In this document: positions 1-42,321 of the stretch, one piece after another | Layout of the letters: the number at the start of each line of letters is the position of its first letter | Numbering within the stretch: position 1 is the stretch's first letter | From: Candidatus Alcyoniella australis | Lineage (GTDB): Bacteria > Lernaellota > Lernaellaia > JAVCCG01 > Alcyoniellaceae | DNA length: 42,321 nt | Assembly: GCA_030765605.1 (NCBI GenBank) | Contig: JAVCCG010000021.1 | Coordinates: 1-42,321, forward strand | Reading direction: 5' to 3' | Made by a program: the position numbers and the translations under genes | Notes under the pieces: generated by a model | Told to the model about the DNA's origin: nothing | The model's input: the letters and a program-made list of their open reading frames with translations, nothing else | Databases searched by the model: none

Positions 1-122
1 AACCCTTTATCAGACATCACCTTGGTAATCGCACTGGTCAACGTCGTCTTGCCGTGATCGATGTGACCAATCGTACCAACATTGAGATGTGGCTTATTAC
101 GATTGTATTTTTCCTTGGCCAT
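1..122 (-). CDS. tuf: Elongation factor Tu, N-terminal part (cut by window edge)
   Basis: The reverse strand begins [20 protein letters not shown] and continues with the P-loop HIDHGKTTL, the universal start of EF-Tu, the GTPase that carries aminoacyl-tRNA to the ribosome. Only about 40 residues lie in the window; the gene runs off the left edge. The ATG at 122 follows a G-rich leader with AAGAGG close to the start. It is the last gene of the tRNA-Thr/Tyr/Gly-tuf unit and is probably co-transcribed with the three tRNAs, as in many proteobacteria. Confidence 0.96.
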
Positions 123-191
123 CCTCTTAGCCCCCCGTCATGGTCGATAAATGACTTGCGGCGCTAGCGCCCCTGTTTATAATCCGCTGTT

Positions 192-268
192 TGGAGCGGG
201 AAACGGGATTCGAACCCGCGACCCACAGCTTGGAAGGCTGTTGCTCTAGCCAACTGAGCTACTCCCGC
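192..268 (-). tRNA. tRNA-Gly (anticodon TCC)
   Basis: The minus strand folds as a full cloverleaf: acceptor arm GCGGGAG pairing with TTCCCGC (one G-U), T-loop TTCGAAT, anticodon loop CTTCCAA giving TCC, and an encoded 3' CCA. It is the middle piece between tRNA-Tyr and tuf. Confidence 0.96.
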
Positions 269-293
269 CCGGTGTAACGTCCCCGTATTCAGG

Positions 294-379
<86 letters not shown>

Positions 380-452
380 ACAATATTCTATTTTTGACCG
401 CAGCGACCAAACACCCTGTCCGCGCGGCCTCGAATGACATTAGTCACCCTCT

Positions 453-528
453 TGGAGCTGGTGATGGGACTCGAACCCGCAACCTGCGCATTACAAGTGC
501 GCTGCTCTACCAGTTGAGCTACACCAGC
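453..528 (-). tRNA. tRNA-Thr (anticodon TGT)
   Basis: The acceptor GCTGGTG pairs with CACCAGC, the anticodon loop is CTTGTAA (TGT), the T-loop is TTCGAGT, and the 3' CCA is encoded. It is the first gene of the tRNA-tuf transcription unit, directly after the promoter at 563-590. Confidence 0.96.
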
Positions 529-562
529 CCGCCAGAGTCTGCTCCGACCCTGAAGGCGAGGA

Positions 563-590
563 ATTATAGTGGGTAAGGCCGTTATGTCAA
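563..590 (-). promoter_or_regulatory. Sigma-70-type promoter of the tRNA-tuf operon
   Basis: Read on the minus strand there is a perfect -35 TTGACA (585-590), a 16-base spacer and a perfect -10 TATAAT (563-568), about 35 bases before tRNA-Thr. Such a consensus promoter fits a highly expressed stable-RNA operon. Confidence 0.85.
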
Positions 591-603
591 GGGCCCGGCC
601 CGA

Positions 604-1119
604 TTATTCCGACTTTTTCACCAACTGCTTTAACATTATATAGGCATCGCGTCCCGGCCCGTAATAATTGCGCTCGGTATGTGAAATCGTAAAACCGTTC
701 TTTAAATAAAAGTTATACGCTGCCGTATTGGCCGTGTTGACCTCGAGCTCGATGCGCTCGATCTCAAGCCCCACAAAATGTTCGACGATCATCGCCAGCA
801 ATTGCTGGGCCAGCCCCTGGCGGCGAAATTCGTCGTCGATGTCGATAGTGACCAGGTGGCCGGTCGACTTGGAACGGAGCGCAATGGCGAACGCGATCAG
901 CCGATTGTCGCGCAGCAGCAGCGGCGCGTAGGCTTTGCTGTCGACCAGCAGTCCGAAGAACGTAGCGTGGTCGTAGGCAATGCCCGGCTCGAAACAGCGC
1001 GCGTCGAGCTCGACCAGCGCGTCGAGATCGTTCAGCGCGGCCCCGCGCACTTCCAGCGTCATCTTCCCCGGCGTTCCGGGAGCAACCGCCCCGGCGTGTT
1101 TGACTTCACCGGCCATCAT
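604..1119 (-). CDS. GNAT-family N-acetyltransferase (RimI-like)
   Basis: This 171-residue protein is a GNAT acetyltransferase, which moves an acetyl group from acetyl-CoA to an amine. Motif A is visible as DIDDEFRRQGLAQQLL (the pyrophosphate-binding R/QxxGxA loop), followed by LEVNTANTAAYNFYLKNGF, the C-terminal signature of RimI-type protein N-acetyltransferases. The ATG at 1119 is preceded by AAGAG; a second ATG at 1116 and a later one (MTLEVRG) are also possible, and the first 20 residues look poorly conserved. The gene starts 10 bases after the stop of the small membrane protein at 1130-1369, so the three genes 2009-604 probably form an operon. The substrate cannot be told from sequence. 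Confidence 0.85.
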   Translation of the reverse strand: MMAGEVKHAGAVAPGTPGKMTLEVRGAALNDLDALVELDARCFEPGIAYDHATFFGLLVDSKAYAPLLLRDNRLIAFAIALRSKSTGHLVTIDIDDEFRRQGLAQQLLAMIVEHFVGLEIERIELEVNTANTAAYNFYLKNGFTISHTERNYYGPGRDAYIMLKQLVKKSE

Positions 1120-1129
1120 ATTCTCTTGG

Positions 1130-1369
1130 TTATTTGTTCTCGGGATCGAGTATCTGATCGAGCCCCTGGTTGAAATCCTGGCGCTCTTCATCGGTGACCT
1201 CGGTCGGGGTCGGCTCGGCCGTCTGCGTCTGCGTGGTCTGGGAATCGACGATCTGGTGCAGGCTGCGGCTGAGCCCGCTGCCGGCGAACCAGTCGAGCTT
1301 GAGCACGCCGAAGGTGAGCACCACGGCCGCAATCACGACCGCCACGATCAAGCGCAACGTCCACTTCAC
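1130..1369 (-). CDS. Small single-span membrane protein, unknown function
   Basis: The protein has 79 residues from a GTG at 1369 preceded by AGGAG at 7 bases. Residues 5-25 (RLIVAVVIAAVVLTFGVL) form one hydrophobic segment after a short basic start, so it is a membrane anchor or uncleaved signal. The rest is polar, with a Thr/Glu-rich linker and an acidic end (EERQDFNQGLDQILDPE). The start lies 10 bases after the stop of the gene at 1380-2009, which argues for co-translation. I do not recognise a family. Confidence 0.7.
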   Translation of the reverse strand: MKWTLRLIVAVVIAAVVLTFGVLKLDWFAGSGLSRSLHQIVDSQTTQTQTAEPTPTEVTDEERQDFNQGLDQILDPENK

Positions 1370-1379
1370 CGTAGAACTC

Positions 1380-2009
1380 CTATTGGCGGGACTTGCCCGC
1401 GAAGAACGAGAGCTGGGGCGAGGGCTCGTCGCGGTCGTCCTGAGACACAAGTTCCTTCTCGCGCTTGGCGTTGTCCAGGCTCTCGAGCACCAGCGGGCTG
1501 TTGCGCATTCGACGCAGGTCGGTCAACCACTCCAATGGATTGCCCGCCAAATCGCGTCGCAGCCGCGGCAACATCTCGGCGATCAGGTCGGCCAGATAGA
1601 TCGGTTTGATCTGCATCTGCTCGAGCATCTGTTCGGCCTGCTCGGCCTTTTGCGGGCTGCGCTGGGGGAAGAACAACATCTGTTCGAACTCGATCTCGTC
1701 GCCGAGGTTGAACAGCTTTCGCAGGAACTCGAACTTGATCTCGGAAAAGGCCGTGGACAAAATCCCCGACTGCTCGCCGAGCTGAAAGGTGATTACGCTC
1801 GGCGTGAGATAACGCTTGCCCTGCCACCAGCCCTTGACGCAGCCCACGACTCCGTGGACCGCCTTGCCGTTCTCGAGCTTGAGCCCGAACAGATCGATCA
1901 CGTCGTCGAACTTCACCGGGCTCGATCCCGGCGCAGGGATCGACAGAGCCACAAGGTAACCCTGCTGCTCAAGGTGGGCCTTTGCCAGATGCAGGTCGAA
2001 ATCGGACAT
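1380..2009 (-). CDS. Conserved-looking cytosolic protein, unknown function
   Basis: The protein has 209 residues from the ATG at 2009, with CGGAG six bases upstream. It has no signal peptide or membrane segment. The N-terminal half looks globular and begins like a small restriction-type or PD-(D/E)XK-like domain (FDLHLAKAHLEQQGYLVAL), but no catalytic motif can be defended. The C-terminal half is helical and rich in Glu, Gln and Leu (EQMLEQMQIKPIYLADLIAEML). It is the first gene of the 2009-604 operon and has a promoter at 2026-2055. Function is not assigned. Confidence 0.75.
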   Translation of the reverse strand: MSDFDLHLAKAHLEQQGYLVALSIPAPGSSPVKFDDVIDLFGLKLENGKAVHGVVGCVKGWWQGKRYLTPSVITFQLGEQSGILSTAFSEIKFEFLRKLFNLGDEIEFEQMLFFPQRSPQKAEQAEQMLEQMQIKPIYLADLIAEMLPRLRRDLAGNPLEWLTDLRRMRNSPLVLESLDNAKREKELVSQDDRDEPSPQLSFFAGKSRQ

Positions 2010-2025
2010 AATTATCTCCGGGGCA

Positions 2026-2055
2026 AAGATACTTGTCCTGTTGATCCCGCGTCAA
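2026..2055 (-). promoter_or_regulatory. Putative promoter of the 2009-604 operon
   Basis: On the minus strand TTGACG (2050-2055) and TATCTT (2026-2031) are 18 bases apart, about 17 bases before the ATG at 2009. The fit to sigma-70 elements is moderate. Confidence 0.45.
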
Positions 2056-2071
2056 GCACCGGCGCGAGAGG

Positions 2072-2115
2072 GCGGCTTTGAGCCGCACCAATACTCGCGA
2101 TCGGACAATGCACGT
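2072..2115 (+). repeat. Palindromic intergenic repeat, copy 1
   Basis: The hairpin GCGGCT-TTG-AGCCGC (2072-2086) is followed by ACCAATACTCGCG and a loosely conserved tail ending in GTTGTT. It belongs to the same family as the copies at 2160-2202, 2220-2265 and 3538-3676. Confidence 0.75.
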
Positions 2116-2159
2116 TGTTAAACGATACTCGCCGCGACGCGGGGCTGGGCGTTGTTAAA

Positions 2160-2202
2160 ACCAATCGCAGTGCGCGTGTTTTGCCCCCGGCTCAAAGCCG
2201 GG
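2160..2202 (-). repeat. Palindromic intergenic repeat, copy 2 (inverted)
   Basis: The hairpin CCCGGCT-CAA-AGCCGGG lies at 2186-2202. On the minus strand it is followed by GGCAAAACACGCGCACTGCG, matching the tail of the plus-strand copies, so this copy is inverted. Confidence 0.75.
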
Positions 2203-2219
2203 CGCGGTGCGGGTCGTGG

Positions 2220-2265
2220 GATTACTACCAGCGTGATACGCGAGTTTTGTGGCGGCTCTAAGCCG
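2220..2265 (-). repeat. Palindromic intergenic repeat, copy 3 (inverted)
   Basis: The hairpin CGGCT-CTA-AGCCG lies at 2253-2265. The minus strand continues CCACAAAACTCGCGTATC, the same tail. With copies 1 and 2 it fills the 270 bases between the acyl-CoA dehydrogenase and the operon at 2009-604; nothing coding was seen there. Confidence 0.7.
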
Positions 2266-2280
2266 AATTTAAAGCTGCAC

Positions 2281-3432
2281 TTAGACCCCGATGTGCCGGG
2301 CGATGACGATCCGCTGCACTTCGGAGGTCCCCTCGCCGATCTCGAGCAGCTTCTGGTCGCGGTAGAAACGCTCCACCGGATACTCCTTCATCAGTCCGTA
2401 TCCGCCGTGAAGCTGCACCGCCTGGTTGACCACGCGCCCCATCACCTCGGAGCAGTAGAGCTTGGCCATTGCCGCCACCTTGCCGAACGGCTTGCCCTCG
2501 TCGCGCAGCCAACACGCCTTGTACAGCAGTCCGCGCGCAGCCTCGATCTCGGTGGCCATGTCCGCGAGCTTGAACGCGTTGACCTGAAACTTGCACAGCG
2601 GCTTGCCGAACTGCACGCGCTCCTGGGAGTAACGCAACGCCGCCTCGTACGCACCCTGGGCGCCGCCCAGGCCCATGGCCGCGATCGACAGCCGTCCGCC
2701 GTCGAGGGTCGCCAGCATTTGACGGAAACCCTCGCCGCGCTTGCCAAGAATGTCGGCCTCGGGCACGCGGCAGTCGTCGAAGTACAGCTCGCCGGTATCC
2801 GAGGCGCGCCACATCATCTTGTCGTGCATGGGCACGGCCTTGAACCCCTCGGTTCCGCTGGGCACCAAAATGCAGCTGATCTCGTTGCGTCCATCCTCAC
2901 GCTTGCCGGTAATCGCCTGCACAGTGCAGATCCCGGCCATTGGACCGGCGCTGTTGGTGATAAAAATCTTGGAGCCGTTGATTACCCATTCGCCGTTATC
3001 GAGCTTGGCGTTGGTTTTCGAAGCCCCGGCGTCCGACCCGGCGTTGGGCTCGGTCAGGCCGAACGAGGCCAGGCACTGGCCCGCACAGAGCTTGGGCAGC
3101 CATTCGGATTTCTGCTGCTGGTTGCCAAAATAGTTAATCGGGCCGATGCCCAACGAGTTGCCCGCGGCCACGGTCGCCGCCTGGGAGCCGTCCACGCGCG
3201 CGATCTCCTCCACCGCGATGATGTAGCTTAAGTACCCCATCTCCGTGCCGCCGAACTCCTCGGGGACGAATATCCCGAACAGGCCCAGATCGGCCATGCC
3301 GCGCGTCAGCTCAACCGAGAACCCCTGCTCCTCATCCAGTTTCTGGGCAACCGGAGCGATCTCTTTCTCCGCAAAATCGCGCACTGTTTTACGCAGGATG
3401 TTCTGCTCGTTGGTAAGCTCGAAGCTCAGCAT
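2281..3432 (-). CDS. Acyl-CoA dehydrogenase (short/medium-chain type)
   Basis: This 383-residue flavoprotein has the usual length for the family, which oxidises acyl-CoA to trans-2-enoyl-CoA with FAD and passes electrons to ETF. The order is: N-terminal helical domain (ELTNEQNILRKTVRDFAEKE), the central signature FGLTEPNAGSDA with the FAD-contacting KIFITNS, then the C-terminal helical domain with QLHGGYGL and RDQKLLEIGEGTSEVQR. The Glu in EGTSE sits where the catalytic base of SCAD-type enzymes lies. The ATG at 3432 follows GGGGGAGAGC. It is monocistronic here, flanked by palindromic repeats on both sides. The exact substrate is not readable; a butyryl- or glutaryl-type enzyme is possible. 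Confidence 0.95.
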   Translation of the reverse strand: MLSFELTNEQNILRKTVRDFAEKEIAPVAQKLDEEQGFSVELTRGMADLGLFGIFVPEEFGGTEMGYLSYIIAVEEIARVDGSQAATVAAGNSLGIGPINYFGNQQQKSEWLPKLCAGQCLASFGLTEPNAGSDAGASKTNAKLDNGEWVINGSKIFITNSAGPMAGICTVQAITGKREDGRNEISCILVPSGTEGFKAVPMHDKMMWRASDTGELYFDDCRVPEADILGKRGEGFRQMLATLDGGRLSIAAMGLGGAQGAYEAALRYSQERVQFGKPLCKFQVNAFKLADMATEIEAARGLLYKACWLRDEGKPFGKVAAMAKLYCSEVMGRVVNQAVQLHGGYGLMKEYPVERFYRDQKLLEIGEGTSEVQRIVIARHIGV

Positions 3433-3537
3433 GCTCTCCCCCTCGGCAATAAGGATTATCGTTGATTTGGTATGCGTGTTTTTCCGCTAAAACCGGCGGA
3501 CGAACACTAGCAACGGCACGCTAAGCTGTCAATCGGC

Positions 3538-3676
3538 GGCAGCTTTGAGCTGCACCAAAACTCGCGCACAGCGATGGTCGTTATGCAACGACCCACCCCG
3601 CGCACAGGCCGGGCAGCTTTGAGCTGCACCAAAGCTCGCGTACAGCGATGGTCGTTATGCTACGACCCACCCCGCG
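3538..3676 (+). repeat. Tandem pair of the palindromic repeat, copies 4 and 5
   Basis: Two units of about 65 bases repeat with a 74-base period. Each starts with GCAGCT-TTG-AGCTGC (3539-3553 and 3613-3627), then ACCAAA(A/G)CTCGCG and CAGCGATGGTCGTTATGC, and ends CGACCCACCCCGCG. They occupy most of the gap between the acyl-CoA dehydrogenase and the first lipoprotein. Confidence 0.85.
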
Positions 3677-3736
3677 AAGAGGCTTGTGCGACAAAACCTC
3701 GATTCTGAAGATCAACAGCGTATTGAGAGTCTGCGC

Positions 3737-5011
3737 TTATTCCTCTAGCTCGTACTCCCAGTCCATGCGGTCGGGATAGAGGTTCTTGGTCAGCAGGTCG
3801 GCTGCCTGCAGATCGTCGCGCAGGTTGAAGCTGAAAAAGGCCACGGTGTAGGCGTTGATCGCCTCGAACGCGACGTCGTGGTCGATGAATTCGAACGGCT
3901 CCCCGCTCTCGAGGCGCTGGCCCATGCCGCAGCCGTCCTCGTCCCCGAGGATCGAGGGGAGCAGGATGCACGAGTCGGAGAAGGTGTAGTGCCCCGCGTC
4001 GCGCAGCTCGAGCTTGAACTTGGGCGGCGGCACCAGTATGTAGTCCCAGCGCATCAGGAAGATCACGTCGCCCATGGTGCCGTCCTCCAGGGCGATCATG
4101 AACATCATCGACTTATCGTAGCTCGGATCGATCCAGGGGAACATGAAAGAGGCCATGTCGATCCCCGCGGTCAGCCGCGGATCGTCCTTGGTGGTCTCGG
4201 CGATCGACGTGCCGCCGAAGGAATGCCCCATGCCGCCGAAGTGTTCGGTCTGAATCGCGCCGCTAAAGCGGCCGTCGGGATCGTCGGCCGAGAGCTCGGT
4301 GAACGCGTCCATCAGGAAACTGAAATCATTTTTACGCTGCCAGAAGCTTACCGGCACCAGATCCTCGCGGAACTCGATCACGCCCTCGGGCAGCGTGGTG
4401 ACCATCGCGTTGCCCGTGTGGTCCGGCGCGACCACGATGAAGCCGTGGCTCGCCAGATATTCACACTGGGTGTAGTTCTGAAACCGGATTCCGCCGAACC
4501 CGTGGGAGAAGAGCACCATCGGGTACGGCGCGTCGCCGGACTCGAGTTGGGCGTCGCGCACCGCGCCGGTCTCGTTGTCAAAGTTCTCCAGCTCCTCGGG
4601 CGTGGCCCCCTCCTCTGCGAAAAGTTGCAGCACGTACTCGTCCCAATCGCCGAGGAACCCGCGCACCGTGTCGCGCGGCAGGTTCGCCGTCTCGTCGGTG
4701 GCCGGATACCAAACCTCCACCAGCAGCGTGCGCTCGCTGTCGGTGGCCGGGTCCCAGCGCTCCTCGTCAATCAGCACCAGCGTGGTGACGCCCACCTGGT
4801 ACGGCCCAAGCTCACGCGGATCATAGTACGGCTCCTCTTCGTCGTCGTCCGAGTCGTCGTCATCGTCCGAGTCGTCGTCATCGTCCGCGTCCGCGTCGTC
4901 GTCCGCCGCGTCGTCGTCGTCATCGTCGGCTGCGTTGTCGCAGGCCGAGACGATCAGCGCCGCAAAAAGCAGCAGGGTCAGCAGCGCGGCCAGGGTGCGC
5001 CAGGTTTGCAT
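3737..5011 (-). CDS. Poly-Asp lipoprotein with alpha/beta-hydrolase (PAF-acetylhydrolase-like) domain, copy A
   Basis: The protein has 424 residues and starts at the ATG at 5011, which GAGGT precedes by 7 bases; an upstream GTG at 5020 is less likely. Residues 1-25 are a signal peptide ending in the lipobox IVSAC, so it is a lipoprotein. About 35 residues after the Cys are almost only Asp with Ala, Ser and Glu. The remainder is an alpha/beta hydrolase: oxyanion-hole SHGFGG, nucleophile elbow GMGHSFGG, a later acidic loop, and DAGHYTF carrying the probable catalytic His. This resembles the plasma-type PAF-acetylhydrolase/dienelactone-hydrolase branch; the substrate is unknown. It is the downstream member of a tandem duplication with 5157-6407. 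Confidence 0.85.
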   Translation of the reverse strand: MQTWRTLAALLTLLLFAALIVSACDNAADDDDDDAADDDADADDDDDSDDDDDSDDDEEEPYYDPRELGPYQVGVTTLVLIDEERWDPATDSERTLLVEVWYPATDETANLPRDTVRGFLGDWDEYVLQLFAEEGATPEELENFDNETGAVRDAQLESGDAPYPMVLFSHGFGGIRFQNYTQCEYLASHGFIVVAPDHTGNAMVTTLPEGVIEFREDLVPVSFWQRKNDFSFLMDAFTELSADDPDGRFSGAIQTEHFGGMGHSFGGTSIAETTKDDPRLTAGIDMASFMFPWIDPSYDKSMMFMIALEDGTMGDVIFLMRWDYILVPPPKFKLELRDAGHYTFSDSCILLPSILGDEDGCGMGQRLESGEPFEFIDHDVAFEAINAYTVAFFSFNLRDDLQAADLLTKNLYPDRMDWEYELEE

Positions 5012-5156
5012 CAACGTCACCTCACAATTTATGACGCGCGTATTGTTTCAAACCCGTGGGTTATTGCAAAGGGGAATCAATCGCCCGCCAACTAGGCCGG
5101 GCGTTGCAGCGCCGCGCATTCGGTCTTAAGCCCTGCGCCTCAATATGCCCGTGGGG

Positions 5157-6407
5157 CTATTTCTGTAGCTGGTACTCCCAGTCCAGGCGATCGGGAAAGA
5201 GGTTCTCGGTCAGCAGGTCGGCCGCCTGTTGGTCGTCGCGCAGGTTGAAGCTAAAGAACGCCACGGTGTAGGCGTTGATCGCCGCGAACGCCGCGTCGTG
5301 GTCGATGAACTCGAACGGCTCGCCGCCCTCGAGGCGTTCGCCTGTGCCGCAGCCGTTGTGGTTGCCGATAATCGAGGGCAGCAGGATGCAGGAATCGGAG
5401 AAGGTGTAGTGCCCCGCGTCGTGCAGCTCGAGCTTGAACTTGGGCGGCGGCACCAGGGTGTAGTCCCAGCGCATCAGGAAAATCACGTCGGCCATGGTGA
5501 CGTCCTCCAGGGCAATCATGAACATCATCGACGTGTCGTAGGTCGGCTCGATCCGGGGGAGCATGTACGAGGCCATGTTGATCGCCGCGGCCAGGCGCTG
5601 GTCGTCCTTGGTGGTCTCGGCGATCGACCTGCCGCCGAAGGAATGCCCCATGCCGCCGAAGCGCTCGGTCTGGATCGCGCCGGTCAAGCGGCCATCGGGG
5701 TCTAACGCCGAGAGCCCGGTGAACGCGTCGAGCAGAAAGCTGAAGTCGGCCTTGCGCTGCAAGAGGCTGATCGACTCCAGATCCTCACGGAACTCGATCA
5801 CCTCGTCGGGCAGCGTGGTGACCAGCGCGTTGCCCGTATGGTCCGGCGCGGCCACGATGAACCCGTGGCTCGCCAGGTACTCGCACTGGGTGTAGTTCTG
5901 AAACCGAATTCCGCCGAACCCGTGGGAGAACAGCACCATCGGGTACGGCGCGTCGCCGGACTCGAGCTGGGCGTCGCGCACCGCTCCGGTCTCGTTGTCA
6001 AAGTTGGCTAGATCCTCGGGCGTGGCCCCCATCTGCGCAAAAAGTTGGAGCACGTACTCGTCCCAATCGCCGAGAAATCCGCGCACCGTGTCGCGCGGCA
6101 GGTCGGCCGTCTGGTCCGTGGCCGGATACCAGACCTCCACCGGCAGCGTGCGCGCGCTTTGTGTGGCCGGGTCCCAGCGCCCCTGGTCGATCAGCACCAG
6201 CGTGGTGACGCCCACCTGGTACGGCCCAAGCTCACGCGGATCATAGTACGGCTCCTCTTCATCGTCGTCCGAGTCGTCGTCATCGTCCGCGTCGTCGTCC
6301 GCCGCGTCGTCGTCATCATCGTCGGCTGCGTTGTCGCAGGCCGAGACGATCAGCGTGGCCGCGAGCAGTAAGATAAACAGTACGACCGGAGTGCGCCAAG
6401 TCTCCAT
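5157..6407 (-). CDS. Poly-Asp lipoprotein with alpha/beta-hydrolase (PAF-acetylhydrolase-like) domain, copy B
   Basis: The protein has 416 residues from the ATG at 6407, with CAGGTG 7 bases upstream; the DNA just before the start nearly matches that of copy A. It has the same plan: signal peptide with lipobox IVSAC, a poly-Asp linker about 8 residues shorter than in copy A, then SHGFGG, GMGHSFGG (followed by RS instead of TS) and DAGHYTF. Long blocks are identical between the copies, such as ESGDAPYPMVLFSHGFGG, so the duplication is fairly recent. The 145 bases between the copies show no gene. Confidence 0.85.
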   Translation of the reverse strand: METWRTPVVLFILLLAATLIVSACDNAADDDDDDAADDDADDDDDSDDDEEEPYYDPRELGPYQVGVTTLVLIDQGRWDPATQSARTLPVEVWYPATDQTADLPRDTVRGFLGDWDEYVLQLFAQMGATPEDLANFDNETGAVRDAQLESGDAPYPMVLFSHGFGGIRFQNYTQCEYLASHGFIVAAPDHTGNALVTTLPDEVIEFREDLESISLLQRKADFSFLLDAFTGLSALDPDGRLTGAIQTERFGGMGHSFGGRSIAETTKDDQRLAAAINMASYMLPRIEPTYDTSMMFMIALEDVTMADVIFLMRWDYTLVPPPKFKLELHDAGHYTFSDSCILLPSIIGNHNGCGTGERLEGGEPFEFIDHDAAFAAINAYTVAFFSFNLRDDQQAADLLTENLFPDRLDWEYQLQK

Positions 6408-6467
6408 CAACGTCACCTGCAATTTGTAGGTAGGTTTATTGTTTCAAACTCGGCGCTTATTGAACAG

Positions 6468-7523
6468 TTAATTACCGATCAGCTCGACCAGGCGCTGTAA
6501 AACGACCTCGGGCTCGATGCGCTCCATGCACAGCGGATAGCCTTGCGGGCAGTCGGCGCGGCCCTGCAGCGAGTGGCACGGCGCGCATTCCAGATCGCTG
6601 ACCACGCTTGCGGCGCGCTCGCTCCACGGCGCGGCGCGCGTTGATTGCGACGGCCCGAACAGCGCCAGACACGGTGCGCCCACGGCGCAGGCCAGGTGCA
6701 TGATTCCCGAGTCGTTGCTGACCACGGCCCTACAGCGCGCGATCAGCGCGGCAGTGTCCAGTACGTCCAGAGCGCCATCCAGGGACTGCATTGGAACCTG
6801 CGCCAAGTCGCGGATCTGCGCCTCGATGACGGTCTCGTCGGGACCGTCGAGCACGATCGTGTTCCAGCCGAGGTGCTCGTGGATCAGCTCGGCCAGGCGC
6901 GCGAAATGTCGGGCAGGCCAACGCTTGTCGGCAAATCCCGGATCGCTCCCCGGATGGATCCCCACCAGGCCCGCGCTTTGAAGGCCGCTTTCACGGATAA
7001 AATCATCGGCGCGTTCCAATGCCGAGTCCGGCAGCTTGATCGCCGGGCCGGGCAAACGCCGAGGCGTTGCTCCGAGCAACGCCTCGGCGAGCTGCATGTT
7101 GCGCTCCACGTCGTGGGCCAGCGGATCGTGCGCAATGCGCACGGTGAGCAGCCGGGCCAGGCTTCCCATGCCGCCGGGCAGCTCGTGGCCGATGCGCACG
7201 GTCGCGCCGCTGAGCCGGGCCAACAGTTGCGCCGCCCTGCCGCCGGGAAAGCAGACCAACGCGGCACGGTAGCGCCCTGCCCTGCATTGCGCGGCGAGCC
7301 GCGGCAGGCCCGCGCGTCCGGGAGGCAGCAGCAGCGTGTTGGCGGCCAGGCCGGTCTGGCGCACAAAGCGCACGGCCGTTGGCGTGCGCAACGCCAGATC
7401 GAGCGGACCGCCCAGGGCGTGCGCCACGGCATTAATCGCCGGTGCTGCGAGCAACAGATTGCCCAGCCCCTGCAGGCTGATCGCCAGCACCTGCGATGCG
7501 CGTAGTTGGCCAATGTTATTCAT
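6468..7523 (-). CDS. Glycosyltransferase family 9 (heptosyltransferase-like)
   Basis: The protein has about 351 residues and transfers a sugar, typically a heptose, onto lipid A core or a similar glycan at the inner face of the inner membrane. Family marks are the start QVLAISLQGLGNLLLAAPAI, IHPGSDPGFADKRWPARHFA, and the donor-site block VVSNDSGIMHLACAVGAPCLALFG. A Cys-rich stretch follows (CAPCHSLQGRADCPQGYPLC), as in many family-9 proteins. The ATG at 7523 is preferred, though its ribosome site is weak and a GTG at 7553 is in frame. It ends the minus-strand glycan region and is separated from it by the plus-strand methyltransferase. Confidence 0.88.
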   Translation of the reverse strand: MNNIGQLRASQVLAISLQGLGNLLLAAPAINAVAHALGGPLDLALRTPTAVRFVRQTGLAANTLLLPPGRAGLPRLAAQCRAGRYRAALVCFPGGRAAQLLARLSGATVRIGHELPGGMGSLARLLTVRIAHDPLAHDVERNMQLAEALLGATPRRLPGPAIKLPDSALERADDFIRESGLQSAGLVGIHPGSDPGFADKRWPARHFARLAELIHEHLGWNTIVLDGPDETVIEAQIRDLAQVPMQSLDGALDVLDTAALIARCRAVVSNDSGIMHLACAVGAPCLALFGPSQSTRAAPWSERAASVVSDLECAPCHSLQGRADCPQGYPLCMERIEPEVVLQRLVELIGN

Positions 7524-7598
7524 CGCAACCGATAAGCTTCCGCTCCCTTGCACAATGATTTAAACTTTACTTTACCTTAAACGCCGAGCGGAGGCACC

Positions 7599-8219
7599 GT
7601 GGATCCCAAGTCGCTGGCCTATGTGGCCTGGGCCGTTAAGCAGTTCGAGATCAGTGAGCCGGTGCTCGAGATCGGCGCCGGATGGAAGCCCGACTACTAT
7701 CGCCGCCTGTTCGGCTCGCGCGCCTACATCACCCAGGACATCCGCTCCTACCAGGAGCGCGGGGTCAAGCTCGACATCATCTGCGACGCGGCGGACATGC
7801 GCGGCGTGGTCGACGATTGCTCGATCGGCACCCTGCTGTGCCTGAACACCCTCGAACACGTGGCCGTGCCGCAGACGATCATCGACGAGGCGCAGCGCGT
7901 GCTGGTCCCAGGCGGACGGCTGATCGTCACCGTGCCCACGCGCTGTCCGATCCACCGCGCGCCCAAGGACTACTGGCGGATCATGCCCGACGGCATGGCC
8001 TGGCTGCTGCGCGAATTTCAGCTCGAGGACATGATGCTCGGCCGATCAAGAACCTACCCCTCGGTGGTCAACACTGTCAGCCGCAAACTTCCACAGGGCG
8101 AACAACCGCAAGAGTTCGACCTGGGCCGCGCACGGATGGTGCGCGAGAACTCGGCCGCGGTAAATACGGTCGACGCGCTGCTGGAAAAGTTCAACCTGCA
8201 ATTGATCAAACTGCGCTGA
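7599..8219 (+). CDS. Class I SAM-dependent methyltransferase
   Basis: The protein has 206 residues from a GTG at 7599 with GGAGG five bases upstream. The SAM site is PVLEIGAGWKPDYYRRLFG (motif I, GxGxx variant), then LCLNTLEHV (motif IV) and VLVPGGRLIVTVP (motif after strand 5), the layout of type-11 methyltransferases. It is the only plus-strand gene inside the glycan region and converges on the radical SAM gene with 8 bases between stops. It probably methylates a sugar or glycan-related small molecule; the target is inferred only from context. Confidence 0.85.
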   Translation: MDPKSLAYVAWAVKQFEISEPVLEIGAGWKPDYYRRLFGSRAYITQDIRSYQERGVKLDIICDAADMRGVVDDCSIGTLLCLNTLEHVAVPQTIIDEAQRVLVPGGRLIVTVPTRCPIHRAPKDYWRIMPDGMAWLLREFQLEDMMLGRSRTYPSVVNTVSRKLPQGEQPQEFDLGRARMVRENSAAVNTVDALLEKFNLQLIKLR

Positions 8220-8227
8220 TTCGGGGC

Positions 8228-9697
8228 CTACCTTTTAACTAGAAAGTAGATTCGCTTGGCCAGCTTCATCAGCCGCGGCCGGGCCGAGACCCACTTCATC
8301 AGCTCCAGCCGCGATTTGTCCCAGCGCTCGGCGTAGAACGCCAGCAGTAAAAACGCGAGGCGCTTGTCGCGGTTGCGAATTAAAAGCTCGGCCAGCCAGG
8401 GGCTGATCCGCGGCACCACCTGAATCAGCAGGTTGAAAAAATCGCGTCGCGGCTTGCCGTAGAAATAGCTGTACCCGTCCGAGTCGCCCACGTCGATCCC
8501 GTCGCGTTGCGCCATGGCCGCGATCTGCGTGCCCGGGAAGTACGCCAGGGGAAAGATGTTGAGCCAATAGGGCCGCGGGGTTTTAAGCAGCGTGCGCACC
8601 AGTTGCAGCCGGTCGCGGTCGGTCTCCCAGGGGTTGTCGACAATCACGTCGTAGCGCCCGGCGATCCCCAGCTTGCGGATCAGTTGCGTGGCGCGCAGAA
8701 AATCCTCATGGCTCACCGCGCGGCGGTAGATCTCGCGGTTGGCGCGCTGCGACCCCTGCAGGCCGATCTGGATGTGCTCCAACCCCGCGTCGCGCAACAG
8801 CCGCAGCTTGCGTTCGCTGATGTAGGTCGGCAGGGCCTTGCAGATTAGCGTCAGCCCGCGCTGCTTAAACTTGGCGGCGAACTCCTCGATCACCTGCTCG
8901 TCCGCCGAGAGGAAGCTGTCGTCCTGCATGTTGATCAACCGCACAAAGGGGAAGGTGCGCGTTGCCCAGTCGATCTCGTGCATCACGTGATCCACCGAGC
9001 GCGAGCGCAGCAGCGGGCCCTTGCCCTGATAGAGCTTGCGGAAGGTCCAGTTGCAGCAATAGGTGCAGTTAAAGGGGCAGCCGCGGGTCATCATCACGTC
9101 GTAGATCACGCCGGCGCGCACCACGTTCTTGCGGTATAGCTCGAGGTTCAGCGGCTTGAGCAGCCCCTGGTCGCGCACGTACGCCGCGTCGAACTCAAAT
9201 CGCGGAAATGGGAAGCGGTCCAATTGCTGTTCAGGCGCTCGCAGGTCGCTGCGCAACAGCTCGCCGTTGCGCCTGAGAGCCACGTTGGGGATGCCGGCCA
9301 AATCCGCGCCGCGCTCCAACGCCGCGACAACGTCGAGCAGCGCGCCCTCGCCCTCGCCTTGCACCACCGCGTCCGCGTGCTCCAGGCACTGCTCCGGAGC
9401 GATGGTCGGATGCACTCCGCCCCAGACGATCGGCAGATCCGCGAAGCGCTCGTGCAGTTGCCGGGTGAGCCAGGCGGCGCGCTCGAAGTTGAGGGTCATC
9501 AGCGAGAGGCCGACCAGCCGGATTTGCTCGCGCTCAATCAGCGCGGCGAGCTGCTCGACGTCGTTTTGATCCTCTTGCTTGCCGCAGGTGAGAAAGACGT
9601 CGATCGCGCGGTGCCCGCGCTCGCGCAACAGCGTGCTGAGGTTGAGCGAGCCCAGGTTGCAGATCTCCCACATCAGCGAGACCAGCAGCGTGTTCAT
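8228..9697 (-). CDS. B12-binding-type radical SAM protein
   Basis: The protein has 489 residues. The N-terminal 150 residues form a Rossmann-like B12-binding-type domain (LVGLSLMTLNFERA, VWGGVHPTIAPEQCLEHADA, VVQGEGE). The radical SAM core has CPFNCTYC for the 4Fe-4S cluster, with an Elp3-like fold (HIQIGLQGSQRANREIYRR). The DxHxxG sequence that holds cobalamin through a His ligand is not visible at the expected place, so B12 may bind differently or not at all. The ATG at 9697 lies 4 bases after the stop of the dehydratase gene, so they are coupled. A role in modifying a glycan or lipid is inferred from neighbours. Confidence 0.87.
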   Translation of the reverse strand: MNTLLVSLMWEICNLGSLNLSTLLRERGHRAIDVFLTCGKQEDQNDVEQLAALIEREQIRLVGLSLMTLNFERAAWLTRQLHERFADLPIVWGGVHPTIAPEQCLEHADAVVQGEGEGALLDVVAALERGADLAGIPNVALRRNGELLRSDLRAPEQQLDRFPFPRFEFDAAYVRDQGLLKPLNLELYRKNVVRAGVIYDVMMTRGCPFNCTYCCNWTFRKLYQGKGPLLRSRSVDHVMHEIDWATRTFPFVRLINMQDDSFLSADEQVIEEFAAKFKQRGLTLICKALPTYISERKLRLLRDAGLEHIQIGLQGSQRANREIYRRAVSHEDFLRATQLIRKLGIAGRYDVIVDNPWETDRDRLQLVRTLLKTPRPYWLNIFPLAYFPGTQIAAMAQRDGIDVGDSDGYSYFYGKPRRDFFNLLIQVVPRISPWLAELLIRNRDKRLAFLLLAFYAERWDKSRLELMKWVSARPRLMKLAKRIYFLVKR

Positions 9698-9701
9698 CGT
9701 C

Positions 9702-11615
<1,914 letters not shown>

Positions 11616-11710
11616 TTCTTCAGCCTGGATTCTCCATGAATCCGCATCTGCGGCTCATCACCAATTTTGCGATTATACACCAGCGATCTCAGGAATCACG
11701 TCCGCGCGCC

Positions 11711-12820
11711 TCAGTCGCCCAGCAGGCGATAGAGCGTCTCTATCACCCGATCCTGCGCCGAGAGCGGCATGTCCGACCACAGCGGCAGGGCCAGGCTGCG
11801 ACGCGAAACCTCTTGGGTCACCGGCAGCGCGCCGCGGGCGTAGCTCTTCGTGGCCGTCTGCTGATGGACCGGCGGCCAGAAGTACGGTTTGGTCTGAATC
11901 GAATGCTCCGCCATTTGCCGCGCCAGCTCGTCGCGTTGCAATCGACACTCGGGTCCGATCTGAATTACGAAGTAGGTGTTGGCGCTGGTCGTGGATTCGG
12001 GCGTGGTCTGAAATCCGACTCCGGTCAGCCCCGAGAGCTGCGAGCGGTAGCGATCGGTCAACGCGGCGCGCGCCCGCGACAGCCGTCCGAGCAGCCCGAG
12101 CTGGGCGATGCCCACCGCGGCCTGCACCTCGCTGATCCGCGCCGAGAGCCCCAGCCGCACGATGTCCGGCCCGTCGGGGCCCAAACCTTTGCCGTAGTCG
12201 CGCATCGAGCGCACGCGCGCGTCGAGCTGCTCATCGTCCGTGGTCACCAGTCCGCCCTCGAGGGCCGTGACGACCTTGGTCGGCGAGAGCGAGAAGACCT
12301 CCGCGCGGCCGAACGAGCCCTGAGGGCGTCCGCCGCGTCTGGCGCCGATCCCCTGGGCCGCGTCGAAGATCAGCGCCAGCCCGTGCTTGTCGCACAGCCG
12401 TTCCAGGCGCTGGATATCCGGCGGCATACCGAAGACGTTGGTGGCGAGCAGGGCCTTGGTGCGCGGCGTGATGCGCTGCTCCGCGTCGTCCGGATCGATG
12501 GTCAGCTCGCCGGGCAGCACGTCGCAGAACACCGGATCCAGCCGGTTCCACAGCGCGGCGTGGGCCGTGCTGGCCCAGGTGAACGAGGGCATCAGCACCT
12601 CGCCGGAAAGCTCCAGCGCGGCCAGGGTCAGGATCAGCCCCGAGGTGCAGGAGTTGAGCGCCACGCAGTAACCCGTACCGGCCAGGGCTGCGGCCGCCTG
12701 CTCCAGCCGCACGGTGTACGGCCCCTGGGTGACGATCCCGCTGTGCCAGATCTTTTCCAGGTCGGGCAAAAGCTGTTCCAGGGGAACCAAGGTCGGCCGT
12801 GTAATTGGTATCAGTTCCAT
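11711..12820 (-). CDS. DegT/DnrJ/EryC1-family PLP aminotransferase
   Basis: The protein has about 369 residues and is a sugar aminotransferase that turns a keto-sugar nucleotide into an amino sugar. It begins with the family pattern IPITRPTL, has NSCTSGLILTLAAL (PLP phosphate binding), FDAAQGIGA with the cofactor-contacting Asp, and SLSPTKVVTALEGGLV with the Schiff-base Lys. RISEVQAAVGIAQL and the C-terminal RRSLALPLWSDM are also typical. Starts at 12829 or 12820 are both possible; neither has a strong ribosome site. Acting on the 4-keto product of the neighbouring dehydratase (PglE-like) is the simplest inference. Confidence 0.92.
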   Translation of the reverse strand: MELIPITRPTLVPLEQLLPDLEKIWHSGIVTQGPYTVRLEQAAAALAGTGYCVALNSCTSGLILTLAALELSGEVLMPSFTWASTAHAALWNRLDPVFCDVLPGELTIDPDDAEQRITPRTKALLATNVFGMPPDIQRLERLCDKHGLALIFDAAQGIGARRGGRPQGSFGRAEVFSLSPTKVVTALEGGLVTTDDEQLDARVRSMRDYGKGLGPDGPDIVRLGLSARISEVQAAVGIAQLGLLGRLSRARAALTDRYRSQLSGLTGVGFQTTPESTTSANTYFVIQIGPECRLQRDELARQMAEHSIQTKPYFWPPVHQQTATKSYARGALPVTQEVSRRSLALPLWSDMPLSAQDRVIETLYRLLGD

Positions 12821-12851
12821 GGCAAGCATTGTCCGCCCAGCGCGGCTCGAG

Positions 12852-13616
12852 TCAAGTCCCTCTTTTGGCCACGTAGAAGATCTCGCTGCAACCCGTGCCG
12901 CGTTCCGCGTGCTGTGATTGGTCGCAAGGCAGAAGTTCGAGCTGCTCGAACCCGGCCTGGGCCAGGTCGCGGACGAACAGGGCGGGACGGTACCAGTGGT
13001 GCAGCGGACGCTCGGAGCGCGGACGCAGCAGCGCCCAGCGGCCGTCAACGTGGAACACGTGGGCATCGTCGGGCTCGAGTCCGCGCGGGTTATAGACCCG
13101 GCGCAGCAGATTGATGATCCCGAAGAACGCACGAAAGCGCAGGCGCGACTCGATGTTGTTGGTCGAGGCCAGCAGCAGGCCGCCGGGTCGCAGCAGCCGC
13201 GCCAGCCCGCGCAGGCAGTCCAGGCGTTGCTCGCGTCGGTTGATCTGGTCGATCAGCTGGCCGACCATCACCACGTAATCGAACGAGCAATCGGCAAACG
13301 GGATGCTCAGCGCGTCGGCCTGGATCAGCGACAGCCCGCCGCACGCCTCGCGCGTTGCGTCGCGCGCCATGCACAGGAACTGCGGCATCAGGTCCAGCGC
13401 CACGACCTCGTGTCCCATCTGCGCCAGGGGCAGTGCCTCGCGTCCGCCGCCGCAGCCCACGTTGAGCACGCGGCCGGGCCGCGCCATGTGGCGTTGCAAC
13501 AGCTCGGCCTCGGCCCCGCAGATCCCGCCCTCGACCGTTCCCCAGCGTTGCAGCTCGTGTCCGGTGGAGTACCAATCGCGCACCTGATTGCGATGCTGCT
13601 GATGGTCGGCCGCCAT
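12852..13616 (-). CDS. Class I SAM-dependent methyltransferase
   Basis: The protein has 254 residues from the ATG at 13616, preceded by GGGGGAG at 5 bases. Motif I is RVLNVGCGGGREALPLAQMG, then VVALDLMPQFL, FDYVVMVGQLID and LLRPGGLLLAST. The C-terminal third (HVFHVDGRWALLRP onward) probably binds the acceptor. The start is one base past the stop of the FemAB-like gene. The acceptor is unknown; a sugar or lipid-linked sugar is inferred from the operon. Confidence 0.85.
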   Translation of the reverse strand: MAADHQQHRNQVRDWYSTGHELQRWGTVEGGICGAEAELLQRHMARPGRVLNVGCGGGREALPLAQMGHEVVALDLMPQFLCMARDATREACGGLSLIQADALSIPFADCSFDYVVMVGQLIDQINRREQRLDCLRGLARLLRPGGLLLASTNNIESRLRFRAFFGIINLLRRVYNPRGLEPDDAHVFHVDGRWALLRPRSERPLHHWYRPALFVRDLAQAGFEQLELLPCDQSQHAERGTGCSEIFYVAKRGT

Positions 13617-13617
13617 C

Positions 13618-14697
13618 TCATCTCCCCCGGTACGGCGGGAAATAGCCGGTATCAGCGCCCCCCGACCCGCACAACAGGTCAAAGGAGCGCTCGTCCCAGA
13701 CGCGCTCTCCGCCGTAGAAACCCAACGTCGCGCCGCCGAATCCGGCCTTAAAGCGGTCCAGCCCGTCGCCTTCGTCCACCGGATCCGATAGCTTGCGACC
13801 GCCCATTCCGCCGCCCAGGTGCAGCCAGCACAACCCGGCTCGCCGGGCGTGAAGCATGGCGTGGAAGAACAACAGATTGTTCGGCCGCAACCCCAGCAGC
13901 TCCGCGTGAGAGGCCCCGAGGTGGTAATGCACGGCCCGCGGTCCGACCAGGAACAGGGCCAGGGCCGCGCACTGGTCGCGTTGCCCGACCTCGAGCAGCA
14001 ACAGCCGCTGGTCCAGATCGAGCAGCCCGCGAAAATACTCGTCCGGGAACAAATAGCTTTGGGCCGCGCCCAGCCGTTCCATGGTTTGGCGATACAGCGC
14101 GCCGAAGCGTTCGACGTTCTCGCGCGGATCAATGCTGCGCGCCCACAGCCCGGCGGACTCGGCGCGGCGGATCGCCCGGCGGCAGGCCGCAGAACAGCGC
14201 GCCAGCAGCTCGTCCGGCGAACGCTGCAAATCCACCAGCCATACCCGGCCCCGCGGCTGCACCCGGTATAGTCCGCAGTCGTCCGGCTCGTACAGCGGGT
14301 TGAAGCGCACGAACTCCGAGACCACGCCGTGCTCTTGGCAAAACCGCGCGAGCAGCGCGGCGAAATGCTCGCGCAACGCGTCGCCCTGCCCTTTTACGGG
14401 TTGCAAGCGCGGCCCGCCGTAGCCGTAGGGCGTGACCGCATCGTGCAGCCGCGAGCGCACGTCCTGGTCAAGGGCTGCGGCACAGGGCAGCGATTCAACG
14501 GGCCGCAGGCACAGCACACTCAACGCCCGGCCCTCGGACCCCTCGTAGCTCACCAGGTGGGCCGTGCCGCCCTCGATCTGCTGGGCCGTAACGCGGGCGT
14601 AGGCCGGATCGTCGTACACGTCGGCCCGTTCAAAGCCTGTCAAAACCGCGCGCCAGGCTTTGTCGTCGCGCCCCGCGGCCAACAGCAGCTCAGTCAT
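13618..14697 (-). CDS. FemAB/GNAT-like acyl- or aminoacyltransferase
   Basis: The protein has 359 residues. The C-terminal half carries the GNAT fold of the FemAB-like group (LASH-type strand then LRPNNLLFFHAMLHARRAG, WLHLGGG, LDRFKAGFGG), as seen in proteins attached to exopolysaccharide and peptidoglycan loci. The N-terminal half has DDPAYARVTA, typical of the duplicated FemAB fold. It could acylate or aminoacylate an amino sugar in the glycan; the donor is not readable. The start overlaps the end of the GT4-PGT fusion gene by 8 bases. Confidence 0.75.
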   Translation of the reverse strand: MTELLLAAGRDDKAWRAVLTGFERADVYDDPAYARVTAQQIEGGTAHLVSYEGSEGRALSVLCLRPVESLPCAAALDQDVRSRLHDAVTPYGYGGPRLQPVKGQGDALREHFAALLARFCQEHGVVSEFVRFNPLYEPDDCGLYRVQPRGRVWLVDLQRSPDELLARCSAACRRAIRRAESAGLWARSIDPRENVERFGALYRQTMERLGAAQSYLFPDEYFRGLLDLDQRLLLLEVGQRDQCAALALFLVGPRAVHYHLGASHAELLGLRPNNLLFFHAMLHARRAGLCWLHLGGGMGGRKLSDPVDEGDGLDRFKAGFGGATLGFYGGERVWDERSFDLLCGSGGADTGYFPPYRGR

Positions 14698-16540
14698 CGC
14701 GCCCCTCGAAGCGGTTGAACGGATCGTCGGCCCCGGCCTGCGCCTCGTACAGCCCCTCGCCGGCCAAGGCCACGCGCACGGTGCGCAATAAAATTCGCAA
14801 GTCCATCAGCAACGAGAAGCGTTCCACGTACTCCAGGTCGCGTTCGATGCGCTGGGTCCAGCTCAGCGCGTTGCGGCCGTTGACCTGGGCCCAGCCGCTG
14901 ATTCCCGGACGCAGCTCCAGCCGCCGCTGCTGTCGCTGGTCGAGGCTCGCCGCCTGCTCGATGAGCATCGGCCGCGGGCCGACCAGGCTCATTGATCCGC
15001 ACAGCACGTCGATAAGCTGCGGCAGCTCGTCCAGGCTCAGCCGCCGCAGCACGCGCCCCACGCGCGTGATCCGCTGATCGTCGTGCTCCACGTTGAGTCC
15101 CGCTCCCATGGCCGCTGCGCCGCTGATCATCGTGCGAAACTTCAGCGGCCGAAACGCGAATCCGTAACGTCCCGCGCGCTGGAGCCGAAACAGTGCGGGA
15201 CCCGGGCTCTCGATGCGGATCGCCAGGGCAATGGCCAGCAGCAGCGGCCAGAGCACGGCCAGACCCGCTGCCGCGAGCAGCCGATCGAGTACGCCTTTGA
15301 TCACCAATTGAATACGGCGTTGCACGTTGCCCGCGATCGCCCGCTGCAACTGCGCCTCGAGCCTTTGTGCAGCGCGCTCCACGTTGAGCTCGCCCGCGGC
15401 AAGGTTTGCGGCGCTGCGGCCCATGCTCTCCAACCGCTGCTGATCATCGAGCAGCTTGACCAGCATCTGTGCGGCCAGCGGCGGATCCTCTGTGGGCAGA
15501 CGGAACCCGGCCCCGGCCTCGTTCAGCAGTTGCTCGGTCCAACCCGGCCGATTGACCAGGCTCGGCCGTCCGGCTGCCAACGAGTCGAAAAGCTTGTTGG
15601 GGCTGTTGTCGTTCAACGCCGTGTTGTCGGCGAACAGGGTCAGCGTTACCGCACTTGCTGCGAACATTGCGGGCATGGCGCTGCGTGGTAGTGGGCCGAC
15701 AAAGCGCACGTTGCCAAGCTCCAGAGCACGGGCGCGATTCTCGAGTCGTTGCCGTTGCGGCCCGTCGCCCGCCAATACGAACAGCGCATTGTCGTTGCCC
15801 TGGTCTTTGAATTGCAGTGCCAGATCGAGCAGCGCGTCCAGGCCGTTGGCCGCGCCCATTGCCCCGGCGTAGAGCACAACTTGCTTGCTTTGAAGGTCCG
15901 GTCCAGTAAAAGCCTCGTTAGGCTCTGCATTGGCGAACAACTCCGTGTTGCAGGTATTGGGGATCTGCTCGATGCGCCGCGGATCGACTCCGCAACGCTG
16001 TATGCCCTGGGCCATGCCCGGCGAGAGCGCCACCAGCCGCGCGGAGTTGGCGTAGATCCAACGTTCCAATTTTTTGGCCGCCCCAAGCACGATCCCGGGC
16101 CCCAGCGCACCCAATGCCGCGGGCACCGCGGGCCACAGATCGCGCACCTCGAACACGTGCGGAACCCCGAGCAGCCGCGCGCCGAGCACTCCGGGCAATC
16201 CTACGCTCAGCGGCGTGCTCGATGAGAACACCGCGTCGAAGCGCCCCAACAGCGGCGCGATCAGCGAGCCCGCGACGCTGAACAGCCCGAAGGCCCAGGC
16301 GCGGCGTAGCGCTCCCATCTGCGGCGCGTAGTCCACGCCCAGAACCACGACGTCGATCCCCGCGATCCGCTGCCGCCTAATCAGCCCGCGTCCGCCGCCG
16401 GGCATCCAGTAGCGACTGGCGCTGGTGAGCAACGTCACCTCGTGGCCCTGGGCCACCATACGCGATGCCAGATCGAAGCTGCGCGTACCCGAGACCCCGT
16501 CGTGGGTCGAGAAATACTGGTCGATGTAGAGCAGCCTCAT
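14690..16540 (-). CDS. GT4 glycosyltransferase fused to a monotopic phosphoglycosyl transferase
   Basis: One 616-residue frame without interruption. Residues 1-400 are a WbuB-like family-4 glycosyltransferase (IDQYFSTHDGVSGTRSFDLA, VFEVRDLWPAVPAALG, VVLYAGAMGAANGLDALLDL, NDNSPNKLFDSLAAGRPSLV). From about residue 413 a bacterial sugar transferase of the PglC/WcaJ type begins: membrane re-entrant helix with Pro, RPLKFRTMI, LRRLSLDELPQLIDVL holding the catalytic Asp-Glu pair, SLVGPRPM and GISGWAQVNGRN. The PGT half would load the first sugar phosphate onto undecaprenyl phosphate; the GT half would add the next sugar. The ATG at 16540 overlaps the previous stop as ATGA. Fusion rather than two genes is clear, because no stop or new start lies between the domains. 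Confidence 0.92.
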   Translation of the reverse strand: MRLLYIDQYFSTHDGVSGTRSFDLASRMVAQGHEVTLLTSASRYWMPGGGRGLIRRQRIAGIDVVVLGVDYAPQMGALRRAWAFGLFSVAGSLIAPLLGRFDAVFSSSTPLSVGLPGVLGARLLGVPHVFEVRDLWPAVPAALGALGPGIVLGAAKKLERWIYANSARLVALSPGMAQGIQRCGVDPRRIEQIPNTCNTELFANAEPNEAFTGPDLQSKQVVLYAGAMGAANGLDALLDLALQFKDQGNDNALFVLAGDGPQRQRLENRARALELGNVRFVGPLPRSAMPAMFAASAVTLTLFADNTALNDNSPNKLFDSLAAGRPSLVNRPGWTEQLLNEAGAGFRLPTEDPPLAAQMLVKLLDDQQRLESMGRSAANLAAGELNVERAAQRLEAQLQRAIAGNVQRRIQLVIKGVLDRLLAAAGLAVLWPLLLAIALAIRIESPGPALFRLQRAGRYGFAFRPLKFRTMISGAAAMGAGLNVEHDDQRITRVGRVLRRLSLDELPQLIDVLCGSMSLVGPRPMLIEQAASLDQRQQRRLELRPGISGWAQVNGRNALSWTQRIERDLEYVERFSLLMDLRILLRTVRVALAGEGLYEAQAGADDPFNRFEGRDD

Positions 16541-17679
16541 CGCGTCTTTGCCTTGGATTGCAGCAGCTCGCGGTAAAGCTCGATCATCTGCGCGGCCGCA
16601 CGCTCCCAGCGGAACTCCCGACCGCGCCGCAACGCCAATTCGCTGAGCCGCGCCGCGCACTCCGGTCCGGTCAGCAGTTCCGTGAGCGCGTTGGACAGGC
16701 CCTGCACGTCGTCCGAATCGACGATCAGCCCGGCGTCCCCGGCCACCTCGGGCAGCGCCCCGCGGTTACCCACGATCACCGGGGTGCCCGCTGCCAGTGC
16801 CTCGGCCACGGGCAGGCCGAACCCCTCGTTGGTGCTGATCAACACCAGCACGCCCGCTCCGGCGATCAGCGAGGGCAGATCCTCGTCAGCGACCCGGCCG
16901 AGAATCTCCGTGTCGAGCCGCGCCGCACGCAAACCGAAGCCGGGCAGCGCGTTGGACGAGTCCCCGGCAAACACCAGCTTGGTATCGGGGAACCGCGAAC
17001 TGGTCCGCTCCCAGGCTTCGAGCAGTACGGACTCGTTCTTTTGCCGCCCCAGCTGCCCCACGAACAGCACGTATCCCGCACTGAGTCCGTAACGCCGCAG
17101 CACCAGGGCCTGGCGCTTGCGCGGGATCTCGAAGAAGCGCTCCTCGACCCCGGGATGGATCACCCTGATCCGCGTTGGATCGATCTGCAGCCGCCTCGCG
17201 ATGTCGTCGCGACTGGCCTGGCTGATGGTGACGATCAGGTCGCTACGCTCGGCCAACCCGTAGCGCAGCCGTGTTCGGATCCGCGCGCGCAACGAGCGAT
17301 TGCTGTGCCGCACCTGGGGGTCGAGCCGCGCCAAATCGTATAAGTGATAGACCACCGGGATCCCGTGGCCGGGCAGGGTCAGCTCGAGGTTGGCGTGATA
17401 GAGATCGATCCGATCGCGCGCGCCAAAGCGTCGCACTCCGCGCCAACGCCCGACCTCTTCCGCCGCCGGGCCGAGTAACTGCTCGCGCTTGAGCAGCCGA
17501 CGCTCCACGCGCTGCGGCGGCAGATCGTCGAGCCCGACGAAGTTCTCCTTAAAGCCGATCAGCACCAGTTCCGGCCCGTCCGGCACACGAGATAAAGCCC
17601 GCGCGTATCCGGCCACAACGCGGCCCGCGCCGGTCATGCGGTTGGCGTAGTGCGGCGTGATGTCGAATCCGACCTTCAT
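16537..17679 (-). CDS. Glycosyltransferase family 4
   Basis: The protein has 380 residues with the GT-B fold. The N-terminal half has MKVGFDITPHYANRMTGAGR and the acceptor-side VYHLYDLARLDP. The C-terminal half has SAGYVLFVGQLGRQKNESVL and the nucleotide-sugar site STNEGFGLPVAEALAAGTPV (EX7E). The start overlaps the stop of the GT9 gene as ATGA, and its own stop overlaps the next start the same way. The sugar is unknown; the FDITP-type start resembles mannosyltransferases. Confidence 0.9.
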   Translation of the reverse strand: MKVGFDITPHYANRMTGAGRVVAGYARALSRVPDGPELVLIGFKENFVGLDDLPPQRVERRLLKREQLLGPAAEEVGRWRGVRRFGARDRIDLYHANLELTLPGHGIPVVYHLYDLARLDPQVRHSNRSLRARIRTRLRYGLAERSDLIVTISQASRDDIARRLQIDPTRIRVIHPGVEERFFEIPRKRQALVLRRYGLSAGYVLFVGQLGRQKNESVLLEAWERTSSRFPDTKLVFAGDSSNALPGFGLRAARLDTEILGRVADEDLPSLIAGAGVLVLISTNEGFGLPVAEALAAGTPVIVGNRGALPEVAGDAGLIVDSDDVQGLSNALTELLTGPECAARLSELALRRGREFRWERAAAQMIELYRELLQSKAKTR

Positions 17680-18749
17680 CGCAAAGTCCCGCGATCATGC
17701 CCGAGCAGCGCCAACGCGCGCTCGATAACCTGCTGCACGCTGATCCGCGTCATGCACTCGTTCTGAGGCCTCGTGCACCGACCGGCGCAGGGCGCGCAGT
17801 CGATCGGCGTTTCCACGACTTCGACCTTTTGCCCCAGCGGCCGCCAGCGTTGGCTGAGGTTGGTGCCGCTGAACAGCGCCAAACACGGTGCGCCAAGCAA
17901 GCCCGCCAAATGCGCCGGTCCCGAATCCGGCCCCACGAACAGCGCCGCGCCCGCCAGCAGCTCGATCAGCTCGAGCAATCCCGGTCCGCCGGATAGATCG
18001 AGCGAGCCCTGAACCTGCGCTGCCAATTCGGCCACGCGCTGATGTTGCAAATCGTCGCCGATCCAGACCACGCGCAGGCCGCGCTCACAAAGCGCGCGTG
18101 CGAGCTCGACGAACCTATCGGCCGGCCAGTTTTTGGCCGCCAGCGGCGCAAAGGGCTGAAGCACCACGTAGCCATCGGACACATTCGTAGCGCCTAGCAA
18201 ATCCGCGACCAATGCGGCAGCCTGCTCGTCTCGGGGCAAACGCGGTAGCGCTCCAGCGCAGTCCAACCCCGCCTGTTCAAGTAAGTACAACAGCCGTTGC
18301 GACTCGTGCAGTTGTGTATCGGGCTCGATCACCGCATCGGTCAGCAGCATCCCCAGACCGTGGTAACCAAACGACAGCCTGCGTCGCGCCCCGCTCAAAC
18401 CGCAAAGCAGCGCGTCGCGCATATCCGGCCGCAGATTGACCAGCAGATCGTAGCGCTGCCTGCGCAACGCGGCTGATTCGCGTACCGCCGCAGCAAGGTC
18501 GCGCAACGCGCCGATGCGTCCGCCAAGACGTTCGCCATGCAACCAGGGGGCGTCGAACGCAACCGCGCTGTCCGCGTCAGGCAGCGCCCGGGCCAGCTCG
18601 AGCAACCGCGAATCCACCAGCAGCTCGATCTTCGATTCGGGGAACGCGCGACGCAAACAGTTGATCGCGGGCAAAGCTAGTATCAAGTCGCCCAGGCCGT
18701 CGGCCTTGAGCACGCCGATGCGCTTAAACCGGCCCGCCGCAAGATCCAT
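17676..18749 (-). CDS. Glycosyltransferase family 9 (heptosyltransferase-like)
   Basis: The protein has 357 residues from the ATG at 18749, which shares one base with the upstream stop (TGATG). Family marks are RIGVLKADGLGDLILALPAI, VVLQPFAPLAAKNWPADRFV, and FVGPDSGPAHLAGLLGAPCL. It ends with CAPCAGRCTRPQNECM, a Cys cluster like that in the GT9 protein at 6468-7523. It probably adds a heptose or similar sugar to LPS core or a related glycan. Confidence 0.9.
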   Translation of the reverse strand: MDLAAGRFKRIGVLKADGLGDLILALPAINCLRRAFPESKIELLVDSRLLELARALPDADSAVAFDAPWLHGERLGGRIGALRDLAAAVRESAALRRQRYDLLVNLRPDMRDALLCGLSGARRRLSFGYHGLGMLLTDAVIEPDTQLHESQRLLYLLEQAGLDCAGALPRLPRDEQAAALVADLLGATNVSDGYVVLQPFAPLAAKNWPADRFVELARALCERGLRVVWIGDDLQHQRVAELAAQVQGSLDLSGGPGLLELIELLAGAALFVGPDSGPAHLAGLLGAPCLALFSGTNLSQRWRPLGQKVEVVETPIDCAPCAGRCTRPQNECMTRISVQQVIERALALLGHDRGTLR

Positions 18750-19936
18750 CAGGCCCTGGCCTCGGCATAGACTTGCGCCATCGATTGCGCCACTGCCTGC
18801 GGCGAGTAGCGCTGGGCCAGCCGCTCGCGCCACGCTGCGCCGCACATCCCGGCCAGGCGCTCAAGTTCGGGCAACGCCTTGGCAATGGTCGCGGCCAGCG
18901 CGTCCGGATCGCTACCACGTGCAACCAGCGTTGGGTCGAACCCGCCGAGCAGCTCGGGGATCGCGCCCACGTCGGAACCAACCACGGGCGTGCCGCAGGC
19001 GATGGACTCGAGGATCACCAGGCCGAAGTGTTCGTGGGCAATCGAGGGCAGCACGAACAGATCCGCGGCGCTCAGCGCCAGGGGCAGCTGCGTCTGGCTA
19101 AGCATCCCGGCGAACCGCACACGGTCGGCAACGCCGCTGTCCGTGGCCCGGCGCTCGAGCTCGTGGCGCAATTCGCCCTGCCCGGCGATCACCAGGTCTA
19201 GATCGTGGCCACCGCGCGCCAGATGAGCCACGGCGTCGATCAAGCGCTCGAGCCCCATGCGCCGTGCAAGACGTCGCACGCTGAGCAATGTCGTGCGCTG
19301 CGCGGGCCAGCCCAGACGCTTGCGCGCCTCGAGTCGCGGCGTAAAGCGCTCGAGGTCCACACTGCCGGGCACGATAGTGCAACCCACGTCGCACAGTTCG
19401 CGCAACGCCGTTGCCGAGAACTCGGAGAGCGCCACGCGTTGGTTCGCCGATCGCATCAGCTTGGCCTGCATCCGGCGTTGGGAGGCCGCCAACAGATCGA
19501 GGTACGCGGCGTAGACCCTGCCCCGCTCGCGCAACGGCCCGCACTCGGCAAGGAACTCCGCGTGCCACGGCCCGTAAAACGTGGCAACCAGCGGTACGCC
19601 GATTGCCCGCGCAGCGCGCGCAGCGCCCAGTCCGCTGAGGGTCAGGTGCGTGTGAATCAAGTCCGGCGCTCCGTGCTCGCGCGCCAGCTCGCGCAGGGTG
19701 CGCTCGAACCCACGGATCGTCGAGGCGTAGGCCAGCGGCGTGGGACGTGCGGTGAACGGCACGCGTACAACGTCGATCCCGTTGCATTGCTCGCGCGCCG
19801 GGCTGCCCTGCTCGGCCCGCGTTGCGACCAGCACCTCGAAGCCCAAATCGCGCTGGGATTGTGTCAAATCCTGGACCACGCGCTCGACCCCGCCGATGCG
19901 CGGATAAAACGCGTCCGTGGCGTGCCAGACCTTCAC
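18749..19936 (-). CDS. Glycosyltransferase family 4
   Basis: The protein has 395 residues from a GTG at 19936 that overlaps the preceding stop as GTGA. It opens VWHATDAFYPRIGGVERVV, the glycine-rich acceptor loop of GT4 enzymes. VPLVATFYGPWHAEF follows, and the donor site is SIAHEHFGLVILESIACGTP (EX7E). A longer frame upstream (to 20017) is only the shadow of the radical SAM gene. Sugar specificity is unknown. Confidence 0.9.
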   Translation of the reverse strand: MKVWHATDAFYPRIGGVERVVQDLTQSQRDLGFEVLVATRAEQGSPAREQCNGIDVVRVPFTARPTPLAYASTIRGFERTLRELAREHGAPDLIHTHLTLSGLGAARAARAIGVPLVATFYGPWHAEFLAECGPLRERGRVYAAYLDLLAASQRRMQAKLMRSANQRVALSEFSATALRELCDVGCTIVPGSVDLERFTPRLEARKRLGWPAQRTTLLSVRRLARRMGLERLIDAVAHLARGGHDLDLVIAGQGELRHELERRATDSGVADRVRFAGMLSQTQLPLALSAADLFVLPSIAHEHFGLVILESIACGTPVVGSDVGAIPELLGGFDPTLVARGSDPDALAATIAKALPELERLAGMCGAAWRERLAQRYSPQAVAQSMAQVYAEARA

Positions 19937-20955
19937 AGATACCACTCGTTGCACCCGTCGCAGGGCGTAAGCTCGTCCCAGCGCCCCTGCTCGTGCAGCT
20001 CTCGGATGCGCTGCCAACCCGCGCAGCGCCAGAGCTGCTCAAGGGTCGAGTCGCGCACGTTGCCGACCTCAAGCCGGTAGAGCACGTCCTTGCAGCAGAC
20101 GGTCACGCGGCCGTCCCACGAGATCGACATGTCCTTATAGAGTTGTCGGCAGGCGAAGCGTTTGGCCGGAGTGCGGTCGACCACCCGCCGATCCTCGACC
20201 TGGCCGCCGAAGGTATCGACCTCCTTGACCAGGATGTCGTCCGTGGGACCCAGCAGCGGCACCCATTGCTCCAAAAACGGTTCGAGCTCGTCGCTGGTGC
20301 TGTCCATCACCAAAATCTGCAACGTGGTGCGCGGCAGGCTCGCGCCGCACGCGGCCTTGGCCGCAAGAAAACCGCGAATGTTGGAGGTCACCGCCGCGAA
20401 GTCGCCGTGGCGGCGGATCGCCTCGTAGGTCTCGGGTTTGGTGCCGTCCAGCGAAAAAATGATCCGCTCCAGCGCCTGGGACTCGAGCAGCCGCCTTGCC
20501 ATTGCTTGGTCGAGCAGCGCCGCGTTGGTGCTGGTGTAGAGATGCGGCGCGCCCGCGTCAGCCGCGAGTTTGGTCAGCTCGACGAACTGCGGATGAAGCA
20601 GCGGCTCGCCCAGGCCCATCAGCGCCACGCCCTCGATCAAGTTCGCGTGCTGCGCCGCCTGATCCACGATGCGGCGAAACAGACCTTGATCGATCAGGCC
20701 CGTGGGCCGATCCATCTGCTCGCGAGGGCACATCACGCAGCGCATGTTGCAGCGGTTGGTGATCTCGACGTGCAGATAGCGCGGGAACGGCAACAGCCTT
20801 GGCGCGACCCTGGCGGCCAGCCGGGCCGCGGCCTTGATCGCCAGCTCGCTTGTGGGAACGCAGCGCAGCAGCTCGACGTAGCGCCCCAGCCGGGCCGCCG
20901 CGCCGGGTGATCGGCCGGGAAAGAAGATTACCTTGCCGCCCCAACGTTCGCTCAC
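19933..20955 (-). CDS. Radical SAM/SPASM-domain protein
   Basis: The protein has 340 residues from a GTG at 20955, overlapping the previous stop as GTGA. CNMRCVMC binds the radical SAM cluster, followed by GLGEPLLHPQFVELT and RIIFSLDGTKPETYEAIRR. The last 80 residues have FACRQLY, VCCKDVL and CDGCNEWY, a SPASM-type set of Cys residues for an extra Fe-S cluster. SPASM proteins usually modify peptides, but members in polysaccharide loci are common and of unknown role. Being in the middle of an overlapping glycosyltransferase operon suggests a sugar or lipid substrate. Confidence 0.9.
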   Translation of the reverse strand: MSERWGGKVIFFPGRSPGAAARLGRYVELLRCVPTSELAIKAAARLAARVAPRLLPFPRYLHVEITNRCNMRCVMCPREQMDRPTGLIDQGLFRRIVDQAAQHANLIEGVALMGLGEPLLHPQFVELTKLAADAGAPHLYTSTNAALLDQAMARRLLESQALERIIFSLDGTKPETYEAIRRHGDFAAVTSNIRGFLAAKAACGASLPRTTLQILVMDSTSDELEPFLEQWVPLLGPTDDILVKEVDTFGGQVEDRRVVDRTPAKRFACRQLYKDMSISWDGRVTVCCKDVLYRLEVGNVRDSTLEQLWRCAGWQRIRELHEQGRWDELTPCDGCNEWYL

Positions 20956-21545
20956 GGAAAATCCTTGAGCACCTCGAGATCGAGCTCAATGTCGCGCGCG
21001 CGGAAGATCCCGCTTAAGTAGAACTCGTAGAACGACAGCCAGCGGTTGGCCAGCCAGGCCACGCCGCAAAACCGCCAGATGCGCGGGAAGGTCAGGTGTC
21101 TGCGCAGCACGCGAAAGCGCACGGACCCGGGAAGCTGCGGCAGGTCGAACTCGCTTTCGAACGCCAGATGCGCCGCGGCGCGCGCCGCGTTGCGAAACGC
21201 GCTATGGGCCTGCGGATCAACGTAGAACTCGATGAAGCGCGCGGAGAGCGCGCGGCGGTGGGTCGGATCGCAAAACGCCATCGGGTTGGAGAAGTGCGGG
21301 GTGACGATTTCGATTTGCGCGTCGGGACGCGACACGCGCCAGACCTCGGATAGAAACCCGGCCGCGTTGCGCACGTGCTCGATCACGTGCCGGGCGCGCA
21401 CTTGCGTAAAGCTCGAGTCGGCCAGCGGCCAGGGCTGTTGATCCAGGTCGAGCACCAAGTCCGGTTCACAGGTCGGATCGAGGTCCACGCCCAGCGCGCC
21501 GGGCAGCTTATTGCGTCCGCATCCCAAATCGAGCGACTCAAACAT
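20952..21545 (-). CDS. Class I SAM-dependent methyltransferase
   Basis: The protein has 197 residues from the ATG at 21545, which overlaps the flippase stop by 8 bases. LDLGCGRNKLPGALGVDLDP is motif I plus the acidic ribose-binding strand, ARHVIEHVRN is motif IV, and VSRPDAQIEIVTPHFSNP follows. The C-terminal 80 residues are aromatic and basic and may contact a membrane or lipid acceptor. It is inferred to methylate a glycan intermediate. Confidence 0.85.
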   Translation of the reverse strand: MFESLDLGCGRNKLPGALGVDLDPTCEPDLVLDLDQQPWPLADSSFTQVRARHVIEHVRNAAGFLSEVWRVSRPDAQIEIVTPHFSNPMAFCDPTHRRALSARFIEFYVDPQAHSAFRNAARAAAHLAFESEFDLPQLPGSVRFRVLRRHLTFPRIWRFCGVAWLANRWLSFYEFYLSGIFRARDIELDLEVLKDFP

Positions 21546-23004
21546 CTTCAACCTCGGCGGGCCTCCCCTGGAGCAACCGAACCACGTCGCGTAAATCGCG
21601 TCGCAGGCGTTGCCCCTCGATCAGCGCGATCAGCAGCAGAAACAAAATCGCGAAACAGCAAAGCTTGCACAGCCCCGCGGCCCACTGCCCCGGGTCGCCC
21701 AGTTGCGAAACAACGGCGAAGCTCAATCCCAGGGCGATCAGCGAGGCTGCCAGCGGTCCGGTGAACAACTCCCGATATCTTACATCAACCGCCTGCCGAA
21801 GTATGACGTAGGCCGCGACAACTCCGCCGAGCATCACAACGCCCACGGCCAGCGCCGCGCCGATCGCCTGGCCGAAATACGTGGCCGGCCACAGCAACAG
21901 CGCCAGGCTCAGGGCCTGGCCGACCTGAATCCGGCTACTGGTCTGCGGTCGACCCACTGCGGAAAACAGATCGCCGGTGTTGTCGAACAGCGGACGGCAG
22001 GCCGAAAATAAAATCAGCGCGCGCAGCATCGGCACCATCGGCATCCAGGTTTGGCCGAACAAGATCGAGACCAGTTCCGGCGCAACCAGGAACAGCAGCG
22101 CGCTGAAAGGCAGGGTCAACAGGGCCACGCCGCGGGTGGTCGCGCCGAACACCGCGCTGAGCGCCGCGCGGTCGTTTTGCAGCCGGGCGTAAACCGGGAA
22201 CGCGACCTTGGCCACGACCTGCGAGACCATGCTCGTGGGCAGCAGGCTGGTGTTGTACGAGCGGCTGTAAAATCCCAGTGCGACCGCGCCGACCAGCGTG
22301 CCCACGAACCAGTCGTCGAGCTGGTAGATCGTGAAGCTCGCCAGTCCGCCGAACCACAGCTGCGCACCGAAACGCAGAAACCAGCGCACCAGCTTGCGAT
22401 CAAAACACAGCCGCGGCCTGATCGGTGCCAGAATCCAGACCAGCACCAAGTCGTAGAGCACGCCGAGCACGTAGCGCAGGATCAGCGCTTCCAGGCCGTA
22501 TCCGGCGATGGCGACGACGATCGCCACGGCGTTGACCAGTAGCGTATTGCTCACCCGCGCGGCCATCAGCCGTTTGAACTCGAGGCGCTTTTCCAATGCC
22601 AGACGCGGGGTGTGGGTCGCGGCCTCGGCCAGCCCGGCCAGGGCAAAGGCCCACAGCGCGACGATCACCCCGTGGTCGTAACGCGCGGCCACCAGGGGCG
22701 AGGCCAGCGCGACCACGCCCAGGGTCAGCACGCCGATCAGCAGGTTGAGCCCCAGGTGTACGCCGTAGGCGCGATCCAGATCGTCCTGGCGATGGATCAG
22801 CGCCGCGTTGATCCCCAGGCCGAAAGCGCGGCGGCAGAGGCTGAGGAAGAACAGGCCCAGGGCCATCTGCCCGAAGTACTCGGGCACGATCAGCCGCATC
22901 AGCGCCACGTTGGCCGCGAAGTTTAAAAGCTGATTGAGGTACGTGCCGCCGGCCACCAACGCGGTGGAGCGTACAAAGCGTCTGGAAAGTCCCTCGTTGT
23001 TCAT
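21538..23004 (-). CDS. Wzx-like oligosaccharide flippase (MOP superfamily)
   Basis: The protein has 488 residues with about 12-14 hydrophobic spans. It starts ALVAGGTYLNQLLNFAANVA, the first helix of polysaccharide exporters, and has RSYNTSLLPTSMVSQVVAKV, as in RfbX/Wzx-like flippases that move undecaprenyl-linked glycans to the periplasm. The ATG follows directly on the stop (TAG) of the GT2 gene. No Wzy polymerase or O-antigen ligase is seen in the window, so later steps are encoded elsewhere. Confidence 0.9.
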   Translation of the reverse strand: MNNEGLSRRFVRSTALVAGGTYLNQLLNFAANVALMRLIVPEYFGQMALGLFFLSLCRRAFGLGINAALIHRQDDLDRAYGVHLGLNLLIGVLTLGVVALASPLVAARYDHGVIVALWAFALAGLAEAATHTPRLALEKRLEFKRLMAARVSNTLLVNAVAIVVAIAGYGLEALILRYVLGVLYDLVLVWILAPIRPRLCFDRKLVRWFLRFGAQLWFGGLASFTIYQLDDWFVGTLVGAVALGFYSRSYNTSLLPTSMVSQVVAKVAFPVYARLQNDRAALSAVFGATTRGVALLTLPFSALLFLVAPELVSILFGQTWMPMVPMLRALILFSACRPLFDNTGDLFSAVGRPQTSSRIQVGQALSLALLLWPATYFGQAIGAALAVGVVMLGGVVAAYVILRQAVDVRYRELFTGPLAASLIALGLSFAVVSQLGDPGQWAAGLCKLCCFAILFLLLIALIEGQRLRRDLRDVVRLLQGRPAEVEDV

Positions 23005-23925
23005 CTAGCGCCCTGATCCCCGGTGATAGCGCACGAAGTAGCGCAGCCGCCCCAACGCCTCGCACATCCGCGCGCAGCAGCCGGCCCACGGCGCGAGCAG
23101 CGCCGAGCCAAACGGCGCGTCGGGCAACAGCCCTCGCAGCCTGGGCAGCGCGGCATAGCCGCGCACCAAGAAACTCAGCGGCTGGACGAATCCGCGCAGC
23201 ACGTCGGTCCAGCCGAACTCCGCCGATTTCAGGTGCACGGCCACGGTCGACCCGCGGCGATAGGAGGTGCGGCACAGGCCGGACAGGCCGTCGCGTTTTA
23301 AATGCCTCACCCGCGGCTGGAGCACGCGCATCAGCCGCGAGCCCGCGGCCAGCATGCGCCTTGTCAGATCGGCGTCCGCGCCGTGAAGCAGCCCGGCGTC
23401 GAACCCGCCCACGTTGCGTAGCGCCGATGCGCGCAGTGCCATGTTGTTGGCGTTGAGCGCCGTACGCCGCTCGGCCGGGTCGAGCTCTTGCTCACTTGCG
23501 AACTCGTCGAGATAGGGCAGCAGCTTGCTAAGCTCGGATGGGTTGCGCGCCGAGGGCCAGAGGTTGCCGCCCACGCCGTGCAGCTCGGGCCGTTGGTCGA
23601 GATGCTCGCATAGCTTCGCGGCCCAATCCGGCGGCACCTCGCAGTCGGCGTCGGTGAATAAGATCGGATCGCCCTTCGCGTGCTCGAGCCCCGCGTTGAG
23701 CGCGGCCGCGCGGCCCGCAGGCTCGATGCTGTGCACCTGGGCCCCCAGCTCGCGGGCGATGGCGGCCGAGCTATCGCGGCTGCCGTCGTCGACCACCAAA
23801 ATTTGCAGATTGAATTGTGCGCGCTGCGCTGCCACCGAGCGCAGACAGCGCTCCAGGGCGCCCGCGCCGTCGCGGCACGGGATCAGCACGGTTACGGTTC
23901 GCTCAGAGTCCGATCTCGTCGGCAA
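23005..23925 (-). CDS. Glycosyltransferase family 2
   Basis: The protein has 306 residues with the GT-A fold: VTVLIPCRDGAGALERCLRS, ILVVDDGSRDSS, FTDADCEVPPDW (the metal-binding DxD) and NNMALRASALRNVGGFDA. The last 60 residues are hydrophobic in places and may sit on the membrane. The start is uncertain: TTG at 23925 is used here, overlapping the HD gene by 23 bases; no ATG precedes the VTVLIPC strand. Confidence 0.87.
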   Translation of the reverse strand: MPTRSDSERTVTVLIPCRDGAGALERCLRSVAAQRAQFNLQILVVDDGSRDSSAAIARELGAQVHSIEPAGRAAALNAGLEHAKGDPILFTDADCEVPPDWAAKLCEHLDQRPELHGVGGNLWPSARNPSELSKLLPYLDEFASEQELDPAERRTALNANNMALRASALRNVGGFDAGLLHGADADLTRRMLAAGSRLMRVLQPRVRHLKRDGLSGLCRTSYRRGSTVAVHLKSAEFGWTDVLRGFVQPLSFLVRGYAALPRLRGLLPDAPFGSALLAPWAGCCARMCEALGRLRYFVRYHRGSGR

Positions 23926-24481
23926 TCTCGCACATCGCCTCGAGGCTTAGCTCGATAAACTGGTCAAGGCTCAGGTCCAACTTCTCACACTCGATGATGA
24001 TCTCACGGCTGGCCCCAGCGGCGAAGCGTTTATCCTTGAAACGTTTGCGCACGCTCTTGGGTTTGACCGAGGCCAGCTTGCGGTCGGGCATCACCAGCGC
24101 CGTGGCCACGATCAGGCCGGTGATCGTCTCGGCCGAAGCCAGGGCAAAGTCCAGCTGCTCGCTGCGCGCCAGGCCCAACGCCTCGGCGTTGTGGCGCTCG
24201 ATGGCAGTGCAGGCCGCTGGCGCCAGCCCCTCCTCGCGCAGCATGGCGGCTGCGGTCAGTGCATGCCGCATCGGGTCCGCCGAAATCATCTCGAGGTCCA
24301 GATCGTGCAAAAGCCCGGTGATCCCCCACAGCTCGGGATCGCCATCCAGGCGCCGCGCCAGGGAGCGCATGATCGCCTCGGAGGCCAGACAGTGGTTGAC
24401 CAAATTGCGGTTTTTCAGATGTTGACCGAGCAGCTCCCGCGCCCTTTCGCGGCTGATGCCCGCGCCTGATTCTGCGTCCAT
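23903..24481 (-). CDS. HDIG-family HD-domain protein
   Basis: The protein has 192 residues. The HD metal ligands are visible as NHCLASEAIM (first His), GLLHDLDLE (His-Asp) and a later His in AIERHNAEALGL. The C-terminal half (LTGLIVATAL-type helix, KPKSVRKRFKDKRFAAGASR) is typical of a widespread uncharacterised HDIG group thought to be phosphohydrolases. The ATG at 24481 has AAGGGAG six bases upstream; an ATG at 24487 sits directly on that site and is less likely. It is the first gene of the glycan operon, which may reflect nucleotide clean-up or simple co-expression. Confidence 0.85.
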   Translation of the reverse strand: MDAESGAGISRERARELLGQHLKNRNLVNHCLASEAIMRSLARRLDGDPELWGITGLLHDLDLEMISADPMRHALTAAAMLREEGLAPAACTAIERHNAEALGLARSEQLDFALASAETITGLIVATALVMPDRKLASVKPKSVRKRFKDKRFAAGASREIIIECEKLDLSLDQFIELSLEAMCEIADEIGL

Positions 24482-24598
24482 CCGCATCTCCCTTTGTAAC
24501 GCCGACCCGTGTTAGAACGCTAACCGCATGCACCGCGGCGGTCAAGGACGCGCGAAGTTTGCAAACGGTCGATTGATTGGCCACAATTCATCTGATCC

Positions 24599-24780
24599 AG
24601 CCCGGATTATTCATGAGGGTTCGTCAACGAGACGCGCAAGGCGCCGCAAATACAAGGAAGCCGGGGCGATCATCCACAGGCGTACCCACTGCGGTACGTC
24701 GAGGACGGATCGGCGAAGATGACGCAGTAGTTGCGAGCGAATTGTGCGTCGCAGTAGAAGCCTCATGAATAGTCCGGGCT
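24599..24780. mobile_element. Inverted-repeat element, MITE-like, 182 bp
   Basis: The ends are AGCCCGGATTATTCATGAGG plus GTTC (24599-24622) and, on the other strand, AGCCCGGACTATTCATGAGG plus CTTC (24757-24780): 22 of 24 bases match. Nothing coding lies inside. The immediate flanks CCAG and CTAG differ at one base, so a target duplication is not proven. It fills most of the 300-base gap between the glycan operon and the diguanylate cyclase gene, and its origin from an insertion sequence is inferred. Confidence 0.7.
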
Positions 24781-24818
24781 AGCCAAGCCCGATGATTATC
24801 ACGAGGAAAACGCTACCG

Positions 24819-25718
24819 ATGGCCGAAAAACAGATCACCAAGACCACCTATCTGGGACTTAGCGACGATCAGCGCGGCGAACCCTCGGGCCCGTTCGACC
24901 CGTTTCTGTTGGTGATCAACGGCGTGAACGCCGGAGCGCAGTTGCCGATTCCCAACGGCAGCAGCGTGATCGGCCGACTGGACGGCGACGCGCAGATCAG
25001 CCTGGACGACGACGCGGTTTCCCATCGCCATGCCCAGCTGGAGCGCGATGAAGATCGGGTCCAGGCCATTGATCTGGATTCGACCAACGGGCTGTTTATC
25101 AACGAGCAGCGCACGCAACAGGTCGAGCTGACCCGCGGCGACGTGCTGACCGTGGGGCGCACGTTGCTCAAGTTCGTCAACCGTCACAACCTCGAGGCCG
25201 AGGAGCTGATCTCGTTGCTGCGGCGGGCGACCACCGACGATTTCACCGGCATCTGCAATAAAAAGCACTTCATCGCTCGGCTGACCAGCGAGCTCTCGCG
25301 GGCCGGGCGCCACGAATTTCCGCTCAGCGTGGTGATGTTCGACGTGGATCACTTCAAGCGCTTTAACGACACCTACGGCCATTTGGCCGGGGACGCGGTG
25401 CTGGTCTCGCTGGCGCGCACGGTCTCGCAGGTGATGCGCCAACAGGATCTGCTGGCGCGCTTCGGCGGCGAGGAGTTCGTGGTCATGGCCCCGGAGATCG
25501 ACTTGGAAGAGGCGCATCGGCTGGCTCAGCGCGTGCGCGCGGCGGTCGCCGGGCAGCCCGTGGAGTACGAGGGGCTACAGCTGGGCGTGCGCGTCAGCCT
25601 GGGCTGCTCCACCTACACACCCGATTCCGAGCCGCCCGTATCGGCCACGGAGCTGATCGGCCGTGCCGACAAGCGGATGTATCTGGCCAAGAGTTCGGGA
25701 CGCGACACCGTGCGCTGA
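24819..25718 (+). CDS. FHA-GGDEF diguanylate cyclase
   Basis: The protein has 299 residues from the ATG at 24819; GAGGA lies 11 bases upstream, and an in-frame ATG at 24792 has no such site. An FHA phosphothreonine-binding domain covers about 45-120: IGR at 51-53, SHRHAQ at 69-74, STNG at 88-91. The GGDEF domain covers about 135-299 with DFTGICNKKHF, FDVDHFKRFNDTYGHLAGD and the active-site GGEEF at 216-220. RQQD at 207-210 is five residues before it, the inhibitory site where c-di-GMP binds, so feedback control is expected. It has no membrane segment. It makes c-di-GMP from two GTP; the FHA domain probably links it to a Ser/Thr kinase. Confidence 0.95.
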   Translation: MAEKQITKTTYLGLSDDQRGEPSGPFDPFLLVINGVNAGAQLPIPNGSSVIGRLDGDAQISLDDDAVSHRHAQLERDEDRVQAIDLDSTNGLFINEQRTQQVELTRGDVLTVGRTLLKFVNRHNLEAEELISLLRRATTDDFTGICNKKHFIARLTSELSRAGRHEFPLSVVMFDVDHFKRFNDTYGHLAGDAVLVSLARTVSQVMRQQDLLARFGGEEFVVMAPEIDLEEAHRLAQRVRAAVAGQPVEYEGLQLGVRVSLGCSTYTPDSEPPVSATELIGRADKRMYLAKSSGRDTVR

Positions 25719-25939
25719 GGCGCGCCCGATCCCCTTTTTGTTTTCATCGATTTAATAGTCTGGATAACGGCGAATTATGCGATAATCGCCGATCATATCG
25801 GGGTATCGCACCGCGCTTGTCTAACGCCGGCGTAGGCCGTCGATCGGCAAGCCGCTGTAGTGGTCTGGACATGCGCTCATTCCTTGACATCGGGAGCGCG
25901 ATCTGTTTTTTTGGTCGTTCGCTTTTAAGGAGAAAAATC
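25719..25939 (+). other. Intergenic leader before the citrate-synthase-like gene
   Basis: No gene is seen. A hairpin CGGCGA/TCGCCG lies near 25768-25791. A second hairpin, GCGCTC (25873-25878) with GAGCGC (25894-25899), is followed six bases later by seven T residues (25906-25912), like an imperfect terminator within the leader. AAGGAG lies seven bases before the ATG at 25940. Attenuation is only a possibility. Confidence 0.4.
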
Positions 25940-28010
25940 ATGGCAACAGTTGGCAATAAAAAACGCAAACACAAGTTAATCAAGCGCAAGAGCGTACATC
26001 GCCACATTCCGATCCACGATATCAAGGAGCCCAACCTGTTCCGCCGCACGTTCCCCTACCGCGACGTGCCGCAGATCGAGTTCGGCGGCCAGCTCGCGCC
26101 GATGAACCTGCCCCACGAGATCTTTATCACCGACACCACGTTCCGCGACGGTCAGCAGGCGCGTCCGCCATACCATCCCGAACAGGTGCTGCAACTTTTC
26201 GAGATGATGCACCGCCTGGGCGGCCCCAACGGCCTGATCCGCCAGTCCGAGTTCTTTCTCTATTCGGACCGCGACAAGCGCGCCGTAGAGCTTTGCCTGG
26301 AAAAAGGCTATCAGTTCCCAGAGGTTACCGGCTGGATTCGGGCTCGCGTCGAAGATTTTGAGCTGGTCAAAAACTTCGGGCTCAAGGAGACCGGCATCCT
26401 GACCTCGGTCAGCGACTACCACATCTTTTTAAAGCTCAAGCGCAACCGCCGCCGCTGCCTCAACGACTACCTCAAGGTGGTCGAGGCCGCCCTGACCGAG
26501 GGGATCGTGCCACGCTGCCACTTCGAGGACGTGACCCGCGCCGACATCTACGGCTTCGTGGTGCCCTTTGCCATCGAGCTGATGCGACTGCGCGAGGAAT
26601 CGGGAATCGACATCAAAATCAGGCTGTGCGACACCATGGGCTACGGCGTGCCCTACCCCGGCGCGACCCTGCCGCGCTCGGTGCCGCAACTGGTGCACAC
26701 GATGATTCACGAGGCCGGAGTGCCCAGCCACCTGCTGGAATGGCACGGGCACAACGATTTCCACAAGGTGCTGGTCAACGCGGCCACGGCATGGCTCTAC
26801 GGCTGCGCCGCGGCCAACGGCACGCTGGCGGGGTTCGGCGAACGCACTGGCAATCCGCCGATCGAGGGAATGATCGTCGAATACCTGGGGCTGGTCGGCG
26901 GCGACGAGAGCGTGGACACCTGCGTTATCACCGAGATCGCCAATTACATCGAGGAGATCGGCACCAAGATTCCGCCCAACTACCCGTTCATCGGCGCACG
27001 CTTCAACGCCACCTCGGCCGGCGTGCACCTGGACGGCATGGCCAAGAACGAGGAGATCTACAACATCTTCGATACCGAGCGCATCCTGAACCGTCCGCCG
27101 GGAATTTTGATCAACGACAAGTCGGGCACCGCGGGAATCGCCCAGTGGGTCAACAGCCATTTGCGGCTCACCGGCCGGCGTCGGGTCGATAAGCGCAATC
27201 CCGGCGTGGCCAAAGTCAACCGCTGGATCAAGAAGCAGTTCGAGTCCGGCCGCGTGACCAACATCTCGGACGAGGAACTCGACCGGATGGCCCAGCGCTA
27301 TTTGCCGGGCTACTTTGTTTCCGATTTCGAGCGCATCAAGCATCACGCCTTTGATATGGCCGCACAGCTCGTCGAGGAACTGAGCCAGAATCCCGAGGTG
27401 CGCAGTATGAAGCCAGCGCGTCAGGCCAAGCTGCTGGTGCAGTTTCTAAGCAACAATCCGTTCATCCAGTTCGCCCAGGTCACCGATCTCCATGGCCACA
27501 AGATCACGCCCGACGTATTCCAGCCCGAGGATTATCCGATCTTTGAAAACTCCCTGACCGATATCGACTATTCGGATCGCCCGTGGCACATCGGACCGCT
27601 GCGCGACGGCCGGATTCACGTGACCGAGCCCTACACCAGCATTATCACCGGCCTGCTGATCTGCACGATCTCCGCGCCGGTGCTCGACCGCGACGACGTA
27701 CCCCAAGGGGTTGTCGCGGTCCATATCAAATTCTCCGACATCACGACCGTGGAAGAGGCGCCCGTACACGAGGAGATCAGCTACGTGCGCGAGCAGCTCG
27801 ATCGCGATAAGTTCCGCGAGATGGCCGAGGCGACCCTGGATCACGAACGCCGCTCGCAACAAGAACGCCGCGAGGGGCGCGAACGCCGTTCGGGCACGGA
27901 GCGCCGATCTGTAAAACAGAAGGTCAAAAAGGAGCTCCGCACCGGATCAGACCGCCGCATAGGCAAAGATCGCCGCAAGGACGGAAACCAGCGCAAGAAG
28001 AAAGGCAACA

Positions 28011-28018
<8 letters not shown>
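25940..28018 (+). CDS. Re-citrate-synthase-like enzyme with C-terminal Cache-type domain
   Basis: The protein has 692 residues. Residues about 55-480 are a DRE-TIM acyltransferase of the Re-citrate synthase/homocitrate synthase group: DTTFRDGQQ (65-73), [36 protein letters not shown] with metal-binding His residues (267-273), and a Gly-rich strand around 287-305. The Re-citrate synthase of Clostridium kluyveri shares these motifs, and adjacency to icd supports citrate formation from oxaloacetate and acetyl-CoA. Residues about 495-605 match a Cache/PDC sensor fold ([37 protein letters not shown]). The tail, 635-692, is highly basic with repeated ERRxG and DRRxGKDRR. AAGGAG seven bases upstream fixes the start; an upstream extension to 25817 is rejected. 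Homocitrate synthase is the alternative reading. Confidence 0.82.
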
Positions 28019-29207
<1,189 letters not shown>

Positions 29208-29235
29208 GCTGCATAGCCCAACAGACGACAACACG

Positions 29236-29266
29236 CCGCCCCCAGATCAATTCAGGGGCGGTTTTT
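29236..29266 (+). terminator. Rho-independent terminator after icd
   Basis: The stem CCGCCCC (29236-29242) pairs with GGGGCGG (29255-29261) and is followed by five T residues. It closes the cyclase-citrate synthase-icd block. Confidence 0.88.
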
Positions 29267-29292
29267 CCTTCAACTGTCAGGGCAGATCGCGA

Positions 29293-30441
29293 CTAATACA
29301 GATTATCGTTAAAGAACTCGATCAATGTCTGCGGATCCAGAAATGAATAATCACGCTTTAAAACGGGAATCTCAACTGTAGATAAATCATTGACAAGTGA
29401 TCCGTAGGGCCACAACGACGGCACGGTAGAATCGAGCAATGGCGGTGAGAGTGAGCAATAATTATCAAACCAATCCACTACAGCAGCACCGAAAAAATCA
29501 TCTATCCGAACTGTAAGATTAACTGAAGCGCAGCCGCCGGAGTGTGAAAAAATTCCAAGCCGATCGCTATCGACTGCTCCATATCGCCAGTCAAGATATT
29601 GAAGGTATTTCAACATTAGCCTAGTCTCGAGGTATCTTAACCCTTGGAACGTAAATCCCTCAACCAGCAAAGTTTCTGTTACTAAATGCTCATCTGTTAG
29701 GTTGCCACAGAAAGCTCTCGAATAGGGGATAATGACGGCATAACCGGCCAAAGGAAGTTGATAGTAATTTCTCCGGTCATAAAAATCACGGGCAGATTCA
29801 CCGTGACCGTGACGTGCAATAACAACGGGGTAGGATTCAACATCGGTGGGAAAGGCGAAAACAGCTTTGAACTCACCAATCCATTCATCGTTGAACAACA
29901 ACTCCTGCTCGATATACCCGTCTTCGACATGCTCGTCAATGATTGTCACATATAGTCGTCTATCATTAATTCCATCAATCATGAAAGAGGCGTTGATCTC
30001 AGAAAGTATTATGTTCTTCAGTACATTCGGATCTAACGCGGTCTGGACCGGATCTACTGCTCCACTTGCGATGAGATCAATTAATTCGTAAAGCTCCTCA
30101 ATACCACCCGGCAATGGATCACGATGATTTTGAATCTGCTCTACGTCCAGTTCGGGAAAATTTAGATAATCATCCACACAACTGCATCCTTGACGGTCTC
30201 CCTGGGCAGCACAGCTCCAATCACCACCAATATCTGTTCCTAAATCACATATAGTATATGGATTGTCGCAGTCGACATCGTCATCATCATTGTCGGTATC
30301 ATCATCGCCTAAGTTGTCATCCGCATCGCCTAGTCGCACCTCGTCGGAGTCGCTATCGCAACCAACGAAAGTAGTTAATATTAATATGATTACAAACAAG
30401 CCCTGCAAGATGGGAACTCTGCGAAATCCTTGGTAATGCAT
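29293..30441 (-). CDS. Asp-rich lipoprotein with alpha/beta-hydrolase domain
   Basis: The protein has 382 residues from the ATG at 30441, with GTGAGG 7 bases upstream. The signal peptide ends in the lipobox TFVGC, followed by an acidic stretch of about 35 residues (DSDSDE, then runs of Asp). Four Cys residues follow in a short region that may be disulfide bonded. RHGHGES and the nucleophile elbow GIFSHSGGCAS mark an alpha/beta hydrolase; the catalytic acid and His are not certain. It differs from the 3737/5157 pair in sequence but shares the plan. Codon use is much more AT-rich than the upstream genes, suggesting transfer. A promoter with a palindromic spacer precedes it. Confidence 0.8.
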   Translation of the reverse strand: MHYQGFRRVPILQGLFVIILILTTFVGCDSDSDEVRLGDADDNLGDDDTDNDDDDVDCDNPYTICDLGTDIGGDWSCAAQGDRQGCSCVDDYLNFPELDVEQIQNHRDPLPGGIEELYELIDLIASGAVDPVQTALDPNVLKNIILSEINASFMIDGINDRRLYVTIIDEHVEDGYIEQELLFNDEWIGEFKAVFAFPTDVESYPVVIARHGHGESARDFYDRRNYYQLPLAGYAVIIPYSRAFCGNLTDEHLVTETLLVEGFTFQGLRYLETRLMLKYLQYLDWRYGAVDSDRLGIFSHSGGCASVNLTVRIDDFFGAAVVDWFDNYCSLSPPLLDSTVPSLWPYGSLVNDLSTVEIPVLKRDYSFLDPQTLIEFFNDNLY

Positions 30442-30476
30442 ACTGAGGCCTCACATACATGACTTCATTTACGAAA

Positions 30477-30505
30477 ACCATACATATATACTTCGTATGT
30501 GTGGA
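30477..30505 (-). promoter_or_regulatory. Promoter with palindromic spacer, upstream of the 29293-30441 lipoprotein
   Basis: On the minus strand TCCACA (30500-30505), 17 bases and TATGGT (30477-30482). The spacer contains CATACGAAGTATATATG, nearly matching the spacer of the promoter at 31669-31697. Confidence 0.55.
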
Positions 30506-30543
30506 AATTACAACGGCCAACAGGATAAAGTTTCGAGGATTAA

Positions 30544-30585
30544 TCAGCCGATCAGCTCGTGGATATCACAATCTAGGGCTTGGGC
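30544..30585 (-). pseudogene. XRE-type regulator C-terminal scrap, copy 1
   Basis: The minus strand reads AQALDCDIHELIG then a stop, the usual end of an XRE/HTH_3 repressor. It matches 31733-31774 at 39 of 42 bases, and all three changes are silent in this frame. No helix-turn-helix remains upstream. Confidence 0.5.
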
Positions 30586-30590
30586 TCGCA

Positions 30591-31628
30591 TCACGGACAG
30601 GTTCCGTGATGGGGATCAGGGCCGCCGTAGTAAGCTCCGTCGAGGTACTCGTTGCCAACACCGCCCACACAGAAGATCGATCCCACATCAGACCTGTCTT
30701 TAAACATGCCGACGTGTAGTTCATTGCCATAAAATTCATTGCCACTCGACTTGGCATCGAGTATCTCCACGGAATTCTGGGAATTTTTATTAAGTACGAT
30801 TCTATTGCCCCGAAAAATGTTATGCGATGAGCCGTAAAAGTGGCTGCCGTCCTTGTTGCCCAGGTTCATCTCGTTGTTTTGAATGATGTTATTGTCGGAT
30901 TTACTTATCCAGATAGCGTTGCAGCCGCTCTCGTTCCGCGTGTAGACGGAGTTAATCTCGATCAGATTGCGGGCACCACCAAACAGCATCAGGTTGGATT
31001 CCATGACATCCGCATTCTCGTTTGATGAAGAAATTCTCCGCACCACCGAATCAAAGCAGGACCTGCATGCGATGCCGGTATTGAACGAATTCTTGGCGAC
31101 AATATCCTCGATCACGATCCTGTGGTTCTCCAGACCGTCCTGCGAGGGTGTGACCTGAAGGTGCATATTGCGCGATCCCTTAATCGTCATCTGGTGGAGC
31201 AGGATGTCGCTGAAATGACCATAACATTCAACGCTGTTGTAATAATCCAGAATAGTGAATCCGCCGACCGTTACGTCGTGAAGTCGGCCCGCCAGCTTGA
31301 TCGCCACCCCCCTGCCGTTCCCCTGGAGGGTAACGCCCTCGCCGATCAGGGTGACGCCCGAGGCGGCGATGATAATCACACCGTTTTCCTCCGGATCGGG
31401 GATTCTATAGGCGTTGGGACAGATGACCGTGTCCGACGTAATGCGCATATCATTATATGGAATTACACAATTAACAGCGTTGCCATCGTCTCTGCCTGCG
31501 TCATCGTGCGCATCGCCTGGTCCGTGGTTCCCGGAGCCTTTGTCGCAACCGACACAACATGACGCTGCCACGATGATTACAAGCCAAAATCGCCATCCAG
31601 AGGCTTCCGGAAATGCCCTTGACAACAC
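30591..31628 (-). CDS. Lipoprotein with right-handed parallel beta-helix domain
   Basis: The protein has 345 residues. The start is a GTG at 31628, or the TTG three bases later, which fits GGAGG better. The signal peptide ends in the lipobox CVGC, then a short acidic/Gly linker. From about residue 85 there are repeating coils of 20-25 residues with buried Ile/Val and Asn ladders (GVTLIGEGVTLQGNGRGVAI, NNIIQNNEM, NIFRGNRIVLN), the pattern of pectate-lyase-like beta-helices. Catalytic residues are not identifiable, so it may bind or cleave a polysaccharide. It is flanked on both sides by the 42-base XRE scrap as direct repeats. Confidence 0.8.
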   Translation of the reverse strand: MLSRAFPEASGWRFWLVIIVAASCCVGCDKGSGNHGPGDAHDDAGRDDGNAVNCVIPYNDMRITSDTVICPNAYRIPDPEENGVIIIAASGVTLIGEGVTLQGNGRGVAIKLAGRLHDVTVGGFTILDYYNSVECYGHFSDILLHQMTIKGSRNMHLQVTPSQDGLENHRIVIEDIVAKNSFNTGIACRSCFDSVVRRISSSNENADVMESNLMLFGGARNLIEINSVYTRNESGCNAIWISKSDNNIIQNNEMNLGNKDGSHFYGSSHNIFRGNRIVLNKNSQNSVEILDAKSSGNEFYGNELHVGMFKDRSDVGSIFCVGGVGNEYLDGAYYGGPDPHHGTCP

Positions 31629-31668
31629 CGACCTCCCCTAACTTGGATCATTGCCGTAAATTGTAATA

Positions 31669-31697
31669 ACTATAAATATATACGACGTATATGTAAA
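31669..31697 (-). promoter_or_regulatory. Promoter with palindromic spacer, upstream of the beta-helix lipoprotein
   Basis: On the minus strand TTTACA (31692-31697), 17 bases and TATAGT (31669-31674). The spacer holds ATATACG-T-CGTATAT, a perfect 7-base inverted repeat around one base. It aligns at 18 of 22 positions with the site at 30477-30505. Confidence 0.65.
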
Positions 31698-31732
31698 GAT
31701 TATTAAAGTCGACAGGTAGTATCGGGTACAGG

Positions 31733-31774
31733 TCAGCCGATCAGCTCGTGGATATCGCAGTCCAGGGCTTGGGC
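31733..31774 (-). pseudogene. XRE-type regulator C-terminal scrap, copy 2
   Basis: The minus strand reads SAQALDCDIHELIG then a stop; see the copy at 30544-30585. Only about 20 codons are open, so it is a remnant. With the promoter it makes up the 190 bases between the beta-helix gene and doc. Confidence 0.5.
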
Positions 31775-31820
31775 CGAATGTCTCGATAAGAGCCCTTCGC
31801 TGAGAAAAAAATAGAGGCGC

Positions 31821-32207
31821 TTACTGCCGGGAATGGGTGCGGAAGAACTCGGCCAGGGTCGGCTTGTCCATCTGGCCCTCTGCCGTCGCCAGGGTCAGGC
31901 GCTCGTACTCGGATTCCTCGGCAGAAACCTGGACCCCATTGATCTCGAGAAAAACCAGCGCGCACAGCAGCCCGGTACGCTTGTTGCCGTCCACGAAGGG
32001 ATGGTTGCGGACAATGTGAAAGAGATAGGCCGCTGCCATCTCGAAGATGTCCGCGTGCAAGAAGGCGCTTTCAAAGACCGCCTGTGGCTGGGCCAGCGCG
32101 GACTCCAGCAACCCGCGATCCCGCAGGCCTGTGGAGCCGCCGAAGCGCGAGAGCTGGAGGGTATGGATCTCCAGCGCGTCCTCCAGGTCAAGAAACTCCG
32201 GGTTCAT
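31821..32207 (-). CDS. doc: Doc-type toxin (Fic fold)
   Basis: The protein has 128 residues, the normal length for Doc. HPFVDGNKRTG is the Fic/Doc active site with the Lys that marks Doc kinases, which phosphorylate EF-Tu and block translation. Upstream LRDRGLLESALAQPQAVFE and ADIFEMAAAYLFHIVRNHPF are typical. The ATG overlaps the antitoxin stop as ATGA. EF-Tu is the known target of Doc in phage P1; the same target here is inference. Confidence 0.93.
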   Translation of the reverse strand: MNPEFLDLEDALEIHTLQLSRFGGSTGLRDRGLLESALAQPQAVFESAFLHADIFEMAAAYLFHIVRNHPFVDGNKRTGLLCALVFLEINGVQVSAEESEYERLTLATAEGQMDKPTLAEFFRTHSRQ

Positions 32208-32431
32208 TTAGCGAGGTTGCGAAGCGTCTGCTCGTGGGTCTTCATCATCCGCTTGGTCGCCTTGCGGACGCGCGATTTGTGGTCATTCCCGCGCGCCGGC
32301 CGCACGTGAAGCCCCTCGCCGTCCGTTGTGATCTCAAGGGGCGTGTCCGGTTCGATCTTGAGCAGATCGAGGATCGGCCGGTCGATCACCAACGCGAGAC
32401 TGTTGCCGTGCCTGATCAGGGTCTTGACCAT
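32204..32431 (-). CDS. AbrB/MazE-type antitoxin partner of Doc
   Basis: The protein has 75 residues from the ATG at 32431, with AAAGGAG upstream. Residues 1-48 form a swapped-hairpin AbrB DNA-binding domain (RHGNSLALVIDRPILDLLKI, then LEITTDGEGLHVRP). The basic C-terminal tail (KATKRMMKTHEQTLRNLAK) is the expected toxin-wrapping segment. Doc is more often paired with Phd; AbrB-type partners are also known. Autorepression through the inverted repeat at 32449-32478 is likely. Confidence 0.9.
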   Translation of the reverse strand: MVKTLIRHGNSLALVIDRPILDLLKIEPDTPLEITTDGEGLHVRPARGNDHKSRVRKATKRMMKTHEQTLRNLAK

Positions 32432-32448
32432 GTTTCACCCTCTCCTTT

Positions 32449-32496
32449 GGTACAACACCATGTTTACATTGTTGCACCATCGACCACTGAGGTCAA
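32449..32496 (-). promoter_or_regulatory. Promoter and operator of the AbrB-Doc module
   Basis: On the minus strand TTGACC (32491-32496), 17 bases, AACAAT (32468-32473). The arms GGTACAACA (32449-32457) and TGTTGCACC (32470-32478) form an inverted repeat matching at 8 of 9 positions that overlaps the -10 box, where an autorepressor would sit. Confidence 0.65.
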
Positions 32497-32597
32497 GAGT
32501 CGGAACAAGCAGGATGAATTACAATTTAATTAAATATTGGCGGGGGTTCAGGAGTCAATTTGTGTGATTCACCGGCCCCGAAAATCCCTCCTCCGCA

Positions 32598-33131
32598 TTA
32601 AGGTTCTTTAAGTCCGGCCATCCCCATGATGCCGATGGCCACGGGAAGGGAAAGCAAGTAGGTCAGAAGTGTTGTCGGACGCCACTTGGTGTCGACTTGG
32701 CCCTGTCGATAAGCGAAAACCGTGTTCGAGCACAGGTTGCCGAAGTAGACGGCGCAGATCTGAGCCTCGATGGCAGCGGTTCGTTGGGAACCGTATTTGT
32801 CCAGCATTCTGTTCCTGGCGCCCGATGTCACCTGGCCGTCGCAGTCGGACCAGTGCTGGGCGTAGAGCACGACCGTAGCGTCTTCGGGGTCCAGATCCTC
32901 GAACTCCGTGGCCAGCAGCGCGCGCACCTCCTCTTCGGCCAAGCCCTTTTCCAAGGCCGTCTTGGTGTGCAGCCAGCTACAGTAGCGGCAATTGTTCACG
33001 CCGCTGACGGCCAGACAGATCTTCTCGTTTAGCTGTTTCGAGATCTTTTGGTCCGCAGGCAGCAGGCTCATCCCCATCATCTGCTTCATGGTTCGAGCCA
33101 GCAGAGAACAGAACTGCCCCGGACCTTGCAA
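32598..33131 (-). CDS. AhpD-like carboxymuconolactone-decarboxylase-family protein
   Basis: The annotated part has 177 residues. AVSGVNNCRYCSWLHTKTA contains the CxxCxxxH redox site of AhpD-like alkylhydroperoxidases, with the expected helical surroundings (EKGLAEEEVRALL). The last 25 residues are hydrophobic (LTYLLSLPVAIGIMGMAGL) and may anchor it to the membrane. Start: the frame is open back to 33177. A perfect GAGGAGG lies six bases before an ATA at 33152, but the first standard start codon is the TTG at 33131 with no ribosome site; ATG at 33089 would cut conserved-looking residues. Translation may begin at 33152. Confidence 0.8.
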   Translation of the reverse strand: MQGPGQFCSLLARTMKQMMGMSLLPADQKISKQLNEKICLAVSGVNNCRYCSWLHTKTALEKGLAEEEVRALLATEFEDLDPEDATVVLYAQHWSDCDGQVTSGARNRMLDKYGSQRTAAIEAQICAVYFGNLCSNTVFAYRQGQVDTKWRPTTLLTYLLSLPVAIGIMGMAGLKEP

Positions 33132-33202
33132 ACTCTTGAGTGTCGCTTCTATGTCGCACCTCCTCGTGCCAGATTTTCACCCGTGTCATATTCTCATAAT
33201 CG

Positions 33203-33312
33203 CCCTGATCGACATAGCCCGCTGGCAATCTGGAAATCAACGAACTCTAAGCCGCATTCCACCATTCGTATCGATGGTGCAGGCCGCCGACTCTCGACAG
33301 GGCGATAACCAG
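33203..33312 (-). mobile_element. Transposase 3'-end relic with downstream flank (copy 1)
   Basis: One minus-strand frame reads VIALSRVGGLHHRYEWWNAA then TAG at 33247-33249, the C-terminal end typical of rve-type integrase-like transposases. The same frame and the next 40 bases down to CGATCAGGG recur at 42182-42287. Only the tail remains. Confidence 0.65.
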
Positions 33313-33319
33313 AGCGGAG

Positions 33320-33563
33320 TCCGTAGGTCGCGTGGAGCAATTGCCTTGCGGTGCTCAACGAAAGCCCTCGCGCACGCAACCTGGATCGCGCTCTGCAGCT
33401 CTCGCACGTTTCCGGGCCAGGTGTAGCGTCGAAGCATGTACGCAGCCGCAGGCTGAATCCCCGTTACCATGACTTCTCCCACGTCGCACTCCCCGATAAA
33501 CGCCCTCGCCAGCATCGCGATATTGCTCGGCGTGATCCATCCGCCCTCTTCAAGACGCGACAA
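33320..33563 (-). pseudogene. Sigma-54-dependent activator, fragment of AAA+ domain
   Basis: The minus strand reads NIAMLARAFIGE, then IQPAAAYMLRRYTWPGNVRE, LQSAIQVACARAF and IAPRDL, the C-terminal lid of sigma-54 activator ATPases including the WPGNVREL motif. Walker A, GAFTGA and the DNA-binding helix-turn-helix are absent. It runs straight into the transposase relic, so it was truncated by that insertion or a later deletion. Confidence 0.75.
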
Positions 33564-33614
33564 GGAAAAAAGAGGCCGAGATATCGCTGGATTACGTGTT
33601 TTCGGCTATTTCGA

Positions 33615-33643
33615 TTGACAAAAGATCCAAGGGGCTGTATACT
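33615..33643 (+). promoter_or_regulatory. Strong sigma-70-type promoter before the repeat protein
   Basis: TTGACA (33615-33620), exactly 17 bases, then TATACT (33638-33643). Transcription would start near 33650, giving a leader of about 120 bases to the ATG at 33770. Confidence 0.75.
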
Positions 33644-33769
33644 TCAGTCATCACGAATAATAATCAAAACCACTCGGTGCTATCGGACTGATCTTTATTA
33701 TAAATGGAACCTGAAATTCCCCGTTTCAGCGGTTGATATGGGGAATGCTGGTTATATATGGAGGACGTC

Positions 33770-34489
33770 ATGAAAAGAAAGATAGTACGGTCAAAGAGAC
33801 GTTTGCTACAGAAATCCGCTGTTCAATATTTGTATCTTCCAATGTTCGCATTAATAGCCACGATACTGTTTTATCCTTTACAAGCCATTGGATCGGGTAA
33901 GCTGGTATTTGAATGGCTTGGTGGCGATTGTTGGGATATATACCGCGGCAGCCAATTCGTTGACTATAATTGCGGAAAAGACCAACAAGAGTTGCAGGCT
34001 GGTATTTACACGATCAAGCCAAAGCACCACCCATATTTCACGCCATTTACTGTAACGATAAGGGATGGTCAAACTTCAACGGTAAGCTTCGGCGGCGTTT
34101 TCGTTTACAATTGGGCTGGTGGAGATTGTTGGGATATATACCGTGGCAGCCAATTCGTTGACTATGATTGTGGTAAGGGCAAACAAGCGCTGGAGGCAGG
34201 TATTTACACGATCAAGCCAAAGCACCACCCATATTTCACGCCATTTACTGTAACGATAAGGGATGGGTACGAAAACACAGTAACGAAAGGTGGTGTTTTG
34301 GAATTCAATTGGGCTGGCCGCGATTGTTGGGATATATACCGCGGCGACCAATTCATCGACTATGATTGTGGAAAAGGCAAACAAGCACTGGAACCTGGAT
34401 GTTACACGATCAAGCCGAAGCATGATCCGGTATTCAGTCCGTTTAATGTAACCATTATCGAAGGGCAAACTACCACAGTTTCAAGATAG
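33770..34489 (+). CDS. Secreted protein of three Cys-containing tandem repeats
   Basis: The protein has 239 residues from the ATG at 33770, with GGAGG five bases upstream (the ATG at 33758 overlaps that site). A basic start and one hydrophobic segment (YLPMFALIATILFYPLQAIG) act as signal peptide or anchor. Three repeats of about 62 residues follow, each with W(x)GxDCWDIYRGxQF, DYxCGK, LxxGxYTIKPKHxPxFxPF and VTIxxGxxxTV. Two Cys per repeat could pair. The beta pattern ending in GxYTI...VTIxxG resembles PEGA-like surface repeats, but no family is recognised. Repeats 1 and 2 are nearly identical at DNA level, so they are a recent duplication. AT-rich compared with the surrounding genome. Confidence 0.85.
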   Translation: MKRKIVRSKRRLLQKSAVQYLYLPMFALIATILFYPLQAIGSGKLVFEWLGGDCWDIYRGSQFVDYNCGKDQQELQAGIYTIKPKHHPYFTPFTVTIRDGQTSTVSFGGVFVYNWAGGDCWDIYRGSQFVDYDCGKGKQALEAGIYTIKPKHHPYFTPFTVTIRDGYENTVTKGGVLEFNWAGRDCWDIYRGDQFIDYDCGKGKQALEPGCYTIKPKHDPVFSPFNVTIIEGQTTTVSR

Positions 34490-34558
34490 CATTTTCACAT
34501 CGCTTATTAATCTACTGATGAATGGCATTACAAAGATAATAACCTGAGGAGGAAAATC

Positions 34559-35287
34559 ATGATGAGACGACTTTCGTTTATAGCAGTATTAACGCTGGTT
34601 CTATTCATCGGTTTAGGGGTCTCGTACTCAGATTCGCTTAGTAGTTTCAGTGGAACTTGGGTTGATAATGATAATCTTACTTTTAAAATAGTTGTCGATG
34701 ATAATACCATAACGGTGCAGTGTGTTGAAGAACCTGTTTTAATCGACAAGTACCAATACGATGGCACAACATTACATTTTCGAGTAGGAACGGTTTTTAA
34801 CTATTCTCTGAGGCTCAAAGACGAAAATACTTTAGTTGGCTGGCATCAACTTGAAGGATTCGCTGCGAAAGATACTACATGGCAACGTGTTCAAGAACAG
34901 TCTATAGTCGAAGAGGGACTAAAGAATTGGCAACCCATTGTTACCGCTGTACCAATGATGGAAATCTGTATCAGAGATCATGAGTGTGAGGACGGTGATA
35001 TTCTATCTGTTTATGTTAACGGTGCGCATGTGATGAAAGAAGAGCTGTTCAACACATACTCATGCGAGCGCGTTCGCGTGGTTTCAGGCATTAATTATAT
35101 AAAAGTAGTTGCAGTAAATGGGACAGGTTATAAAGGAAATTGCGATCACAGTGACTGTAATACAGGTGAGATTAGAGTTTCTGCAATAACATCAGATGGC
35201 AGCACATCCCAGAGCCAGAGACAGAGTTGGAAACTGAGAAGTAGTAGTGGCAGCAGTTCGACGATCCAGGTATCAATTAGACCATGA
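34559..35287 (+). CDS. Secreted protein, unknown function
   Basis: The protein has 242 residues. ATG at 34559 or 34562, with GAGGAGG six bases upstream. A signal peptide (LSFIAVLTLVLFIGLGVSYS) is followed by a small beta-rich domain (GTWVDNDNLTFKIVVDDNTI ... TTWQRV) resembling lipocalin-like or META-like folds. A second beta-rich domain has five Cys residues (CIRDHECEDGD, SCERV, NCDHSDCN), and the tail is rich in Ser. Lies 69 bases after the repeat protein in the same AT-rich block and is probably co-transcribed. No family recognised. Confidence 0.78.
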   Translation: MMRRLSFIAVLTLVLFIGLGVSYSDSLSSFSGTWVDNDNLTFKIVVDDNTITVQCVEEPVLIDKYQYDGTTLHFRVGTVFNYSLRLKDENTLVGWHQLEGFAAKDTTWQRVQEQSIVEEGLKNWQPIVTAVPMMEICIRDHECEDGDILSVYVNGAHVMKEELFNTYSCERVRVVSGINYIKVVAVNGTGYKGNCDHSDCNTGEIRVSAITSDGSTSQSQRQSWKLRSSSGSSSTIQVSIRP

Positions 35288-35315
35288 TATATCTAGACCA
35301 TGATATATCATTTTT
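35286..35315 (+). terminator. AT-rich hairpin overlapping the stop codon
   Basis: GATATATC (35286-35293) pairs with GATATATC (35302-35309) around an eight-base loop, then A and five T residues. It overlaps the stop codon of the secreted-protein gene. Confidence 0.6.
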
Positions 35316-35848
35316 AACATTCGGAGGTTACACAAGAGACATGCTTTCAGAACCGTTGAAATATAATTTATTGGTTTAATGACACAGAAATTTGATTTGG
35401 AGGGTGTACGTCGTGGGAGCTAGGGAGAAAGAAAACGATCAATGAGTAGGTGAGTCATGGAAGATGGAAAGATTGAGAAACCGCTAGAAGAGGTACGACC
35501 AGCCAAAAAGAGGGGGTCAAATTTCGGGAAACAATTGGCGTCGTCCATGTAACTGATTGAATATAAAGGCGAACCACGATTCATCCATCCATGTTTCGTC
35601 CATGCGCGTCCATTAAAGCGCAATAAAAACAGCATGTTATCCATGAGCGTCCATGCGGTGCCGATCGACCGTGATTGGCGGTTCAAATCCACCGTATCTC
35701 TATGACATTGCTGCCAATTCTTTTTATAAACACCGTACCAAGCCGCGATCTTCATCCATGCGTGCGTCCATGAGTGCATACGGTTTTTTGCGCGGGAGCG
35801 TTTTCGCGCGTTTTTCCGGCGGAAGTTTTTTTCCGAAACGCTTCCACC
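35316..35848. other. Gene-free stretch with scattered GTCCATG repeats
   Basis: No convincing coding frame. GTCCATG or ATCCATG occurs several times between 35578 and 35775, often followed by CGTCCAT. At 35676-35696 the plus strand has GGCGG-TTCAAAT-CCACC, like a tRNA T-arm, but no other tRNA arm fits around it. A GC hairpin CCGGCGGAAG/CTTCC sits just before the 75-bp repeat at 35849. Confidence 0.4.
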
Positions 35849-35924
35849 TGTGGCTCGCCAAAATTAGATCACGGGTGATTTCGACCTTTGGTTCGGGTCA
35901 TCGCTCATCCGTAGTAGCGGGTCA
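35849..35924 (-). repeat. 75-bp dispersed repeat, copy 1
   Basis: Starts TGTGGCTCGCCAAAA and ends TCCGTAGTAGCGGGTC on the plus strand. Nearly the same sequence occurs at 37290-37365 and 42040-42115. This copy stands alone, 70 bases before the beta-propeller lipoprotein. Orientation given as minus because neighbouring transposase remains read that way. Confidence 0.8.
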
Positions 35925-35994
35925 CGCCTAATTCCCGCGTTGCATGGATGAATGCCTTTTGTTACGGTAATTTGGAAAGACATTGGAGAAATCA

Positions 35995-37245
<1,251 letters not shown>

Positions 37246-37289
37246 TCAGGGTCGTACTCCAATGAGCCTTTCCGCGGTGGCTTGAAGCC

Positions 37290-37365
37290 TGTGGCTCGCC
37301 AAAAATAGATCACGGGTGATTTCAACCTTTGGTTCGGGTCATCGCCCATCCGTAACAGCGGATCG
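37290..37365 (-). repeat. 75-bp dispersed repeat, copy 2
   Basis: Starts TGTGGCTCGCCAAAA 44 bases after the beta-propeller stop. On the minus strand it is read as the tail of a transposase scrap (IRCYGWAMTRTKG then stop). Confidence 0.8.
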
Positions 37366-37430
37366 CCATCGGCAGCAGCCTCATGGCGTGGCGCTCGTTG
37401 AAGACTATGACGTGATCTAGTAATTCGTTG
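37366..37430 (-). pseudogene. Transposase scrap (rve-type integrase core)
   Basis: The minus strand reads LDHVIVFNERHAMRLL, matching the conserved segment of DDE integrase-like transposases near the catalytic Glu. Upstream frames are broken. The 37431-37569 stretch before the sigma promoter holds nothing recognisable. Confidence 0.6.
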
Positions 37431-37569
37431 ATTTCATTAATGGTCGAGTTTTGGCGAGGGACAGGGCTTATTGGAGTTCTGACAGCCGAGATAGGGATTT
37501 CACGCTTAATGGCGTTTATCGGCAGCGCATAGTCTTCATCACGTAATCGGTTTCACTTTAAGAATATAA

Positions 37570-37597
37570 TAACGCTCCCGGGTCGCCGCTGGTCATA
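37570..37597 (+). promoter_or_regulatory. Putative ECF promoter of the sigma-factor operon
   Basis: TAACGCTC (37570-37577), 13 bases, GGTCATA (37591-37597), 22 bases before the ATG. The same two blocks at the same spacing precede the DUF1566 operon at 39102-39129. An AAC-type -35 with GTC at -10 is a common ECF promoter form. Confidence 0.7.
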
Positions 37598-37619
37598 GTA
37601 TTAGGCACCTTGAGGTTAC

Positions 37620-38177
37620 ATGGTTGAGTATGACGATGTTGCAGATCTCGTTTTGCGGGCTCGACGAGGCGAGATGACAGCGCAGGAAGCGTTGGTCCGA
37701 AGATTTTTGCGCCCTGCCTATTCGGTGGCGCTGGGTGTTATGCGGCACCCCGCCGATGCTCAGGACGTCGCACAAGAGTCGCTAATGGTTGCTCTCGAAC
37801 GCCTCGACCAGTGCCGTGAGCCGTCGCGATTCGCCGCGTGGCTGCTCAAGTCGGTTCGCCATCGGGCGCTCAACCATCTTACGAAGCGCTTGAATCGCTC
37901 TGTGTTGCTCGACCAAATGGTGAAGACCGATGTGACCGAAGTGAATCCGCGCGGCGATGTTTTACTGCGGCAACGGCTGATCGACGCTCTGGAAGTGCTA
38001 AACGCCGTGCAGCGCGAGGTAGTGCTGTTGCACGATCTACAGGATTGGAAACATGCCGAGATCGCCAACGTACTGAAGATCTCGGAGACGATGTCTCGCC
38101 AGCATCTGTTTGTTGCGCGACGTGCTTTGCGCCAAAAACTTGGCGAGGATTTTGGTAATGAGGTGTTGCATGGATGA
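37620..38177 (+). CDS. ECF-type RNA polymerase sigma factor
   Basis: The protein has 185 residues. Region 2 is ALVRRFLRPAYSVALGVMRH and DAQDVAQESLMVALERLDQC with RFAAWLLKSVRHRALNHLTK. Region 4 is LNAVQREVVLLHDLQDWKHA and EIANVLKISETMSRQHLFVA with RRALRQKL. GAGG lies four bases before the ATG. The next two genes overlap it and each other, so they are its likely regulators. The shared promoter motif suggests that it drives its own operon and the DUF1566 lipoproteins. Confidence 0.93.
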   Translation: MVEYDDVADLVLRARRGEMTAQEALVRRFLRPAYSVALGVMRHPADAQDVAQESLMVALERLDQCREPSRFAAWLLKSVRHRALNHLTKRLNRSVLLDQMVKTDVTEVNPRGDVLLRQRLIDALEVLNAVQREVVLLHDLQDWKHAEIANVLKISETMSRQHLFVARRALRQKLGEDFGNEVLHG

Positions 38178-38514
38178 TAATCGCATCGACTTTTCTTCGC
38201 TTGATCCGCTGGCTGATCCCAACCGCTTCGAGCGTTCGGTGCGCGCGGTAATGGCCGGTGTAACACAAGCAACTGATCCCCATCCGCTTCTAAACGCCAT
38301 TTCTTACATCGGACGCCGCGTTGTACTAGCCACGGGCATGGCCGCTATTTCAATGTGGATTCTGATGTTCCTTGCCTTAAATCCCGTAGTCCAGAGCGGC
38401 AAAGGCGATACGACGATGGACCCAGTGGAGATGATCTCGACGTGGGCCGAGGCCGACAGCATTCCGCTGGATGTTGACGTGCTGCAGGTCATGGAGCTGC
38501 TCGATGCTCGCTAA
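38170..38514 (+). CDS. Probable anti-sigma or sigma-linked membrane protein
   Basis: The protein has 114 residues from the ATG at 38170, overlapping the sigma gene by 8 bases. The first 50 residues are cytosolic and charged; RRVVLATGMAAISMWILMFL is the single membrane span; about 45 residues follow outside. No zinc-binding HxxxCxxC is visible, so it is not a classical ZAS anti-sigma factor. Role inferred from position and topology. Confidence 0.7.
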   Translation: MDDNRIDFSSLDPLADPNRFERSVRAVMAGVTQATDPHPLLNAISYIGRRVVLATGMAAISMWILMFLALNPVVQSGKGDTTMDPVEMISTWAEADSIPLDVDVLQVMELLDAR

Positions 38515-39097
38515 AGCGCCGCGCCGTCGGGCAACATTGATTGCCGTCCTGATCCTCGCCGGAATCTTTCTGACAGGCATCGCGACCGGAGCGGCGTTGG
38601 TAACCTGGTTGCGGCCCTCTGGACCGCCTGGACCACCACCATTTGCGGTTAATGGGCCCAGTGGGCTGCCGCAGCCGTTTGCATCGTACGGGCTGGACTC
38701 CGACCAGCTACGTTTGGCGCAACCCATTGTGGAACGTCACCGCGTGGAAGTGGAGGCAGCGGTAAAAGAGGTCTTCCCGCAGATTCATGCGGTACGTGAG
38801 CAATTTGACCGGGAAATGCAAACGATCCTCACGCCGGAGCAAAATCGTCGTTTCAAAGAATTCCTCGCGTCCCATCCCCCGGTCCCCGACTTTCAGGGCC
38901 CAGGTCTTCCGGCAGGCGGCCCATTGCCACCGCCGCAACAGGCTGTTGATTCTTGTACTGGCAAGGCAGTGGGCGAGGACTGCGAATTTAAAGGCATGGG
39001 TGGCGAATCCGTGACCGGATCCTGCCAAATGGACGGTGACGTGTTGGCCTGCGTGCCCGCGGGCGGTCCGCCAACCAATGAAAAGCAGCGACCTTAA
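38504..39097 (+). CDS. Membrane-anchored Spy/CpxP-like periplasmic protein with Cys module
   Basis: The protein has 197 residues from the ATG at 38504, overlapping the previous gene by 11 bases. The N-terminal span is TLIAVLILAGIFLTGIATGA. A Pro-rich linker precedes a helical region (RLAQPIVERHRVEVEAAVKE, ILTPEQNRRFKEFL) of the Spy/CpxP or heavy-metal-sensor type, which binds misfolded proteins or metals. The last 45 residues form a four-Cys module, CTGKAVGEDCEFKGMGGESV then TGSCQMDGDVLACVP, that recurs at the end of the DUF1566 protein at 39183-40676. It is probably the envelope sensor arm of the ECF system. Confidence 0.78.
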   Translation: MLAKAPRRRATLIAVLILAGIFLTGIATGAALVTWLRPSGPPGPPPFAVNGPSGLPQPFASYGLDSDQLRLAQPIVERHRVEVEAAVKEVFPQIHAVREQFDREMQTILTPEQNRRFKEFLASHPPVPDFQGPGLPAGGPLPPPQQAVDSCTGKAVGEDCEFKGMGGESVTGSCQMDGDVLACVPAGGPPTNEKQRP

Positions 39098-39101
39098 ACT
39101 C

Positions 39102-39129
39102 TAACGCTCTAAGTATCTGAACGGTCTAA
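39102..39129 (+). promoter_or_regulatory. Putative ECF promoter of the DUF1566 operon
   Basis: TAACGCTC (39102-39109), 13 bases, GGTCTAA (39123-39129), 53 bases before the ATG at 39183; same arrangement as at 37570-37597. Confidence 0.7.
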
Positions 39130-39182
39130 TAACTGTGAAGACCGCAGCAAAATTCTCAGCCGCAATTCAGACTGGAGATGAG

Positions 39183-40676
39183 ATGAAACTGAGCTATCGT
39201 TTGATATGCATCGCACTCGCCGTACTGCTGTGTGGCGCGTTTGTCACCTGCACCAACGGCGACGACGACGATTCGGCTGACGATGATGCGGCCGACGACG
39301 ACGCTGCCGACGATGACGACGACGATTTCACGCCGCCCGATGTGGATTACGCCGTGGTTGATACCGATCAGTCACAATGCTACGGCCTGAGCGCGGCGAT
39401 CACCTGCGGCAGCGATTTCCTGGGTCAGGACGCCCAGTACGACGGCTACCAGCCACGCTATCAAGATAACGGCGACGGCACCGTCACCGACCTGATCACT
39501 GGCCTGATGTGGCAAGCCGACCCGGGCGACAAGACGTCGTACGCCGATGCGGTTGCCGGTGCCGGTAGCTTCAGCCTCGCCGGTCACGACGACTGGCGTT
39601 TGCCGACGATCAAAGATCTCTACTCGCTGATTCAATTCTCGGGCGAAGATCCCAGCGGCGAAACCGGTGACGACACTTCCGGCCTGACGCCGTTCATCGA
39701 CGCCAACTACTTCGCTTTCGAATACGGCGACACCAACGCGGGCCAGCGGATCATCGACTCGCAGTGGGTGACCAGCAGCATTTACGTGGCGAGCGTCATG
39801 GGTGGCCAGGAATGCTTCTTTGGCGTCAACTTCGCCGACGGTCGCATCAAATGCTACGGGACGGGACCAGCCCCCAGCGGCTATTACACGATCCACGTCC
39901 GCAACAACGGCACCTATGGCGCCAACAACTTCGCCGACAACGGCGACCAGACTGTGACCGATAACGCCACCGGCCTGCTGTGGCAGCAAAACGACAGCGG
40001 CCAAGGGATGAACTGGGAAGCGGCGCTGGACTACTGCGAAACCCTCGACCTCGCCGGACACGATGACTGGCGTTTGCCCAATGCCAAAGAGTTGCAAAGC
40101 ATCGTCGACTACTCCCGTTCACCGGACACGACATCCTCCGCGGCCATCGATCCGATATTCAACATCTCGTCGATCACCAACGAAGGCGGCGACGCGGATT
40201 ACCCGTTCTTTTGGACCGGCACAACGCACGCGTCGTCCAACGGCTCGGGCGGCTTTGCGGCCTATGTTTCCTTCGGGCGCGCCCTTGGCTACATGGATGG
40301 AAGCTGGATCGACGTCCACGGCGCCGGCGCCCAGCGTAGCGATCCCAAAGACGGCGATCCCGCAGATTACCCTGACGGGAACGGCCCGCAGGGCGACGCT
40401 GTTCGAATCTTCAACTACGTTCGCTGTGTCACCGGTGGCGGAAATAGTCCTGCACCGGATGATGACGATGATGACGATTCGATTCCCGAACCGGATGATG
40501 ATGACGACGACGAAGAAGAACCGCCGCCTGACGAGGCCATCGAAGCCTGTGAAGACAAAGCGGCGGGGGATGATTGCGAATTCGAAGGCATGGGCGGTGA
40601 ACCTGTAACCGGTAACTGTGAACAAATCGGCGATGTGCTGGCTTGTGTACCCGAGGGCGGTCCGCCGGTCGAATGA
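39183..40676 (+). CDS. Poly-Asp lipoprotein with two DUF1566 repeats and four-Cys module
   Basis: The protein has 497 residues from the ATG at 39183, with GGAG five bases upstream. The signal peptide ends in the lipobox FVTC, followed by DDDD/ADDD runs. Two DUF1566 (Lcl) domains follow, each with DNGDxTVTDxxTGLxWQ and HDDWRLPxxKxLxSxxxxS. A second poly-Asp linker (about 445-475) leads to a C-terminal CEDKAAGDDCEFEGMGGEPV module that matches the end of the Spy-like protein. DUF1566 is common in secreted proteins of Proteobacteria and may bind glycans. The ECF-type promoter lies upstream. Confidence 0.88.
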   Translation: MKLSYRLICIALAVLLCGAFVTCTNGDDDDSADDDAADDDAADDDDDDFTPPDVDYAVVDTDQSQCYGLSAAITCGSDFLGQDAQYDGYQPRYQDNGDGTVTDLITGLMWQADPGDKTSYADAVAGAGSFSLAGHDDWRLPTIKDLYSLIQFSGEDPSGETGDDTSGLTPFIDANYFAFEYGDTNAGQRIIDSQWVTSSIYVASVMGGQECFFGVNFADGRIKCYGTGPAPSGYYTIHVRNNGTYGANNFADNGDQTVTDNATGLLWQQNDSGQGMNWEAALDYCETLDLAGHDDWRLPNAKELQSIVDYSRSPDTTSSAAIDPIFNISSITNEGGDADYPFFWTGTTHASSNGSGGFAAYVSFGRALGYMDGSWIDVHGAGAQRSDPKDGDPADYPDGNGPQGDAVRIFNYVRCVTGGGNSPAPDDDDDDDSIPEPDDDDDDEEEPPPDEAIEACEDKAAGDDCEFEGMGGEPVTGNCEQIGDVLACVPEGGPPVE

Positions 40677-40702
40677 ACCACAAGGTGAAGCGGAGACATA
40701 CG

Positions 40703-41908
40703 ATGAAGACTTTTGTGCAAATCACGCTCCTCCTATTGCTGATTGTCGCCGTGCTGGTGGCTTGCGACACCGGAGACGACGATGATGATGTAACCGATAC
40801 CGATGATGACGACGTCAATGATGATGACGACAATCCGACAGATTATGAATACCCTTTGGTCGATACCGGGCAAGACAAGTGCTACGACACGGACAATGAA
40901 ATCGCCTTCCCATTACCGGGCGAGGCGTTCTACGGTCAGGACGCCCAGTACGACGGTTCAGCGCTCGACTTCCAAGACAATGGCGACAGCACGGTAACAG
41001 ACCTAGTCACCGGACTGATGTGGGAAAAAACGCCCAGCAGCGAATCCTATAGCTGGGAAGGCGCCTTGGCCTCCTGTGAGTCGCTGACTTTGGCCGATTA
41101 CGACGACTGGCGCGCCCCGAGCCTCAAAGAGCTGTTTTCGATCAGTGATTTTGAGACCGGCTGGCCGTACGTCGATGCCGACGTGTTCGACCTGGTCGGC
41201 AACCAAATCAGCAAGGACGAGCAATATTGGTCCAGCAACCATTATGTCGGCGTCACGGTTGAGGGCCAATCGGACGCGGCCTTTGGCGTGAACCACGGAA
41301 CAGGACATATCAAGGCTTATCCGGCAAATGGCACAGGCCCTATCGCGGGGAATTACGTGCGTTGCGTGCGGGGTGAGGAGTATGGCGTAAATCAGTTCGT
41401 GGATAACGGCGACGGCACGATCACCGACCAAGCCACCGGCCTGATGTGGATGCAAAACGACAGCGGTTCCGGCGTGGACTGGGAGAATGCGCTGGCCTAT
41501 GCGCAGACCCAAAATGAGGCCAATTACCTCGGCTACACCGACTGGCGTCTACCCAACGTCAAAGAGTTGCAGAGCATTGTGGATTACACGCGCTCTCCGA
41601 GTGCGGCCGAGGCTGCGAAGGTGGGTCCGGCCATTGATCCGATGTTCAGTTGCACGGCGATCATCAACGAAGCAGGCGACGACGACTATCCCTACTTCTG
41701 GACCAGCACCTCGGCCTACTTCAACCCCTCTGATCCAAGTTACTATTACGCATGGTACGTGTCCTTCGGAATGGCGGTTGGCGGCAGTGGCGAGGATTTT
41801 CACGGGGCGGGCGCGGTTCGCTTTGACACGAAGGTCGAAGGCGGTCCAGCCGGTGAGGGCGGCGAGCGGTACTATAACTACGTGCGCTTGGTCCGCGGGG
41901 TTGACTGA
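40703..41908 (+). CDS. Poly-Asp lipoprotein with two DUF1566 repeats
   Basis: The protein has 401 residues from the ATG at 40703, with GGAG seven bases upstream. The lipobox is LVAC and the linker DTGDDDDDVTDTDDDD. Two DUF1566 domains carry the same NGDxTxTDxxTGLMW and DWRxPxxKEL marks as the upstream paralog, but the C-terminal four-Cys module and second Asp linker are missing. The gene starts 26 bases after the previous stop and is probably in the same ECF-driven operon. Confidence 0.88.
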   Translation: MKTFVQITLLLLLIVAVLVACDTGDDDDDVTDTDDDDVNDDDDNPTDYEYPLVDTGQDKCYDTDNEIAFPLPGEAFYGQDAQYDGSALDFQDNGDSTVTDLVTGLMWEKTPSSESYSWEGALASCESLTLADYDDWRAPSLKELFSISDFETGWPYVDADVFDLVGNQISKDEQYWSSNHYVGVTVEGQSDAAFGVNHGTGHIKAYPANGTGPIAGNYVRCVRGEEYGVNQFVDNGDGTITDQATGLMWMQNDSGSGVDWENALAYAQTQNEANYLGYTDWRLPNVKELQSIVDYTRSPSAAEAAKVGPAIDPMFSCTAIINEAGDDDYPYFWTSTSAYFNPSDPSYYYAWYVSFGMAVGGSGEDFHGAGAVRFDTKVEGGPAGEGGERYYNYVRLVRGVD

Positions 41909-41991
41909 ACAACCAGTTCCGGCGCTTTTTCTCTTCCCTAAGGTGGCATACGAGGCCATATGCGAAAGCTTCAGGCGTTGAATTATTGCTC

Positions 41992-42039
41992 TCAGCCGCA
42001 GCAGCCTCCATCATCGTCGTCATCATCGTCATCGCCGCC
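41992..42039 (-). pseudogene. Poly-Asp C-terminal scrap (minus strand)
   Basis: The minus strand encodes GGDDDDDDDGGCCG then TGA. The frame is closed just upstream by a TAG inside the 75-bp repeat, so only a tail of an Asp-rich protein remains, cut exactly where the repeat begins. The gap 41909-41991 shows nothing else. Confidence 0.4.
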
Positions 42040-42115
42040 TGTGGCTCGCCAAAACTAGATCGTGCCTGATTTCAACCTCTGGTTCGGGTCATCGCTCATC
42101 CGTAGCAGCGGGTCT
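42040..42115 (-). repeat. 75-bp dispersed repeat, copy 3
   Basis: Starts TGTGGCTCGCCAAAA. The homology with copy 2 extends about 30 bases further (minus strand, RLPLMETRCYG against RLLPMAIRCYG). It lies about 70 bases from the transposase tail at 42182. Confidence 0.8.
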
Positions 42116-42181
42116 CCATCAGTGGGAGCCTCAGCCCGGGCAATGGTTCAAGTAAAAGTTTCTCAGCTGGACAAACCACGG

Positions 42182-42321
42182 CCCTGATCGACGTATCCCG
42201 CTGACAGCCTGAACTCGCCGACCCCTACGCTGCGTCGCGCCACTCGTAGCGATGGTGCAGGCCGCCGACTCTAGGCAGGGCGATGACCCGCGCGGCATAC
42301 GAAGTGCGGCGTTGAACGGGC
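42182..42321 (-). mobile_element. Transposase C-terminus (copy 2), cut by window edge
   Basis: The minus-strand frame is open from the window edge and reads RVIALPRVGGLHHRYEWRDA A then TAG at 42225-42227, the end of an rve-type transposase. The 40 bases after the stop match the relic at 33203. Whether the gene is intact beyond 42321 cannot be seen. Confidence 0.65.

Follow-up and report, generated by a model that had tools for sequence, protein, structure and literature searches.

The 42,321-nt stretch of DNA analysed here (hereafter the window) carries the operon of an ECF sigma factor directly upstream of two genes for DUF1566 lipoproteins, and this raises the question of whether one sigma factor serves both. 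The first-pass annotation had claimed that the same 8-base block, followed by a 13-base gap and GGTC, occurs before each. Both copies are present: TAACGCTC-N13-GGTC is matched with zero mismatches at 37570-37594 (+; TAACGCTCCCGGGTCGCCGCTGGTC) and at 39102-39126 (+; TAACGCTCTAAGTATCTGAACGGTC), with an identical gap of 13 bases and spacers that are unrelated in sequence. The starts had been placed correctly at 37570 and 39102, but the ends, given as 37597 and 39129, were three bases too long. Each site is intergenic and on the same strand as the gene behind it, the first 25 nt upstream of the ATG of the sigma gene at 37620 and the second 56 nt upstream of the probable ATG of the first DUF1566 gene at 39183. 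This start is more likely than the GTG at 39135, because 'CTGGAGATGAG ATG' makes a good ribosome site. We consider it likely, with good confidence, that the ECF sigma factor encoded at 37620-38177 uses TAACGCTC-N13-GGTC as its promoter and would thereby serve its own operon and the adjacent DUF1566 operon. The features concerned are the following.

37570..37594, + strand: predicted ECF promoter 1 (autoregulatory), with AAC at 37571-37573, N18 and GTC at 37592-37594
37620..38177, + strand: ECF sigma factor of 185 aa, Sigma70_r2 and Sigma70_r4_2 with nothing between
38170..38514, + strand: predicted anti-sigma factor, a short one-TM protein of 114 aa, overlapping the sigma gene by 8 nt
38507..39097, + strand: Spy/CnrX-like protein of 196 aa, secreted or anchored, with an N-terminal TM helix, long helices and LTPEQ
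38924..39082, + strand: Cys module at the C-terminus of the Spy-like protein, with 62% identity to the module of DUF1566 lipoprotein 1
39102..39126, + strand: predicted ECF promoter 2 (target), with AAC at 39103-39105, N18 and GTC at 39124-39126
39183..40676, + strand: DUF1566/Lcl_C lipoprotein 1, carrying two Lcl_C repeats, linkers rich in Asp and a Cys module at its C-terminus
40518..40676, + strand: Cys module of DUF1566 lipoprotein 1, C-terminal
40703..41908, + strand: DUF1566/Lcl_C lipoprotein 2, 26 nt downstream of lipoprotein 1

The sigma protein matched Sigma70_r2 (25-90), Sigma70_r4_2 (117-170) and TIGR02937, all above cut-off. It consists of regions 2 and 4 only, within the size of about 170-200 aa that defines ECF (group 4) factors, and its operon has the ECF-type AAC-N18-GTC upstream at 37571-37594. 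No close ortholog was found in the six other genomes of the class, and the nearest paralog in the same genome, the sigma factor of an operon on contig C10, shares 28% identity. The 114-aa membrane protein is predicted to be the anti-sigma factor: it has one hydrophobic segment, and its gene lies directly behind the sigma gene, a position matched by its counterparts at three other loci (L093, L180 and L200). It gave no Pfam match and showed neither zf-HC2 nor the HxxxCxxC motif of class I zinc-finger anti-sigma factors. The third protein of the operon gave no match to Pfam LTXXQ or Metal_resist at E 0.1. Its LTPEQ is present and long helices were predicted in a single-sequence structure model with a pTM of only 0.28; a search of solved structures with this protein returned nothing useful.

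Both DUF1566 proteins scored above the gathering cut-off for Lcl_C (136.9 and 168.5 bits, in two stretches each) and matched NCBIfam Lsa25 below its cut-off. Putative lipoboxes could be read by eye, a canonical LVAC in protein 2 and FVTC, with an unusual Thr at -1, in protein 1. The two genes are probably carried on one transcript. That the Spy-like protein and the first DUF1566 protein have a Cys module in common hints at a connection between their operons. This module, Cys-rich and C-terminal (C..K..GD.C.F...G...G.C......LACVP.GGPP), also occurs in DUF1566 proteins of class relatives (L160, L161 and L163). As for the surroundings, the gene block is flanked on both sides by an intergenic repeat of 97-140 nt (CCTGTGGCTCGCCAAAA...TTCGGGTCATCGC) at 35846-35942, 37287-37383 and 42037-42133, which has ten matches in the genome, including contigs C41, C49 and C79. 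A second pair of repeats, 77-84% identical and about 9 kb apart, lies at 33202-33326 and 42181-42304, and a secreted-type protein of three 198-nt tandem repeats (GDCWDIYRGSQFVDYDCGKG...) is encoded at 33893-34479.

The annotation had taken the repeated block itself as the mark of a sigma-factor site, a claim that is not supported: when the 33 upstream regions of the window (from a crude gene set called on open reading frames) are compared pairwise, 10 of 528 pairs, about 2%, contain a block as good. An equally good 8+4 match arose in 59 of 20,000 dinucleotide shuffles of the two regions (120 x 85 nt), and in 65 of 6000 when the whole 374-nt intergenic region was used. The spacer being unrelated, windowed identity did not detect this pair of upstream regions. 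Without further support, the match is weak to modest evidence for a promoter. A genome-wide search for the motif had been set beforehand as a test of the claim, with random scatter counting against it, and such scatter was not seen. The whole 4.29-Mb assembly contains two exact copies, both at this locus, where about 0.5 copies would be expected by chance (simple arithmetic for 12 fixed bases on both strands). Eight one-mismatch copies in the genome were inspected individually and all lie inside or antisense to genes, one of them in a gene read as rpsU; they were dropped as candidate further targets. Allowing up to three mismatches within the window gave 32 occurrences against 36 expected, i.e., no excess.

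More telling evidence came from the spacing of related operons in the class, which was sampled with seven genomes, this one included. As the window sigma factor lacks close orthologs in the class, we used a paralogous Spy-linked operon to define the footprint. This operon, in the order sigma factor, TM anti-sigma and Spy-like protein, is present in six class genomes (on C10 of this genome, and in G002-G006). AAC-N18-GTC was found upstream in all six, 23-52 nt before the assumed start and with unrelated spacers. When spacings of 10-30 were scanned, only 18 occurred in more than one region, namely in all six and in both window regions, and every other spacing occurred in none or one. By shuffling, AAC-N18-GTC is expected by chance in 2-10% of cases per region, and a single spacing common to all six regions was not obtained in any of 2000 shuffled sets, a figure to be read with the common descent of the six operons in mind, as they do not represent six fully independent events. 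The spacing of 18 is not generic, since the class also has three other ECF operons with AAC-N17-GTC. The window sites share the spacing found in all six, and therefore have the geometry predicted for a Spy-linked ECF system by a separate comparison; on this point the annotation's claim of an AAC/GTC-type site is supported. The GCTC part of the window -35 region is absent from the paralogous operons, and the specificity of the sigma factor therefore rests on two sites. At one further locus with the order sigma, TM, Spy-like and MacA-like protein (L093), an AAC-GTC site was not found. Distant relatives of the sigma factor on contigs of other genomes belong mostly to zinc-finger systems; upstream of three actinobacterial sigma-gene relatives (L056-L058) we noted a conserved TGGTTAGACACCG block, unlike an AAC/GTC promoter.

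The same gene layout is seen again in another lineage. In genome G031, from a different lineage, a relative of the Spy-like protein sits in a cluster of sigma, anti-sigma, Spy and DUF1566 genes, and a protein search found the window's DUF1566 subfamily in nine genomes of that phylum, with 44-60% identity over long stretches. In the family that we designate f28, a cluster of sigma, anti-sigma and Metal_resist (Spy) genes adjoins a gene for the two-domain DUF1566 protein in four genomes: the DUF1566 gene is collinear with, and follows, the cluster in G117 and G124, and is divergent from the orthologous sigma gene in G103 and G114; the DUF1566 proteins of these four loci are 44-58% identical to those of the window. 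The Spy-like proteins of G117 and G124 matched Metal_resist above cut-off, and the anti-sigma counterpart gave a weak zf-HC2 match below cut-off. In all four genomes GAAAGGA-N15-GTTNGG stands upstream of the sigma gene and again upstream of the DUF1566 gene. Exact copies of this motif number 4, 2, 2 and 2 genome-wide in G103, G114, G117 and G124 (0, 0, 1 and 0 for the reversed pattern as control), and all of them are at the sigma/DUF1566 locus; of the four in G103, two stand before further genes, namely a CotH kinase gene and a CotH-VTC-DUF4956 operon. G123 has a copy before the orthologous sigma gene and another, on a different contig, before a VTC-DUF4956-HlyD operon (control, 3), which suggests action in trans; a DUF1566 gene of this genome is preceded by a one-mismatch copy. 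By windowed identity, a similarity between the sigma and DUF1566 upstream regions as good as the real one arose in 1 of 2000 shuffles for G124 and in 0 of 2000 for G117. In G117, only 3 bases separate the DUF1566 site from the end of a terminator (11 pairs, seven T) in front of it; as this strong terminator leaves no room for another promoter, the block before the DUF1566 gene most likely starts transcription itself. It speaks against the promoter reading that several sigma-gene sites of f28 are a mere ~12 nt away from the start codon, as leaders beginning there would be very short.

The link between the sigma and lipoprotein promoters proposed in the annotation therefore gains support from a lineage in which the sigma and DUF1566 genes of such a cluster share a different upstream site. 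The layout is common to f28 and the window, although the f28 motif is wholly unlike the TAACGCTC...GGTC of the window, as would be expected if a sigma factor and its promoters had diverged together. The sites, their spacing, the recurring layout and the restriction of the exact motif to the locus are all directly visible in the DNA.

Four other readings of the window sites were weighed against this one. It is unlikely that they are real ECF promoters read mainly by another ECF sigma factor, such as the Spy-linked paralog on C10, with the window sigma factor as one of its targets. The C10 operon has TTAAC-N18-GTC upstream, with spacing equal to that of the window sites, and it encodes the nearest paralog at the identity given above. 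However, C10 and the window do not agree in their -35 and -10 letters (TTTAACTTTC and TTGTC on C10 versus TAACGCTC and GGTC in the window), region 4.2 of the two sigma factors is strongly different, and the shared f28 motif is confined to loci with the cognate sigma factor or its presumed targets. Quite improbable, too, is a scheme in which read-through of the sigma operon alone accounts for transcription of the DUF1566 genes, the second site being superfluous. The gap between the Spy-like gene and the first DUF1566 gene measures 85 nt and no terminator was found in it, but the second site has the full form of a promoter, and in f28 a separate site precedes the DUF1566 gene also in the divergent loci (G103 and G114) and behind a terminator (G117). 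Mere coincidence among upstream regions, leaving the 8+4 match without function, would agree with the proportion of equally good pairs in the window and with the lack of enrichment of near-matches in window or genome; we nevertheless consider it very unlikely, given that the two sites agree with an ECF geometry established separately from the six paralogous operons (about 2% by chance per region), are correctly placed and are the sole exact copies in the genome, and that the layout recurs in f28 with a different motif. Most improbable is that the block is not a promoter and serves instead as an operator bound by a regulator, or as an RNA leader element: visual inspection suggests a sigma-70-like TTGACG...TAGGAT or TACTCT shortly before some f28 sigma-gene sites, so that the f28 block could lie within a leader, but the block is bipartite, its two parts being set apart by a gap of constant ECF length and variable sequence, these regions gave no match to an Rfam family (the Rfam matches being three tRNAs far away), the G117 block stands right behind its terminator, and an ECF sigma factor is the only regulator gene common to the loci.

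The reach of such a link appears limited. Most DUF1566 relatives, for example those in G002, G005 and about ten other lineages, do not adjoin an ECF gene, and the link is therefore occasional, one of several wirings. No AAC-N16..19-GTC was found upstream of the other DUF1566 genes of this genome (three on C157) or of the relatives in G002 and G005, in a scan that left out the DUF1566 genes on C34 and C141. For the collinear sigma, short membrane protein, Spy-like and DUF1566 genes of G031 (L180, contig C365), a shared upstream site was not found. The clusters of CotH kinase, VTC and DUF4956 genes also differ: in f28 they are preceded by the shared promoter, whereas the cluster on C33 of the window genome has neither TAACG-N-GGTC nor AAC-N18-GTC in promoter position. 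This latter cluster (L272, 4237-12230) encodes DUF4956-like, HlyD-like, outer-membrane-factor-like and VTC-like proteins, an LTD-type lipoprotein and two CotH proteins in a row, a gene content similar to that of the f28 regulon. In another lineage (L220, on C36 of G374), two CotH-like genes lie directly upstream of a DUF1566 gene at a locus lacking an ECF gene.

On the preferred reading, that of a promoter pair served by the window sigma factor, the sigma factor would read TAAC(GCTC) as its -35 region and GGTC as its -10 region. In the resting state the short membrane protein would hold the sigma factor while the Spy-like protein monitors the periplasm; a signal would then release the sigma factor, which would raise expression of its own operon and turn on the two DUF1566/Lcl_C lipoproteins. 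From sequence, we infer transcription from the two sites, anti-sigma activity, sensing by the Spy-like protein and the surface location of the lipoproteins. That the signal is the state of the envelope, as the annotation proposed, is a fair guess from the Spy-like partner, as Spy-type proteins are linked to envelope stress.

Such a circuit resembles the CnrH-CnrY-CnrX system, which comprises an ECF sigma factor, CnrY as a short membrane anti-sigma and CnrX as a periplasmic sensor anchored in the membrane, the last belonging to the Spy/CpxP/ZraP/CnrX fold family. It differs from CnrYXH in that the sigma gene comes first in the window, the targets are DUF1566 surface lipoproteins where CnrYXH has a metal efflux pump, and the Spy-like protein, not recognised by the Metal_resist model, has no identified metal ligand. 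CnrH of Cupriavidus metallidurans serves both its own operon and the target operon cnrCBAT, whose transcription has a separate start downstream of the sigma gene (PMC4803752). The likeness to RpoE-RseA consists of an ECF sigma factor with a membrane anti-sigma, an AAC-type -35 region and autoregulation (predicted in the window). In contrast to RpoE-RseA, the window anti-sigma is not related by any Pfam domain, the cluster is without an RseB-like protein, and the regulon appears very small and local where the RpoE-RseA type is global. The target proteins themselves, with two Lcl_C domains, are reminiscent of Legionella Lcl and Leptospira Lsa25, but have Asp-rich linkers and a C-terminal Cys module and are without collagen-like repeats. 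Lcl is described in PMC11162425 as a surface adhesin recognising glycosaminoglycans.

Our search of the open-licence literature did not find ECF control of this kind described for DUF1566 or CotH/VTC/DUF4956 genes. We regard as evenly balanced the broader proposal that these loci represent an undescribed ECF family, in which a sigma factor, a membrane anti-sigma and a Spy/Metal_resist-like sensor are dedicated to two-domain DUF1566/Lcl_C lipoproteins and, in some lineages, to CotH kinases with VTC/DUF4956, and which recurs in distant lineages where sigma factor and promoters changed together. DUF1566/Lcl_C proteins are widespread surface proteins and act as adhesins in Legionella and Leptospira. 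The two proposed sigma/promoter pairs, with the unrelated specificities TAACGCTC-N13-GGTC and GAAAGGA-N15-GTTNGG, would be directly testable in E. coli. If true, the proposed control would provide a stress-type switch for DUF1566/Lcl_C surface proteins in uncultured lineages, and the tie between CotH, VTC and DUF4956 genes and the DUF1566 regulon in one lineage would offer a hint at their function.
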